The notes below the pieces were generated by a model. It ran no database searches. It saw only the letters and a list, made by a program, of their open reading frames with translations, and was not told the origin of the DNA. This document shows positions 1-64,000 of a stretch of DNA of 64,000 bases, piece by piece. Made by a program: the position numbers and the translations under genes. Source of the stretch: Tropicimonas sp. IMCC34011 (lineage in GTDB: Bacteria; Pseudomonadota; Alphaproteobacteria; Rhodobacterales; Rhodobacteraceae); NCBI RefSeq assembly GCF_003390865.1, contig NZ_QMEJ01000001.1:868001-932000 (forward strand), read 5' to 3'. Numbering within the stretch: position 1 is the stretch's first letter; each line of letters starts with the position of its first letter.

Positions 1-1
1 C

Positions 2-1618
<1,617 letters not shown>

Positions 1619-1643
1619 GTCAGCCGATCCATCCGGATCTTTG

Positions 1644-1671
1644 GGGGCGCTCCTTCGGGAGCGCCCCTTTT
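1644..1671 (+). terminator. Rho-independent terminator of groEL
   Basis: A perfect 10-bp stem GGGGCGCTCC / GGAGCGCCCC with a TTCG tetraloop is followed by TTTT. It lies 25 bases after the groEL stop and before the convergent acetyltransferase gene. Confidence 0.9.
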
Positions 1672-1688
1672 CGTTGGAGCGGCGGGGC

Positions 1689-2153
1689 TCAGCGACCGTA
1701 GCGGTACCGCTTGGCGATGGCGTCACCCTCAAGGCGGTGGGTGATGAAGCCCATCTTCTCGTAATAGGCCTGCCCCTCGACGTTCCGCACGCCTATCACC
1801 GCCTCGATATCCCGCAGGCCAACCTCCAGACCGACCGCCTGCGTCACCTCGAAAAGCCGCGATCCGACACCGCCGCGCCCTGCACCCGGTGCAACATGCG
1901 TGCCGATGATGCCCCACCCCGCGGGCGTTCCGTAGGGATTCCCCTCGGCGGCGAGCGTCAGCGACTGGAACCCCAGGAGGCTCCCCGCGTCATCCTCCGC
2001 AAGGGTGCACGCGATGCGGGCCGGATCGTCGATGTACCGCTCGAGCACGAAGGCCTCGTCCGCCGGCGAACTGCGCTTGCCGGCGGCGACGTGGGCCTGA
2101 AGCATGGTGGAGATGCGCGGCGCATCGGTGGGTGTGACGGGTCTGGTGATCAT
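1689..2153 (-). CDS. GNAT family N-acetyltransferase
   Basis: 154-residue single-domain acetyltransferase that would transfer an acetyl group from acetyl-CoA to an unknown amine. The acetyl-CoA pyrophosphate loop is visible as GRGGVGSRL near residues 92-100, preceded by the V-A-P strand, and the C-terminal AYYEKMGF segment (129-136) is typical of the family. The length is normal for GNAT. It stands alone, convergent to groEL and divergent from the HAD gene. The substrate cannot be predicted. Confidence 0.85.
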   Translation of the reverse strand: MITRPVTPTDAPRISTMLQAHVAAGKRSSPADEAFVLERYIDDPARIACTLAEDDAGSLLGFQSLTLAAEGNPYGTPAGWGIIGTHVAPGAGRGGVGSRLFEVTQAVGLEVGLRDIEAVIGVRNVEGQAYYEKMGFITHRLEGDAIAKRYRYGR

Positions 2154-2329
2154 GGGCGGATCTCCGCAATCGGTTCGGGGGCTCCGTTCTGAACCTGCCA
2201 GGCCGCAAAAACAATCGTGCCGGCGCGGCCCCCCGCCCGTCTCATTTGGCTGGGCGGCGCAGGTTCCATGCGGTAGGGGGCGGACGAAGGGCGCACCGGC
2301 GCGCCGGTATCAGACGGGAGACAGCCAGC

Positions 2330-3211
2330 ATGGTCCGCATCATCGAAAGCCTGTCCGAGATCGCGACACAGTACGACGCGGCCTTCGTCGACCTCTGGGG
2401 CTGCGTGCATGACGGGGTCCGCGCGCACCAAGGCGCCGTCGACGCGCTGGTGGCGTTCCGCAAGAGCAGCGGCAAGGTCGTCCTTCTGACCAACTCCCCC
2501 CGCCCCCGCGCCGAGGTGGAGAAGCAGCTGGACGAGCTCGGCGTCCCGCACGAGGCCTGGGATACCATCGCGACCTCCGGAGACAGCGCGCGCCTCGCGA
2601 TGTTCGAAGGCGCCGTTGGGACACGCGTCTTCCATATTGGAACGCCCGAGGAGGCGCCGTTCTTCGAGCCGATCCACCTTCTGAAGAGCCCCGCCGAGAT
2701 CCGCACCGTGCCCCTGGACGAGGCCGAGGGCATCGTCTGCACGGGCCCCTTCGACAGCACGGCCGATCCCTCCGTCCTGCGCGGCGAACTGCTCTACGCC
2801 AAGACCAAGGGAATGAAGCTTCTCTGCGCCAATCCCGATATCGTCGTGGATCGCGGCGAGAAGCGGGAATGGTGCGCCGGCGCCGTCGCGAAGCTCTACG
2901 AGGAGATGGGCGGCACATCGCTCTACTTCGGCAAGCCGCATCCGCCGATCTACGACCTTGCCCGGCGCCGGCTCGTCGAGGTCGCCCCCGTCTCGGACGA
3001 CCGCATCTTGTGCATCGGGGACGGCCCGGCCACGGATATTCGCGGCGCGCTCGGCGAGGGGATGGACAGCCTCTTCATCACAGGGGGCCTGTCGCTGAAG
3101 GAAACCGGAACCGGCGAAGGGCCGGCTGGCCAGCCCGATCCTGCCCGGCTCGACGCACATCTCTCCGAAGAGCAGGTTCCGGCCACCTATGCCATGGGCC
3201 AACTCCGCTGA
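2330..3211 (+). CDS. HAD superfamily class IIA hydrolase
   Basis: 293-residue phosphatase-like protein of the HAD-IIA type (relatives of NagD). Motif I is DLWGCVHDG (from D21), with W where most HADs have the second Asp; motif II lies in LLTNSPRP; FGKPHPPIYDLA gives the Lys motif and IGDGPATDIRGA the acidic motif IV. I recall a DLWG-type family of this kind in alphaproteobacteria. An in-frame TTG extension to 2246 exists, but the ATG at 2330 starts the conserved N-terminus. It precedes ribF by 53 bases, so a link to flavin or nucleotide phosphate metabolism is possible but unproven. Confidence 0.85.
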   Translation: MVRIIESLSEIATQYDAAFVDLWGCVHDGVRAHQGAVDALVAFRKSSGKVVLLTNSPRPRAEVEKQLDELGVPHEAWDTIATSGDSARLAMFEGAVGTRVFHIGTPEEAPFFEPIHLLKSPAEIRTVPLDEAEGIVCTGPFDSTADPSVLRGELLYAKTKGMKLLCANPDIVVDRGEKREWCAGAVAKLYEEMGGTSLYFGKPHPPIYDLARRRLVEVAPVSDDRILCIGDGPATDIRGALGEGMDSLFITGGLSLKETGTGEGPAGQPDPARLDAHLSEEQVPATYAMGQLR

Positions 3212-3264
3212 CGCTGCGCCCCGACGGCTTGCCCTTCCGCCAAGCTGGGATTACCTCGCGGACC

Positions 3265-4200
3265 ATGAGGCGCATCCGAACGATCGACGATGTCCTGCCG
3301 TCCGACCGGGGCGCCTGCGCGGCGATCGGGAATTTCGACGGCGTGCATCTGGGCCATCAGGCCATTCTGGACCGCGCGCGGGAGGCCGCGCCGGACGCGT
3401 CCCGTGCCGTGCTGACCTTCGAGCCGCATCCGCGCGAGGTCTTTGCGCCGGACGCCCCGCCCTTCCGGCTGATGCGGCCCGATACGCGCGCGCACAGGCT
3501 GGAGAAGCTGGGGCTGGATCTTCTGTTCGAGATCGAGTTCGACCGGGTGCGCGACCTCTCCCCGGAGGCGTTCTGCGCCGAGATCTGTGCCGCAACCCTC
3601 GGCCTCACCCATGCCGTCGTCGGCGAGGATTTCCGCTTCGGCAAGGGCCGCGCCGGGGATGCCGAGGCCTTTGTCCGGCTGGGGGAGACGAACGGCTTCG
3701 GCGTGACGATCCTGCCCGCTTTCGGCCTTGGGGACGGCGCGTCCCGCGTCTCCTCGAGCGGCGTGCGTGCGGCGCTCGAAGAGGGCCGCCCCCGGGATGC
3801 CGCCGCGATGCTCGGCCATTGGCACCGCGTCGACGGACCGGTCGAGCACGGCGACAAGCGGGGCCGCACGCTCGGCTACCCCACCGCCAATCTCGGAATG
3901 GAGGGGCTCCTCCTGCCGAAGCTCGGGGTCTATGCCGTACTCGTCGACATACTGGACGGCCCCCATGCCGGCTCGTGGCAGGGCGTCGCGTCCCTCGGCG
4001 TACGGCCCATGTTCGACGGCGGCGCGGCGAAGCTGGAGACGTTCCTCTTCGACTTCGACGGCGACCTTTACGGCACCGAAATTTCCGTCGCCCTCGTCGA
4101 GTTTCTCCGCCCGGAGGAAAAGTTCGACGGCATCGAGACGCTGATCGCCCAGATGGACCGCGACAAGGCAGAAGCCCGCGCCGTGCTGGAGGCCCTGTGA
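3265..4200 (+). CDS. ribF: Bifunctional riboflavin kinase / FAD synthetase
   Basis: 311-residue enzyme that makes FMN and then FAD from riboflavin. The N-terminal adenylyltransferase domain has the nucleotide-binding GNFDGVHLGHQ motif at residues 22-32. The C-terminal riboflavin kinase domain contains GRTLGYPTANL near residue 192. The length matches the family. The frame stays open upstream, but the ATG at 3265 precedes the conserved start. Its stop overlaps the GTG start of the next gene, so the two are translationally coupled. Confidence 0.96.
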   Translation: MRRIRTIDDVLPSDRGACAAIGNFDGVHLGHQAILDRAREAAPDASRAVLTFEPHPREVFAPDAPPFRLMRPDTRAHRLEKLGLDLLFEIEFDRVRDLSPEAFCAEICAATLGLTHAVVGEDFRFGKGRAGDAEAFVRLGETNGFGVTILPAFGLGDGASRVSSSGVRAALEEGRPRDAAAMLGHWHRVDGPVEHGDKRGRTLGYPTANLGMEGLLLPKLGVYAVLVDILDGPHAGSWQGVASLGVRPMFDGGAAKLETFLFDFDGDLYGTEISVALVEFLRPEEKFDGIETLIAQMDRDKAEARAVLEAL

Positions 4201-4709
4201 GCCGGCCCCGGCGCGACAGGCGCCCTGCCCCGAAGCCCGCCCGCAAGCCGGGCGAGAAGCAGGGCCTGCGCCCGCAATTCTGGGAGAACGTTCCGCTGCC
4301 GGAGATGACGGGCGCGGAATGGGAAGCGCTCTGTGACGGGTGCGGCAAGTGCTGCCTGAACAAGCTCGAGGACGAGGAGACCGGCGAGGTCGCCTATACC
4401 CGCATCGCCTGCCGCCTCCTCGACGATGCCACCTGCCGCTGCACCCATTACGAGACCCGTCACTCCTTCGTACCCGACTGCGTGACGCTCTCCCCGACAA
4501 ACATCGCGACGAACGCCTACTGGATGCCCGTGACCTGCGCCTATCGCCTCCTGTGGGAGGGCCGGCCGCTGGAGGACTGGCACCCGCTGATCTCCGGCGA
4601 TCCCGCCACGGTCCACAAGGCCGGCGTGTCCTGCCGGAACATCACCGTCTCGGAGTTCGACGTGCCTGAGGAGGATTGGGAGGACTACTTGATCGAAGGA
4701 GAGGTCTGA
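4197..4709 (+). CDS. YcgN/UPF0260 family cysteine-cluster protein
   Basis: 170-residue protein of the YcgN family, probably metal or Fe-S binding through its conserved cysteines. Visible clusters are CDGCGKCC, RIACRLLDDATCRC, PDC, VTC and GVSC. The GTG start at 4197 overlaps the ribF stop by four bases (GTGA) and is followed by a basic, proline-rich N-terminal tail. Its own stop overlaps the next ATG (TGATG). The molecular function of the family is unknown. Confidence 0.9.
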   Translation: MSRPRRDRRPAPKPARKPGEKQGLRPQFWENVPLPEMTGAEWEALCDGCGKCCLNKLEDEETGEVAYTRIACRLLDDATCRCTHYETRHSFVPDCVTLSPTNIATNAYWMPVTCAYRLLWEGRPLEDWHPLISGDPATVHKAGVSCRNITVSEFDVPEEDWEDYLIEGEV

Positions 4710-5752
4710 TGTTCTTCGCATCCGATAATACCGGCCCGGTCCATCCCAGTGTGATGGAGGCCCTGAGCGCGGCGAACGAGGGTTACCTTCCGTCCTACGG
4801 CGCGGAAGACGCGATGGATCGCGTGACGGCGAGGCTGCGGGAGATCCTCGGCGCGCCGCAGGCGGAGGTGAGGCTCGTGGCGACTGGGACGGCGGCGAAC
4901 GCTCTCCTTCTCGCGACCCTGTCTCGCCCGTGGGACACGATCTTCTGCCACGAGCTCGCCCATATCGAACAGGACGAGTGCGGCGCGCCGGAATTCTATT
5001 CGGACGCCAAGCTGACCCTCGTGACCGGGCCGGATGCCAAGATGGACCCGGATGCGCTCGAAGCGGCGATCACCGCCTCCGCCACCGGCGGCCGCTCCGT
5101 TCACCAGGTGCAGGCCGGACCGGTCTCCCTGACGAATGTGACCGAGCGGGGGACGCTCTACACGGTGGACGAGGTGACGACGCTCGCGGGCGTCGCCCGG
5201 GCGCACGGGCTGCCGGTCCACATGGATGGCTCGCGCTTTGCCAATGCCGTCGCTGCCCTGGGCTGCGCGCCGTCCGACCTTGTGCGGGACCTCGACGCGC
5301 TGTCGTTCGGAGGCACGAAGAACGGCTGTATGGGCGTCGAGGCGGCGGTGATCTTCGATCCCGAGAAGGCGTGGGAGTTCGACCTGCGCCGCAAGCGCGG
5401 CGCGCATCTCTTCTCGAAGCACCGCTATCTCACGGCGCAGATGGAGGCCTATCTGGCGGACGGCCTGTGGCTCGATCTCGCCGGCCGCGCCAATGCCACC
5501 TGTGCCCGGCTCGCCGAGGGGCTGGCAAGCGTGCCCGATATCAGCCTGATGCACCGCCACGAGGCCAACATGATCTTCTTCGAGGCCCCCCGCGCGCTTC
5601 ATGCCGCGCTCCATGCCAAGGGCGCCCGCTACGCGACGATGGCGCCGCTGGAGGGGGACGGCGCGGCGCGCATCGGCGCACGTCTCGTCTGCGACTGGTC
5701 CGCAAAGGAGGAGATGGTGGACGCGTTCGTCGAGGCGGCCCGCGCGGGCTGA
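4709..5752 (+). CDS. Low-specificity L-threonine aldolase
   Basis: 347-residue fold-type I PLP enzyme that splits L-threonine or allo-threonine into glycine and acetaldehyde. It starts with the family hallmark MFFASDNTGPVHPSV. The PLP lysine is K204 in SFGGTKNG, and H81 in CHELAH is the residue expected to stack on the cofactor. The ATG overlaps the upstream stop and a GAAGGAGAGG ribosome-binding site lies just before it. It ends the HAD-ribF-ycgN-aldolase operon and runs convergently into the alpha/beta hydrolase. Confidence 0.93.
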   Translation: MFFASDNTGPVHPSVMEALSAANEGYLPSYGAEDAMDRVTARLREILGAPQAEVRLVATGTAANALLLATLSRPWDTIFCHELAHIEQDECGAPEFYSDAKLTLVTGPDAKMDPDALEAAITASATGGRSVHQVQAGPVSLTNVTERGTLYTVDEVTTLAGVARAHGLPVHMDGSRFANAVAALGCAPSDLVRDLDALSFGGTKNGCMGVEAAVIFDPEKAWEFDLRRKRGAHLFSKHRYLTAQMEAYLADGLWLDLAGRANATCARLAEGLASVPDISLMHRHEANMIFFEAPRALHAALHAKGARYATMAPLEGDGAARIGARLVCDWSAKEEMVDAFVEAARAG

Positions 5753-5756
5753 CGGA

Positions 5757-6524
5757 TCACTCCGTCAGGAACTCCCTCAGCGTCCTGGCAACGACGTCCG
5801 GCTTCGTGATCGGGGCGAGGTGCCCTGCCCCGTCCCAGATCACCTGCCGCGCGTGCGGCAGCCGCGCCGCGAGCGCGTCGTTCACCGCGCGCTGCACCGG
5901 GTGACTTTCGGAGCCCGCGGCAAGGAGGACCGGCATGGTCAGCCCTTCGAGCCCCCCCGGAGCCGCAAGCCCTGCGGGATCGCCGAAATTTCCGGTCTCG
6001 GCGGCGATGACGAGGTGCATTCGGTCCGCCGTATAGGCTCTCGTGCGGGCGTCGAGCGCCTCCCACGGACGACCGGTGCCCCAGATGTCGGTGAAGTATC
6101 GCGCGGCGGGCTCCGGCCCCTCCTCCAGCTTCGCGGCCAGTCCCACCATGTCCGCCTGGAGCTGCTCGAACGCCTCCGTGCCTTCCGCCGCGCGGAACCA
6201 CACGGGCTCGATCAGGACGAGACGGCGGACCAGATCGGGGCGTGCCGCGGCAAGGCGCAGCGCGACCACGCCGCCGAAGGAATGCCCGATGAGGACGCCC
6301 GGCCCGTCCATGGCCTCAAGCGCGCGCTCAAGCGCCACGGCGCCGTACTCCCCGGTCCCGTCCCAGTCCGGCGCGGTGCCGTGGCCGGGATGATCGGGCG
6401 CGGTCAGGGTGAGGAGGTCCCCGAGCCGCTCTCCGACGCCGCGCCACGCCATGCCGCTGGCGAGAGCGCAATGGAGCGCGAGGGCCGTCTCAGGCCCCTG
6501 TCCGAAGCGATGTACGCCCTCCAC
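5757..6524 (-). CDS. Alpha/beta hydrolase
   Basis: 255-residue alpha/beta-hydrolase fold protein. The nucleophile elbow is GHSFGG (S82), an HPGHG segment lies at 45-49, and GAGHLAP near the C-terminus supplies the catalytic histidine. There is no signal peptide, so it is cytoplasmic. It follows the DsbA-fold isomerase gene by three bases on the same strand and is probably cotranscribed with it. Esterase, lactonase or haloperoxidase-like activity is possible; the substrate is unknown. Confidence 0.87.
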   Translation of the reverse strand: MEGVHRFGQGPETALALHCALASGMAWRGVGERLGDLLTLTAPDHPGHGTAPDWDGTGEYGAVALERALEAMDGPGVLIGHSFGGVVALRLAAARPDLVRRLVLIEPVWFRAAEGTEAFEQLQADMVGLAAKLEEGPEPAARYFTDIWGTGRPWEALDARTRAYTADRMHLVIAAETGNFGDPAGLAAPGGLEGLTMPVLLAAGSESHPVQRAVNDALAARLPHARQVIWDGAGHLAPITKPDVVARTLREFLTE

Positions 6525-6527
6525 GCC

Positions 6528-7127
6528 TCAGAGCTCGCCCGAAAGGTGGGCGTCCAGGTCCTCGAGCCGATCCTGGCCCCAGAACCGTTCACCGCCCTGC
6601 GTGATGTAGAACGGGACCCCGAAGACGCCGGCGCCGACCGCCTCCTCAAGGTTCCGCGGATAGGTTTCCGCGCCGAGAAGGAGGCCGCTATCGGCAAGGG
6701 CGGGATCGAATCCGGCCTCTGAGAGCGCGGCCTTGATCACCTCGTCCTCGGAGACGTCCTTTTCCTCGGCCCAGCAGGCGCGGGCGAGTGCATGGACGAG
6801 AGCGCCCAGATCGCCGCCGCCGGCTTCCTGTGCCGCGATGATCGCGTAGGCCGACGGGGCCGGGTTGGCCGGGAAGAAGGCCGGTCTCTCGTTCAGCTCC
6901 AGCCCCCGCTTCCTCGACTGGCGGCGCAGTTCCTGCAGCCTGAGCGCCTGCCGGTTGGGATGCCGCTCGGCGGGCGGCGTCCCCCCGGTCCGGGCAAAGA
7001 GGGCCATCGGATCCACCGGCTTGTAGGTGACGGTCAGACCGTGCCGCGCGGCGATCTCCTCGAGCCTTTGGCCCGCGAGATAGACGAAGGGCGAGATCGT
7101 CGTGAAGTAATAGTCCAGTCCGGCCAT
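6528..7127 (-). CDS. 2-hydroxychromene-2-carboxylate isomerase family (DsbA fold)
   Basis: 199-residue thioredoxin-fold protein of the DsbA/kappa-GST type. The N-terminal YYFTTISPFVYLAG places S12 where this isomerase subfamily carries serine instead of the CxxC of DsbA. The cis-proline region appears as GVFGVPFYI. Family members use glutathione to isomerise aromatic breakdown intermediates, but many genomic members have no known substrate. It is the first gene of a two-gene unit with the hydrolase. Confidence 0.85.
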   Translation of the reverse strand: MAGLDYYFTTISPFVYLAGQRLEEIAARHGLTVTYKPVDPMALFARTGGTPPAERHPNRQALRLQELRRQSRKRGLELNERPAFFPANPAPSAYAIIAAQEAGGGDLGALVHALARACWAEEKDVSEDEVIKAALSEAGFDPALADSGLLLGAETYPRNLEEAVGAGVFGVPFYITQGGERFWGQDRLEDLDAHLSGEL

Positions 7128-7312
7128 GCTCGGGGCCTCCCGCCGCTCGTGGTAAATTTTGGCGACCCTAGCGGCCTCACGGCCACGAACAAGGCCTTAC
7201 GCGCGCCCGCAAGGGGCCGGGAGCGCTACCGGCGGTTCCCATCGGCAGCGCAGGGCCGTATGGCGAGGGCGCGCTCGATGCTCCCACGCGAATCGCCACA
7301 AAAGGTCCCCCC

Positions 7313-8323
7313 ATGAAGAACATGACCCAGCCGAAGCTCATCGCGGGCAATTCGAATCTCACATTGGCGCGCGGGATCGTCAGGCGGGTTTCGATGCACC
7401 GGGGAATGACGGTGGGCCTCGTGGATGCCAGGGTCGAGCGGTTCAACGATCAGGAAATCTTCGTCGAGGTGTTCGAGAACGTCCGGGGAGAGGACATGTT
7501 CATCGTCCAGCCGACGTCCCGCCCCGCGAACGACAACCTGATGGAGCTCCTGATCATGGCCGACGCGCTCAAGCGCTCCTCGGCTGCTCGCATCACCGCC
7601 GTGATCCCGTATTTCGGCTATGCCAGGCAGGATCGCCGCACCAAGGCCCGCACGCCGATCAGCGCCAAGCTCGTGGCCAACATGATCGCGACGGCCGGCA
7701 TCGACCGGGTCCTGACGATGGATCTCCACGCAGCGCAGATCCAGGGCTTCTTCGATCTCCCGGTGGACAACCTGTACTCCTCCCCCGTCTTCGCGCTCGA
7801 CGTGCTGAACCAGTTCAAGGACCGGAAGGACAAGATCACCATCGTCTCTCCCGATGTCGGCGGCGTGGCCCGCGCACGGGACCTCGCCCAGCGGATCGGC
7901 TGCGCGCTCGCCATCGTGGACAAGCGCCGCGAGAAGGCGGGAGAAGTGGCGGAGATGACGGTGATCGGCGATGTCGAGGACCAGATCTGCATCATCGTGG
8001 ACGATATCTGCGATACTGCGGGAACGCTTTGCAAGGCGGCCGAGACGCTGGTCGAGGCCGGCGCGGGCGAAGTGCATTCCTATATCACCCACGGCGTGCT
8101 CTCCGGCCCCGCCATCGAGCGGATCGAGAAATCGGTAATGAAGTCCCTCGTGATCACGGATTCCATCGAGCCGTCGGACGCCGTCCTGAATGCGCGCAAC
8201 ATCCGCATCGTCCCCACCGCGCCGATGTTCGCCCAGGCCATCCTGAACATCTGGAACGGCACTTCCGTGTCGTCCCTGTTCGAGCACGAGACGCTCTCGG
8301 CGATCTACGAAGGCATGTACTGA
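7313..8323 (+). CDS. prs: Ribose-phosphate pyrophosphokinase
   Basis: 336-residue PRPP synthetase, which transfers pyrophosphate from ATP to ribose 5-phosphate for purine, pyrimidine, histidine and NAD synthesis. Diagnostic features are LIAGNSN near the N-terminus, the flexible ATP loop [17 protein letters not shown] (103-119), metal-binding MDLHA (H139) and the PRPP loop [11 protein letters not shown] (229-239). A second in-frame ATG at 7322 is possible, but the first has AAAAGGT upstream. It is a single-gene unit. Confidence 0.97.
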
Positions 8324-8354
8324 CCGGGAGCCGGCCAGATCGGGGCCGGTCTTT
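8322..8354 (+). terminator. Possible terminator after prs
   Basis: GACCGG (8322-8327) can pair with CCGGTC (8346-8351), with extra GC pairing inside the loop and TTTC after it. The stem is imperfect, so this is a weak call. Confidence 0.4.
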
Positions 8355-8437
8355 CGGGCCGTGAGGCACGACGTCACCTTACGCCTCGCGTGCCCCTGCC
8401 CTAACACCGCCCCATCCGGAGGGGATGGAACCGGCCC

Positions 8438-9136
8438 ATGCTGATCCATGTCGGCGAAGATCGCACAGAGACCATCGACCTGGCCCTGGCCGGTGTCATG
8501 TCCCTCATCGCCGGTGCGCTGAACGCCGTCGGCTTCCTCGTCGCAGGGTCCTTCACAGCGAACATGACCGGCAACATCTCGATGTTCGCCGAGTATCTCG
8601 GGCGGCAGGACATTCTCCTCGCTCTGTCCTTTGCGGGGCTGGTGGCGGCCTTCATCTGCGGCGCAGGCCTCGCCGCCTTCGCGGTCCGGACGGGCGAGCG
8701 GCACCGCGTCCGCTCGGTCTATGCGCTCGCCATCGCGGCGGAGGCGGCCATCCTCGTGCCCCTCGGCATCCTCCTCCTCGCCCGCCCCGGGACCGCCGGG
8801 GAGATGCACCTGATGGTGGTCCTCAGCTTCGTGATGGGCCTGCAGAACGCCGTGACGACGATGATCTCGGGTGCGCAGGTCCGTACGACCCATGTCTCCG
8901 GCATGGCGACCGACGTGGGGATCGAGCTCGCGGCGTTGACCGAGCGCGGCGCGGCCCGGGCCAAGGCGCTGCCCAAGCTGAAGCTCCACCTCCTGACGCT
9001 CACCGCGTTCGCCGCCGGGGGTGTGGCGGGAACGCTGATTTTCGCGCTGATCGGCCACTGGCTCTTCATCCTCGCAGGCGCGGCGCTATTGCTGGTCTCT
9101 GTGCCCGAAATCTGCCGCGCGGGGCGCTCTGCCTAA
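8438..9136 (+). CDS. DUF1275 (YoaK-like) membrane protein
   Basis: 232-residue integral membrane protein with about six hydrophobic segments. The family hallmark [12 protein letters not shown]...ANMTGNIS is near residues 25-47, and FVMGLQNAV...[13 protein letters not shown] lies in the second half. The family is widespread but not biochemically defined. A GGAGG lies about 14 bases before the ATG, a rather long spacing. Its last four bases overlap the end of the convergent lectin-domain gene. Confidence 0.87.
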
Positions 9137-9516
9137 TCTTCGGCCCCGTTACCCGACGCGTCGTCGTAGAGCCCTTCCCAGTCGTCGTTATGCGCCGCCT
9201 CTCCGATGGCCATCCAACTCGCCCGGACGCGGGCAACGCGCGTGTCGCTCCACGTGCGGAACACGAGTGTGAACCCGGCAACGTCGACCGCCTCCGCGCT
9301 CACGTCGGCCCGTTGATTGGCGCCGCGGCCAAAATCGAACATGGCGAGCGAGACGTGCACCGACGGGATGGCGCGAAAGGTCTCTGAAAACCGCACCCGT
9401 GTCTCGACGGCGCGCGGCCCCGTCCCGGTCCACATCGGCCCTCCCGTCTCGAAATCGCTGAAGAGAACGAGACTGCCCTGATCGACGCCGATCAGGTGAT
9501 TTCGCATGAACCTCAT
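9133..9516 (-). CDS. H-type lectin domain protein
   Basis: 127-residue protein whose core (about residues 40-104) matches the H-type lectin fold: [20 protein letters not shown], then the signature [22 protein letters not shown]-type lectins bind N-acetylgalactosamine-like sugars in snails and slime moulds and occur sporadically in bacteria. The ATG at 9516 has GAGGAAGG just upstream; a longer in-frame extension to 9780 lacks conserved sequence. There is no signal peptide, so a cytoplasmic or surface role is undecided. It overlaps the DUF1275 gene tail-to-tail. Confidence 0.75.
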
Positions 9517-9758
9517 TACCGGCCACCTTCCTCGCCGAACCGAACATACCGGGACCCGGGCGTCATAGCGCTCGATCGGCACCGGGCACGCAGGCCCGGC
9601 CATGAAACCCGGCAGAGTTCCGCCGATGAAACACAGGCCGCCGGCCAATACCAGCTTATCGCGCAAGTCACTGAGATCCCAAACGGAGTTTGCGGCGTTT
9701 GGCTCCTCGTAAGATGGCGGCCCGCACCTGTTCGCGCCGCCCGAAAGGGAGAGAATCC

Positions 9759-10574
9759 ATGTGGAAGACATTGATTGCAACGACGGCCATCCTGCCTCTC
9801 ACGTTTGTTCCGCTCGCGGCGCAGGACGCCGCAACGAATTCTGATGAGGAAGTCACTGAAGGTCAGGCCGAAGACGGCGGCCAGATCATCGTGACCGACG
9901 GCGAAACCGACGCCGAAGCGACGACCGAAGGCGACATGGACGCCGAAGCTGACATGGAAGCCGAGGGCGACATGGATGCCGAAGCCGACATGGAAGCCGA
10001 GGGCGACATGGACGCTGAGGCCGACATGGATGCCGAAGGCGACATGGACGCTGAGGCCGACATGGATGCCGCACCGGACGCCGAGATGGAAGCCGATGCC
10101 GAGGTCGCTGCGCCGGAAGCCAATTCCGAGGTCGTCGAGACCGAGCAGCAGGCTCCCGAGCTTCGCGGCGATTGGATCATGGGTGCGACTGTGACGTCCC
10201 TCGACGGCGAAACCATCGGTGATATCAACGACGTCATGCTCGATGCAGAGGCCGGTGAAATCACGTCCGCCATCGTTTCCGTGGGCGGCTTCCTCGGGAT
10301 CGGCGCGAAGCAGATCGCCGTCAACTGGGAAGAACTGAACATCAACAACGACGGCCGGGAAATCACCCTCGACCTGACCCGCGAGGAGGCCGATGCGGCT
10401 CCGGAATACGTCTTCCGTGAGCGCCAGCAGGCACCGATGCCGGCGACGGACACGATGGGCGGTTCCACCGGCGCCATGGACGGCGGCGTTGCCCCGGTCG
10501 ATGGCACCGCAGAGCCGATGGCACCCGCTGGCGAGACGGCACCCGCCGGCGAGACGGCACCGGCTGCCAACTGA
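9759..10574 (+). CDS. Secreted PRC-barrel protein with acidic repeats
   Basis: 271-residue protein with a Sec signal peptide (about 1-21, ending PLAAQ). A highly acidic low-complexity region follows, with four copies of the 12-residue unit EGDMDAEADM(E/D)A at 57-104. A PRC-barrel domain (about 138-206) contains MGATVTSLDGETIGDINDV and GGFLGIGAKQIAV. The tail is Ala/Pro/Met/Glu rich with a repeated APAGET. A ribosome-binding site AAAGGGAGAG precedes the ATG. Similar PRC-barrel proteins are common in the alphaproteobacterial envelope; the function is unknown, and the acidic linker could bind cations. Confidence 0.85.
   Translation: MWKTLIATTAILPLTFVPLAAQDAATNSDEEVTEGQAEDGGQIIVTDGETDAEATTEGDMDAEADMEAEGDMDAEADMEAEGDMDAEADMDAEGDMDAEADMDAAPDAEMEADAEVAAPEANSEVVETEQQAPELRGDWIMGATVTSLDGETIGDINDVMLDAEAGEITSAIVSVGGFLGIGAKQIAVNWEELNINNDGREITLDLTREEADAAPEYVFRERQQAPMPATDTMGGSTGAMDGGVAPVDGTAEPMAPAGETAPAGETAPAAN
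9927..10070 (+). repeat. Four tandem 36-bp in-frame repeats
   Basis: Units start at 9927, 9963, 9999 and 10035, each encoding EGDMDAEADM plus E/D and A. They differ by a few third-position and Glu/Asp changes, and each unit is itself two 18-bp half-repeats. This indicates recent expansion within the PRC-barrel gene. Confidence 0.9.
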
Positions 10575-10604
10575 TCCAGCCTGGTCGTTTCGGCGATCAG
10601 ACGG

Positions 10605-10638
10605 AAGGCCCCGCGGGTTTGCCCCGCGGGGCCTTTCG
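10605..10638 (+). terminator. Terminator of the PRC-barrel gene
   Basis: A perfect 13-bp stem AAGGCCCCGCGGG / CCCGCGGGGCCTT has a five-base loop. It lies 30 bases after the stop and closely resembles the terminator of the convergent atp operon. Confidence 0.85.
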
Positions 10639-10693
10639 ACGTTCAGAGGGTCACGCAGCGAACTCCGCTTCGGGCCCCATGCCCGGAAACGAG

Positions 10694-10726
10694 AAAGGCC
10701 CCGCCGGGTGAACCCGCGGGGCCTTT
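10694..10726 (-). terminator. Terminator of the atp operon
   Basis: AAAGGCCCCGC pairs with GCGGGGCCTTT around an inner GGGT/ACCC region. On the minus strand it follows atpC by 22 bases and ends in CCTTTC. Confidence 0.82.
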
Positions 10727-10748
10727 CGTAAAGCTGTGAGCGCTTACC

Positions 10749-11186
10749 TCAGAGAGAGGGCTGCTTCGGGCTGAGCCCGATATGCTCGCCGGCGGCGACC
10801 ATGTCGGACAGGAGCTTGGCTGCGTCATCGACCGGGCCCGGCTCGTTCTGCCAAGTTTCCTTGGCACGGCCGTATTCCTGATGCGCCTCCTCGACCATCT
10901 GGTCGATCATCTCCTGGCTCACCTCGTCGGCATGATGCGCGCGCTCGGCGAGGATGGACGTACCCTCCTTGCCGATCTCCGCGAAGCCGCCCGTGACGAG
11001 ATACTTCTCTTCCTTGCCACCGGTGACGATGACGAGGACGCCCGGACGGAGCGTGGTGATCAGCGGCGAGTGATCGGGCATCGCCGTCAGATCGCCGTCC
11101 GCCCCCGGAATGCGCACTTCACTCGCCTGCACGGAAGCAACCATGCGCTCCGGCGAGACGAGATCGACCTGCATCGTGTCAGCCAT
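10749..11186 (-). CDS. atpC: F1F0 ATP synthase subunit epsilon
   Basis: 145-residue epsilon subunit of F1, linking the gamma rotor to regulation. The N-terminal beta-barrel starts ADTMQVDLVSPERMV and includes RIPGADGDLTAMPDHSPLITTLRPG, the family hallmark; a helical C-terminus follows. It is the last gene of atpHAGDC, nine bases after atpD, with a terminator behind it. Confidence 0.95.
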   Translation of the reverse strand: MADTMQVDLVSPERMVASVQASEVRIPGADGDLTAMPDHSPLITTLRPGVLVIVTGGKEEKYLVTGGFAEIGKEGTSILAERAHHADEVSQEMIDQMVEEAHQEYGRAKETWQNEPGPVDDAAKLLSDMVAAGEHIGLSPKQPSL

Positions 11187-11195
11187 CTGGCCTCC

Positions 11196-13521
<2,326 letters not shown>

Positions 13522-13544
13522 TCAGTGCTCCTGGCGATCCGCGA

Positions 13545-15083
13545 TCAGGCGAAGTCCTTCGCGAACTCGTCGATGACCGTCTTGATGCGGTCGGCGGCGT
13601 CGCCCTTGATCTTCGGGTCCTCGGTGGTGATCCAGTCCAGCAGATCGGCATGCTTGCTGCGCAGGAACTGCAGGAAGCCCTTCTCGAACCGGCTGACATC
13701 CTTCACGGCGACCTTGTCGAGATAGCCCTGCGTACCGGCGAAGATGACGCAGACGATCTCGGCGTTGGTCAGCGGAGAATACTGCTGCTGCTTCATCAGC
13801 TCGGTCAGACGCGCACCACGGTTCAGAAGCCGCTGGGTCGACGCGTCGAGATCGGAGCCGAACTGGGCGAAGGCGGCCATCTCGCGGTACTGCGCGAGCT
13901 CCAGCTTCACCGGACCGGCGACCGACTTCATCGCGTTCGTCTGGGCGGCGGAGCCCACGCGGCTGACCGAGAGGCCGGTGTTCACGGCAGGACGGATGCC
14001 CTGGTAGAACAGGTCGGTCTCGAGGAAGATCTGGCCATCGGTGATCGAGATCACGTTCGTCGGGATGTAGGCGGACACGTCGCCGGCCTGCGTCTCGATG
14101 ATCGGCAGCGCGGTGAGCGAGCCTGCGCCATGCTCCTCGTTGAGCTTGGCCGAGCGCTCCAGAAGCCGGGAGTGCAGGTAGAACACGTCACCCGGATAGG
14201 CTTCGCGGCCCGGCGGGCGGCGCAGCAGCAGGGACATCTGGCGGTAGGACACGGCCTGCTTGGACAGATCGTCGTAGATGATCAGCGCGTGGCGGCCGTT
14301 GTCGCGGTAGTACTCGGCCATCGCGGTCGCGGTGTAGGGCGCGAGGTACTGCATCGGCGCCGGGTCGGACGCCGTCGCGGCGACGACGGTGGTGTACTCG
14401 ATGGCGCCGGTTTCCTCGAGCTTCTTGAGAAGCTGGGCGACCGTGGAGCGCTTCTGACCGACGGCGACGTAGATGCAGTAGAGCTTCTTGCTCTCGTCGT
14501 CGCCAGCGGCTTCGTTGTAGCTCTTCTGGTTGAGGATCGCGTCGAGCGCCACGGCGGTCTTGCCGGTCTGGCGGTCGCCGATGATCAGTTCCCGCTGGCC
14601 ACGGCCGATCGGGATCATCGCGTCGATGGCCTTGAGGCCGGTCGCCATCGGCTCGTGAACCGACTTGCGCGGGATGATGCCCGGGGCCTTCACGTCCGCC
14701 ACGCGGCGCTCTGAGGCGGCGACATCGCCCTTGCCGTCGACGGGATCGCCGAGAGCGTCGACCACGCGGCCGAGGAGGGCATCGCCCACCGGAACGTCCA
14801 CGATGGAGTTGGTCCGCTTGACCACGTCACCTTCGGAGATCGTCCGGTCGGAGCCGAAGATGACGACGCCGACGTTGTCGATCTCGAGGTTCAGCGCCAT
14901 CCCCTGAATTCCGCCCGGGAATTCGACCATTTCACCGGCCTGGATGTTGTCGAGGCCATGAACACGCGCGATGCCGTCACCGACGGACAGGACGCGGCCG
15001 ACCTCGGCCACTTCGGCCTCTTGGCCGAAATTCTTGATCTGGTCCTTGAGGATCGCGGAAATTTCCGCGGCTTGCAGTGCCAT
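13545..15083 (-). CDS. atpA: F1F0 ATP synthase subunit alpha
   Basis: 512-residue nucleotide-binding but non-catalytic F1 subunit. The N-terminus [19 protein letters not shown] is typical, Walker A is GDRQTGKT (169-176), and [13 protein letters not shown] and [19 protein letters not shown] are present. The ATG at 15083 overlaps the atpH stop (TGATG), which favours it over the GTG one codon upstream. Confidence 0.98.
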
Positions 15084-15643
15084 CACCCGACCTCTTTCAT
15101 CGAATTGCGAAGCGCGGCGAGCCTGGCGCGGACCGACGTGTCGATCATCTTGGAGCCCACCTTCACGATAAGACCGCCGATGAGGCTATCGTCGACGGTC
15201 GTGTTCAGTTTGATATCCTTGCCGAAGCGGGACTTCAGCGTCTCGGCGAGACGTCCGCGCTGGCTGTCGTCCAGTTCGATGGCGGAGGTCACGTCGGCCG
15301 TCACCTCGCCCTTGTCCTCAGCGATCATCTCCCGCGCGGCGGCGACGAACTGGGGCAGCGCGAAGAGGCGGCGGTTGTCGGCCATCAGTCCGAGCGTGTT
15401 GCGGGTCAGCGGATCGAGGCCCGCCTTCTCGCCCACGGCGAGAACGCCCGTGCGCTGCTCCTGCCGGGTGTAGACCGGCGAATGGATCAGCTCGCGCAGA
15501 TCGGCGCTCTGGTCGAGCGCGGCCGCCAGCGTGTCCACATCCCGCTCGAGGACGTCGAGCTTACCCTCGCCCTTGGCCAGATCGAACAGGGCAGCGGCAT
15601 AGCGCCCGGCGATACTGTTTGAAATCGAAGCCGTTTCGGACAC
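15083..15643 (-). CDS. atpH: F1F0 ATP synthase subunit delta
   Basis: 186-residue stator subunit (OSCP type) that ties F1 to the peripheral stalk. The start chosen is GTG at 15643 (V-S-E-T-A-S-I), because GAAGGGG lies at good spacing just before it and the length then matches the family; a second GTG two codons upstream is possible. [13 protein letters not shown] and the C-terminal [21 protein letters not shown] are characteristic. It is the first gene of the operon; F0 genes are not nearby, as is usual in alphaproteobacteria. Confidence 0.95.
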
Positions 15644-16064
15644 GTCCACCCCTTCGTTTGTCGGCCGCGATCGTGGCCGGCCCGGATCGTTGAATGGCGT
15701 CCCGGCCCCCGCGATGGAAGGACCGGGCAAACAACGACGGGCGCCGCGACCGGCCCCCGTCAGATCGAGAGGGGGTCTAGCAGCATGGTTCGGGCCGCGC
15801 AACTCTATTGCCCGCCTATCTTCATGCTTCGAAACCCGTTGTTTACTTGCCTGACGTAGTGTTTCGGGCGACCGGGGCGGAGTTTTTTATGGGCGGGAGG
15901 CGGTACGGCACCGGGACTCCCCTGCCCGCGCCGGTGCAGCGGAGCCGATGCAGCGCGGATATCAATCAGGGGTGGAGTGTGCGGATCCGACGCGCAAAGC
16001 GCGATCCCTGCTCGCGGGCGCCGGTCGGGCGGTGCCGCGGGAAGACATGCCGTCCCGCCTCGCC
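15644..16064. other. 421-bp non-coding region upstream of the atp operon
   Basis: No convincing gene is present; short open frames here lack ribosome-binding sites and recognisable sequence. It holds the probable atp promoter (15774-15802) with a leader of roughly 120 bases before atpH. The stretch 15808-15895 is clearly less GC-rich than its surroundings and includes AGTTTTTTAT. Confidence 0.6.
15774..15802 (-). promoter_or_regulatory. Putative sigma-70 promoter of atpHAGDC
   Basis: Reading the minus strand, TTGCGC (15802-15797) is followed after 17 bases by TAGACC (15779-15774), the latter inside GCTAGACC. This resembles the alphaproteobacterial housekeeping pattern TTGac...GCTANAWC. Transcription would start near 15767. 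It was found by eye only. Confidence 0.4.
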
Positions 16065-16847
16065 TTAGCGCCCGATGCCCTTATTGATCCGGGACGTTGC
16101 CCCGGCGGTTCCGGGCTGCTTGGCTCCCTCCAGCACGTCGAGCGGACGTCGAACCATGTCGCGGACGCCAGGGGCGCGCGGCATCGTGACCTGCTTGCTG
16201 GCCTCCACGAGGATCACTCCGCCCGCGAAGTAGGAGGAGACGCGCCGCCCCACCCGCTCCAGCAGATCCGCCGACCGCAGCCAGAAGCGGCGCGAGGACG
16301 GCGGCGAGAAGAGCGCGGCGGAATGGCGTTCGGCGGCGAAGCCGTGGCGGCTCAGTTGCGCCTCGAGCTGGGACAGCGAATAGGGGCGACCGTAGCCGAA
16401 GGGCGTGCGATCCCGGCGGGCCCAGAGGCCGGCCCGGTTCGGAACGATGAAGAGCGCCTTCCCTCCCGGACCCAAGACCCGGGCGCATTCCTCGAGGAGC
16501 GCCGGCGGGTGCTCCGACGTCTCCAGCCCGTGCATGACGATCAGCCGGTCCACCCGGCCCGTCTCGAGCGGCCACATGGTCTCCTCGCAGAGGACGGAGA
16601 GATTCGGCATACCGGCCGGCCACGGCATCACGCCCTGCGGCCCCGGCATCAGTCCGATCACGCGCCGTGCGCTTCCCATGTAGGGCCGGAGGAGCGGCAC
16701 CGCGAAGCCGTAGCCCGCGATGGTCTGCCCGCGCGCACGCTCGACGTCCCAGAGCGCAGCGACCTGATGACGCACCGCGCGCTGCGCCACGCGCCCCAGC
16801 TGGGTCCGGTAGTAGAAAGTCCTCAGATCCAATACGTCGAGATGCAT
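16065..16847 (-). CDS. Class I SAM-dependent methyltransferase family protein
   Basis: 260-residue methyltransferase-like protein. The post-motif region is recognisable: [37 protein letters not shown], then [11 protein letters not shown]. The glycine-rich SAM motif I is weak ([12 protein letters not shown]), so SAM binding is inferred. It is divergent from gloB with a 69-bp gap. Escherichia coli also has a methyltransferase-like gene (yafS) next to gloB, which suggests a conserved link to glyoxal detoxification. The C-terminus is basic and Gly/Ala rich. Confidence 0.8.
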
Positions 16848-16916
16848 TGAGGCGGCGGCGTCCCCGGCTAGGTGAAGTGCCTACACCTTACCCAAGCACC
16901 GCGGAAAGGAAACGCC

Positions 16917-17684
16917 GTGCCGCTCGAAATCGTCACCGTCCCCTGCCTCTCTGACAATTACGCCTTCATCGCTCACGACCCCGTCACGAACGACACCGCC
17001 GTGATCGACGTGCCCGAAGCCGGCCCGATCCAGTCCGTTCTCGAGGCCAGGGGGTGGGAGCTCGGCAAGGTCTTCATCACCCACCACCATTCCGACCATG
17101 TCGGCGGCCTCGAGGCGCTGCGCACCCACTGGTCCCCGCGCGTCATCGGTGCAAAGGCGGATGCGCACCGCCTGCCCCCGCTCGATGTCGAGGTCGAGGA
17201 GGGCGACGAGATCATGATCGGCGGCGAGAAGGGCCGCGTGATCGACGTCTCGGGCCATACGATGGGCCATGTGGCCTTCCACTTTCCCGGATCGGACGCC
17301 GTCTTCACCGCGGACAGCCTGATGGCGATGGGGTGCGGGCGCTTGTTTGAAGGCGATGCCGACACCATGTGGACATCCTTACGCAAACTCGCGGCCCTGC
17401 CGCAGGACACCATTGTCTATTCCGGCCACGAATACACCGCCGCCAACGCCCGCTTCGCGATGACGGTGGACCCCGAGAACCCCGCCCTCGCCCGACGCTC
17501 CGGTCAGATCGAAGCGGCCCGCGCCAAGGGTGACGCAACCGTCCCCTCCAGCCTCGCCGAGGAAAAGGAGACCAACCCCTTCCTCCGCGCCGGCGACCCG
17601 GCCATCCGGTCGGGCCTCGGCATGGAAGATGCCTCGGATGCCGAGGTGTTTGCCGAGATCCGGCGCAGGAAGGACAATTTCTGA
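16917..17684 (+). CDS. gloB: Hydroxyacylglutathione hydrolase (glyoxalase II)
   Basis: 255-residue metallo-beta-lactamase-fold enzyme that hydrolyses S-lactoylglutathione in methylglyoxal detoxification. The metal-binding THHHSDHVGG motif is at 55-64. SGHTMGHVAF, a metal-bridging FTADSL segment and YSGHEYT supply further ligands. The C-terminal glutathione-binding helix region ends in NPFLRAG. The start is GTG at 16917, with GGAAAGGA eight bases upstream; an in-frame GTG at 16872 would add 15 unconserved residues. Confidence 0.95.
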   Translation: MPLEIVTVPCLSDNYAFIAHDPVTNDTAVIDVPEAGPIQSVLEARGWELGKVFITHHHSDHVGGLEALRTHWSPRVIGAKADAHRLPPLDVEVEEGDEIMIGGEKGRVIDVSGHTMGHVAFHFPGSDAVFTADSLMAMGCGRLFEGDADTMWTSLRKLAALPQDTIVYSGHEYTAANARFAMTVDPENPALARRSGQIEAARAKGDATVPSSLAEEKETNPFLRAGDPAIRSGLGMEDASDAEVFAEIRRRKDNF

Positions 17685-17932
17685 GCGCTCGCGCCTCTGG
17701 TGCATCGGACGAGCCGGGGGTGCCGGGGACGGGTGTTCAGCCGGTCCGGCGGCCCGCGACGCGGCCCGTTCGATCACAATTCGTGCACGAAGGCCCCAAC
17801 CGGGCCGTGCAAGGCAAGAAAACACTTGAAGCGTGGCGTCCACCAACCAAACTTTAAGATCATGAGGCCACGGTTGGAGAAGGCGGGCCCGCCCCCCTTC
17901 GTTCGGCCCCGATGAGGAAAGGAGCACGCAAC

Positions 17933-20269
17933 GTGCCGTCGTTTTCGAATACCCTCGAGCATGCCATCCACGCGGCGCTGGCCATCGCCAACGCCAAACG
18001 CCATGAATTCGCCACGCTGGAGCATCTGCTCCTCGCCCTGATCGACGAGCCCGACGCGGCCAAGGTCATGCGGGCGTGCGACGTGGACCTCAGCAGCCTC
18101 CGCAAGACCCTGGATGAATATATCGACGACGACCTGTCGACCCTCGTCACAGAGATCGAAGGGTCCGAAGCTGTGCCGACCGCCGCGTTCCAGCGCGTCA
18201 TCCAGCGCGCCGCGATCCACGTCCAGAGCTCCGGCCGCACCGAGGTGACGGGCGCCAACGTGCTCGTCGCGATCTTCGCCGAACGCGAATCGAATGCGGC
18301 CTATTTCCTGCAGGAGCAGGAAATGACCCGTTACGACGCGGTGAACTTCATCGCGCACGGCGTCGCGAAGAACCCCTCCTTCGGTGAAAGCCGCCCCGTC
18401 ACGGGGGCCTCCGAGGATGACGAGGATGCGGAGACCGCCCAGGCCGAACCGCAGCAGGAGGATGCCTCCAAGGAAAGCGCGCTCGGCAAGTACTGCGTCG
18501 ATCTCAACGTGAAGGCCCGCAAGGGCAACGTGGACCCGCTCATCGGCCGGTCTTCGGAGGTCGAGCGCTGCGTGCAGGTCCTCTGCCGCCGCCGCAAGAA
18601 CAACCCACTCCTCGTGGGTGATCCCGGTGTCGGCAAGACCGCCATCGCCGAGGGTCTCGCGCGGAAGATCGTGTCCGGCGAAACGCCCGAGGTGCTGTCC
18701 GGCACCACGATCTACTCGCTCGACATGGGCGCCCTCCTCGCTGGCACCCGCTACCGTGGGGATTTCGAGGAGCGCCTGAAGTCCGTCATGACGGAACTCG
18801 AGGAACATCCCGACGCGATCCTGTTCATCGACGAGATCCATACCGTCATCGGCGCCGGCGCGACATCTGGCGGCGCGATGGATGCGTCCAACCTGCTGAA
18901 ACCCGCGCTGCAGGGCGGCAAGCTGCGCTGCATGGGCTCCACCACCTACAAGGAGTTCCGCCAGCACTTCGAGAAGGATCGGGCCCTGTCCCGCCGGTTC
19001 CAGAAGATCGACGTCAACGAACCGTCCGTCGAAGACAGCGTGAAGATCCTGAAGGGTCTGAAGCCGTATTTCGAGGACCATCACGAGATCAAGTACACCA
19101 ACGAAGCAATCAAGACGGCGGTGGAACTCTCCTCGCGCTACATCCATGACCGCAAACTGCCGGACAAGGCGATCGACGTGATCGACGAGGCCGGCGCGGC
19201 GCAGCACCTTCTGTCGGAAAGCAAGCGGCGCAAGACAATCGGCACCAAGGAGATCGAGGCCGTCGTCGCCAAGATCGCCCGCATTCCGCCCAAGAACGTC
19301 TCCAAGGACGATGCGGAGGTGCTGAAGGACCTCGACGCCGCTCTCAAGCGGGTGGTCTTCGGTCAGGACGCGGCCATCGACGCGCTGTCCTCCGCGATCA
19401 AGCTGGCGCGCGCCGGCCTGCGGGAGCCCGAGAAGCCGATCGGCAACTACCTCTTCGCCGGCCCCACAGGCGTCGGCAAGACGGAGGTGGCCAAGCAACT
19501 GGCGGAGACGCTGGGTGTCGAGATGCTGCGCTTCGACATGTCCGAGTACATGGAGAAGCACGCCGTTTCCCGCCTTATCGGCGCGCCTCCGGGCTATGTC
19601 GGGTTCGACCAGGGCGGCATGCTGACGGATGGCGTCGACCAGCATCCCCACTGCGTCCTGCTGCTCGACGAGATCGAGAAGGCGCACCCGGACGTGTTCA
19701 ACATCCTGTTGCAGGTGATGGATCACGGCAAGCTGACGGACCACAACGGCCGCTCGGTGGACTTCCGGAATGTCGTTCTGATCATGACGTCGAATGCCGG
19801 CGCGTCGGACATGCAGAAGGCCGCCATCGGTTTCGGCCGGGACAAGCGCGAAGGTGAGGATACCGCCGCCATCGAGCGCACCTTTACGCCTGAATTCCGC
19901 AACCGTCTTGATGCGGTGATCAGCTTCGGCGCCCTGCCGAAGGAGGTCATCCTTCAGGTCGTCGAGAAGTTCGTCCTGCAGCTCGAAGCACAGCTTCTGG
20001 ATCGCGGCGTCACCATCGAGCTCACCAAACCGGCTGCCGAATGGCTGGCCGACCGGGGCTACGACGACAAGATGGGGGCCCGCCCGCTCGGTCGTGTCAT
20101 TCAGGAGAACATCAAGAAGCCGCTCGCCGAGGAGCTTCTTTTCGGCAAGCTCGTCAAGGGCGGCAATGTCCGCGTGACGATCAAGGGCGACGCAATCGAC
20201 CTCGAGGTGGAAGAGCCGAAGAAGAGGCAGCTCTCCTCCCGCAAGCCGCCCCTTCTGACGGCGGAGTGA
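17933..20269 (+). CDS. clpA: ATP-dependent Clp protease ATP-binding subunit ClpA
   Basis: 778-residue AAA+ unfoldase that feeds substrates to ClpP. The N-domain begins [15 protein letters not shown]. The two ATPase modules have Walker A motifs GDPGVGKT (229-236) and GPTGVGKT (510-517), with DEIHT and DEIEKAHPD as Walker B regions. The GTG start at 17933 is chosen for AAAGGAG nine bases upstream and homology to the usual MPSFS start. The adaptor gene clpS, often immediately upstream of clpA, is not in this window. A strong terminator follows. Confidence 0.97.
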
Positions 20270-20286
20270 GTCTCGCACGACCGAAC

Positions 20287-20314
20287 AGGGGGCGCCTTCG
20301 GGCGCCCCCTTTTT
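20287..20314 (+). terminator. Rho-independent terminator of clpA
   Basis: AGGGGGCGCC / GGCGCCCCCT forms a 10-bp stem with a TTCG tetraloop followed by TTTT, 17 bases after the stop codon. Confidence 0.92.
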
Positions 20315-20728
20315 CGTGCCCGCTTGCCACTGCCCTTGCCTCCCAGGCACACGCGCAGGCGTTCGTCCTCGATTGACCGGTTGACTTGCAGACCGGGTCC
20401 CCGGGACCCGGCGGTCAGGACATCACCTGCAGAACGATGGCGAATGACCGAAAAGGCCGCAGGCTGCGGCGGGCCCGCGGACGCGCTCTGCCGTGACCAA
20501 AGGCCCCACCGGGCAGCCGTCCCGGCGCCGCACTGCAAGACACAGTGCCGTAATGAATCTTCATTGAGTTCGGGTAAGAGCCCGTGGCTGGCCGGGATAC
20601 CTCGGTTCTCGTCTTCCGGACCCCACGCTGTAGGTCCGGTTCGGCGACCCGCCCCATTGGGGCAGGTCACGCTTCTCGGGGGACGGTGCCGCCCTCGCGC
20701 GACGGGGCGGCCGCGATCCCCTGCCCCG
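20315..20728. other. 414-bp region without a supported gene
   Basis: It lies between the clpA terminator and the 3' end of the convergent TRAP permease. It contains a near-palindrome GGGTCCCCGGGACCC (20395-20409), a small hairpin CACTG/CAGTG (20531-20547), a short perfect dyad AATGAA-TC-TTCATT (20552-20565), and GACGGGGC/GCCCCGTC (20701-20730), which may help terminate the permease transcript. Short open frames here have no recognisable sequence. I see no tRNA or known RNA family. Confidence 0.5.
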
Positions 20729-22951
20729 TCAGCCGGCGGCCTTGGCTCCTGCGCCGGGCGAGCCGGACAGCATCCGGCTCACGCCGACCGCCGCCACGGC
20801 GAGCGCGACGCCCAGAAGGTCGGACATCAGCCCCCCTTCGATCAGCGACAGGGCTGCCAGCATCGCAAGGCCCCGCACGATCCACCCCGCACGCGCACCG
20901 AAGAACCATCCCTGCACGGCGGCGGAGAGAAGGAACACCCCGACCACGGCCGTCAGGCCCGCCCGGGCAATCTCGAACCACGTTCCGTCCATCAGGATGG
21001 CGGAGTTGTAGAAGAACATGAACGGCACGATGAATGCCGCGATGCCGATCTTGAACGAGGCGGTCGAGGTCTCCATCGCGTTCGCCCCCGAAATACCGGC
21101 AGCCGCGTAGCTGGCCAGCGCAACGGGCGGCGTGATCGCCGAGAGCACCGCGAAGTAGAAGACGAAGAAGTGCGCCGTCAGTGGCGGGATGCCGAGCTGG
21201 ACGAGGCCGGGCGCAACGACGGAGGCTGCAACGGCGTAGGCGGCCGTCGTCGGCATCCCCATCCCGAGCAGGATCGAGATGCACATCGCGAAGAAGAGCG
21301 CCAGGAGCTGGGAGGCATCCGCGAGGCCGAGGAGCAGCGAGGAGAACCGCGCTCCCACGCCGGTCAGGCTGATGACGCCGACGATGATGCCGGCGCAGGC
21401 GCAGACCGCGATGATCTGGATCGACATGATCCCGGCGAGCTCGAAGGCCTTGCCCACGGCCCTCGGCCCCATCCTGTGCCGGGTCAGCCAGCTGACGACG
21501 ACGGCGGCAAGGGTGGCGTAGACGCCGGCACGGATCACGGAATAGCCCATGAACAGCGCGACGATAAGGATGACGATGGGCAGGAAGAGAAAGGACTTCT
21601 TCGCCAGCGCCCGGGCGCTCGGAATCTCGTCCTCGCGCATCCCTTCCATGCCGAGCTTGGCCGCTTCGAAGTCCACCATGAAGTAGACCGAAACGAAGTA
21701 GAGGATCGCCGGGATGATCGCGGCGATCGCGATCTCGGTATAGGGGATGCCGGTGATCTCGGCCATGATGAAGGCGCCCGCGCCCATGATCGGCGGCACG
21801 ATCTGCCCCCCCGTGGAGGCGGCGGCCTCGATCGCGCCTGCGGTCTTCTTCTTGTAGCCGACCTTCTTCATCAGCGGGATCGTAAGCGAGCCAGTGGCCA
21901 CGACGTTGCCGGCCGATGTGCCGTTGATCATGCCCATGAGGCCCGAGGCAAAGATCGCGACCTTGGCCGGGCCGCCGCGGGCCTTGCCGGCGAGCGCGAA
22001 GGCGAAGTTGACGAAGTAATCCCCGACCTTCGAGGCCTGAAGGAAGGCGGCGAAGATGATGAACAGGATGATGTAGGTGGAAGAGACGGCCGTGGTCGGC
22101 CCCAGGATCCCGGCATCCGTATAGACCTGGCTGAAGAAACGGGTCCATTCGATGGGCGGCGAATTGAGGAAGCCCGGCAGGTACTGCCCGGCGAAGACAT
22201 AGATGAGGAAGATCGCCGAAATCACCACAAGGGCAAGGCCGGCGACGCGGCGGGTCAACTCGAGGATCAGCGCGCTGCCGGCGACGGCGGCCATGGAGAT
22301 GCCGATCGGGGCGAAGGGCGTGCCCGTCGAGTTGCGCATCAGGGTGCCGTAGATGGTGATGAGGTAGGTCGCGACGGCCACGGCACAGATCGCAAGGACG
22401 AGATCGGGCGCGGCGAAGCCCTCCCGCACGCGGCGATGACGCCAGCTCAGCGCGATGGCGCCGCCGGTGGCGATCCAGAGCGGCGCGCCGAAAAGCCAGG
22501 TCTCATTGAAGCGAATGGTCTCGTCGATCCCGGTCCACTGCGCGCCGGCGCTGATCTGAAGGGCGAACCAGATCGCGGTGCCGAGAGCGAGAAGGGCCGG
22601 AACGGCGAGCACGAGGGCAAGGAGGCCGAGGATCCGCGTCTCGCCACCGGCATCCTCCGGGAAGGCATTGGGCGCATAGATCAGGAAGCCGAGCATGAGG
22701 GCGCCGGCGACGTGGACGATCCGGAAGTTCCACGTCTCCATCGGGAATGTCGGCAGGAACGGCAGGTCCACGCCGGTCATGGAGGAGATCGACAGCCCCG
22801 TCAGCGCAGCCATGTGGAACGCGGCATAGAGCCCCGCCGCCACGGCGATGGCGATGAAGCGCCAGCCGCCGAACAGGCGCCTGTTCTCCTCGATGGCCTC
22901 CTCGTCGACGCCTTCGGCGATGATGCGCTCGTCTTCGCGGCTCTCGGCCAT
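20729..22951 (-). CDS. TRAP transporter fused permease (DctM/DctQ-like), TAXI type
   Basis: 740-residue polytopic membrane protein of the fused-permease class that partners TAXI solute-binding proteins for Na+- or H+-driven uptake of organic acids. The N-terminal small-subunit-like helices are followed by the DctM-like core with GNVVATGSLTIPLMKKVGY, TGGQIVPPIMGAGAFIMAE and GMGMPTTAAYAVA. The ATG at 22951 is chosen because GAGGGACCGAGGA precedes it; the longer frame to 22999 would start inside a hairpin. It lies 81 bases downstream of its binding-protein gene. Confidence 0.93.
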   Translation of the reverse strand: MAESREDERIIAEGVDEEAIEENRRLFGGWRFIAIAVAAGLYAAFHMAALTGLSISSMTGVDLPFLPTFPMETWNFRIVHVAGALMLGFLIYAPNAFPEDAGGETRILGLLALVLAVPALLALGTAIWFALQISAGAQWTGIDETIRFNETWLFGAPLWIATGGAIALSWRHRRVREGFAAPDLVLAICAVAVATYLITIYGTLMRNSTGTPFAPIGISMAAVAGSALILELTRRVAGLALVVISAIFLIYVFAGQYLPGFLNSPPIEWTRFFSQVYTDAGILGPTTAVSSTYIILFIIFAAFLQASKVGDYFVNFAFALAGKARGGPAKVAIFASGLMGMINGTSAGNVVATGSLTIPLMKKVGYKKKTAGAIEAAASTGGQIVPPIMGAGAFIMAEITGIPYTEIAIAAIIPAILYFVSVYFMVDFEAAKLGMEGMREDEIPSARALAKKSFLFLPIVILIVALFMGYSVIRAGVYATLAAVVVSWLTRHRMGPRAVGKAFELAGIMSIQIIAVCACAGIIVGVISLTGVGARFSSLLLGLADASQLLALFFAMCISILLGMGMPTTAAYAVAASVVAPGLVQLGIPPLTAHFFVFYFAVLSAITPPVALASYAAAGISGANAMETSTASFKIGIAAFIVPFMFFYNSAILMDGTWFEIARAGLTAVVGVFLLSAAVQGWFFGARAGWIVRGLAMLAALSLIEGGLMSDLLGVALAVAAVGVSRMLSGSPGAGAKAAG

Positions 22952-22984
22952 TCCTCGGTCCCTCACCCTGTTCAATTGTGACGA

Positions 22985-23010
22985 AGGCCCCGGCCGCACG
23001 GCCGGGGCCT
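22985..23010 (-). terminator. Intercistronic hairpin between TAXI binding protein and permease
   Basis: Perfect 12-bp stem AGGCCCCGGCCG / CGGCCGGGGCCT with a two-base loop. On the minus strand it is not followed by a U-run, so it may stabilise the upstream mRNA or cause partial termination rather than end the operon. Binding-protein genes are commonly expressed above their permeases this way. Confidence 0.7.
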
Positions 23011-23032
23011 CCTTTTCAGTACAAGCGTCTGA

Positions 23033-24019
23033 TCAGCCGCCGTGGACCATGTCGTCCGGGATCTCGGCGTCGGTGTTCTCGCGGAACCACGCGGCCGCAC
23101 CCGGATGCCAGGGCAGGACGGTGTTCTTGTCCGCGTTCTCCGGCGTCGTGGATTCGGCGGCGCGGTGGATGTTCACCATGCGCGCGTTGTCGGACATGAC
23201 GGTGTCCACCACCGCCTCGACGAAGGAGGCCGGAAGGTCGCAGTTCGCCACCGCGAAGTTCCACATCGCGACCGACGTCGCCGGCTCCTCGAGGGTGGAA
23301 TAGGTGTCCGCCGCGATGTCGAAGGCGGCGACCGGGAAGGCGTCCAGAAGCGTCTGCTGCTCTTCGTCGGTGAACTCGATGATGTTCACGTCCGTCTGCA
23401 CCTCGAGCTGGCTGACCGCGGGGACGGGGATGCCCGCCGCGAAGGCGATGACGTCGAGCAGTCCGTCCTGAAGCTGACCGCCGAGGTCGGACCAGCCGCC
23501 GTTGCGCCGCTCGTAGTTGACGCCGAGCTCGTCCATCATCCTCGGAAAGTACGTGTCCGACGTGGAGCCCGCCGGGCCGAAGCCGATCCGGGCGCCATCG
23601 GGGATATCGGAGATGCTCTCGATCCCCGAGGAGGACAGCGCCGTCACGGAGAACGGCGTCTGGTACATCGGGAACATCGCGCAGACATTGGTCATCTCGA
23701 GGCCGGGCGCGATGGGGTTGGTGCCTTCGAGGCTCTCGCGGGCGGGGCCCATCGTGGTCATGCCGAAGGCCGCGTCGCCGGTATGGACGAGCGCCATGTT
23801 CTGCATCGGGCCGCCGGTCACTTCGGCGCCGCCGCTGAGGCCGAGCTCCTCGCCGACGAGGTTGGCCCAGCCGGAACCATAGGCGAAATAGGTGCCGCCC
23901 TGGCTCGCCGTGCCGACGGTGAAGGAGGATGGCCAGTCCGTCCGGTCGTACTCATCCTGAGCGAAGGCGGGGGACGCGGCGAGCGCGCAGGCCGCGATGG
24001 CGGTGAAACGGAAAGTCAT
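23033..24019 (-). CDS. TAXI family TRAP transporter solute-binding protein
   Basis: 328-residue periplasmic binding protein with a signal peptide (about 1-20, ending SPAFAQ). The TAXI signature is FTVGTASQGGTYFAYGSGWANLV near residues 34-56, followed by VTGGPMQNMALVHTGDAAFGM. The ATG at 24019 has GAGGAGG upstream at ideal spacing. TAXI proteins bind dicarboxylates or glutamate-like ligands in the few known cases; this one's ligand is unknown. It is the promoter-proximal gene of the transporter operon. Confidence 0.93.
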   Translation of the reverse strand: MTFRFTAIAACALAASPAFAQDEYDRTDWPSSFTVGTASQGGTYFAYGSGWANLVGEELGLSGGAEVTGGPMQNMALVHTGDAAFGMTTMGPARESLEGTNPIAPGLEMTNVCAMFPMYQTPFSVTALSSSGIESISDIPDGARIGFGPAGSTSDTYFPRMMDELGVNYERRNGGWSDLGGQLQDGLLDVIAFAAGIPVPAVSQLEVQTDVNIIEFTDEEQQTLLDAFPVAAFDIAADTYSTLEEPATSVAMWNFAVANCDLPASFVEAVVDTVMSDNARMVNIHRAAESTTPENADKNTVLPWHPGAAAWFRENTDAEIPDDMVHGG

Positions 24020-24269
24020 TGTTGTCCTCCTCTGGTGTACGGCGACGCACGGGGTGAAAGGGAGCGCTGCACGCCTCCTCGTCCCCGGTGTCTGTCGATG
24101 GGCACGAGTTGAGCCCATGCAGGGGGAGCCATGCAAGCGGCGCAACTCCGTTTTGCGTCAGAAGAAGGCTTAAGCAGAGGTGACGTGTTCCGATCCGTAC
24201 CCATGGGGTGCCGGACGTGGGTGGATATGGCCCCAATCCCCCGTGGGCCGACGTGAATCCGCGAAGAGT

Positions 24270-24290
24270 GATTCGCGCCTGAGGCGAATC
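24270..24290 (-). terminator. Hairpin after the OmpA/MotB-like gene
   Basis: GATTCGC / GCGAATC, a 7-bp perfect stem with a seven-base loop, overlaps the stop codon of the gene on the minus strand. It has no U-run, so its role in termination is uncertain. Confidence 0.4.
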
Positions 24291-26350
24291 TACCGCTCAG
24301 TCAGTTTCAGCTCGATCCGGCGGTTCTGGGCGCGGGCAGCCGGGCTGTCGCCCTCGGCGATGGGCTGGTACTGGCCGAAGCCGTTGGCGGCGAGCCGGTC
24401 CGGCGGGAAGCCGAGCGCGTCGGTCATGTAGCGCACGACAGACAGAGCTCGCGCCTGGCTCAGCTCCCAGTTGTCGGCATATTCGCCGGTCCCGATGAGG
24501 GGCACGTTGTCAGTGTGACCGTCCACCCGGATCACCCAGTCGATGCCGTCCGGGATCTCGCCGGCGACGTCGGAGAGGATGTCGGCCACGTTGGCGACCC
24601 CACGGCGACCCTCGGGGGACAGGTCCGCCGATCCCTGCTGGAACAGCACCTCGGAGGAGAACACGAAGCGGTCCCCCTCGATCCGGACGCCGTCCCGACC
24701 GCCGAGGATGTCCCTCAGCGAGCCGAAGAACTCGGAGCGGTAGTTCTCGAGGTTGTTGGCCTCCGCGCGCAGGCGTTCGGCCTCCTCGGCGAGGCGCATG
24801 CGCTCCGTCTCTTCCAGTTCGGCCCGGCGGCGCTGCTCGGAGGCGGCGCGGGCGAGCGCGGTGTTGAGACGGCTGCCGAGGGATTGAAGCTGGACCTGCG
24901 CCGCCTCGTCCCGCTCCTCGGCAATATCGAGAAGGTTCTGCAGGGAGCCGAGCTGGCGCCGGAGCTCGGCGACCTGCTCGTTCAGAACGGCGACGCGCCG
25001 CTGTTGATCGGCGCTCTGGGCCTCGACCTCGGAGAGCTCCTCATTCGCCTGCTGCAAGAGGGCCTGACGCTGCTCCGCCTCGCTGCGGGCCTCGGCGGCG
25101 TCCCCTTCCGCCGCAAGCTTCGCCGCAAGGGCGGCGGTCAATCGTGCGCGGACCTCCTCGGCGGAGCCCGCATCCTGCCGGAGCGCTTCGTTCTCGGCGC
25201 GGAGCTCGGCGGCGGCGCTCCGCGCCTCGGCCAGTTCGCTCTCCAGCGCGGTCAGCCTCTGCGCGCGATCCTCGGCGTCCGCCGACGCGGCCTCGGTCTC
25301 GCCGCGCATCTCGGACAGGGTCGCGGCCAGCTCGTCGGCCCGCCCCGTGGCAGCCGCCAGATCGTCCCGGAGGCGCGCGATCTCCGCCTCGGCGCCGGTC
25401 AGCTCTTCGGCGGCCCCCTCCTGCGTCTCCAGACGGGTCTCCAGATCGGAGCGGGCGGCAAGCGCGGCGGCGAGGCGCGCGTCGAGATCGTCCCCGGCCT
25501 CTTCGGCGGCAGCAAGAAGCGTCAGCGTCTCCTCCGCCTCGCGGCGCTGCTCCTCGAGGGAGAGCTGCATCGCCGTCAACTCGTCCTCCGCCCCTTCGAG
25601 ACGCGCGCGCAGGGCCTCTGCCGCCGCGGCTTCCGCGAGCCGGGCCTCTTCTTCCTCAGTTAACTCGGCACGCAGTTCGGCCTCGGCCGCCTCGGCATCC
25701 GACACATCGGCCCGGAGCGCGGCGATTTGTGTTTCGTTTTCCTCACCCTGGCTCTGCAGGTCGGCGACGAGAGCTTCGAGGGCCTCCCGCCGGGCGGCGG
25801 CGAGGCGGGCGGCTTCGACGGTCTCGTCGATCTCCTCCCGCGCCGTGGCGAGTGCGGTCTCGAACGCGTCCCGCTCCTCGGCAGCTTCGTCGCGCGCGGC
25901 CGTGATGGTCGCGACCCGATCCTCGGCGCTGTCCCGCGCGGCGATCAGGCTCGCGACCTGCTCCTCGAAACTCGCGATCCGCCCCTGTGCCGCGGCAAGC
26001 GCCCGGTCCCTACTCTCGATCTCGCCGCCGAGTTCGTCGATCAGGGCGGCCTGCTCTGCGCTCGCGCTTCGGCTGTCCTGAAGCGAGGCGGACAGGTCGT
26101 TCACCTGACCGCTGAGGCTGGCGCTGCGCTGACGCTCGAGACCGAGGGCGCCGGACAGCTCCGAGATCTCCACCGACAGCGCATCAAGCTCGGAGGATTG
26201 GCCGCTGATCGTTTCCTGCAGCATGAACTGCACGATCATGAAGATCGACAGGACGAACATCAGCACCAGGAGGAGCGCCGTCATCGCGTCGACGAAGCCC
26301 GGCCAGATGGCGTTCGAGAAGCGGTTGCCGCTGCGCCGCGAGAGCGCCAT
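24290..26350 (-). CDS. MotB/OmpA-like protein with long periplasmic coiled coil
   Basis: 686-residue inner-membrane protein. One N-terminal transmembrane helix (about 18-43) contains FVDAMTALLLVLMFVL, with D21 in the position of the ion-carrying aspartate of MotB-like proteins. Residues about 50-540 are an unbroken Ala/Glu/Arg-rich heptad region, predicted coiled coil. The C-terminus (about 555-686) is an OmpA-like peptidoglycan-binding domain with VDGHTDNVP and ARAQNRRIELKL. It is four bases downstream of the MotA/ExbB-like gene, so the two should form one ion-driven complex. The function is unknown; it is far longer than MotB or ZorB. Confidence 0.88.
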   Translation of the reverse strand: MALSRRSGNRFSNAIWPGFVDAMTALLLVLMFVLSIFMIVQFMLQETISGQSSELDALSVEISELSGALGLERQRSASLSGQVNDLSASLQDSRSASAEQAALIDELGGEIESRDRALAAAQGRIASFEEQVASLIAARDSAEDRVATITAARDEAAEERDAFETALATAREEIDETVEAARLAAARREALEALVADLQSQGEENETQIAALRADVSDAEAAEAELRAELTEEEEARLAEAAAAEALRARLEGAEDELTAMQLSLEEQRREAEETLTLLAAAEEAGDDLDARLAAALAARSDLETRLETQEGAAEELTGAEAEIARLRDDLAAATGRADELAATLSEMRGETEAASADAEDRAQRLTALESELAEARSAAAELRAENEALRQDAGSAEEVRARLTAALAAKLAAEGDAAEARSEAEQRQALLQQANEELSEVEAQSADQQRRVAVLNEQVAELRRQLGSLQNLLDIAEERDEAAQVQLQSLGSRLNTALARAASEQRRRAELEETERMRLAEEAERLRAEANNLENYRSEFFGSLRDILGGRDGVRIEGDRFVFSSEVLFQQGSADLSPEGRRGVANVADILSDVAGEIPDGIDWVIRVDGHTDNVPLIGTGEYADNWELSQARALSVVRYMTDALGFPPDRLAANGFGQYQPIAEGDSPAARAQNRRIELKLTER

Positions 26351-26353
26351 GGG

Positions 26354-27562
26354 TCACTCCCCCCTGAGGTTCGTGGCCGGCCCGGTGCGGGCCTGCCCCC
26401 TCGGGGCCTGCCGGCGGAGTTCGCGGGTCACGCCGGCGAGGTCGGAGCGCAGGTCAGCCACGGTTTCCTGGCGGCCGGCGGCCAGTTCCTCGAGGATCCG
26501 CACGAGCTGCAGGTCGATGGAGCGCAGGCGCATCCGGCTCTCAGCATCGCCGCCGTCATCGTCTCCCTCGCTGTCCGCCGCCCGTCCGAGCCGCTCGATC
26601 AGCCGCTCCTGCCCGTCAGCCACGCGCATGAGCGCTTCGGAGGTCGCATCGCCCCGCTCCAGCCGGGCGGTCAGCGCGGTAACGGAGGCGGCGACATCGG
26701 CGAGGCGTTCGTCCATCATCGAGCGCGAGATGTCCGATTGGGTGAACATCTCCCGCATGGATTCCATCTGGTCGGCCATATGCTCCAGCACACCGACCAT
26801 GGTTGGAGCATCCGCCGCCTCCCCGTCGCCCGACGTGAAGCCCAGCTTGGTGATGGTGGAGAGCCATTCCTCCAGCTCGCGGTAGAAGCGGTTCTGGCCG
26901 TGGCTGGCGAAGAGCTCCAGAAGGCCCACCACGAGGGATCCCGCGAGACCGAGGAGCGAGGAGCCGAAGGCCGTGCCCATCCCGCCGAGCTGCGCTTCGA
27001 GACCGCTCATCAGGCGGGAGAACACCTCGACGCCGCCCTCCCCGTTCTGTGGCGCCAGGGACCGGATCGTCTCGACAACCGCCGGCACGGTCGTCGCGAG
27101 GCCGTAGAAGGTGCCGAGGAGGCCGAGGAAGATCAGGAGCGACACGAGGTAGCGCGTGATATCCCGCGCTTCCTCGATCCGGGTGGCGACGGAATCGAGG
27201 ATCGATGTCGCCGATGTAGCGCTGATCTTCCGCGTGGTGCCGCGGGTATAGAGGAGCTGGGCCAGGGGCGCGAGGAGCCGCGGCGCGGTATCCTCGGAGG
27301 TGTCCTCGCCGCCGACGAACCGCTCCACCCAGCCGACCGAGAAGAACAGTTGCAACACCTGGAAGAAGCAGGCGGCCACGCCGACCACGAAGACGAGCGC
27401 GATCAGGCCGTTCAGGAAGGGATTGGACAGGAAGATGGGCGCGACGCTGGGATAGATGAACCACGCCCCCGCGACGACGAGAACGAGCACGCCCAGCATG
27501 AGCGTGACCTGCCGGATCGGCCTCGAGAATTGCTTTTGCGCGCCGTGCGCGGTCACGTCCAT
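26354..27562 (-). CDS. MotA/TolQ/ExbB proton-channel family protein
   Basis: 402-residue membrane protein with four helices (about 20-37, 50-74, 138-163, 196-219). The family signature LGLLGTFYGLA (146-156) is in helix 3 and GTAFGSSLLGLAGSLVVG (196-213) in helix 4. Helices 1-2 precede a cytoplasmic segment, and a C-terminal cytoplasmic tail of about 180 residues carries coiled-coil-like stretches. With its MotB/OmpA-like partner it resembles the channel core of MotAB, TolQR and ZorAB, but nothing nearby suggests flagella, Tol or defence effectors. Confidence 0.9.
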   Translation of the reverse strand: MDVTAHGAQKQFSRPIRQVTLMLGVLVLVVAGAWFIYPSVAPIFLSNPFLNGLIALVFVVGVAACFFQVLQLFFSVGWVERFVGGEDTSEDTAPRLLAPLAQLLYTRGTTRKISATSATSILDSVATRIEEARDITRYLVSLLIFLGLLGTFYGLATTVPAVVETIRSLAPQNGEGGVEVFSRLMSGLEAQLGGMGTAFGSSLLGLAGSLVVGLLELFASHGQNRFYRELEEWLSTITKLGFTSGDGEAADAPTMVGVLEHMADQMESMREMFTQSDISRSMMDERLADVAASVTALTARLERGDATSEALMRVADGQERLIERLGRAADSEGDDDGGDAESRMRLRSIDLQLVRILEELAAGRQETVADLRSDLAGVTRELRRQAPRGQARTGPATNLRGE

Positions 27563-27637
27563 GATGCGGGCGTCATCCTGCGTTTTGCGGTGCGGACCAT
27601 AGGCGCGCCCCGATCAAGAGCCAATCAACAAATCCGT

Positions 27638-28225
27638 TCAGGCCGGATCCTGACCGGTGAGATCGCGAACGTGGGCCGCAAGATGGTCGAGATCGGGGTC
27701 GGCAAGGCCGAGCTCGGCAAGGTGGGAGGCGGTGTTGTGCAGGTATTCCGCGTTCGTCCCGCGCCCGCCTGTCGCGGTGGCGATGATGCGGGCCTGCTCA
27801 CCCAGGTCCAGCCCGCCGCAATACTGCTCGTGGTCGCGGTCGATGACATAGGCGACCGCCTCCACGCTCCGGCCGTCCCGGAGCGAGAGCGTCACGATCC
27901 GCTCCAGATAGGCCGAGGATATCAGCTCCCGGTCCCGCAGGTCCTCGATCGCCTGTGCCTCCGTGCCGGGCTCGACGCGGAAGGCGACGCCGGAGCAGCT
28001 CTCTCCCTCGCCCTCGTCGAGCGCGAGCACCAGCCCCGGCGCCTCGACGGACCCGCGATGGTGGATGGAGCGCATGCAGAAGCTGCGGGAATATCCCGGC
28101 AGTGTCGCCAGTTCCCGCTCCGCGACCTCGAAGCCGGGATTCCACACAAGGGAGCCGTAGCCGAAGACCCACAAGGGATCGGGCAACACATTCCGGGGAT
28201 GATCTCTCTTGGGATGGCTGGTCAT
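27638..28225 (-). CDS. ChaC-like gamma-glutamylcyclotransferase
   Basis: 195-residue protein of the ChaC type, which degrades glutathione to 5-oxoproline and Cys-Gly. The substrate loop FGYGSLVWNPGF (21-32) is diagnostic, and E100 in LRDRE fits the catalytic glutamate. The ATG at 28225 has GGAG seven bases upstream. It is 75 bases upstream of the channel gene on the same strand and may be cotranscribed with it. It is divergent from the DUF2125 gene. Confidence 0.9.
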   Translation of the reverse strand: MTSHPKRDHPRNVLPDPLWVFGYGSLVWNPGFEVAERELATLPGYSRSFCMRSIHHRGSVEAPGLVLALDEGEGESCSGVAFRVEPGTEAQAIEDLRDRELISSAYLERIVTLSLRDGRSVEAVAYVIDRDHEQYCGGLDLGEQARIIATATGGRGTNAEYLHNTASHLAELGLADPDLDHLAAHVRDLTGQDPA

Positions 28226-28339
28226 GGAAGACTCCGGGACGCACAGAGTGTAAAGGGCGACGGCAGCAGGATAAAGCCCCCTTCCCCGTTGCAGAACCGG
28301 CCGGCCCTCCCGGCGATATGAAAGGCCCCGAAGCGCGCG

Positions 28340-29311
28340 ATGACCCCCAAACGTCTGTTCCTGATCGTCCTCGTTCTCGCCGCGCTCTGGTCGGGGTACT
28401 GGCTTGCGGGGGCGCAGGGCGCGAAGGTGGCCATTGGCCGGCTGCAGGAGAACATGCAGGCGTCGGGATGGGAGGCGGACTGGTCGGACGTCGCCCTCCG
28501 TGGCTTCCCGAATCGCTTTGACGTCACACTCGACGAACCCGCCCTCGCCCCGCCGGGTGGGGACTGGCGCTGGACCGCGCCGTTCTTCCAGGTGCTTTCG
28601 CTGAGCTACAAGCCGCACCACCTGATCGCGGTCTGGCCGAACCTGCAGACGATCGAGCTCGGCGGCGAGAGCGCGCAACTCCGCTCCGATCGGATGCGCG
28701 CCAGCGTCGTCTTCGTGCCCGGCCTCGCGCTGGAGCTGGACCATGCCGCCCTCGTGGTCGAGGCCCCACGGCTTCAGGGGGACACCGCCTCGGCCCGCGC
28801 GCGGGAGCTGCGGCTGGCGATCCGTCCCACGCCGGGGCGCGAGAATGCGCGCGATATCGGCATCACCGCACTCGAGCCGCGCGTCACCCCCTATCCCGGC
28901 GCGCCGGACGTCGCGGCGCGGAACGTGCGGGCGGACCTTGCCGTGACACTGGGTGGCCCGCTCGACCGCTCGGCGCTGTCCCGTGCGCCCCGGGTGGAGC
29001 GTGTGGAGATCCGCAGCGCGACGGTGGAACTCGGCCAGTCGCGCCTTCGTGTCACGGGCGATCTGGTGGCGGGGAGAGACGCCTATGCCGAGGGCGATCT
29101 GCGCCTCGTGGTCGAGGATTGGCGGGCCATGCTCGACGCGGCCGTCGCAAGCGGCCTCGTGCCGCAGCGCACGGCGGAGCAGATCCGCGGCGCGATGGGT
29201 CTTCTGTCCTCGGGCGAGGATGTGGACCTGACACTGACCTTCGCGGACGGCCGGACCCGGCTCGGCCCGGTCTCCCTCGGGCCGGCGCCGCGCCTCGGCT
29301 CCGGCGACTGA
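28340..29311 (+). CDS. DUF2125 domain protein
   Basis: 323-residue protein with an N-terminal signal anchor (LFLIVLVLAALWSGYWLAG, about 6-24) and a long beta-rich extracytoplasmic part. The family pattern includes GWEADWSDVALRGFPNRFDV and PFFQVLSLSYKPHHLIAVWP. DUF2125 proteins are conserved in alphaproteobacteria and have no assigned function; the fold probably resembles lipid-transfer AsmA-type beta proteins, which is inference. It is convergent with the extensin-domain gene. Confidence 0.87.
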   Translation: MTPKRLFLIVLVLAALWSGYWLAGAQGAKVAIGRLQENMQASGWEADWSDVALRGFPNRFDVTLDEPALAPPGGDWRWTAPFFQVLSLSYKPHHLIAVWPNLQTIELGGESAQLRSDRMRASVVFVPGLALELDHAALVVEAPRLQGDTASARARELRLAIRPTPGRENARDIGITALEPRVTPYPGAPDVAARNVRADLAVTLGGPLDRSALSRAPRVERVEIRSATVELGQSRLRVTGDLVAGRDAYAEGDLRLVVEDWRAMLDAAVASGLVPQRTAEQIRGAMGLLSSGEDVDLTLTFADGRTRLGPVSLGPAPRLGSGD

Positions 29312-29319
29312 GCCACAGG

Positions 29320-30138
29320 TCAGCGGCAATAGCTGCCGGAGCGGTAGCGGGCAGTGTCGAAGTGGAAATGATCGCGGTGCGCGGCATTGGCTTCGGGGCC
29401 GAGAACGGTGCCGAACGTGCCGCAGGCGGCGCGGTGCATCTGCCGAAGCGCAGGCCCGTCCCGTTTGCTGTTCCATCCGTTCAGGACCGTGACGGAGGTT
29501 CCGTCCTTCAGCGTGAGGGCGGAGATGTCCACCGCGCGGCCCTTGCCGTGCTCGCTGATCCGCGCATTGGGATTGTTGTATCTCCCGCGGCAGATGTAAT
29601 GCGCCGCGATCCGGAGCGATGAGATACCGCCTCCGCGGCGTCCGATGGCGGGGCTCGCCCCCTGCACCACCCAGTTTCGCAGCGCCGACGCCGTCGGACA
29701 GTCCATCGTCGCGGCCGTGGAGAGGCGCACGCCTGCAACCTCGGTGATCCTGACCGGCGCCTCGACGCCGCAGCCCTCGACGCGGCTCCTGATCGGCGGA
29801 AGGGTCTCGCCGCGGATCGAGACGTCACCGCAGACGGAGCCGCGCGCCGGCAGGGCCGCCTGCCGGGCGGTGCCGGAGGGACGGCCAACGCGGGCGGCGG
29901 GACCGGCGGCCCCGACCTGTTTCTCGGGCGCCGTCGGGGTGGCCGGGCGCGGGCGGGGCTTGAGCGAGCGGCGGACGATCACACCCTGATCGGTGACGGT
30001 GACGTCCGGAATCGCGACGGGCTCAGGCGCGGCGGCGCGCCTATGCTGCGGGCGGGGCGAGGTGTCCGGGGCGAAGTCTGCCGATGCCGGAGCGCCGATC
30101 ATCGCCAAGGCGGCGACGAGGCGCAGGGCCCGCCTCAC
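29320..30138 (-). CDS. Extensin-like C-terminal domain protein, secreted
   Basis: 272-residue protein with a short signal peptide (about 1-20, ending GAPASA), a Pro/Arg-rich linker, and an extensin-like C-terminal domain (about 105-272). The domain has GCGVEAPVRI, the metal-type SEHGKGRAVDI and HRDHFHFD motifs, and several cysteines. The HxxxxxxD/HxH layout resembles D-Ala-D-Ala peptidases, so a cell-wall role is likely. The GTG start at 30138 overlaps the tyrA stop by four bases (GTGA), fixing the start. Confidence 0.85.
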   Translation of the reverse strand: MRRALRLVAALAMIGAPASADFAPDTSPRPQHRRAAAPEPVAIPDVTVTDQGVIVRRSLKPRPRPATPTAPEKQVGAAGPAARVGRPSGTARQAALPARGSVCGDVSIRGETLPPIRSRVEGCGVEAPVRITEVAGVRLSTAATMDCPTASALRNWVVQGASPAIGRRGGGISSLRIAAHYICRGRYNNPNARISEHGKGRAVDISALTLKDGTSVTVLNGWNSKRDGPALRQMHRAACGTFGTVLGPEANAAHRDHFHFDTARYRSGSYCR

Positions 30139-31070
30139 TCGGCGGCGCCCCTGCGGCCGGCGGCGCGACCGAAATCGGGGGCGTCCGTATCCTGGCCCGC
30201 CTCGACGATGCCGCGGCGGATCGCGCGGGTGCGGGTGAAGTAGTCGTGCAGCTCCTGCCCCTCCCCCGTCCGGATCGCGCGCTGCAGGGCGAAGAGCTCC
30301 TCGGTGAAGCGGCCGAGGATGTCGAGCACCGCCTCCCGGTTGGTCAGGAACACGTCGCGCCACATGGTCGGATCGGACGCGGCGATGCGCGTGAAGTCCC
30401 GGAAGCCAGCGGCGGAATACTTGATCACCTCGCTGTCCGTGACCCGGCCGAGATCGTCGGCGACGCCGACCATCGTGTAGGCGATGAGGTGCGGCACGTG
30501 GGAGGTGACGGAGAGGACGAGGTCGTGATGATCCGCCTCCATCCGGTCGGTCAGAGCGCCCATGCCCTGCCAGAGCGCCTCGAGGCGGGCGATCGCCGCC
30601 TCCTCTGCCCGGCTGCCGTCCGGCACGATCAGACACCAGCGGTTCGCGAAAAGCTCGGCGAAGCCGGAATGCGGGCCGCTGTGCTCGGTGCCCGCCAGCG
30701 GGTGCGCCGGAACGAAGTGGACGCCGTCCGGTACATGCGGGCCGACCGCCTCGATCACCGCCTTCTTGACGGAGCCGACATCGGTGACGGTCGCGCCGGG
30801 CTTCAGGTGCGGACCGATGGCCTCAGCGACGGCGGACATGGCCCCGACAGGCACGGCGAGGACAACGAGATCCGCGCCCGCCACGGCCTCCTCGGCGGTC
30901 TCGACCACGCGGTCGACCAGCCCGATCTCGGCCGCGACGCGGCGGGTCTCTGCGGAGCGGGCCGTGCCGACGATCTCCCCCGCGAGGCCCTCTCGCCGCA
31001 TGGCAAGCGACATCGAGCCCGCAATGAGACCGAGGCCGATAAGGGCCACGCGGTCGTAGATCACGCTCAT
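30135..31070 (-). CDS. tyrA: Prephenate/arogenate dehydrogenase
   Basis: 311-residue NAD-dependent dehydrogenase of tyrosine synthesis. The N-terminal Rossmann motif is VALIGLGLIAGSMSLAMRR. HPLAGTEHSGP carries catalytic-site residues and SHVPHLIAYTMVG is typical of the helical domain. It lies ten bases downstream of hisC; histidinol-phosphate aminotransferase family members often also act on aromatic acids, so the pair may form a tyrosine/phenylalanine unit. Confidence 0.93.
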   Translation of the reverse strand: MSVIYDRVALIGLGLIAGSMSLAMRREGLAGEIVGTARSAETRRVAAEIGLVDRVVETAEEAVAGADLVVLAVPVGAMSAVAEAIGPHLKPGATVTDVGSVKKAVIEAVGPHVPDGVHFVPAHPLAGTEHSGPHSGFAELFANRWCLIVPDGSRAEEAAIARLEALWQGMGALTDRMEADHHDLVLSVTSHVPHLIAYTMVGVADDLGRVTDSEVIKYSAAGFRDFTRIAASDPTMWRDVFLTNREAVLDILGRFTEELFALQRAIRTGEGQELHDYFTRTRAIRRGIVEAGQDTDAPDFGRAAGRRGAAE

Positions 31071-31080
31071 GGTCTCGCCC

Positions 31081-32184
31081 TCACGCCATCGCCCGGAAGT
31101 CCGCGAGCGCCTCGGCGAGTCGCGTGCAGGCCGCCTCGTCCCCCACCGTGATCCGAAGGCCCTCCGGAATGTGATAGCCCGCCACCTTTCGCGTGATGAG
31201 CCCGGCCCGCATCAGGTGGGCATGGGCCGCATCCGCCTCCACCGCATCCCTGAACCGGGCGAGGACGAAGTTTGCATAGGACGTGTCCATCGCGATCCCC
31301 AGCGCCCGAAGATCGTCGGTGAGCCGGCTCCTCAGACGGTCATTCTCCGTCCGGCACCACTCGGCCCAGTCCCGATCCCGCACCGCGGCCTCGGCGGCCA
31401 TGAGCTGGGTGTTGGACAGGTTGAAGGGCTGACGGACGCGGTTGAGCACGTCGATGACGTCCCGCGGCCCGTAGGCCCAGCCGATCCGAAGGCCGCCCAG
31501 CCCGTAGAGCTTGGAGAAGGTGCGCGTCATCAGCACGTTCGGCCGCGTCGCCGCCAGATCGGCGCCACCGTCGAACCCCTCGACGAACTCGGCATACGCG
31601 CCGTCGAGGATGAGAAGGACATGCTCCGGCAGGCCGTCCGCCAGTCGCAGGACCTCCGCCTCGTCCATCATCGTGCCGGAGGGGTTGGCCGGGTTGGCGA
31701 TGAAGACGAGCCGCGTGCGCTCGGTGACGGCCGAGAGGATCGCGTCCACGTCGACCACGCGCTCCCGCTCCGGCACCTCGACCGGCACACCGCCGGCCCA
31801 GAGCGTGCAGATGCGGTACATCGCGAAGCCGTGGCGGGTGTGGATCGCCTCGTCCCCCGGCTCCAGATACGCCATGCAGACCATGCCGAAGATCTCGTCC
31901 GAGCCGACGCCGCAGATGATCCGGTCCGCCTCCAGCCCGTGCACCTCGCCGATGGCGCCGCGCAGGGAGGCGTGGTCGGTGGACGGGTAGCGATGCACCC
32001 CCTCGGACAGGCTTTCGCGGATCGCCGCCTTGGCGCTTTCGGGCGCGCCGAAGGGGTTCTCGTTGGAAGACAGCTTGATCGGGTTCTCGGCACCGGGCGC
32101 ACTCGCCGCACCGCCCACATAGAGGGCGATGTCGAGGATGCCGGGCTTGGGGGTCGGTCCCTTGCGGGTCTCGCCTTGGGTCAT
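31081..32184 (-). CDS. hisC: Histidinol-phosphate aminotransferase (possibly aromatic aminotransferase)
   Basis: 367-residue class I/II PLP aminotransferase. [26 protein letters not shown] and the PLP lysine K225 in [17 protein letters not shown] are typical of HisC. The ATG at 32184 has AGGACGGA upstream; the open frame continues to 32430 without conserved sequence. Adjacency to tyrA suggests it may transaminate prephenate or hydroxyphenylpyruvate as well as, or instead of, imidazole acetol phosphate. Confidence 0.92.
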
Positions 32185-32278
32185 GTCGTCCGTCCTGAAG
32201 TCACCGCCCCCGGCCTTACCCCGCACCGGCCCTACTGACCAGTCCCGCCCGCGCGCGGGGCACACGCCTCGCCGCCTG

Positions 32279-33697
32279 TCAGGAGGCGAGGACGTTCCGG
32301 AAGAGCCAGGGATCGCTTTCGTCGATGTCCTCTTCGAAATGCTCCCACCGGTCCTGGAGCGGGGTCCAGTCCGTGTAATGCCCCTCCACGGGGCCGAGGT
32401 AGGGACGCTGGACGCCGAGGCAGAAGGCATGGTCCATCTCGTCCGTCTCGACGATGCCCGCCTGCGGATTCGCCAGCGCCCACGCCATGCCGGCGATCAC
32501 CGCGCTCGTCACCTGGAGACCCGTGGCGTTCTGGTCGGGAGCGATCTGCATCGTCTCCTCGTTGGACAGGCGCGAGCCGTACCAGAGCGCGTTCTTCTCG
32601 TGGCCGAAGAGGAGGACGCCGAGCTCGTCGATGCCGGTGACGATCTCGTCGGGCTCGAGGATCTCGTGGACCTTCTGCTGCCGGCCGGAGCCGAACATCT
32701 CGTGCAGCGACAGGACCGCGTCGTCGCAAGGATGATAGGCGTAGTGGCAGGTCGGCCGGTACTCAGGGTCCCGCCCCTCGCCGACGGTGTAGTAATCCGA
32801 GATCGAGATCGCCTCATTGTGGGTCACGAGAAAGCCGAATTGAGGACCGGGCGTCGGGCACCAGGTATGGACACGGGTGATCGCGCCCGGCCGGCCGAGC
32901 CAGATCCCTGCCTGGCAGCCCGTCTCGTGGCGATTGCCGTTCTCGGGGAACCAGGTCTCGTGCGTGCCCCAGCCGAGTTCGGCAGGCTGGAAGCCTTCGG
33001 CGATGAAGCCCTCGACGGACCAGGTGTTGACGAAGACGTCGCGCGGCCGGGGCTTGGCGCGGGCCTGCGTGTCCCGCTCCGCGATATGCACGCCCTTGAC
33101 CCCGAGGGATTGCATCAGCGAAGCCCACTCCTCGCGGCTGGCGGGCGTTTCGACATCACGCCCGGTATCCTCGGCAAGCTTGAGGAGCGCCTCCTTGACG
33201 AACCAGGACACCATGCCCGGATTTGCCCCGCAGCAGGAGACGGCGGTCGTCCCGCCGGGGTTCTCGGCCTTCTCCGTCCGCACCGTCTGGCGCAGGGCGT
33301 AGTTCGTGCGAGCGGCATTGTCTGTCGTGTCGAAGTAGTAGCCGCCCCAGGGCTCCACCACCGTATCGATGTAAAGACAGCCCTGCTCCCGGCAGAACCG
33401 CATCAACTCGAGAGAGGAGGTATCGACCGAGAGGTTCACCACGAAGCCGCCCGGCGCGATCACCTCGCCCAGGATCTCGCGGTAGTTCTCGCGGGTCAGC
33501 GCGACCTGGCGATAGGGGATGCCGCGCTCTTTCAGAAGGGCGCAGGCCTCGCTGCCCGGCTCGATGACGAGGAGCTTCTCGCGATCGAAATCGAAATGGC
33601 GCTCGATGAGCGGAAGGGTACCGCGGCCGATCGAGCCGTAGCCGATCATCACGACGGGCCCGTCGATGCGGCCATGGATGGGGTGGGTCTCGGCCAT
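32279..33697 (-). CDS. Homospermidine synthase
   Basis: 472-residue NAD-dependent enzyme that makes sym-homospermidine from putrescine/spermidine. The N-terminal dinucleotide fold is [55 protein letters not shown] and [18 protein letters not shown] are strongly conserved in bacterial homospermidine synthases. The length is normal for the family. It is 94 bases upstream of hisC on the same strand, apparently as its own unit. Confidence 0.95.
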
Positions 33698-33864
33698 CTC
33701 TCACTCCGTTGGTCTGACGTCGGGGGGCCTTCTAGCAGTGCCCGCCGAAAAGGAAACCGTCGGAAAGCCGGCATGTCCCGTCCCGCGGGGCGCCGTATGA
33801 CGAAGACGTGACCCCGAGCGGCACCGCAATCGCCGCCCCGGAACGCTTTCGACCGCCCGGCAGA

Positions 33865-33891
33865 GGAACGCCCTCCCCCCCTCTTCGCGTT
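33865..33891 (+). promoter_or_regulatory. Weak candidate EcfG promoter before the tail-anchored protein gene
   Basis: GGAAC (33865-33869) and CGTT (33888-33891) are separated by 18 bases, one more than the usual 16-17 for EcfG. It sits 25 bases upstream of the start codon. Confidence 0.3.
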
Positions 33892-33915
33892 GAACAGATC
33901 AAGGAGGACCCCTTC

Positions 33916-34266
33916 ATGGCAGACGAAAAACGCACCACCGCGACACCGCCCCGCGATACGTCCACACCGCCGCGTCAGACCGGCCATCCGACGGAATCGG
34001 AAGCGGCGGCAGGCACCATGTCACCCAATCTCGACCCCGAGGACGTTCACGATACCCCGCAGACCCCCCGACCGGGCGCAGGTACGCCCCCGCCGACAGG
34101 GAAAGCGGACACGACCGCGAGCCGCGCTAGCCAGAGGCCGCTCGACGCGGTGACGGATCCAAAGCACAAGACCGCGCCCAAATCGGACAGCCCGATGAAA
34201 AGCGGCATGATCTGGGGCGTTGCCGCCGTGATCATTCTGCTCGTCGTGGTCTTCATCCTGCTCTGA
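33916..34266 (+). CDS. Small tail-anchored hypothetical protein
   Basis: 116-residue protein with a polar, Pro/Thr/Asp-rich, probably disordered N-terminal part and one C-terminal transmembrane helix (MIWGVAAVIILLVVVFILL, 98-116), so it is likely tail-anchored in the inner membrane. A perfect AAGGAGGA ribosome-binding site precedes the ATG at 33916. I do not recognise a family. A possible EcfG-type promoter upstream hints at stress expression, which is unproven. Confidence 0.75.
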   Translation: MADEKRTTATPPRDTSTPPRQTGHPTESEAAAGTMSPNLDPEDVHDTPQTPRPGAGTPPPTGKADTTASRASQRPLDAVTDPKHKTAPKSDSPMKSGMIWGVAAVIILLVVVFILL

Positions 34267-34293
34267 TCGGCGCGGATATGACGGCGCAAACGA

Positions 34294-34323
34294 AAATGGC
34301 CGGCCCCGAAGGGCCGGCCATTT
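34294..34323. terminator. Bidirectional terminator between the tail-anchored protein gene and rpsD
   Basis: Perfect 13-bp stem AAATGGCCGGCCC / GGGCCGGCCATTT with a CGAA loop, giving A-tracts or T-tracts on both strands. It serves two convergent genes. Confidence 0.9.
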
Positions 34324-34347
34324 CTGCAGAAAGGTCCCGAAGAGGGA

Positions 34348-34968
34348 TCAGTTCTGCGCGTAGAATTCGATGACGAGGTTCGGTTCCATCTGAACCGCGA
34401 AGGGCACGTCGCCGAGGGACGGCGTGCGCACGAAGGTCGCGGTCATCTTGGAGTGGTCGGCCTCGATGTAATCCGGCACGTCGCGCTCGGCGAGGCCCAC
34501 GGATTCGAGGACCAGCGCCATCTGCTTGGACTTCTGGCGCACCTCGATCACGTCACCTTCCTGCACACGGTAGGACGGGATGTTGACCTTCTTGCCGTTC
34601 ACCAGGACGTGGCCGTGGTTCACGAACTGACGCGCCGCGAAGACGGTGGGCACGAACTTGGCGCGATAGACAACGGCATCGAGGCGGCGCTCGAGAAGGC
34701 CGATCAGAAGCTCGCCGGTGTCACCGCGGACCCGCTCGGCCTCGGCGAAGATGCGGCGGAACTGCTTCTCGGTCAGGTCGCCGTAGTGACCCTTGAGCTT
34801 CTGCTTGGCGCGGAGCTGCAGGCCGAAATCGGACAGCTTGCCCTTGCGGCGCTGGCCGTGCTGGCCCGGGCCGTACTCGCGGCGGTTGACCGGGGACTTC
34901 GGACGGCCCCAGATGTTTTCGCCCATGCGGCGGTCGAGCTTGTACTTGGCAGAGGTGCGTTTGGTCAC
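34348..34968 (-). CDS. rpsD: 30S ribosomal protein S4
   Basis: 206-residue primary 16S rRNA-binding protein. It begins [20 protein letters not shown], has the S4 RNA-binding fold region [14 protein letters not shown]...[21 protein letters not shown], and ends [10 protein letters not shown]. The GTG start at 34968 gives the standard length and has AAGGAG upstream; the frame continues upstream without conserved sequence. It is monocistronic. Confidence 0.97.
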
Positions 34969-34989
34969 CGTCTGATCTCCTTCATGGCG

Positions 34990-35008
34990 CCCCGCAAAAT
35001 TAGCGGGG
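34990..35008 (-). promoter_or_regulatory. Leader hairpin upstream of rpsD
   Basis: CCCCGC / GCGGGG with a seven-base AU-rich loop ends 22 bases upstream of the rpsD start codon and just before its ribosome-binding site. A seven-codon reading frame (ATG at 34985, MKEIRR, stop) spans the ribosome-binding site and overlaps the rpsD GTG as GTGA. Either could control S4 synthesis; neither is demonstrated. Confidence 0.35.
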
Positions 35009-35181
35009 TCGATTTCGAAGGGCGTTGTCCTTTGCCTCAAGCGCCTCTTCACGAAGAAAGGCGGGATCGGCCGACAGGCATCCTCTTGCGAGGGCCCCCA
35101 ACACCAATGAATACCGGTACGCGAGATCCAAAGGTCCCCCGTGATCCGGAGCGCGCCGTCTATCCCCGGCCCGGTGAGGTG

Positions 35182-36285
35182 TCAAGCGTGAAGCCGGGCG
35201 GGCCGGGCGGTGTCAGCCATGAGGATCGCGGCCTCGGCCCGGCCGAGCACGCGGCGCGCCGGCGGCCCGTAGGCATCAAGGTCTTCGCCTGCGAGAACGT
35301 GCCTGATCCGGGCGCGATCCGCGTCGCCCAGCGCTCCGATCGCCGCCTCGTCCGGGTGAAAGCTCTCGCTCTCCACGCCGTTTGCAAACAGCACCTGATG
35401 CCGCTCCATGAGGACATGGACATAGCTCACGTCCCGCGCCGCGATATCGGGGGAGATCCCGGCATGGCCCAGCAGGTCCTCGGCGTGGACGAGGACCTCG
35501 GACTGGTTGAAGAGCGCCCTTGCCGCCGGCCCGGACAGAAGGAGCCTGTGGCGAGGCGAAACGAGAAGGTCCCCCTCGGGCCGCCGGACCCCGAGCGCGC
35601 CCGAGCGCACGCGGATCGGGCGCAGATGCGGCATGACACGGAGGCGCGCCCCGCTCAGGTGCCGCGCGCCGGTCCAGAGCACGGGCCGGGGGCCGTCATC
35701 CTTGGTCAGGACGAGATCGCCGGGCCGCAGCGTCTCGACCGGGCGCGAGCCCCCCGGCGTCGCGATGGAGGTGCCGGGGACAAAGCAGATCAGGCCCTCT
35801 GCGGAAGGCGCGGCGCGGTCCCGCGCGCGGCGGCGCGGGCAGACGTCGCTGCGCACAACGTGGAGGTCCATGCCTGAGGGCGGCACGCCGTCATCGAAAA
35901 GGATCAGCCCCTGCCCGCGCGGCCCGCCGGGCACCCAGCTTCCCTGCCACGCGCTCCGCCCGTCCGTGACGACGAAGGTCAGGCCGAGCGCTCCGGGCTC
36001 CGCACCCTTCGGCTCGGGCGCCGTCACGGGATCCTTCGCCTCAAGACCGAGCCGGCGCGCCATTCGGCCCGCAGCCCGACCGGCGCGTGCATTGATATCC
36101 TCGTCTCCCCGGGCACCGGTAAGCAGCAGGGGGCCGCCCCGCGCATCGATCCGCGAAGGGATCCCGTCCCAGCGCCACGTCTCGCCGGGAACGAGATCCG
36201 TCACCGGTCCGCCGGGAAGTCCTGCTGTCTCTGTCCGTGCCCAGGGAACGACATAAGCGCCTTGCCCGGCGCGTGCCCGTTCCAT
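35182..36285 (-). CDS. Hint (hedgehog/intein) domain protein
   Basis: 367-residue protein. Residues about 167-310 form a Hint domain: it starts at C167 in CFVPGTSIATPGGSRPVETLRPGDLVLT and has VSPRHRLLL with H246. It ends at VLFANGVESESFHP. The N-terminal half (1-160) is unassigned. Such free-standing Hint_2-type proteins are abundant in Rhodobacterales; whether they self-splice or cleave is unknown. No signal peptide is evident. It is between rpsD and the YedK-type gene, same strand. Confidence 0.88.
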   Translation of the reverse strand: MERARAGQGAYVVPWARTETAGLPGGPVTDLVPGETWRWDGIPSRIDARGGPLLLTGARGDEDINARAGRAAGRMARRLGLEAKDPVTAPEPKGAEPGALGLTFVVTDGRSAWQGSWVPGGPRGQGLILFDDGVPPSGMDLHVVRSDVCPRRRARDRAAPSAEGLICFVPGTSIATPGGSRPVETLRPGDLVLTKDDGPRPVLWTGARHLSGARLRVMPHLRPIRVRSGALGVRRPEGDLLVSPRHRLLLSGPAARALFNQSEVLVHAEDLLGHAGISPDIAARDVSYVHVLMERHQVLFANGVESESFHPDEAAIGALGDADRARIRHVLAGEDLDAYGPPARRVLGRAEAAILMADTARPARLHA

Positions 36286-36407
36286 CTGCTCTGCTCTTCT
36301 TTTGTTTATGCGCGGCAGCTTGCCCGGTGAAGCTCATGCGGCAAACCCCTTTCCCGCCCGGTCTGCCGGCCGCCGTGGCGTTTGGGCCACGGGTCGGGTG
36401 GCTTCCC

Positions 36408-37070
36408 TCAGGCGGCGATGGGCTCGATCAGGGAGGGTCCTTCGGCACGGTTGGAGTTCACCGCCGGGTCCACGCGGTGAAAGATGAACGTCCCCTCCGG
36501 CGCCGGCCGCATCAACCGGGCGGCCCCGTGCCCCGCCTCCCCGAGCCACAGCGCCCAGTCCTCGGGTCCGAGGACCAGCGGCGCACGGGAATGCAGCTCG
36601 GTCATCTCCCCGGCGGCGGCGGTCGTGACGATCGCAACGGTGTCGAACGCCCCGGCTTCCCCTTCCCAGCCTTGCCATATCGCGGCGAAGACCAGCGGCG
36701 CGTCGTCCGCCCGGCGGATGAACCACGGCAGGCGCGCCTCCCCCTCCTTCGTCCATTCATAGAACCCGCTCGCAGGGACGAGGCAGCGGCGCTCCCGGCA
36801 GGCGGAGCGGAAGGCGGGCTTCTCCGCCATGGTTTCCGATCGCGCGTTGATCAGGAGCGGGCCGCCATCCGGGGCCTTGTACCAGTGCGGGACGAAGCCC
36901 CAGCGCATCGGTCTGAGCCGCCGCGCGCCCGCCTCAGAGGTGACGGTATGGATGCTGTCCGTGGGGCAGACGTTGTAATTCGGCGTGGGCGGCAGGTCGT
37001 TCGACGGAGCTGCGTCGAAGATCTCGGCGATGGCCGGTCCGGGCGGGGTGATGATGAAGCGTCCGCACAT
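36408..37070 (-). CDS. SOS response-associated peptidase family protein (YedK/HMCES type)
   Basis: 220-residue protein that in known members forms a covalent adduct with abasic sites in single-stranded DNA through Cys2. The N-terminus is MCGRF, leaving Cys2 after Met removal. LINARSET, CLVPASGFYEW and ELHSRAP carry the other active-site residues. The ATG at 37070 is fixed by the invariant MCGRF; the frame open upstream is a coding shadow. It is divergent from the secreted four-cysteine protein gene by 99 bases. Confidence 0.95.
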   Translation of the reverse strand: MCGRFIITPPGPAIAEIFDAAPSNDLPPTPNYNVCPTDSIHTVTSEAGARRLRPMRWGFVPHWYKAPDGGPLLINARSETMAEKPAFRSACRERRCLVPASGFYEWTKEGEARLPWFIRRADDAPLVFAAIWQGWEGEAGAFDTVAIVTTAAAGEMTELHSRAPLVLGPEDWALWLGEAGHGAARLMRPAPEGTFIFHRVDPAVNSNRAEGPSLIEPIAA

Positions 37071-37169
37071 GAAGGTGATGTAGCCCGCACCCCCGCCGCG
37101 GGGAACCCCGGGGAGCCATGTCGTGTTTGCCCGCCACACCATGCCCCCCTTGCCCGCGAGGTCCTCTCC

Positions 37170-38069
37170 GTGAGACGCACCGCCCTTCTCGTTCTCGTCG
37201 CCGCGCTGCCCGCCGCCCCTGCCCTCGCGCAGAACTCGCTTTCGGACGAAGCGCTGGTCGGACAGATCGAGCGGGCCCTCGAAGGCAACGGAGCCGGAAA
37301 CGACGCGCCGGCCCAAGGAGGATCGAGCGCCCCGATCCGCGGATCGGACGTCATCACGCCGCCATCCGGCACGATCACGTCGCGTCCCTTGGGCACCATC
37401 GACAACGCGGCCATCAGCAGTTCGACAAGCGTCGATCGCCTGCCGCCGGAATATACCGGGGACTGGCGCATCGAAGGCGGGCGCTGCGACCAGCCGGGGG
37501 ATGTGCGCAGCATCACGGCGAGCAGCATCGAGTCCGGCGGCACCGCCTGCAGCATCGACAGTGTATCGGACCGGGTGACCTCGGTCTCCGCCACGGGGAC
37601 ATGTCCGCCGGCAAGCGCCGTCGAAGTCGAGCAGACGCGCAGCTTCGATCTGCGCCTGTCCGGCCGGGACGGACTGTCGATCACCGATGAAGGTCAGTCG
37701 GAGCGTCTCCTGCGGTGCGGCGCCGCACCGAGCGGCGGAAGTGACGAGCTCGCACCCCCCGCGCCCCAGCCGCAGGGACCGACGCTGGCGCGCGAATGGG
37801 CCGATGATTTCCTTGGCTCCTATGCCGTCGGCGGCGCCTGCGAGACGTCGGGCTTCGTCGTGTCGATCTCCCCCGAAACGGTGCGCGTCGCCGAGACGCT
37901 CTGCGATGTTGCGGATCTGTCGAGATCGGGCAGCGGGATCGTCGCCTCCCTCGGCCAGTGCACGGCCGACGGTCTCGGCGCCGACGACCGGACGCGCTTC
38001 TTCGAGATGCGGGACGGTACGCTGATCTACGAGGACGGCTATGGGAGCTGGGCCCTGTCCCGCTGCTGA
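37170..38069 (+). CDS. Secreted protein with two four-cysteine repeats
   Basis: 299-residue exported protein; the signal peptide is about 1-20 (ending APALA), and the GTG start at 37170 has GAGG upstream. After a Ser/Gly-rich linker come two homologous domains, about 95-183 and 213-299. Each has four cysteines with near-equal spacing: C106, C127, C145, C183 and C224, C245, C264, C299. Both share G-x-W/Y near the start and end in L-x-R-C. Two disulfides per domain are likely in the periplasm. I do not recognise a named family. Confidence 0.8.
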   Translation: MRRTALLVLVAALPAAPALAQNSLSDEALVGQIERALEGNGAGNDAPAQGGSSAPIRGSDVITPPSGTITSRPLGTIDNAAISSSTSVDRLPPEYTGDWRIEGGRCDQPGDVRSITASSIESGGTACSIDSVSDRVTSVSATGTCPPASAVEVEQTRSFDLRLSGRDGLSITDEGQSERLLRCGAAPSGGSDELAPPAPQPQGPTLAREWADDFLGSYAVGGACETSGFVVSISPETVRVAETLCDVADLSRSGSGIVASLGQCTADGLGADDRTRFFEMRDGTLIYEDGYGSWALSRC

Positions 38070-38215
38070 GAAGCGCCGTACGGATCGAATAACCGCCTGT
38101 AGAACCTGAGCGGAGACTCGGTGGCTGGAGGCACGTCTGGCAGGGGAGCGGCATGCGGACATTATGAAACTGCGCTGGAGTTGTTGTCGCCGCTACCGGT
38201 GCCCGGTTCAAAACA

Positions 38216-38785
38216 ATGAAAAAGCTACACGATGACGAAACGGCTGACCTGATACGGGCCGACAAGCTGCGCTGGAAGGCTCTTGGCGCCGTAGAGGAGC
38301 TGGAGCTCCCGGAAGGCAGCATAGGCGCCGGGTTCGTAAGAAATCTCGTCTGGGACCATTTGCACGGACGAACAAGCGACTGTCGAAATGAAGACGTGGA
38401 TGTCCTGTTCTTTCATCGAGGGCGCCTCGACCGCGATTACGAGGCTGAGCTCGAAGAGCAGCTTACGGAAGCCGCCCCACAGCTTTCTTGGAGCGTGCGG
38501 AACCAAGCGCGCATGCACCATCGCAATTGCGATCAGCCATATTCTTCAGTCGAAGATGCCATGCGGTTCTGGCCGGAAACGGCAACTGCCGTCGCTGTGT
38601 CTCGCGCCGGTGAGAAGTGCCACATCTCCGCGCCATTCGGCCTGCAAGATTTATGGCGTATGGTTCTGCGGCCGACCAGCAGCGCAGATCACAAGGTAGC
38701 CGCCTTCGAGCAACGGATCACCTCGAAGAACTGGCTGAACCGCTGGCCGTTGCTCTCCGTTGACCGATTTGAACCGATGGCGTGA
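38216..38785 (+). CDS. Nucleotidyltransferase family protein (NTP_transf_6 type)
   Basis: 189-residue protein of the family formerly called DUF925. Hallmarks are GAGFVRNLVWDHLHG, DVDVLFFH with the paired acidic residues of a nucleotidyltransferase site, SVRNQARMHHRN and FWPETATAVAV. The substrate is unknown. The gene and its flanks are visibly less GC-rich than the neighbours and use codons such as TTA and TCA, which suggests acquisition by transfer. No good ribosome-binding site precedes the ATG. A terminator follows. Confidence 0.85.
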   Translation: MKKLHDDETADLIRADKLRWKALGAVEELELPEGSIGAGFVRNLVWDHLHGRTSDCRNEDVDVLFFHRGRLDRDYEAELEEQLTEAAPQLSWSVRNQARMHHRNCDQPYSSVEDAMRFWPETATAVAVSRAGEKCHISAPFGLQDLWRMVLRPTSSADHKVAAFEQRITSKNWLNRWPLLSVDRFEPMA

Positions 38786-38840
38786 CGTGTCGGCCATCTT
38801 GCGGTCTTGGCCGGCACGGTTTGCGGACACCGCCAAAAAT

Positions 38841-38866
38841 AAAGGGTGGCCCTCAAGCCACCCTTT
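38841..38866. terminator. Bidirectional terminator
   Basis: AAAGGGTGGC / GCCACCCTTT, a 10-bp perfect stem with a six-base loop, lies between the nucleotidyltransferase gene and the convergent nucleotidase gene, with A/T tracts on both sides. Confidence 0.85.
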
Positions 38867-38913
38867 ACTAACTCGTTACGAAAGAACTGGTTACGAGCCC
38901 GTTTGCGCGGGAA

Positions 38914-40494
38914 TTATTCGACCACGGTGATGCGGCCGTCGGTATAGGGCGTGTAGGGTCCCTGTTCCGCGAGATACTCGGCAGTCACATCTGCGAGATC
39001 CGGGCCGAAGTCATACACGTTTTCGGCATTTTCGGCAAACATCGAATACCCGTCGCCGCCGTTGCGGACGTAGTTGTTGGTCGCAACGCCGTAGGTGGCG
39101 CTTTCGTCCAGGGGCTCCCAGCTTCCGTCCATGTCCACCATCACGTCGGAGATCCGGCTGCCCGGTTCGGCGGATGGATCGACGGTGTATTTCAGGCCCG
39201 AGACCTGCGAGAACCGGCCGGCTCCGTCGGCCATTTCGCTCGCGCCGTTTTCCAGCGCGGCGAGGATGGTGGCCCCGTCGGTCTGGAACGTGGCGAGGGT
39301 GTTCTGGAACGGAAGCACCGTCAGGACCTCGCCTTGGGTGACCTCACCGGCATCGATGGTGGCGCGCAGGCCCCCGCCATTGGTGATCGCGATCTGAATG
39401 CCCTGATCGGCGGTGCGCGCAAGCATCGCGTCCGCAACGAGGTTGCCCATCTGGCATTCCATGGCGCGGCAGGTCTCGCGGGAGCCGTCGATCACGTCGG
39501 TGCTCTCGGCCACGACGCGGCTGCGAAGCTCCTCGAGGGGGCCCGACAGCTCGCCCATCCGCGCAAGGGTCTCCTCATCCTCCGCCACGGATGCGTCGAG
39601 CACGATGGGATCGCCGGAAATCTCGGTGATCTCGCCCGCATCGTCGAACGTCACGTCGATCTCGCCGAGATACTTGCCGTAGGCATAGGCGGTGAAGATC
39701 GGAACGTCGTTCACCATGACCGGATAGGGGCCTTCGGCGTCCTCGTCCGTGTTGGACAGCAGCGTATGGCTGTGCCCGCCGATGATGATGTCGACACCGG
39801 TCAGCGCCTCGGCGAGACGGCGGTCCTCCGGCAGGCCCACATGGGTGAGAAGGACGATCTTGTTCACGCCCGCCTCGGTCAGCCGGTCGATCTCGTCCTG
39901 CGCCGCATCGACGGTCGCGGAGAAGATGACCGTGTTGCCGGGCGAGGACGTCTCGGGCGTATCCTCGGCGAGGACAGACACGATGCCGACCTGCTCGCCG
40001 CCCACATCGAGGGTCACGGAATCGTCCACCCGGTCCGCGAGGAGGTTGTTCTGGGACACGTCGATATTGGCCGACAGGACCGGGAACTCGACCTGGTCGA
40101 GGAACTCGGACAGCCCTTCCGGGCCATTGTCGAATTCATGGTTACCCACGGCCATCGCATCGTAGCCGAGCTTGGTCATGAACTCGGCCGCGAGTTCGCC
40201 GCCGTACTGGTTGAAGAAGAGCGAACCCTGGAACTGGTCGCCGGCGTCCAGCAGGATGACGTTCTCTCCGGCGCGCTCCCGGCCCTCGGCAACGGCCGTG
40301 ACCATCCGTGCGATCCCGCCGAAGCAGTCGCCGGCCTCGTTATCCTCGGCCGAGCAGCTCGAATCGTAGGCGTTGATCGGCTCGAACCGGTCGTGAAAAT
40401 CGTTCGTGTGCAGGATCGTCATGCTCAGATCGGCCTGCGCCGTTCCGGCCGCGAGCGCCATGGCGCCGGCGCTGAGAAGGAAACGGTGTTTCAT
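38914..40494 (-). CDS. Periplasmic 5'-nucleotidase / UshA-type metallophosphatase
   Basis: 526-residue exported enzyme (signal peptide about 1-21, ending GTAQA). The N-terminal metallophosphatase domain has ILHTNDFHDRFEP, LLDAGDQFQG, AVGNHEFD and GGHSHT metal-binding motifs. The C-terminal 5'-nucleotidase domain has GNLVADAMLA, TNGGGLRA and NNYVRNGGDGY. It should hydrolyse extracellular nucleotides to nucleosides for uptake. GGAG precedes the ATG. It is transcribed alone. Confidence 0.93.
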   Translation of the reverse strand: MKHRFLLSAGAMALAAGTAQADLSMTILHTNDFHDRFEPINAYDSSCSAEDNEAGDCFGGIARMVTAVAEGRERAGENVILLDAGDQFQGSLFFNQYGGELAAEFMTKLGYDAMAVGNHEFDNGPEGLSEFLDQVEFPVLSANIDVSQNNLLADRVDDSVTLDVGGEQVGIVSVLAEDTPETSSPGNTVIFSATVDAAQDEIDRLTEAGVNKIVLLTHVGLPEDRRLAEALTGVDIIIGGHSHTLLSNTDEDAEGPYPVMVNDVPIFTAYAYGKYLGEIDVTFDDAGEITEISGDPIVLDASVAEDEETLARMGELSGPLEELRSRVVAESTDVIDGSRETCRAMECQMGNLVADAMLARTADQGIQIAITNGGGLRATIDAGEVTQGEVLTVLPFQNTLATFQTDGATILAALENGASEMADGAGRFSQVSGLKYTVDPSAEPGSRISDVMVDMDGSWEPLDESATYGVATNNYVRNGGDGYSMFAENAENVYDFGPDLADVTAEYLAEQGPYTPYTDGRITVVE

Positions 40495-40677
40495 TTTGAA
40501 GCTCCCTGGTGGTTATGGAGGACACGATGGCGCCGGCCTCTTCCGGAGTCAAAGAGGCCTCGCGTCCCTTGCCGCAATTAGGTGTCATCCGCATGACGGT
40601 CGGGGCACTGTCCGAAGACCCCGCGACAGGGCGCAAGACGGATTGACCCCGCACGCCCGGCGCGGCACATCCGGCCC

Positions 40678-41016
40678 ATGCTCGTCTTCAAGATCCTCCG
40701 CCGCCCCGAATGGAACGCCCTCAGCCAGACGGGCCACACGCGGGGAGCGCCCGTCGACCTCGCGGACGGTTACATCCACCTCTCCACCTCCGGGCAGGTC
40801 GCCGAGACCGCGGCGAAGCATTTCGCGGAAGAGAGCGACCTCGTGCTTCTGGCGCTCGACGACACGCAGCTCGGCCCCGCGCTCAAGTGGGAGCCCTCCC
40901 GAGGCGGGGCGCTCTTTCCCCATCTCTACCGGACGTTGACGCTGGAGGATGTCGTCTGGGACAAGTCCCTCCCCCTCGGCTCGGCCGGTCACATCTTCCC
41001 GGAGGGCATCCTGTGA
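40678..41016 (+). CDS. DUF952 domain protein
   Basis: 112-residue protein matching DUF952: [10 protein letters not shown], a central [25 protein letters not shown] and W-E-P followed by FPHLYR. The function is unknown; the fold is thought to be related to ADP-ribosyl or RES-like domains, which I cannot confirm here. Its stop overlaps the pyrD GTG start (GTGA), so the two are coupled. Confidence 0.9.
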
Positions 41017-42062
41017 GCGTGATCGAACGGGCGGGCCTCGCCCTCTTGCACCGGATGGATCCCGAGCGCGCTCACCGGATCGCGCTCTCCGCGCTCGGGG
41101 CGGGGGTCGTGCCCCTGCCCGGCCCGGTCACCTCCGCGCGGCTGGCGACGCGGCTCGCCGGCCTTTCGCTCCCCAATCCCGTCGGCCTTGCCGCCGGCTT
41201 CGACAAGAACGCGGTCGCCATCGGCCCGCTCGCCCGCGCGGGCTTCGGCTGGATCGAGTGCGGCGCGGCGACACCCCGCCCGCAGGACGGCAACGAGGCG
41301 CCGCGGCTCTGGCGGCTCGCCGAGGATCGCGCCGTCATCAACCGGTTCGGCTTCAACAATGACGGCGCCCCCACCATCGCCGGCCGCCTCGCCGCGCGCC
41401 GCAAGAGTGGCGTTCCGGTGGGCCTCAACCTCGGGGCCAACAAGGACAGCGCGGACCGCGCGCAGGATTTTGCCGCCGTTCTCACCGCCTGCGGCCCGCA
41501 TGTCGATTTCGCGACGGTGAACGTGAGCTCCCCCAACACCGAAAGCCTGCGGGATCTTCAGGGCTCCGCGGCTCTGGCGAAGCTTCTGGCCGGCGTCGTC
41601 GCCGCGCGGGATGCGCTGGAGGGACGGCCCGCCGTCTTCGTCAAGATCGCGCCGGACCTGTCGGACCGGGAGATAGAGGAAATCGCCGGCGTCGCCGAGG
41701 CCTCCGGGATCGACGGGATCGTCGCGACCAACACGACGCTCAAGCGCGACGGGCTGACGAGCGCGGACAGGGACCGCCCCGGCGGTCTGTCAGGGCGCCC
41801 GCTCATGGCCCGCTCGACCGAGGTTCTGGCGAAGCTCTACCGCGCAACCGGCGGGCGCATCCCGCTCGTGGGCGTCGGCGGAATTTCCTCGGCGGAAGAT
41901 GCCTTTGCCAAGATCCGCGCCGGTGCGACGGCGGTGCAGCTCTATTCGGCGCTTGTCTATGACGGGATCGGCCTCGCCGCGCGGATCGCCGAGGGGCTGG
42001 ACCGGATCGCCGAGCGCGAGGGGTTGGCGTCGCTCAGCGATGCCGTCGGCACCGGCGTCTGA
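41013..42062 (+). CDS. pyrD: Quinone-dependent dihydroorotate dehydrogenase
   Basis: 349-residue membrane-associated FMN enzyme of pyrimidine synthesis (class 2). [29 protein letters not shown], the catalytic serine region [15 protein letters not shown], and the FMN phosphate site [19 protein letters not shown] are all present. The N-terminal helix [11 protein letters not shown] is typical of class 2. The GTG at 41013 overlaps the DUF952 stop. Confidence 0.96.
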
Positions 42063-42088
42063 CGCGATCCCGGAACCGCCGGGCGCGC

Positions 42089-42955
42089 ATGGCGTTCGGG
42101 CCGATGACACTCAAGACCATTGATGACGTCCGCGCTCTGATCGCGGCCAACCCGGTCTCCGGCACGCCGGCGGAGATGCGCGCAGCCTTTGCCCGCCTCG
42201 CGGCGGCGCCCGCCGCGGAGAATGTCGGCGCAACGCCCCTCGTTCTCGGCAGTATCGATGCGCTCTCAGTTGGGGAAGGTCCGACGCTGCTCTGGCTCCA
42301 TGGCGGCGGACTGGTCTTCGGCGGTCCGGAAACGCACCTCGCCCTTGCCGCGCATCTGGCCGGCCGGGGTCTACGGGTGGTGCTGCCCGCGTACCGGCTT
42401 GCGCCGGATCACGTCTGGCCGGCCCAGATCGAGGACACGATGGCCGCCCTCGATGCGCTTTCAGGCCCTGTGGCGATCGGCGGAGACAGCGCTGGCGGTC
42501 TGCTCGCCCTCGAGGCCGCGCAGCGGCGCCCCGGCCGAGCCTTCGCCCTCGCCCTTCTCTCCCCCAACACGGACCGGACCGGCGCGACGGCGGAGGTGCG
42601 CGCGGCCCAGTCCGAACACGATGCGATGAACGACGACGAACAGGACGCCGCGCTCGCCCGCCTCGCCTTCGAGGACCGGGACGGATGGGACCCCGAAGTC
42701 TCCCCCCGTCTCGGTCCGCTCGATCATCTGCCGCCCACGTTCCTCGCCGCCTGCCCGGACGAGGTCCTGTCGGAGGATGCACGGCTGCTGGCGGACGGCA
42801 TCCACGAGGTTGGCGGCGGCTGCGACTTCACGCTGTGGGACGGGATGTTCCACATGTGGCCGCTCTGGCCGAACGCGATTCCCGAAGGCGCCGAAGCGCT
42901 CGACCGGATCGCGGCCTTCGTTCAGGCCGAGGCCGCGCGCTCCAGCGCGGGATAG
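42089..42955 (+). CDS. Alpha/beta hydrolase, hormone-sensitive-lipase type
   Basis: 288-residue esterase of the HSL family. The oxyanion motif is HGGGLVFGG (71-79), the nucleophile elbow GGDSAGG (S134), and a C-terminal histidine lies in DGMFHMWPLW. The start may instead be the ATG at 42104 (283 residues). Its 3' end overlaps the convergent MATE transporter gene by 34 bases. The substrate is probably a short-chain ester; the physiological role is unknown. Confidence 0.88.
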   Translation: MAFGPMTLKTIDDVRALIAANPVSGTPAEMRAAFARLAAAPAAENVGATPLVLGSIDALSVGEGPTLLWLHGGGLVFGGPETHLALAAHLAGRGLRVVLPAYRLAPDHVWPAQIEDTMAALDALSGPVAIGGDSAGGLLALEAAQRRPGRAFALALLSPNTDRTGATAEVRAAQSEHDAMNDDEQDAALARLAFEDRDGWDPEVSPRLGPLDHLPPTFLAACPDEVLSEDARLLADGIHEVGGGCDFTLWDGMFHMWPLWPNAIPEGAEALDRIAAFVQAEAARSSAG

Positions 42956-44277
42956 CGGGCGAAGAGCGTCACGGCGCGCAATCCGTTCAGCAGCATCAGC
43001 GAGAGCCAGAGCCCGGCGTTCCCCATCACCGGCACGAGAAGGACGACGCCGGCGACATAGGCCGCCACCGGGAGCAGCATCGCGTTGCGCATGTCCCGCG
43101 TCCGCGTGGCCCCGATGAAGATGCCGTCCAGCATCCAGCTTCCGATCCCGACGAGCGGCGCCGCGACGACCCACGGGAGGTAGTCCCGCGCCGCCTGCCT
43201 CACGGCCGGATCCGTCGCCATCGCATCGATGATGAGCGGCCCGAACACCGCGTACACCGCCGCGAGCAGGACCGCGCCGCCCGCGCCCCACTGGCTCGCC
43301 ACGATGGCGGCGCGGCGCAGGTGAGGTCTGCTGCGCGCTCCGAAGGCCTGGCCCACGAGGGATTCGGCGGCGAAGGCAACGCCGTCGAGCGCGTAGGCGG
43401 TGATCTGGAGGAACTGCAGCAGCACCTGGTTGGCCGCCAGCGTCACGTCACCGAAATCCGAGCCGACGAAGAGGAAGGCGGTGAAGCTGGCTTGCAGGAG
43501 GATGGAGCGGAGCATGATGTCTCCGTTCACGGCCACCATCCGCCTGATCCGGACCGGATCGAGGACCCGCGCCCAGTCCCTCCACTGGTCCCCGGCGAAC
43601 GCCGCGCGGCAGAGCCAGAGGCCAAGCCCCAGCCCGGTCAGCTCCGCGATGATCGTCGCGCACGCGACCCCGCCGACGCCCCATCCGAGGCCGAGGACGA
43701 ACCACAAATCGAGCACGATGTTCAGCCCGTTCATCCAGAGCTGGAGGAGCAGCACGGAGCGCGTTCGCTCCAGCGCGATGAGCCAGCCCGTCAGCGCATA
43801 GATCGCAATCGCCGCCGGCGCGCCCCAGATGCGGATGGACAGGTAGATCCGAGACAGCTCCTCGACCTCGTCCGAGGCCGGTGCGAGCGCGAAGGCGGCG
43901 GCGAAGATCGGCCATTGCAGTACGATTCCGGCCAACCCGGCCGCGCCCGCGATCATCAGCGCCCGCACGAGGATCGCGCCCGTCTCCGCCGCGTCCCGTG
44001 CGCCATGCGCCTGCGCCACGAGGCCGGAGGTGCCCATCCGGAGGAAGCCGAAGATCCAGTAGATCGAGGAGATGATGACCGCGCCAATCCCCACGGCCCC
44101 GATCGGCGCGGCGGCGCCGAGCTGCCCCACGACGCCGGTATCGACGGCCCCGAGGATGGGGATCGTCGCGTTCGACAGGACGATGGGCAGCGCGATCGCG
44201 AGGACGCGGCGATGCGTGACCGGATGAAGATGCGCGGAAGTGGCGGACGGCTCGGGCGCGATGCCCGGTTCAGACAT
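42922..44277 (-). CDS. MATE family efflux transporter (DinF-like)
   Basis: 451-residue membrane protein with about twelve hydrophobic segments in two repeats. The N-terminal RRVLAIALPIVLSNATIPILGAVDTGVVG and mid-protein YALDGVAFAAESLVGQAFGAR are typical of the DinF branch of MATE exporters. It is the last gene of a three-gene overlapping operon with two thioesterases; its ATG overlaps the upstream gene by eight bases. Confidence 0.92.
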   Translation of the reverse strand: MSEPGIAPEPSATSAHLHPVTHRRVLAIALPIVLSNATIPILGAVDTGVVGQLGAAAPIGAVGIGAVIISSIYWIFGFLRMGTSGLVAQAHGARDAAETGAILVRALMIAGAAGLAGIVLQWPIFAAAFALAPASDEVEELSRIYLSIRIWGAPAAIAIYALTGWLIALERTRSVLLLQLWMNGLNIVLDLWFVLGLGWGVGGVACATIIAELTGLGLGLWLCRAAFAGDQWRDWARVLDPVRIRRMVAVNGDIMLRSILLQASFTAFLFVGSDFGDVTLAANQVLLQFLQITAYALDGVAFAAESLVGQAFGARSRPHLRRAAIVASQWGAGGAVLLAAVYAVFGPLIIDAMATDPAVRQAARDYLPWVVAAPLVGIGSWMLDGIFIGATRTRDMRNAMLLPVAAYVAGVVLLVPVMGNAGLWLSLMLLNGLRAVTLFARYPALERAASA

Positions 44278-44782
44278 GACCGGGATCGTCCCGGGGGTCC
44301 GCCGGCATCAGGAAGTGCCCCGTGGCCTGCGCGAAGAGGCGAGCCCGGTTGTCCTGCCACGCCTCGACATGAACGGAGGCGAAGCGCCGCCCCGAGCGCA
44401 CCACCCGCGCCCGTGCATAGGCGTCGCGCGGCAGGCCGGAGCGCAGGTAGTCGATGGTGAAGTCGATCGTCTTGGGCAGGCGCGGCCCGACATCGCCGCC
44501 CGTCCCGCTCTCCATCTCGGGCCAGAGGATGGACCAGCTCAGCTCCACGATGGCTGCGGTTTCGAGAAACGAGGCCGTCACGCCGCCATGCAGCGCCGGA
44601 ACCATCGGGTCGCCGATGAGCATGTCCTTGAAGGGCAGAACGGCGGTCAGCTCGTCCCCGCGGCGATCGAATTCGATGCCGAGAAAGGCAGCGTAGGGCA
44701 TCGAGCCGACGAGACGGGAGAGGTGGCCATCGCGCCGCTCCTTCAGGGCATGGACAGGCTCGGGAGACGTGCGGGGGCTCAT
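44270..44782 (-). CDS. PaaI-family hotdog thioesterase
   Basis: 170-residue hotdog-fold protein, likely an acyl-CoA thioesterase. The family pattern LHGGVTASFLETAAIVEL is near residues 69-86, followed by FTIDYLRSGLPRDAYARARVVRSGRR. It overlaps the upstream thioesterase by four bases (ATGA) and the downstream MATE gene by eight. The open frame continues upstream, but the ATG at 44782 fits the coupling. Confidence 0.88.
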   Translation of the reverse strand: MSPRTSPEPVHALKERRDGHLSRLVGSMPYAAFLGIEFDRRGDELTAVLPFKDMLIGDPMVPALHGGVTASFLETAAIVELSWSILWPEMESGTGGDVGPRLPKTIDFTIDYLRSGLPRDAYARARVVRSGRRFASVHVEAWQDNRARLFAQATGHFLMPADPRDDPGHV

Positions 44783-45237
44783 GCCGCGCCCTCCTTTTTC
44801 TCCGCAGAGGGGCGAACGGTCATGGTGAAGGCCCCGGTGGCGGCGGCAACGGGCGGTCCGTCCTCGCCGTCCGTCGCGGTCGCCCGAATGAAGGCCACCG
44901 AGCGGGTGACGTGGTAGCACTCCGCCTCCGCCCGGATCGCCGCACCGGCCTTCGCGGCGCGCATGTAGTCGATCCTGAGATCGAGCGTGGCTGCCGTGGA
45001 GGGGCCGACGGGATGGCTCATCACCGCGGCGCCGCCGCAGGTGTCCATCAGCGCGCTGATCACGCCGCCATGGAGAACGCCCCGCCGCGGATCGCCCACG
45101 AGCCGCTCGTCGAAGGGCATCGTGATCACCGCATGTCCGCCGCCGACGCTCTCGATCGTCATGCCGACTGCGCGGGCGAAGGGAATCGCCTCGATGAACT
45201 GGCGGGCTATCTGTATCTGCAACTGTGCATCGCTCAT
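44779..45237 (-). CDS. PaaI-family hotdog thioesterase
   Basis: 152-residue hotdog-fold thioesterase. GVLHGGVISALMDTCGGAAV carries the family motif, followed by TLDLRIDYMRAAKAGAAIRAEAE. The ATG at 45237 is chosen over an upstream alternative start because it begins the conserved length. It is the first gene of the thioesterase-thioesterase-MATE operon and divergent from a MerR regulator, which could control it. Two related thioesterases in tandem may differ in chain-length preference. Confidence 0.9.
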   Translation of the reverse strand: MSDAQLQIQIARQFIEAIPFARAVGMTIESVGGGHAVITMPFDERLVGDPRRGVLHGGVISALMDTCGGAAVMSHPVGPSTAATLDLRIDYMRAAKAGAAIRAEAECYHVTRSVAFIRATATDGEDGPPVAAATGAFTMTVRPSAEKKEGAA

Positions 45238-45256
45238 GGCGGAACCTGTTGTTTTC

Positions 45257-45275
45257 GACCGGTGGACTATCGGTC
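45257..45275. promoter_or_regulatory. Candidate MerR operator between thioesterase operon and merR
   Basis: GACCG and CGGTC form a dyad separated by nine bases (19 bp in all) in the divergent intergenic region. MerR-type regulators usually bind dyads of about this size. Found by eye. Confidence 0.3.
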
Positions 45276-45365
45276 CGGGGGGCACGACGTACAAGGCACG
45301 CCCGGGTTGCAAAGCGGAAGCGCGGACGCGATGATCCGGGGGCCAGGCGACAACGTGCGGACGGG

Positions 45366-45752
45366 ATGGTAGAAATTCGTATCAGCTTCAAGGATATGTG
45401 CGAGCGCTTCGGCGTAACGCCCCGCACGCTGCGCTACTACGAGTACATCGAGCTGCTCTCCCCCGAGCGCGAGGGCCGGTCCCGGTTCTACAGCGCACGC
45501 GAGGTGGCCCGGATGACGCTGATCATGCGGGGTCGCCGGTTCGGATTCTCCCTCGAGGAAATTCGGCAATGGCTGGAGATCTATGATCAGCAGGGCACCC
45601 GCGCACAGATGGAAGCGTGGGTCGTCATGGCCGACAGCCAGCTCTCCGATCTGCGCAAGCGGCAGGAGGAGCTCGCGCAGACGATCGCCGAACTCGAGGG
45701 CCTGCGCGCCGACACCTCCCGCTCTCTCGAAGAAAGCGACAGCAAGGACTGA
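45366..45752 (+). CDS. MerR family transcriptional regulator (1)
   Basis: 128-residue DNA-binding protein. The winged helix-turn-helix starts ISFKDMCERFGVTPRTLRYYEYIELL with SRFYSAREVARM as the wing; a C-terminal coiled coil (about 85-120) provides dimerisation. No effector-binding domain or metal cysteines are present. It is about 40% identical by eye to the second MerR 320 bases downstream, so the pair looks like an old duplication. It probably regulates the thioesterase operon or the beta-oxidation genes. Confidence 0.9.
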   Translation: MVEIRISFKDMCERFGVTPRTLRYYEYIELLSPEREGRSRFYSAREVARMTLIMRGRRFGFSLEEIRQWLEIYDQQGTRAQMEAWVVMADSQLSDLRKRQEELAQTIAELEGLRADTSRSLEESDSKD

Positions 45753-45895
45753 CACCGCTCCTGCGGGCGGCCCCTTGCCCGTCCACGGGCAGCGCCGGAC
45801 GGCTCCTGTAGGTGCGCCCGAAGGGCTCATCGCGGGCCAACGGCATGCCTTCGCTTTATAGCCCGATCAAAGTTCGGCATGGCGCCTCAAGTGCA

Positions 45896-45911
45896 TTGAC
45901 CAACCGGTCAA
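45896..45911. promoter_or_regulatory. Palindrome TTGACC-N4-GGTCAA
   Basis: A perfect six-base-arm dyad with a four-base centre, 163 bases upstream of the second merR. TTGACC could also be a -35 element. Such dyads are typical of TetR- or LacI-type operators; the binding protein is unknown. Confidence 0.45.
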
Positions 45912-45960
45912 AATTGCGCATCAACTGCTTCTGGCGCATTGATATTTCCCAACCTCGTTC

Positions 45961-45992
45961 ATGACGTCACGTTACGGTTACGCTAACGTCAT
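45961..45992. promoter_or_regulatory. Nested inverted repeat, probable MerR operator
   Basis: Outer arms ATGACGT (45961-45967) and ACGTCAT (45986-45992), with inner arms ACGTTA (45969-45974) and TAACGT (45984-45989) and TTACG twice in the centre. It lies 82 bases upstream of the second merR. MerR-type regulators of acyl-CoA catabolism (LiuR-like) bind related ACGTTA-rich dyads, as I recall. Confidence 0.6.
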
Positions 45993-46073
45993 GCGGGGCT
46001 TGTGACTTGAGCGAAATCGAAACATTTGCGCTCCCACAAAGAAGCAATCTCCTGACTGGGAGGCCAACGAAAA

Positions 46074-46472
46074 ATGACCACCGACACCCTCACCATCCGC
46101 GAGATGTGCGACTCCTTCGAGGTGACGCCGCGCACCCTGCGATTCTACGAATCCAAGGAACTGCTCTTCCCGATCCGGGAAGGCACGCGACGGCTCTTCA
46201 CCCGCCGGGACCGCGCACGTCTCAAGCTGATTCTGCGCGGCAAGCGCTTCGGCTTCTCCCTCGAGGAGATCCGCCAGCTGCTCGATCTCTACGATCTGGG
46301 CGATCAGCAGGTCACGCAGATCAGCGCGACCTACGAGGCCGCCAAGGTTCACCTCGCCGACATGGAACGCCGGCGGGACGAGCTGAACGAGGCGATTTCC
46401 GAGCTCAAGGGCCACATGGAATGGGGGGAGAGCGTACTGTCCTCCCTGCAAGCCAAGCAGGCCGCCGAGTAG
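46074..46472 (+). CDS. MerR family transcriptional regulator (2)
   Basis: 132-residue regulator with an N-terminal winged helix-turn-helix (TIREMCDSFEVTPRTLRFYESKELL, then RRLFTRRDRARLKLILRGKRFGFSLEEIRQLLDLY) and a C-terminal coiled coil. It has no cysteines for metal sensing. It stands 92 bases upstream of the acyl-CoA dehydrogenase gene, separated by a terminator. By analogy with MerR-type regulators of fatty-acid and branched-chain catabolism, it probably controls this cluster and itself. Confidence 0.9.
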   Translation: MTTDTLTIREMCDSFEVTPRTLRFYESKELLFPIREGTRRLFTRRDRARLKLILRGKRFGFSLEEIRQLLDLYDLGDQQVTQISATYEAAKVHLADMERRRDELNEAISELKGHMEWGESVLSSLQAKQAAE

Positions 46473-46495
46473 ACGATTTGCATTTGAAGTGACGG

Positions 46496-46530
46496 AACGG
46501 CGCGCGGGACATTCTTGCGCGCCGTTTTCT
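46496..46530 (+). terminator. Terminator after the second merR
   Basis: AACGGCGCGC / GCGCGCCGTT, a 10-bp perfect stem with an 11-base loop, is followed by TTCT. It separates merR from the acyl-CoA dehydrogenase gene. Confidence 0.8.
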
Positions 46531-46563
46531 ATTATGGGTTCAACCTAGTCGGGAGGACCAGAC

Positions 46564-48342
46564 ATGCCGAGTTACACCGCACCCGTGCAAGACATCCAGT
46601 TTGTGCTGCACGACGTGCTTCGGGCCCATGAGCAGGACGTGCCGGGCTACGACGAGATGGACCGGGACTTCACCACCGCCGTTCTCGAAGAAGCCGGGAA
46701 GATCTCCTCGGAAGTGCTCGCGCCCCTCAACCCGGTCGGGGACCGGGAGGGCTGCACCCTCGAGAACGGCGTCGTCCGGACGCCCACCGGGTTCAAGGCC
46801 GCCTACGACCAGATGCGGGAGGGCGGCTGGCTCGCCCTTGATTCCGATCCCGAATACGGCGGCCAGGGCATGCCGTACCTCCTGGGCTCGGCCGTCGGCG
46901 AGATGTTCGTCTCCGCCAACATGGCCTTCAACATGTACCAGGGCCTGAGCCACGGCGCCGCCTCCGCGATTCACGCCCACGGCTCCGAACAGCAGAAGCG
47001 GACCTTCCTGCCCAAGATGATCGAAGGCTCGTGGTCGGGCACGATGAACCTCACCGAGCCGCAATGCGGCACGGATCTGGGCCTCATCCGCACCAAGGCG
47101 GAGCCGCAAGACGACGGAACCTACCGCATCTCCGGTCAGAAGATCTGGATCTCAGCCGGCGAGCATGACCTGACGGACAACATCGTCCACCTCGTCCTCG
47201 CCAAGATCCCCGGCGGACCGGAGGGCACCAAGGGCATCTCCCTCTTCATCGTGCCGAAGTTCATGGTGAACGAGGACGGCTCCCTCGGCGACCGCAACCA
47301 GGTGGTCTGCGGCGGTCTCGAGGAGAAGATGGGCATCCACGGCAACGCGACCTGCGTGATGCACTATGACGGCGCGATCGGCTACCTCGTCGGCGAGGAG
47401 CACAAGGGCATGCGCGCGATGTTCACGATGATGAACGAAGCCCGGATCGGCGTCGGCCTCCAAGGCTACGCGCAGGGCGAGGTCGCCTATCAGAATGCGC
47501 TCGCCTTCGCGAAGGACCGGCTTCAGGGGCGTGACGTGACGGGTGCGCAGAACCCGGACGGGCCGGCCGATCCGATCATCGTGCATCCCGATGTGCGCCG
47601 GAACCTCCTCCACCAGAAGAGCTTCACCGAGGGTGCGCGGGCGCTGGCCTTCTGGGGCGCGTCGCTGATCGACCGCTCCCACCGCTCCGGGGATGCCGAG
47701 GCGGAGGCGATGGTGTCCCTCCTCACCCCCGTCATCAAGGGCTTCCTCACGGACAAGGGCTTCGAGACGGCAGTCCTCGCGCAGCAGACCCTCGGCGGCT
47801 CCGGCTTCACCCGCGAATGGGGCCTCGAACAGTTCGTTCGCGATGCCCGGATCACGATGATCTACGAGGGCACGAACGGCATCCAGTCCCTCGACCTCGT
47901 CGGCCGCAAGCTCGGCCAGAACGGCGGCAAGACGGTGATGGCGTTCTTCGAGATGGTGAAATCCTTCATCAAGGAGAACGAGGGCGACGAGACACTGAAG
48001 GTGGGCTATCTCGATCCGCTGAAAGCCGCCTCCAAGGACCTTCAGGCCGCCGGGATGTACTTCATGCAGAACGGCGCGAAGAACCCCAACGCCGCGCTGT
48101 CGGGAAGCTACGACTTCATGCATCTCTTCGGCCATGTGGCTCTGGGACTGATGTGGTCCCGGATGGCCGTCGCCGCGACGAAGATGCTGTCGGACGGCGA
48201 GGGCGATGCGGAGTTCCTGAAGGCCAAGATCCAGACCGGCCGCTACTACATGGCGCGCCAGCTTCCGGCGACGAAGATGCACCTTGCGCGCATCGAAAGC
48301 GGCGCCGATCCAGTGATGACGCTGGACGAAGCCGCCTTCTGA
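46564..48342 (+). CDS. Acyl-CoA dehydrogenase with C-terminal extension domain
   Basis: 592-residue FAD enzyme for the first step of beta-oxidation. Residues about 1-450 are the acyl-CoA dehydrogenase core, with [30 protein letters not shown] and the catalytic-region [19 protein letters not shown]; about 470-592 is the extra C-terminal helical domain of this subclass. Close relatives include fatty acyl-CoA dehydrogenases and DmdC of dimethylsulfoniopropionate breakdown. The thiolase and FadB genes downstream favour fatty acids, but DmdC-like activity cannot be excluded. Confidence 0.93.
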
Positions 48343-48406
48343 GGGCGAGTATCGAGGGGGAAGGGCCGATGCACGGCCCCTCCCCTGCCCCTTGCCCGCG
48401 AGCCCC

Positions 48407-48619
48407 ATGCCCAAACGCTTCCGCCTGACCCGTCGCCTGCCCGTCGCCATGACGGAAGATGCCTATCGCCGGCTCAAGAAGTTCTCCCGAGATGCCGGGC
48501 TCGACGAGGGGGAGGCCCTGTCCTTCGTGTTCGAGCATTTCGACGGCATCCTCGACGAGGAGAAGTTCCTGCACCGGCTGCGGACCTTCAATTCGACACT
48601 CGACGCGCGCAAGCGGTGA
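48407..48619 (+). CDS. Small basic protein, hypothetical
   Basis: 70-residue protein starting PKRFRLTRRLPVAMTEDAYRR with a C-terminal acidic/helical part (SFVFEHFDGILDEEKFLHRL). The N-terminal stretch followed by a helix resembles small ribbon-helix-helix-like proteins, which is only a guess. The ATG at 48407 is chosen over a TTG at 48392. It sits within the beta-oxidation cluster between the dehydrogenase and GST genes. Confidence 0.7.
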   Translation: MPKRFRLTRRLPVAMTEDAYRRLKKFSRDAGLDEGEALSFVFEHFDGILDEEKFLHRLRTFNSTLDARKR

Positions 48620-48781
48620 CGCCTTTCCGGCGCGGGCATTCGGCAGAAAGGGTGAACGTGGTGCGATCCGAGCCCTTCCGGGGAGATGAGCTTCGTCGCA
48701 ACGTCACGGCGGGACCGGGGATGACATTTGCCGCCCGTGCGCTTTTCTCAGGCGCGGGCGGGTAGCAGAGGAGACAGCCCG

Positions 48782-49408
48782 GTGACGATCCAGCTTCATT
48801 GCTTCGGTGAAAGCGGGAATGCCTACAAGGCGGCCCTGACCCTCACCTTTTGCGGTCTCGACTGGGACCCGGTCTGGGTCGATTTCTTCGGCGGCGGATC
48901 GAAGGATCCGGAGTTCCTCGCGCTCAACGAGATGGGCGAGGTGCCGGTGATGGTCGACGGGGATCTGGTTCTCACGCAGTCCTGCGTGATCCAGCTCCAC
49001 GCCGCCGAGCGGACCGGCAAGCTCCTGGACGGGGACCGGGCCGAGATCCTGCGCTGGCTCTTCTGGGACGCGCAGAAGGGCAGCGGCCAGCAAGGCGCGC
49101 TGCGCTTCATGACGAACTTTCTGCCGGAGGAAAAACGCTCCGCAGGCGCAATCGAGTGGCTTTCGGGGCGCGTTGCGTCGTCGCTCAAGGTGCTCGATCG
49201 GCACCTGGACGGGCGGGACTGGATCGCGGGCGACTCGCCCACGATCGCCGACACCGCCGCCTGCGGCTACCTCTACTACCCCGAACCCTTCGGCTACGAC
49301 GCGGACCGCTTTCCCGCCATCGCCGCCTGGCTGGCGCGGATAGCCGCCCTGCCCGGCTGGAAACACCCCTATGACATGATGCCCGGACACCCTTCGGACC
49401 GGGCCTGA
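48782..49408 (+). CDS. Glutathione S-transferase family protein
   Basis: 208-residue GST. The N-terminal thioredoxin-like domain reads TIQLHCFGESGNAYKAAL with NEMGEVPVMVDGDLVLTQS as the glutathione-binding loop. The C-terminal helical domain includes DWIAGDSPTIADTAACGYL. The GTG at 48782 has GAGGAGA upstream. It is inside the beta-oxidation cluster; such GSTs often travel with acyl-CoA genes in Rhodobacterales, possibly for removing reactive enoyl products, which is inference. Confidence 0.9.
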   Translation: MTIQLHCFGESGNAYKAALTLTFCGLDWDPVWVDFFGGGSKDPEFLALNEMGEVPVMVDGDLVLTQSCVIQLHAAERTGKLLDGDRAEILRWLFWDAQKGSGQQGALRFMTNFLPEEKRSAGAIEWLSGRVASSLKVLDRHLDGRDWIAGDSPTIADTAACGYLYYPEPFGYDADRFPAIAAWLARIAALPGWKHPYDMMPGHPSDRA

Positions 49409-49428
49409 CGCATCTTCGGGAGGATTTG

Positions 49429-50640
49429 ATGACAGACGCCTATATCTACGACGCCGTACGCAGCCCGCGGGGGCGCGGCCGCAAGGACGGCTCGCTGCAC
49501 GAGGTGACCGCCGTGTCCCTCTCCAAGCAGGTCCTGAACGCCATCAAGGAGCGCAGCGATCTCGAGACCCGCGGCGTCGAGGACGTGATCTGGGGCAACG
49601 CCACGCAGGTCATGGAGCAGGGTGGATGCCTTGCGCGCACGGCGGTTCTCGCCTCCGACTTCGACGAGCGCGTCCCGGGCCTGTCCATCAACCGCTTCTG
49701 CGCGAGCGGCATGGAAGCGGTGAACCTCGCCGCCAACCAGGTCCGCGCCGGCGCGGGCGAGGCCTATGTCGCCGGCGGGGTCGAGATGATGTCCCGCGTG
49801 GCGATGGGCTCCGACGGCGCCGCGATCGCGGTGGACCCCTCGGTCGCCATGGACAGCTACTTCGTGCCCCAGGGCATCGCCGCCGACATCATCGCCACCG
49901 AGTACGGCTTCAGCCGGGAGCAGTGCGACGCCTTCGCCGTGGAGAGCCAGAAACGGGCCGCGGCGGCCTGGGATGCGGGCCATTTCGACAAGTCCGTCAT
50001 CACCATCAGGGACACGAACGGCCTGCCGATCCTCGACCGGGACGAGTACATGCGCCCCGATACGGACATGCAGAAGCTCGGCGCCCTGAACCCGTCCTTC
50101 CAGCAGATGGGCGAGGTCATGCCGGGCTTCGACAAGGTCGCGATGATGAAGTACCCGCATCTTGAGCGGATCAACCACGTGCACCACGCAGGCAACTCCT
50201 CGGGGATCGTGGACGGCGCGGCGGCGGTGCTCGTCGGCTCCAAGGCCTTCGGCAAGGCGCACGGGCTGAAGCCGCGCGCCCGAATCCGCGCCACCGCGAA
50301 GATCGGCACCGATCCCACGATCATGCTGACGGGGCCGGTCCCGGTCACGCACAAGATCCTCGAGGATCACGGCATGAAGATCTCGGACATCGATCTCTTC
50401 GAGGTGAACGAGGCGTTCTCCGCCGTGGCCCTGCGCTTCATGCAGGCCTTCGACGTCGATCCCGGGCGCGTCAACGTCAACGGCGGTGCCATCGCCATGG
50501 GCCACCCGCTCGGCGCCACCGGCGCGATCATCATCGGCACCCTGCTCGACGAGCTGGAACGGTCGGACAAGGAGCTCGGCCTCGCGACGCTCTGCGTCGC
50601 CTCCGGCATGGGCGCCGCGACCATCATCGAACGCGTGTGA
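49429..50640 (+). CDS. fadA: Acetyl-CoA acyltransferase (thiolase)
   Basis: 403-residue thiolase that cleaves 3-ketoacyl-CoA to acetyl-CoA in the last step of beta-oxidation. The acyl-accepting cysteine is C91 in [28 protein letters not shown] provides the histidine and LCVASGMG the second cysteine near the C-terminus. GGGAGGA precedes the ATG at 49429. It lies 14 bases upstream of fadB. Confidence 0.95.
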
Positions 50641-50654
50641 GGGGAGACCGCGAC

Positions 50655-52853
50655 ATGACCGATTTCAAGATGGACAAAGGCGCCGACGGCGTCGCCGTGA
50701 TCACCTGGGACGTTCCGAACAAGTCGATGAACGTCCTGTCCTTCGACGCGCTCAAGACCCTGGACGGACTGGTGGAGGACGCGCTCGGCGACGATGCGGT
50801 CAAGGGCATCGTCATCACCTCCGGCAAGCCCGACTTCGCCGCCGGCATGGACCTCAACGTCCTAGCCAAGCTGCGCGACGATGCGGGCGCCAACCCCGCG
50901 AAGGGGCTCTTCGACGGGATCATGCAGATGCATGGCGCCCTGCGAAAGATCGAGCGCGCCGGGATGGACGACAAGAACAAGGGCGGCAAGCCGATTGCCG
51001 CCGCCCTTCCGGGCAGCGCGCTCGGCATCGGGCTGGAGATCCCGCTGGCCTGTCACCGCATCTTCGCCGCCGACAATCCGAAGGCGAAGATCGGCCTGCC
51101 CGAGATCATGATCGGCATCTTCCCCGGCGCCGGCGGCACCACGCGCCTCGCCCGGAAGCTGGGGGCGATGGCGGCCTCCCCGTTCCTGCTCGAGGGCAAG
51201 CTGTCCGATCCGTCCAAGGCCAAGAGCGCCGGACTGATCGACGAGGTCGTGGCCGATCCCGTCGCGGCCGCGAAGGACTGGGTGCTCTCCGCATCCGACA
51301 AGGACATCGTCAAGCCGTGGGACGAGAAGGGCTACAAGATGCCCGGCGGCGCCCCCTATCACCCTGCCGGCTTCATGACCTTCGTCGGCGCGTCCGCCAT
51401 GGTGAACGGAAAGACCAAGGGCGTCTTCCCCGCCGCGAAGGCGCTCCTGTCTTCGGTCTACGAAGGCGCCCTCGTGCCCTTCGACACGGCGCTCAGGATC
51501 GAGGCACGGTACTTCACCTCCGTCCTCATGAACCCGTCCTCCTCGGCCATGATCCGGTCGCTCTTCATCAACAAGGGCGCGCTCGAGAAGGGCGCGAACC
51601 GGCCCGAGGCGCCGGATCAGACGGTCCGCAAGGTTGGTATCCTCGGCGCCGGTATGATGGGCGCGGGCATCGCGCTCGTCTCCGCCCAAGCCGGCATCGA
51701 GGTGGTGCTGGTGGATCAGAGCCGCGAGGCCGCCGAGCGGGGCAAGGCCCACAGCGCGACCTACATGGACGAGGGCATCAAGCGGAAGAAGGCCACGCCC
51801 GAGAAGAAGGAGCAGATGCTCGGCCGGATCGAGGCGACGGATGACTATGCCGCGCTTTCGGGCTGCGATCTGATCGTCGAAGCGGTGTTTGAGGATCCGT
51901 CGGTGAAGGCCGAGGCAACGAAGAAGGTGGAGGCCGTGATCGGCCCCGACTGCATCTTCGCCACCAACACCTCGACGCTGCCGATCACCGATCTTGCCGA
52001 GGCCAGCCAGCGGCCCGAGCAGTATATCGGCATCCACTTCTTCTCCCCCGTCGAGAAGATGAACCTCGTCGAGATCATCAAGGGCGCGAAGACCGGCGAC
52101 CGGGCGGTCGCCAAGGCGCTCGATTTCGTGCGGCAGATCCGCAAGACGCCGATCGTGGTGAACGACGCGCGCTTCTTCTACGCGAACCGCTGCATCATTC
52201 CCTACATCAACGAGGGGATCCGGATGGTGGCGGAGGGCGTGGCGCCGCCGCTCATCGAGAACGGCGCGAAGCTCGTCGGAATGCCGCTCGGCCCCCTTCA
52301 GCTCGTCGACGAGATCTCCATCGATCTCGGGGTGAAGATCGCCAAGGCCACCCGCGCCGCGATGGGAGACGCCTATCCCGACGCTGCGGTCGACGAGGTG
52401 CTCTTCGCGATGGCGGATCAGGGGCGGATGGGCCGCAAGTCCGGCTCGGGCTTCTACGCCTACGAGGAGAGCGGCAAGCGCAAGGGCCTCTGGGAGGGCC
52501 TCGATGCCGCCTACCCGGTTTCCGAGGAGCAGCCCGAGGTCAGCGAGGTCCAGCATCGACTGATGATGGCGCAGGTGTTGGAAGCGGTCCGGGCCTTCGA
52601 GGAAGGCGTCCTCACGGATATCCGCGAGGGTGACGTCGGCGCCATCCTTGGCTGGGGCTTCGCGCCCTGGTCGGGCGGGCCGTTCTCCTGGCTCGACATC
52701 ATCGGCGCCACCCGCGCGGTCGCCATTTGCGATGTGCTGGAAGCGGATCACGGGCCGCGGTTCAAGGCGCCGAAACTCCTGCGCGACATGGCCGCCAAGG
52801 GCGAGAGTTTCTACGGCCGCTACGGCGACGGCCAGTCGGTGAAGGCCGCGTAA
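50655..52853 (+). CDS. fadB: 3-hydroxyacyl-CoA dehydrogenase / enoyl-CoA hydratase (FadB/FadJ type)
   Basis: 732-residue bifunctional beta-oxidation enzyme. The N-terminal enoyl-CoA hydratase domain (about 1-200) has [15 protein letters not shown] and [20 protein letters not shown]. The NAD-binding dehydrogenase domain starts near 326 ([18 protein letters not shown]), with [11 protein letters not shown] and [18 protein letters not shown], and two C-terminal helical modules follow. It is downstream of fadA and ends the cluster with a terminator. Confidence 0.95.
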
Positions 52854-52887
52854 GGGCTCGCGTCGGCCGCCAGAACCACAAGAAACA

Positions 52888-52919
52888 GAGGCCCCGGGCT
52901 GCACGCAGTCCGGGGCCTC
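52888..52919 (+). terminator. Terminator of the beta-oxidation cluster
   Basis: GAGGCCCCGG / CCGGGGCCTC with additional TGC/GCA pairing in the loop, 35 bases after the fadB stop. Confidence 0.82.
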
Positions 52920-53029
52920 GTCCGTTCCGCCCCCTGCCCGCGCGGCGCACCGGCGCTTAGCCGTCGAACCGGGCCACGCCCTCGGCGCAGGCCTTCCCCC
53001 GGCCGCGGGACAGGATCATGGCCGCTGCG

Positions 53030-53530
53030 TCAATATCCGGGCCAGCGCCCGCAATAGCCGCCGGAAATCATCATCTCCCCGAGGTCGTCCCCCGTGGCGA
53101 GGGCGCAGACACCGACCTCCCTGTCCCAGGACTTCCGCCCCTCCAGCATGCAGGACATTGTCTGATCACGGACGAGGTCCCGCACCTTGGCCGTGGCGCG
53201 CTCCCCAGCCGCGGTTCCCGTTTCGGCGCAGTCGAGATTGGCGATGCGGACAGGCACACCGGCCACCTCGATCGTGTCCCCGTCGCGGATATGGGTGACG
53301 CGGCCGGTGAGGTCCGCCGCCTTGCCAGACTCCACATCGCGCCCGCTCGAGGGACCCGGCCCGGCCGTCCGCGCCCGCTCGTCCGGGCCCTGCCCAAAAA
53401 GACTCGTCAGAACGCCGAGGACCAGAAGGACCACCAGGACGGCACCCTTCACCCCGATCGGGGCGTCGTGGCTCGACCTGCCGCGGCGGCGGCGCGTGTG
53501 GAACGGGGACTTCGATCTCATGGCGGTCAT
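53030..53530 (-). CDS. Membrane-anchored thermonuclease (SNase) family protein
   Basis: 166-residue protein with a basic N-terminus, one transmembrane segment (GAVLVVLLVLGVLTSLFG, about 29-46) and a staphylococcal-nuclease-like domain. The domain has GRVTHIRDGDTIEVAGVPVRIA and ETGTAAGERA, with R/E/R residues matching the catalytic set, then DREVGVC. Its active site should face the periplasm. The start could also be the ATG at 53521. It is divergent from the M48-like gene. Confidence 0.85.
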   Translation of the reverse strand: MTAMRSKSPFHTRRRRGRSSHDAPIGVKGAVLVVLLVLGVLTSLFGQGPDERARTAGPGPSSGRDVESGKAADLTGRVTHIRDGDTIEVAGVPVRIANLDCAETGTAAGERATAKVRDLVRDQTMSCMLEGRKSWDREVGVCALATGDDLGEMMISGGYCGRWPGY

Positions 53531-53716
53531 CGCTTCAGGGGACGGAGCGGCATACTCCCCGCGCAGGCGGGTGACCGCAACATCGAAACCTCGCAACTCC
53601 TTTTCAGCCGATGGAAAACCCCGAACGCGCGAGTTAAGCTGGCCGGACCCGCCACGGCCCGAGACCCCGGCCGGCGGAGCCACTGGACCGGCGAGGAAAG
53701 GCCAAGTGCCCCCCAC

Positions 53717-54733
53717 ATGACGGCGTTGAAACAATATTCGCGGCTTGAATGCGACGGGATCTGGCGTCCCGGACAGGATGCGCAGCGGCGGGAGGTGATC
53801 GTGTCCTTCGGGAATGCGTCCCTCGTCATCTCGGATACGGCGAACCGCGCCCTGGACCACTGGTCCCTCGCCGCAGTCGCCCGGATGAATCCCGGCGAGG
53901 AGCCAGCCCTCTACACGCCTTCCGCCGAAGCCTCGGAAACACTGGAAATCGAAGATTCCACGATGATCGAGGCCATCGAGAAGGTCCGTGCCGGCCTTGA
54001 CCGGGCGCGGCCGCGGCAGGGCCGCGTGCGCTGGCTCGTGACCGCCGGCATTGCCGCCGCAGTCATCGGCCTCGGCGTCTTCTGGCTGCCGGAGGCGCTG
54101 TTGCAGCAGGCCGTCGGCGCCCTGCCGCCATCCGCCCGCGCAGATATCGGGACGGAGCTCTTCCGCGCCATCGGCCGCGTTTCCGGTGCGCCCTGCCGCA
54201 CGCCGCGGGGCGACCGTGCTCTGGCGCAGCTCCACAATCGGCTCGTTGCCCCCCGCGAAGGCGCAATCCTCGTCCTGAGGGACGGTCTCACCGGCACCGT
54301 GACCCTGCCTGGCGGCCTGATCCTGCTCGATCGGCGCCTCGTGGAGGACCACGAAACGCCCGACGTCGCCGCGGGCTACATCCTGGCCGAGGTGGTCCGG
54401 ACCGAAGCCGAATCTCCGATGGAACGCCTGCTCCGCGCCTCCGGCCCCTTCGCGACCCTGAAGCTGCTCACGAGCGGCGAGATTTCGGACAAGACGCTGA
54501 ACGCCTATGCCGAGTACCTCGTCGGCACGGAGCGTCCGCAAGTCGCCCCGACGGCGCTCCTGCCCAAGTTCCAGGCCGCCCGCGTCTCGTCCACTCCCTA
54601 CGCCTACGCGGAAGACATCAGCGGGGAGGCCACGCTGCCGCTCATCGAGTCCGACCCGATGCGCGGCGGCGATGCCGAGCCGGTCCTCACGGACAGCTCA
54701 TGGGTGGCCCTGCAGAACATCTGCGGGACCTGA
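53717..54733 (+). CDS. Degenerate M48-like membrane protein
   Basis: 338-residue protein. The N-terminal ~100 residues form a cytoplasmic domain found before M48 peptidases in Rhodobacterales (SRLECDGIWRPGQDAQRREV). A transmembrane helix lies at about 107-125, then a periplasmic domain with the M48 landmark VTLPGGLILLDRRLVE (195-210). Where M48 enzymes have HExxH, this protein has A-E-V-V-R (224-228), so the zinc site is lost and it is probably not a peptidase. It is divergent from the nuclease gene. Confidence 0.75.
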   Translation: MTALKQYSRLECDGIWRPGQDAQRREVIVSFGNASLVISDTANRALDHWSLAAVARMNPGEEPALYTPSAEASETLEIEDSTMIEAIEKVRAGLDRARPRQGRVRWLVTAGIAAAVIGLGVFWLPEALLQQAVGALPPSARADIGTELFRAIGRVSGAPCRTPRGDRALAQLHNRLVAPREGAILVLRDGLTGTVTLPGGLILLDRRLVEDHETPDVAAGYILAEVVRTEAESPMERLLRASGPFATLKLLTSGEISDKTLNAYAEYLVGTERPQVAPTALLPKFQAARVSSTPYAYAEDISGEATLPLIESDPMRGGDAEPVLTDSSWVALQNICGT

Positions 54734-54741
54734 AGCCCGCG

Positions 54742-55653
54742 TCAGCGGGCGGCGGCCACAGCGATCTCGGCCGCGAGCCGGGCGTTGTTCCGAACGAGCG
54801 CGATATTCGCCGTCAGGGAGCGCCCGCCCGTTGCCTCGTTGATCGCCGCGAGGAGGAACGGCGTGACCTCCTTGCGGGTGATGCCCCTCGATTCGGCCGC
54901 CTTGAGCGCCTCGTCGATGGTCGCCGCGATCTCGGCGGCAGGGATCTCGTCAGCGGCCGGGATCGGATTCGCGATCAGAACGCCAGTGCCGGAGCCGAAG
55001 GCGTGGTGCGCGGCGATGGCTCTTGCGATCTCCTCCGCCCCGTCCAGCCGGTGATCGGCGGCGATGCCGCTCTGGCGCGAGAAAAAGGCGGGAAACTCTT
55101 CGGTGCCGTTCGCGATGACGGGAACCCGGTTCGTCTCGAGCACTTCGAGGGTGCGCGGAATGTCGAGGATGGACTTCACGCCGGCGCAGACAACCGCGAC
55201 GGGCGTGGTCGCAAGCTCCATCAGGTCCGCGGAGATGTCCATCGTGGTCTCGGCGCCGCGGTGCACACCGCCGACGCCGCCGGTCGCGAAGATGCCGATC
55301 CCGGCGAGGTGAGCCAGCCGCATCGTGGCGGAGACGGTGGTGCCGGCGGAGAGACCTTTCGCGATCACCGCGCCCAGGTCCCGCCCGGAGGCCTTGACCA
55401 CGTCCTCGGCAGCGCCGAGCCGGTCCAGCGCCGCCGCGTCGAGGCCGACCTTCGCGCGGCCGTCCAGGATGGCGATGGTCGCGGGCACGGCTCCTGCCGC
55501 GCGCACCTCGTCCTCGACCGCGCGGGCCGTCTCGACGTTCTGCGGCGCGGGCATGCCGTGAGTGATGATCGTCGATTCGAGCGCGACGACGGGCCGCCCG
55601 GAGGAGAGCGCGTCTGCCACGTCGGGGGAAATGTCGATCAGGTCGGGTGTCAT
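54742..55653 (-). CDS. psuG: Pseudouridine-5'-phosphate glycosidase
   Basis: 303-residue enzyme that splits pseudouridine 5'-phosphate into uracil and ribose 5-phosphate (C-C bond cleavage). Diagnostic segments are VALESTIITHGMPAPQNVETA, VGLDAAALDRLG, SAGTTVSATMRLAHLAGI and FATGGVGGVHRGAE. It lies 27 bases downstream of psuK on the same strand, the usual pairing for pseudouridine catabolism. No dedicated pseudouridine importer is visible nearby. Confidence 0.95.
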   Translation of the reverse strand: MTPDLIDISPDVADALSSGRPVVALESTIITHGMPAPQNVETARAVEDEVRAAGAVPATIAILDGRAKVGLDAAALDRLGAAEDVVKASGRDLGAVIAKGLSAGTTVSATMRLAHLAGIGIFATGGVGGVHRGAETTMDISADLMELATTPVAVVCAGVKSILDIPRTLEVLETNRVPVIANGTEEFPAFFSRQSGIAADHRLDGAEEIARAIAAHHAFGSGTGVLIANPIPAADEIPAAEIAATIDEALKAAESRGITRKEVTPFLLAAINEATGGRSLTANIALVRNNARLAAEIAVAAAR

Positions 55654-55680
55654 GGCAGGTCTCGCTTGAAGGTCAGGGTA

Positions 55681-56637
55681 TCAGGAAAGGAGCAAAGCGG
55701 GGTCGAGCCCGGCGACGGCGCCGTCTCGCGCAATGGTCAGGGCGCCGGCCCGCGCCCCGCAGGACAGTGCATCGCGGAGGGGCGCGCCGGCCGCAAGTCG
55801 CCAGAGCGTCGCCGCGATCGTCGCATCGCCAGCGCCGGTCGCATCGCGCATCTCGGCCGGAACGGGGGGCACGTGGAACGCTCCGCCGGGGCCTGCGGCG
55901 GCGATTCCGCCGGCCCCGAGGAAGATCGCCGCGGCATCGGTGCCCCGCGCGCAGAGCGCCGCCGCGGCCTCCAGTGCCTCGCCGGGCGTCTTCGGCATGA
56001 CGGTTTCGAGGAGCGCCCCCGCCTCCTGCGCGTTGGCGAAGAGCAGGGAGATACCGGACAGGTCCGCCGGAACGCGCCCGGACTTCGCAACAGAGACGAC
56101 ATCGACTGCGAGCGGCGCTCCGCCAGCGAGCCGCCGCACCATCAGAGCCCGGAGGCTTTCGGCCGGCAGATTGCAATCGGCGAAGAGGAGCGCCGTGTCA
56201 CCGGGTTCGGGCGGCAGGCGATCCGGCGTCATTCTGTCGAGGACGCCCATCTCGGCGAAGGCCACCGCCATCTCGCCGTCCGGGTTCAGCACCGCCGTGT
56301 AGATTGCCGTGGCCGCTCCTGCCTCCGTGCCCAGGAATCGAAGGCCGACGCCCGCCTCCGCAAGCCGCGTGCGCATCTCCGATCCGGACGAATCATCGCC
56401 GGTCAGGGACACCAGATCCACGCCCTGCCCCAGCCGCGCCAGCCCTTCGGCCACATTGCGCGCGACGCCGCCCCAGCCGGTTCGACCGGTCGCGATGTTG
56501 GAGGTGTGGAGCTCCAGCGGCACGCCGAGCTGCAACGTGCGGTCCTGAGCGGCCCCGCCGATGCAGAGGATCCGCGTCCCCGCGTGGCTCAAACGGAAAA
56601 AGCCCGGCGTCTCCGCCGGGCCGTTCTGGTCAGGCAT
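55681..56637 (-). CDS. psuK: PfkB-family kinase, probable pseudouridine kinase
   Basis: Up to 318 residues; PfkB-fold kinase that should phosphorylate pseudouridine to feed PsuG. RILCIGGAAQDRTLQL and TGWGGVARNVAEGLARLG match the N-terminal substrate region, and DATGAGDATIAATLW is PfkB signature 2 with the catalytic Asp. The ATG at 56637 lies before a strong rpmB terminator, so the first 15 codons overlap it. A start at TTG 56592, just after the terminator, keeps the whole kinase domain (303 residues) and is a reasonable alternative. Confidence 0.9.
   Translation of the reverse strand: MPDQNGPAETPGFFRLSHAGTRILCIGGAAQDRTLQLGVPLELHTSNIATGRTGWGGVARNVAEGLARLGQGVDLVSLTGDDSSGSEMRTRLAEAGVGLRFLGTEAGAATAIYTAVLNPDGEMAVAFAEMGVLDRMTPDRLPPEPGDTALLFADCNLPAESLRALMVRRLAGGAPLAVDVVSVAKSGRVPADLSGISLLFANAQEAGALLETVMPKTPGEALEAAAALCARGTDAAAIFLGAGGIAAAGPGGAFHVPPVPAEMRDATGAGDATIAATLWRLAAGAPLRDALSCGARAGALTIARDGAVAGLDPALLLS
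56597..56621 (-). terminator. Terminator of rpmB
   Basis: On the minus strand GCCCGGCG - GAGA - CGCCGGGC is followed by TTTTT, 27 bases after the rpmB stop. It overlaps the first codons of psuK as read from the ATG at 56637. Confidence 0.88.
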
Positions 56638-56647
56638 CCAAAGCGCC

Positions 56648-56938
56648 TCAGGCGGCTTCGGTGCTTGCCTTGGCGATATCGCGCTTGATCTTCAGCGCCT
56701 TCGCCGACAGTTCGGGGTCCTTCGCGCGGGCGAGGAACGCATCGAGCCCACCGCGGTGGTCCACGGTCCGCAGCGCGGCATTGGAGACCCGCAGGCGGAA
56801 GGACCGGCCCAGCGTGTCGGAGATCAGCGAGACATCCTGCAGGTTCGGCAGGAAGCGCCGCTTCGTCTTATTGTTGGCGTGGCTGACGTTGTTGCCAACC
56901 ATGGGGCCTTTTCCGGTCAGTTCGCACACGCGCGACAT
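56648..56938 (-). CDS. rpmB: 50S ribosomal protein L28
   Basis: 96-residue large-subunit protein. It starts [20 protein letters not shown] and continues [13 protein letters not shown], with the longer helical C-terminus typical of alphaproteobacterial L28. The length is normal for this group. A terminator follows directly and psuK-psuG lie downstream on the same strand. Confidence 0.97.
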
Positions 56939-57052
56939 AAGGGCGTCCTCGCAGATCGTCAGTTCAAGTAAATCGGGCGCCGCCCGGACGGGATCGGCGG
57001 GGGCGCCCTGAAGAATTCAGTCCGCGCCTTCAACAGGACGGCGGCGACGGTG

Positions 57053-58039
57053 TCAAGCCCCATTGCCCCCTTCGCGCGCGAGGCGGTTCAGAAGACGCCG
57101 CGCCGCCGCGCCCGGCGTCTCGCGCCCCGCCGCGACCCGGTCCGCGGCATCCTCGAAGGCCGGCCCCGCATCGCGGGACAATTGGTCGAGAAGCCCCCGG
57201 CGGACCTCCTCCTCGAACCAGCCCCTCGCCTGGGCCGCACGGGTACGGGCCCAGTGGCCGCTCTCGCGGCGGAAGCGCTCCAGCGCCCGGATTTCGGCCC
57301 AGAGTGCCGCCAGCCCGACATCTTCGAGGGCCGACACCGTCATCGCCTTGGGAATCCCCTCCGGATCCCCTGCCCTTCGCCGCAGAAGCCGCAGCGCACC
57401 GGCATAATCGGCGCAGGTCCGGCGCGCGGCGGGCGCAAGGTCCCCGTCCGCCTTGTTGATCACGACGAGGTCCGCGATCTCCATGATGCCGCGTTTCACG
57501 CCCTGCAATTCGTCCCCGCCGCCCGGCGCCAGCAACAGCACGAAGATATCCGACATGCCGGCGACGGCGGTCTCGGACTGGCCCACGCCCACCGTCTCGA
57601 TCAGTATGATATCGAAACCCGCCGCCTCGCAGAGCGCCACGCTCTCCCGCGTGCGGCGCGCGACGCCTCCAAGCTCCCGGCCCGCCGGAGACGGGCGGAT
57701 GAAGGCTCCGTCCTGACGCGACAGTTTCTCCATGCGGGACTTGTCGCCGAGGATCGATCCGCCGGACCGCGCCGACGTGGGATCGACCGCCAGCACGGCG
57801 ACCCGCAGCCCCTCCCCGAGAAGCTGCATCCCGAGCGATTCGATGAATGTGGACTTGCCGACGCCGGGCGTGCCCGAGAGCCCGATCCGGAGAGCCTCGC
57901 CCCGCCCGGACAGCTTTTCACCGAGGGTCAGGGCCGCCGCGCGATGATCGGCCCGCGCGCTCTCGACAAGGGTGATCCCGCGCGCCAGCGCCCGTCTTTC
58001 CCCCGCCACGATCCGCGCTGCCAAGTCGGCGATCTCCAT
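57053..58039 (-). CDS. meaB: MeaB-type GTPase chaperone of methylmalonyl-CoA mutase
   Basis: 328-residue G3E GTPase that protects and loads B12-dependent mutases such as methylmalonyl- or ethylmalonyl-CoA mutase. GTPGVGKST (56-64) is the P-loop; VLAVDPTSARSGGSILGDKSRM, LIETVGVGQSE and VVINKADGD complete the set. The ATG at 58039 is chosen for GAGGAG at good spacing; upstream alternatives run into the phyR terminator. No mutase gene is in this window. Confidence 0.92.
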   Translation of the reverse strand: MEIADLAARIVAGERRALARGITLVESARADHRAAALTLGEKLSGRGEALRIGLSGTPGVGKSTFIESLGMQLLGEGLRVAVLAVDPTSARSGGSILGDKSRMEKLSRQDGAFIRPSPAGRELGGVARRTRESVALCEAAGFDIILIETVGVGQSETAVAGMSDIFVLLLAPGGGDELQGVKRGIMEIADLVVINKADGDLAPAARRTCADYAGALRLLRRRAGDPEGIPKAMTVSALEDVGLAALWAEIRALERFRRESGHWARTRAAQARGWFEEEVRRGLLDQLSRDAGPAFEDAADRVAAGRETPGAAARRLLNRLAREGGNGA

Positions 58040-58115
58040 GGCTGTTGGCTCCTCGGCGCGCCCCTGCCCAGCCTGCATCGCCCGCCACCCGTCATCTTGT
58101 CCAGTCGGCGTCCGC

Positions 58116-58149
58116 AAAAAAAGGGCCGCGAGGCTTGCGCCCGCGGCCC
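58116..58149 (-). terminator. Terminator of phyR
   Basis: On the minus strand CGCGGCCC... folds back as GGGCCGCG / CGCGGCCC with an 11-base loop followed by seven T residues, 44 bases after the phyR stop. It separates phyR from meaB. Confidence 0.9.
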
Positions 58150-58193
58150 GCTCGTCATTTCTGAACGCCCCCTCTCGGGGTCCGCACGTCGCC

Positions 58194-59006
58194 TCAGGCG
58201 CGCAGGGTCTCCGTCGAGGAGAAGAACATCGCCTGGCTGATGGCCGAGCGAACCTGTTCCTCGTTGTAGGGCTTCGAGATCAGGAAGGCCGGCTCCGGGC
58301 GCTCGCCGGTCAGCAGGCGCTCGGGGAACGCGGTGATGAAGATCACCGGGATCTCGCCGAAGTGCCCCAGAAGATCGTTCACGGCATCGATGCCGGACGA
58401 GTTGTCCGCCAGCTGGATGTCCGCGAGGATCAGGTCCGGCTGGTCGCTCTTGCCGAGCTCCACCGCACCCTGACGCGTGCGGGCGACGCCGGTGACCTTG
58501 TGGCCGAGATCGCTGACCATGCTCTCGAGATCCATGGCGATGATTGCCTCGTCCTCGATGACGAGGACCCGGCCGGACACGCTGTCGGCCATCTCCTGAC
58601 GGGCACGCTCGACCAGCGCCTCCGCCTCGGAACGATCGGCCTGCATGATCTGCGCCACTTCGTCGAAGCTGAACTCCTCGATCGTGTGCAGTAGCAGCGC
58701 CTCGCGGGTGTTCTCGGTCAGCTTGCCGAGGTGCCGCTGCGCCGCGGTCTCGAGGGTCGTCTCGCTATCCGCGACCGGCGAGCCGGAGCTGGACCAGATC
58801 GAGTGGAACGTGCGGAACAAGGCGACCTTGGCGGACATTCCGGAGTTGAAGTTGGACCGGTCGATCAGCACGGCCTCGAGGGTTGCCGCCGCGTAAGCAT
58901 CGCCCGAGGATTGGTTGCCGGTCAGCGCCCGGGCGTAGCGGCGGAGATACGGAAGCTCGACGCCGATCGCCGATGTGATTTGCGAAGCGTCCTGACTGTC
59001 TGTCAT
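58194..59006 (-). CDS. phyR: General stress response regulator PhyR
   Basis: 270-residue anti-anti-sigma factor. The N-terminal sigma-factor-like domain (about 10-140: ELPYLRRYARALTG, LFRTFHSIWSS, FDEVAQIM) mimics EcfG, and a C-terminal receiver domain (145-265) carries phospho-acceptor D196 in LILADIQLAD and K245 in ISKPYN. When phosphorylated it binds NepR and frees EcfG. The ATG at 59006 replaces a longer frame. It is divergent from nepR-ecfG, with EcfG-type elements between. Confidence 0.97.
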   Translation of the reverse strand: MTDSQDASQITSAIGVELPYLRRYARALTGNQSSGDAYAAATLEAVLIDRSNFNSGMSAKVALFRTFHSIWSSSGSPVADSETTLETAAQRHLGKLTENTREALLLHTIEEFSFDEVAQIMQADRSEAEALVERARQEMADSVSGRVLVIEDEAIIAMDLESMVSDLGHKVTGVARTRQGAVELGKSDQPDLILADIQLADNSSGIDAVNDLLGHFGEIPVIFITAFPERLLTGERPEPAFLISKPYNEEQVRSAISQAMFFSSTETLRA

Positions 59007-59045
59007 TCTCGGATGGATCCCTCGAAAAATTGCCTGTTTATCGTC

Positions 59046-59070
59046 GGAACCGAACAGCATCGCGCCGGTT
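59046..59070 (+). promoter_or_regulatory. EcfG-type promoter for nepR-ecfG
   Basis: GGAAC (59046-59050), 16 bases, then GGTT (59067-59070); the EcfG consensus is GGAAC-N16/17-CGTT. It lies 65 bases upstream of nepR. Autoregulation of the locus by EcfG is common. Confidence 0.7.
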
Positions 59071-59078
59071 TCGGTTCC
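59053..59078 (-). promoter_or_regulatory. EcfG-type promoter for phyR
   Basis: On the minus strand GGAAC (59078-59074), 17 bases, then TGTT (59056-59053), close to the EcfG consensus. It overlaps the opposing nepR promoter because GGAACCGAA (59046-59054) and TTCGGTTCC (59070-59078) form a nine-base-arm inverted repeat. Confidence 0.65.
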
Positions 59079-59135
59079 GTGTCTGCCCGGGTAGATAGGC
59101 CTCGGCGCCCGCGATCAACAGTAATTGGGATTGAA

Positions 59136-59333
59136 ATGTCTGAGAAGAAGAGATCCGCCGCGGACCTGGACACGAACCTTCGGCGGGTTTTCCAGCAGAA
59201 GGTGGACGAGGACCTCCCCGATCGGTTCACCGCCCTGCTCCAATCCCTGAGGGCACAGGACGAGGCCGCGGCGTCCGGCTCCTCCACTGACGGCGGACAG
59301 GGAGCCCCCTCGAGCGAGGACGGGTCCGAGTGA
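59136..59333 (+). CDS. nepR: Anti-sigma factor NepR
   Basis: 65-residue protein that binds and inhibits EcfG until PhyR~P titrates it. The conserved helix regions are LDTNLRRVFQQKVDEDLPDRF and LLQSLR, followed by a Ser/Gly/Glu-rich tail. The ATG at 59136 is the conserved start. Its stop overlaps the ecfG GTG by four bases (GTGA), the usual coupling that keeps the two in balance. Confidence 0.94.
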   Translation: MSEKKRSAADLDTNLRRVFQQKVDEDLPDRFTALLQSLRAQDEAAASGSSTDGGQGAPSSEDGSE

Positions 59334-59902
59334 CAAAAGCATCCGGAACGCCAGCGGCCGACCCGCGCGAAGAGATCGTTGAGCACCTGCCAGCGCTCCG
59401 TGCCTTCGCGTTCTCCCTGACGCGCAACTCCGCGGCTGCGGACGATCTCGTGCAAGACACCGTGGTCAAGGGCTGGTCGAACATCGACAAGTTCGAGGTC
59501 GGCACGAACATGCGGGCGTGGCTGTTCACGATCCTGCGCAACACGTTTTATTCGAACCGTCGGAAGATGCGGCGCGAGGTTGCCGATTCGGAGGGCACCT
59601 TCGCGGAGGGCCTCGCCGAGAAGCCCGCCCATGACGGCCGCCTCCAGATGGCGGATTTCCAGCGCGTCTTCGCCAAGCTGCCGGACGAACAGCGCGAGGC
59701 GCTGATCCTCGTCGGCGCCTCGGGGTTCTCCTACGAGGAGGCCGCCGAGATGTGCGGCGTCGCCATCGGCACGATCAAGAGCCGCACCAATCGCGGCCGC
59801 GCCCGCCTCGCCGAGCTTCTCGGTCTCGGTTCGGACGAGATCGGAATGACCGATAGCGCCACGATGGCGGTCCTGTCCCGATCCTCGTCGAAGCCGCTCT
59901 GA
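59330..59902 (+). CDS. ecfG: General stress sigma factor EcfG
   Basis: 190-residue ECF sigma factor (group 15) of the alphaproteobacterial general stress response. The sigma-2 region has LRAFAFSLTRNSAAADDLVQDTV and WLFTILRNTFYSNRRK; sigma-4 has FAKLPDEQREALILVGASGFSYEEAAEMCGVAIGTIKSR. The GTG at 59330 is coupled to nepR and its stop overlaps the kinase ATG (TGATG). Confidence 0.97.
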   Translation: MTKASGTPAADPREEIVEHLPALRAFAFSLTRNSAAADDLVQDTVVKGWSNIDKFEVGTNMRAWLFTILRNTFYSNRRKMRREVADSEGTFAEGLAEKPAHDGRLQMADFQRVFAKLPDEQREALILVGASGFSYEEAAEMCGVAIGTIKSRTNRGRARLAELLGLGSDEIGMTDSATMAVLSRSSSKPL

Positions 59903-61632
59903 TGCCCAGACCGAGCCTTCCGTCACGCCTCTTCAGCGGCCTCGGCACACGTCTGGTGATGCTGCTGTCGATCGCGCTGCTGCCGCTCGGCCTGATCGCC
60001 GTATGGCAGACGCGCGAAGTGACGCGCTCTATCCGGGAGGTCGCCGAAGTCTCCGTTCTGGCGCTGACCGAACAGGCTGCCCTCGGGGAGCGACGCCTGC
60101 TCTACACCGCCATCGGCGCGGCCAGCGCGCTTGGCTCCGTCCTGCCGGAGATGTCGGACGATGCGGAGAGGTGCGAAAGCTATCTCGGCAACTTTGTCGA
60201 GCAGTCGCAGCTCTACACCTATGTCGGCTTCCTGCCGCTCGACGGCCAGGTCACATGTTCCTCCCTCGGGGAAGCCCGCGACGTCACCGAGTCTCCTCTC
60301 TACATCGCCCAGAGCGAAGATCCCCGCCTGCGGATCGCTCCCCTCCGCAACGCCATCATCAGCCGGGAGGACGTCGTGACCGTCAGCGTCCCGGTGCGCC
60401 GGGGTGACGAGCTGATCGGGTTCATCAACGTCTCGATCCCCGACCGGGCACTTCCAGAATCCGACGACGGCACGCTGACGGAGGTGCCGCTCAGCATGAT
60501 CCTGTTCAATCAGGACGGCCAGGTGATCGCGGCGCGCGGTGACGTGGCCACCGCCGAGCAGCGTCTGCCGGCGAACTTTGCGCTGACCGATTTCGTGGGC
60601 CTCGGGCCCCTCGTGTTCTCGGGCGAGGACGGGCTCGGGCAGCAGCGCAGCTTTGCCATCACCCCGGTCGTTCCCGACGTCGCCTTCGCCATCGGGGCAT
60701 GGAGCCCGTCGCAGTTCCAGCTCGAACGCCCCGCCCTCGCCTTCCCGCCGTGGCTCTTCCCGATCATGATGTGGATCGCCAGCCTCGTCGTCGCCTTCTT
60801 CGCCGTCCACCGCCTCGTGATCCGGCATGTCCGGTCCCTCGGCCAGCAGATGCGTCAGTTCGCCCGCAACCGCCGGCTCGTCCCCGGCGCAGGCGAATCG
60901 GAGATGGCGCTGGAGCTGTCCGAGATGGAGGACGATTTCCTGCAGATGGCCGACGCGCTGATACAGGACGAGGCCGCCCTCGAGAATGCTGTCCACGAGA
61001 AGAACATTCTCCTCAAGGAGGTGCACCATCGGGTCAAGAACAACCTCCAGCTCATCTCCTCGATCATGAACATGCAGATCCGGAGGGCCCGGTCCCGCGA
61101 GACCAAGGCCATCCTGAAGCGTCTGCAGGAGCGGATCCTCGGCCTCGCGACCATCCATCGCAATCTGTACGAGACGCAGGACCTCGGGCGCACGGATGCC
61201 GGACGGCTCGTCAAGTCCATCGTCGAGCAGCTGACGTCGTCGGACGAAAAGCGCCGCCCGCTGGAGCTGGAGGTGGAGCATATCGAGATGTTCCCCGATC
61301 AGGCCGTTCCCCTCTCCCTTCTGGTCGCCGAGGCAACCACGAACGCGACCAAGTACATGGGGACGCACGGCGAAGGCGGCACGCATCCCGTCTTCGAGGT
61401 CCGCCTCAACCGGCTGGAGGGCAACTCCGCCCGCCTTGTGGTGCGCAACTCCATGGCCGCCCGAACGGAGGCCGATTACGGGGACGAAGGCGTGGGGCTC
61501 GGCAGCCAGCTGATGCAGGCCTTCGCCAGCCAACTCGGCGCGGATATCGACATCGACATCTCGAATGGACTTTACACCGTGACAGCCGAATTCGACGTGG
61601 TCCACTTCAAGCCCGATACGCAGGATTACTGA
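59902..61632 (+). CDS. HWE/HisKA_2 sensor histidine kinase (PhyK-like)
   Basis: 576-residue membrane kinase likely to phosphorylate PhyR. A transmembrane helix lies at about 17-35, followed by an extracytoplasmic sensor of about 240 residues (cache-like), a second helix (282-303) and a HAMP-like linker. The HisKA_2 H-box is LLKEVHHRVKNNLQLISS, with the phospho-accepting His at 375/376. The HATPase part has LLVAEATTNATKYM and DEGVGLGSQLMQAF. It is coupled to ecfG and followed one base after its stop by the PLD gene. The sensed signal is unknown. Confidence 0.93.
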   Translation: MPRPSLPSRLFSGLGTRLVMLLSIALLPLGLIAVWQTREVTRSIREVAEVSVLALTEQAALGERRLLYTAIGAASALGSVLPEMSDDAERCESYLGNFVEQSQLYTYVGFLPLDGQVTCSSLGEARDVTESPLYIAQSEDPRLRIAPLRNAIISREDVVTVSVPVRRGDELIGFINVSIPDRALPESDDGTLTEVPLSMILFNQDGQVIAARGDVATAEQRLPANFALTDFVGLGPLVFSGEDGLGQQRSFAITPVVPDVAFAIGAWSPSQFQLERPALAFPPWLFPIMMWIASLVVAFFAVHRLVIRHVRSLGQQMRQFARNRRLVPGAGESEMALELSEMEDDFLQMADALIQDEAALENAVHEKNILLKEVHHRVKNNLQLISSIMNMQIRRARSRETKAILKRLQERILGLATIHRNLYETQDLGRTDAGRLVKSIVEQLTSSDEKRRPLELEVEHIEMFPDQAVPLSLLVAEATTNATKYMGTHGEGGTHPVFEVRLNRLEGNSARLVVRNSMAARTEADYGDEGVGLGSQLMQAFASQLGADIDIDISNGLYTVTAEFDVVHFKPDTQDY

Positions 61633-61633
61633 C

Positions 61634-63220
61634 GTGACGGAAACCGCGCTCCACACGCGCGCCACCGCCAGCGAGGGCGCGCCCGGCGATCCCCGGCGTC
61701 CGTTCGATCTGCTGATCACCGCTGAGGAAGCGTATCCCGTCCTCGAGAGGTGCTTTCTCGAGGCGAAGGAGGAGATCCGCGCCGGCTTCCGCATCTTCGA
61801 CACGACGACGTTCCTGCGGGCGCCCGAATGCATCCAGATCGGCGAGACGTGGCGGGACCTGATCGTCCATACCCTCAATCGCGGCGTCCGGATCACGTTC
61901 GTGATCAGCGATTTCGACTGCGTCGCGCGGCCGAACCTGCACCGCCTGACATGGCGTTCGATACGGCATCTCCACGAGATCGGCGCCCGCTCCGACCGGC
62001 CGGACCTGCTGACCGCCACCGCTGCGCTTCATGCCGCGCAGGTCGGCCTTCTCCCCCGCACGATCTTCGCACCGAAAGTACTCGGCGCGTTGAAGGAAAT
62101 CTGCCGCGAGCTCAACGAGATGGAACCCGAGGACCGGGAACGCCGGCTGACCGACATGCCCGGCATCCGCGCCCGGACGACGCTGGACAGGACAGGCAAC
62201 CTGAGGCCGAAGGCCTGGCCGCCCTCGATCACGCCGGCCACGCATCACCAGAAGATCGCCGCCTTCGATCGCAAGGTCGCCTATATCGGCGGGCTCGACC
62301 TGAACGAACGCCGCTACGACACGCTGAGCCACAACCGCGCCGCCGAGGCGACCTGGCACGACGTGCAAGTCCGCATCGAGGGCCCCGTCGCGGAGGAGGT
62401 CCACGACCATATCGGCCGCTTCCAGGCGGAGACGGCCGGGGCGCGACCGAAGGCCACGAAGCATCTTCTGCGCACGCTGTCGGCCAAGCGCCGCGTGGAA
62501 TGGCCGCGCCTGTCGCCGCGAACCCGGTGCAAGGAAATCGCAGACCGGCATTTCGACGAGATCGACGCCAGCCACGACCTGATTTACCTCGAAAGCCAGT
62601 TCTTCCGGGATCGTCGCCTTGCCTATGCGCTCGCCAAGGCGGGAACGGACCGGCCGGATCTGTCCCTCGTGATGACGCTGCCCGCCGCCCCTGAGGATGT
62701 TGCCTTCGAAGGCGCGAACGATCTCGATGCGCGGTTCGGTGAAGCTCTTCAGGCCGATTGCGTCGAAATCCTTCAGGATGCCTTCGGGGACCGCGTCTTC
62801 TTCGGCTGCCCGGCGCAGCTCCGGAGCGATGAACATGGCGGGCGGGACACGATCTTCGGCGCGCCCCTGATCTACATCCACGCGAAGGTCTCCATCTTCG
62901 ACGACCGCACCGCCATCGTCTCCTCCGCGAACCTGAACGGCCGCTCGATGCGGTGGGACACGGAGGCCGGCGTCGCGCTCGAGGGGAACGATGCGGCGAA
63001 CGCGGTCAAGGCGCGCTGCATGGGCCACTGGCTTCCGCCCGGAGACGACCACACGCCCTATCTCTCCGGCATGGACGCCCCGAAGCGCTGGCGGGAGCTG
63101 GCCGAGGCGAACCGTGCCGCGAAGCCGGAAGACCGGCGCTCGTTCATCCTGCCCTACACCCGCACCCCCGCTCGCGAATTCGGCCGCCACCTGCCGGGCG
63201 TTCCCGATGAGATGGTCTGA
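61634..63220 (+). CDS. Phospholipase D family protein
   Basis: 528-residue protein with two HKD motifs: H205-Q-K-I-A-A-F-D212 followed by YIGG, and H416-A-K-V-S-I-F-D423 followed by SSANLNGRS. This is the double-domain PLD layout (phospholipase D or cardiolipin-synthase-like transfer), without membrane helices or a signal peptide. The GTG start is one base after the kinase stop, so it is translated as part of the stress operon. It could remodel phospholipids under stress; the substrate is unknown. Confidence 0.9.
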   Translation: MTETALHTRATASEGAPGDPRRPFDLLITAEEAYPVLERCFLEAKEEIRAGFRIFDTTTFLRAPECIQIGETWRDLIVHTLNRGVRITFVISDFDCVARPNLHRLTWRSIRHLHEIGARSDRPDLLTATAALHAAQVGLLPRTIFAPKVLGALKEICRELNEMEPEDRERRLTDMPGIRARTTLDRTGNLRPKAWPPSITPATHHQKIAAFDRKVAYIGGLDLNERRYDTLSHNRAAEATWHDVQVRIEGPVAEEVHDHIGRFQAETAGARPKATKHLLRTLSAKRRVEWPRLSPRTRCKEIADRHFDEIDASHDLIYLESQFFRDRRLAYALAKAGTDRPDLSLVMTLPAAPEDVAFEGANDLDARFGEALQADCVEILQDAFGDRVFFGCPAQLRSDEHGGRDTIFGAPLIYIHAKVSIFDDRTAIVSSANLNGRSMRWDTEAGVALEGNDAANAVKARCMGHWLPPGDDHTPYLSGMDAPKRWRELAEANRAAKPEDRRSFILPYTRTPAREFGRHLPGVPDEMV

Positions 63221-63287
63221 GGCGCGGGCGGCCGGCGGGTGTCAGCCGATCCACCTGACCATTCTTCGCTTCAGTCGGGTCATCTCT

Positions 63288-63313
63288 GGAACGCCGGCCG
63301 GCCGGGCCGCGTT
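63288..63313 (+). promoter_or_regulatory. EcfG promoter of csbD
   Basis: GGAAC (63288-63292), 17 bases, then CGTT (63310-63313), an exact match to the EcfG consensus GGAAC-N16/17-CGTT, 33 bases upstream of the csbD start. Confidence 0.85.
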
Positions 63314-63345
63314 TTACGTGCATAACTCTGATCTAGGAGGTCATC

Positions 63346-63549
63346 ATGAACTGGGATCAAGTCAAAGGTAACTGGAAACAGGCCAAGGGCGCCGTACGCC
63401 AGCAGTGGGGCGATCTCACCGACGATGAAGTCGAGCAGGCCGCCGGCGACCGCGAGCGGATGGAGGGTCTCCTCCAGGAGCGGTACGGCAAGTCCAAGGA
63501 AGAAGCGAAGGCGGAACTCGATCGCTTCGCGGCTGACTACAACCATTAA
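63346..63549 (+). CDS. CsbD family stress protein
   Basis: 67-residue CsbD-like protein: it begins NWDQVKGNWKQAKGAVRQQWG, then LTDDEVEQAAGDRERMEGLLQERYG. CsbD was named as a sigma-B-dependent general stress protein of Bacillus and has no known biochemical role. AGGAGG precedes the ATG. The EcfG promoter upstream puts it in the general stress regulon. A terminator follows. Confidence 0.95.
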   Translation: MNWDQVKGNWKQAKGAVRQQWGDLTDDEVEQAAGDRERMEGLLQERYGKSKEEAKAELDRFAADYNH

Positions 63550-63563
63550 CATCAGATGATGCG

Positions 63564-63595
63564 CGCGGGGGCCGGTTCGGCCCCCGCGTGGTTTT
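63564..63595 (+). terminator. Terminator of csbD
   Basis: CGCGGGGGCC / GGCCCCCGCG, a 10-bp stem with a five-base loop, is followed by TGGTTTT. Confidence 0.88.
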
Positions 63596-63616
63596 AACGA
63601 GGATGTGCAGGTCGGC

Positions 63617-64000
63617 ATGGCATCGAAACGGATGGGCGATCCTGATCCGCAGACCCGTTTCCTGCCGCTTCCCTATCCATTGACGGACCGGGGCACGGAG
63701 CGAAAGGTCGGTGTAGAGATCGAGCTGAGCGGGCTGAACGAGGTCCGTGTCGCCCGGATCCTGCGCGATATCTGCGGAGGCACCATCGACCGCACGGGTG
63801 CCTACGAACTCCGCCTGAGGGACAGTACCCTCGGCACGATCAAGGTCTACCTCGACACCGCCTACCGCGACCGCGTGACCTCCGAACTTGCAGATGTGGG
63901 CATGTCCATGGCGCGCGCCGTGGTTCCGGTCGAACTGGTCTTCCCGCCCCTCCCGGCCTCGTCCCTCGCGCCTCTCGATGACATCCGGGACGTCCTTCGC
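63617..64000 (+). CDS. Amidoligase-family protein, 3' end outside the window
   Basis: The frame from ATG 63617 is open to the window edge (128 codons). After a short N-terminal tail it reads RKVGVEIELSGLNEVRVARIL, then GAYELRLRDSTLGTIKVYLD, which matches the start of the amidoligase_2 family, distant relatives of glutamine synthetase. The conserved G-x-E-x-E metal-site start is visible. These enzymes are predicted to form amide bonds in small-molecule or peptide modification. It follows csbD, but the csbD terminator separates them. The ribosome-binding site is weak. Confidence 0.7.
   Translation, partial: MASKRMGDPDPQTRFLPLPYPLTDRGTERKVGVEIELSGLNEVRVARILRDICGGTIDRTGAYELRLRDSTLGTIKVYLDTAYRDRVTSELADVGMSMARAVVPVELVFPPLPASSLAPLDDIRDVLR

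Follow-up and report, generated by a model that had tools for sequence, protein, structure and literature searches.

A candidate bidirectional EcfG promoter between phyR and nepR-ecfG and its conservation in the family of Tropicimonas sp. IMCC34011

In the analyzed window, a stretch of 64,000 nucleotides from Tropicimonas sp. IMCC34011, the gap of 129 bases between phyR and nepR contains GGAACCGAACAGCATCGCGCCGGTTTCGGTTCC at positions 59046-59078. This 33-bp inverted repeat, which has the form GGAACCGAA-N15-TTCGGTTCC, quite probably represents a bidirectional EcfG promoter that offers a single slot to the polymerase, of which a locked output ratio would be the consequence. The two-way site is neither a product of chance nor peculiar to the genome of the window, as overlapping face-to-face promoters within 27-33 bp are present in 152 of 179 distinct phyR|nepR-ecfG regions from its family. 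Divergent EcfG-driven units were already known, but their face-to-face overlap, as read from the DNA, appears to be new.

The site in the phyR-nepR gap

A perfect inverted repeat with nine-base arms, which carries the EcfG -35 element on both strands pointing inward, had been the core of the original prediction, and the arms are indeed found at 59046-59054 and 59070-59078. Read rightward, toward nepR-ecfG, the repeat gives GGAAC-N16-GGTT, with the -35 box GGAAC at 59046-59050 and the -10 box GGTT at 59067-59070, 16 bp past it (both on the + strand). Read leftward, toward phyR, it gives GGAAC-N17-TGTT, with the -35 box GGAAC at 59074-59078 and the -10 box TGTT at 59053-59056, 17 bp past it (both on the - strand). 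These four boxes are motif readings, while the repeat as a whole (59046-59078, strandless) was annotated as a two-way EcfG promoter repeat on the basis of its sequence pattern and of an architecture that is kept in the family. As in bidirectional promoters, the elements for both directions lie in one short sequence. That each -10-like element lies inside the other promoter, GGTT at 16 and TGTT at 17 bases, had also been predicted and agrees with the coordinates and with the published spacing. The covered parts of two studies give the EcfG consensus as GGAAC-N16-17-C/GGTT (PMC12148442) and, in a second version, as GAAC-N16,17-C/GGTT (PMC4814048). The spacings of the repeat fit on both sides. 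On the nepR side the match is exact (GGTT, N16), and on the phyR side TGTT at N17 is one base off the C/G consensus, with TGTT and AGTT also occurring among the family sites. If transcription starts about 7 bases past the -10, the starts would be expected near the two ends of the repeat, approximately 31 bp apart, and under the same assumption the leaders would comprise about 40 bases for phyR and about 60 for nepR.

The genes on both sides form a general stress response module, with PhyR, NepR and an ECF sigma factor encoded at one locus and phyR being divergent. The anti-anti-sigma response regulator PhyR (58194-59006, - strand) consists of a sigma-like domain and a receiver (Pfam PhyR_sigma2, PhyR_sigma-like and Response_reg) and scores above the cut-off of the NCBIfam PhyR family NF006623. 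On the + strand follow nepR for the anti-sigma factor (59136-59333; Pfam NepR, E 3.5e-12; no match in NCBIfam) and ecfG for the ECF sigma factor (59330-59902; Pfam Sigma70_r2 and Sigma70_r4_2), the GTG start of ecfG and the stop of nepR sharing a 4-base overlap. The adjoining HisKA_2/HWE sensor kinase (59902-61632, + strand; HisKA_2 E 1.3e-22, HWE_HK E 6.7e-9) is possibly the PhyR kinase; against the NCBIfam PhyK model it reaches 188 bits, under the cut-off of 750. Downstream of the kinase, an ORF at 61634-63220 occupies, by position only, the place of an annotated phospholipase D family gene in Dinoroseobacter shibae, and a further short ORF at 63346-63549 presumably resembles CsbD-type stress proteins.

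The alphaproteobacterial divergent phyR | nepR-ecfG promoters known so far share with the window the same three genes, the divergent order and the motif type GGAAC-N16/17-NGTT. The nepR-ecfG unit usually is divergent from phyR with both under EcfG-dependent promoters (PMC4814048), and where it was tested in other alphaproteobacteria both units depend on EcfG, as seen with reporter fusions in Rhizobium etli (PMC3892343) and with transcription starts in Sinorhizobium meliloti (PMC3616915). The covered parts of these three papers do not give an overlapping geometry. EcfG promoters were also predicted at two loci of Rubellimicrobium thermophilum, the covered text presenting the consensus without geometry (PMC12148442). 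In the literature searched, which excludes most subscription papers, no published overlap of the phyR and nepR-ecfG promoters was found, and the same search yielded no member of the family of the window in which transcription starts had been mapped at this locus. For D. shibae DFL 12, which carries the nested form on its plasmid pDSHI02 (L355:2872-2904), the covered part of an RNA-seq study indicates that reads on plasmid genes were too sparse for start mapping (PMC5398030).

Conservation and constant elements in the family

The pattern GGAACCGAA-N15-TTCGGTTCC matched once in the window and never in 100 dinucleotide shuffles. Taken singly, the motif GGAAC-N15-18-GTT shows no enrichment in the genome (116 forward and 107 reverse matches vs. 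107 and 114 in the reversed control), so that either promoter alone is weak evidence; with 223 genome matches against 221 in the control, the single promoter motif was dropped as an argument. The nested two-promoter pattern yielded two forward and two reverse matches in the genome and none on either strand of the reversed control, and the phyR site was the only one to match on both strands. As one-strand matches of the nested pattern in 149 family genomes occurred in many cases at about the frequency of the reversed control, weight was placed on sites that match on both strands and on conservation among relatives. Of the 33 two-strand matches listed from these 149 genomes, 32 are adjacent to phyR, the exception (G010) lying inside an ORF. 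The two-strand match of G138 turned out, when checked, to be a phyR locus at a contig end.

Some further two-way EcfG-like sites in the genome of the window were not claimed as regulated pairs. A 27-bp fused two-way site at G000:C5:252069-252095 (L361:1470-1496) is located just upstream of a ferritin/Dps-like gene, its other direction having no evident use. Of the remaining two, G000:C5:173969-173996 is flanked by a DUF5333 gene and a small ORF, with a NuoF-like gene close by, and G000:C4:85520-85546 extends across the start of a transporter ORF.

PhyR was present at E <= 1e-40 in 112 of 248 family genomes, each representing a different genus, and of 123 named loci with EcfG, 80 were listed, nearly all of them titled as Rhodobacterales-type organisms; in these 80 the matches are 66-77% identical to EcfG of the window. 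Altogether 266 loci were examined. A divergent region was obtained from 219; the others had no ecfG in range (24), no phyR (10), no phyR start (8) or were not divergent (5). Merging of identical regions left 205, 179 from the family and 26 from the class. G244, G166 (two pieces) and the PhyR fragment of G138 stand outside the family counts.

The comparison of the intergenic region in relatives, proposed as a check in the original prediction, gives good support to opposed, overlapping EcfG promoters serving nepR-ecfG and phyR. Besides the 152 family regions with a face-to-face pair in the strict search, which allowed spacers of 15-18, 18 more regions contain GGAAC...GTTCC at 31-33 bp without a strict pair. 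The -35 pair is consequently kept at 27-33 bp in 170 of the 179 regions and absent from nine, and in none of the 179 is it replaced by back-to-back -35 boxes (gap <= 12). Strict motifs with N16/17 on both strands anywhere in the region occur in 152 of 179, compared with a mean of 0.1 in 20 mononucleotide shuffles. Broken down by source, either form is present in 96 of 105 regions from the family genome set and in 74 of 74 from the named loci, the strict form in 84 of 105 and 68 of 74, respectively. One match among the 75 of 80 named loci first counted, located 1.1 kb upstream of ecfG in L157, was rejected as a false pair; L157, whose 33-bp outer repeat contains no strict pair, belongs to the 18 looser sites. 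No strict pair was found between phyR and nepR of Roseobacter litoralis, where the sole two-way match scanned is a 28-bp EcfG-like one inside the nepR coding sequence (L357:2242-2269). A Rhodobacteraceae-type nepR-ecfG/phyR locus was also encountered in L167 (JAHVJD010000002.1), which is titled Nocardioides marinus and probably is a mislabelled assembly.

The 152 strict sites have outer lengths of 32 bp (83 sites), 33 bp (53), 31 bp (10), 27 bp (5) and 30 bp (1). Their spacers are 16/16 in 69, 17/17 in 44, 17/16 in 21, 16/17 in 17 and 15/15 in one, which means 16 or 17 on both sides in 151 of 152. The -10s on the nepR side read CGTT in 88, TGTT in 30, AGTT in 21 and GGTT in 13 sites, those on the phyR side CGTT in 111, GGTT in 21, TGTT in 15 and AGTT in 5. 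The typical arm GGAACCAAACG is composed of the -35 of one promoter followed by the reverse complement of the -10 of the other. In the fused 27-bp form (five strict family pairs), the opposite -35 box GTTCC also supplies the -10 core GTT, as is possible with GGAAC including AAC and hence the reverse complement of this core. There the -35 boxes lie 4-6 bp closer together, about half a helical turn, with both 16-bp spacers intact.

This relation between arms and spacers also bears on a reading in which a dimeric transcription factor uses the palindrome as its operator, the likeness to promoters being secondary. Many arms are near-perfect mirrors, with 23 of the 152 strict sites matching at all 11 positions, 42 at 10, 41 at 9 and 46 at 6-8, as would suit such an operator. 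However, it is the promoter spacers of 16/17 bp that stay constant while the arm distance varies from 27 to 33 bp, which argues for promoters and not for a dimeric repressor site, and with all but one of the listed two-strand matches being located beside phyR no regulon of such operators is seen. An operator of this kind is thus highly improbable.

In a conservation profile of 165 sites, the centre of the site contains almost no information. As 147 of these sites were picked for having both -10s, the -10 signal of the profile is partly circular, and a test free of any -10 choice was used instead, for which sites were picked by their -35 boxes alone (n = 163 at 30-33 bp, the first of two possible pairs being taken in a few regions). 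At a spacing of 16/17, GTT was found in 153 of the 163 sites for the nepR direction, in 152 for the phyR direction and in 144 for both, compared with 0-4 sites at each other offset (8-16 and 19-20 bases); at offsets 21-23 the GTT is that of the opposite -35 box itself.

It has also to be considered that only one direction is real, symmetry having produced the second -35/-10 pair as a by-product, given that GGAAC contains AAC. Indeed, the 18 regions without a strict pair have a 16/17-spaced -10 on the nepR side only (9), on the phyR side only (8) or on neither side (1), so that one direction may be weak or dead in the 17 one-sided ones among the 170 family sites with two -35s, and in the 27-bp form each -10 core is provided by the other -35 box. 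Yet, in the common form of 31-33 bp the -10s and -35s are distinct, the 144 sites mentioned above have retained both -10s, and the losses, nine against eight, are not one-sided. A single real direction therefore appears improbable, if less so than an operator.

Recurrent in the family are T-rich stretches, located 3-6 and 12-15 bases ahead of the -35 on the nepR side, as well as an A-rich one, which lies 12-17 bases beyond the opposite end of the site. These could be UP-like elements or reflect the composition of leader and ribosome-binding site.

Layouts in other families of the class

Outside the family, 81 PhyR loci were examined, of which 41 gave no divergent region, leaving 40 distinct ones (G584 and the second PhyR-like match of G050 are not part of these counts). 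Back-to-back -35 boxes at a distance of 6-9 bp were found in 13 of the 40 regions, from nine families. Three of these 13 rest on the -35 boxes only, namely L285, L329 (no strict pair) and L075, whose strict promoters are 41 bp apart. A gap of exactly 8 bp (GTTCC-N8-GGAAC) is shared by eight of the 40 regions from six families (L070, L081, L083, L087, L026, L085, L288 and L285) and constitutes a second strikingly fixed layout. Two regions of family f5, L085 and L252, were rejected as 27-bp face-to-face sites, their consensus nepR-side promoter lying back to back at a gap of 8 or 9. In the record of S. meliloti Ak57, the -35 boxes are likewise back to back, with a 5-bp gap, whereas the promoters of the window face each other on the same 33 bp. 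A record of 3.7 Mb (L356, CP090106.1), which is labelled as pSymB of S. meliloti, carries rsiA1/rsiB1 and, judged by its size, looks like the chromosome.

Face-to-face sites were found in eight of the 40 class regions, all from the families f37 and f42: the four regions of f37 have the 27-bp form, and the four of f42 are nested at 32 bp, their nepR-side -10 being CGTT and their phyR-side -10 CATT, and hence do not count as strict. The remaining 19 regions have neither layout. On a midpoint-rooted EcfG tree, which was calculated with FastTree from one short protein and is a weak tree, the family of the window forms one clade except that f57 is placed inside it. This nearest neighbour, f57, has the back-to-back layout with a gap of 6. 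The families f37, f42 and f145 group together, away from the family of the window, f145 having no face-to-face site in its one region. The distance of f37 and f42 from the family of the window suggests more than one origin, and judged by this tree the face-to-face layout may have arisen more than once. State changes on the tree (40 for all states, 12 for face-to-face vs. not, 2 for fused vs. nested) were not used in any conclusion; the labels predate the correction for f5, and f42 was scored as single.

A probable single slot for two directions

The class of bidirectional promoters in E. coli was reportedly founded by a paper from 2021. According to the covered parts of a study on this class, two polymerases cannot bind such a promoter at once; at low activity there is no competition between the directions, and strong activation of one represses the opposite RNA (PMC12825309). 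The site of the window resembles this class in its pseudo-symmetric DNA, on which polymerase would be accommodated in either orientation, one at a time, and in the predicted formation of divergent mRNAs from one short sequence. The E. coli class is, however, defined by a symmetric -10 element of sigma70 that both directions share, and distances of 10, 18 or 23 bp are common between its starts, whereas the window has separate -10 boxes (59053-59056 and 59067-59070), its symmetry lying in paired ECF -35/-10 elements, with the predicted starts about 31 bp apart. Also unlike the E. coli class, both products of the site are components of the circuit by which the sigma factor is produced.

As each -10 is located just inside the -35 of the other promoter, two complexes should not fit onto the repeat together, and the superimposed footprints with their predicted, closely spaced starts, taken with the E. 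coli promoters, point to one holoenzyme at a time. By geometry and analogy it is likely that expression of nepR-ecfG and phyR is, as originally predicted, mutually exclusive at each instant. We infer that both promoters are active, that one polymerase is bound at a time and that a locked output ratio is the consequence. EcfG-RNA polymerase would bind the repeat in either orientation, one way leading to nepR-ecfG and the other to phyR, with both promoters needing the same holoenzyme and occupying the same DNA. If a single slot is used by a single sigma factor, the two transcripts would stand in the same ratio as the binding rates at any level of active EcfG, and their sum would have an upper limit. 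While positive feedback drives the stress response, NepR-EcfG and PhyR would then increase in parallel, their proportion staying constant. As no competition is seen in E. coli at low activity, momentary exclusion need not mean two-state switching, and with the same sigma factor serving both directions a fixed share of initiations is likelier than switching. To describe the exclusion as a locked ratio is therefore probably more apt than to describe it as alternation.

In a one-slot model, the two directions fire at rates of a/(1+a·ta+b·tb) and b/(1+a·ta+b·tb), the ratio being a/b at any EcfG level. An illustrative calculation with equal occupancy times and arbitrary rates, on which the ratio lock rests, would keep the one-slot ratio at 2.00 throughout, whereas two separate promoters would drift toward equal output on saturation, from 1.98 falling to 1.00. 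That the single-slot promoter locks the ratio of sigma plus anti-sigma factor to anti-anti-sigma factor independently of active EcfG, with an output of at most one polymerase per cycle, is a tentative proposal which we consider rather unlikely.

A chance not far short of even is given to the view that the overlap is a matter of compactness or history, with two ordinary EcfG autoregulatory promoters on the same ancestral DNA and an exclusion without regulatory role. This view is compatible with a bidirectional promoter and disputes the ratio lock only. Promoters that share DNA should not be separable by small changes such as short indels, so that the conserved overlap may be inertia. Other families manage with back-to-back -35 boxes, as in the 13 class regions and in the S. 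meliloti record, both genes being EcfG-dependent in another strain of that species (PMC3616915, covered part), and the absence of competition at basal activity in E. coli (PMC12825309, covered part) fits as well. Against it stand the face-to-face sites of f37 and f42, which are distant from the family on the weak single-protein tree.

A single-slot layout may have been kept through most of the family of the window, either nested at 31-33 bp or fused at 27 bp, and may be present in two other families, perhaps separately. As far as sequence comparison tells, the two-way layout is more general than one genome, being shared by most of the family regions examined. With it, bidirectional promoters would be extended beyond the sigma70 -10 class to those of an ECF sigma factor. 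As the -35 and -10 cores of this factor are partial reverse complements, two-way promoters of this kind should be easy to evolve. Partner switches depend on protein ratios. If the proposed mechanism is true, a shared landing site would set such a ratio in the DNA itself, insensitive to signal strength, in a manner that would be simple and easy to build with.
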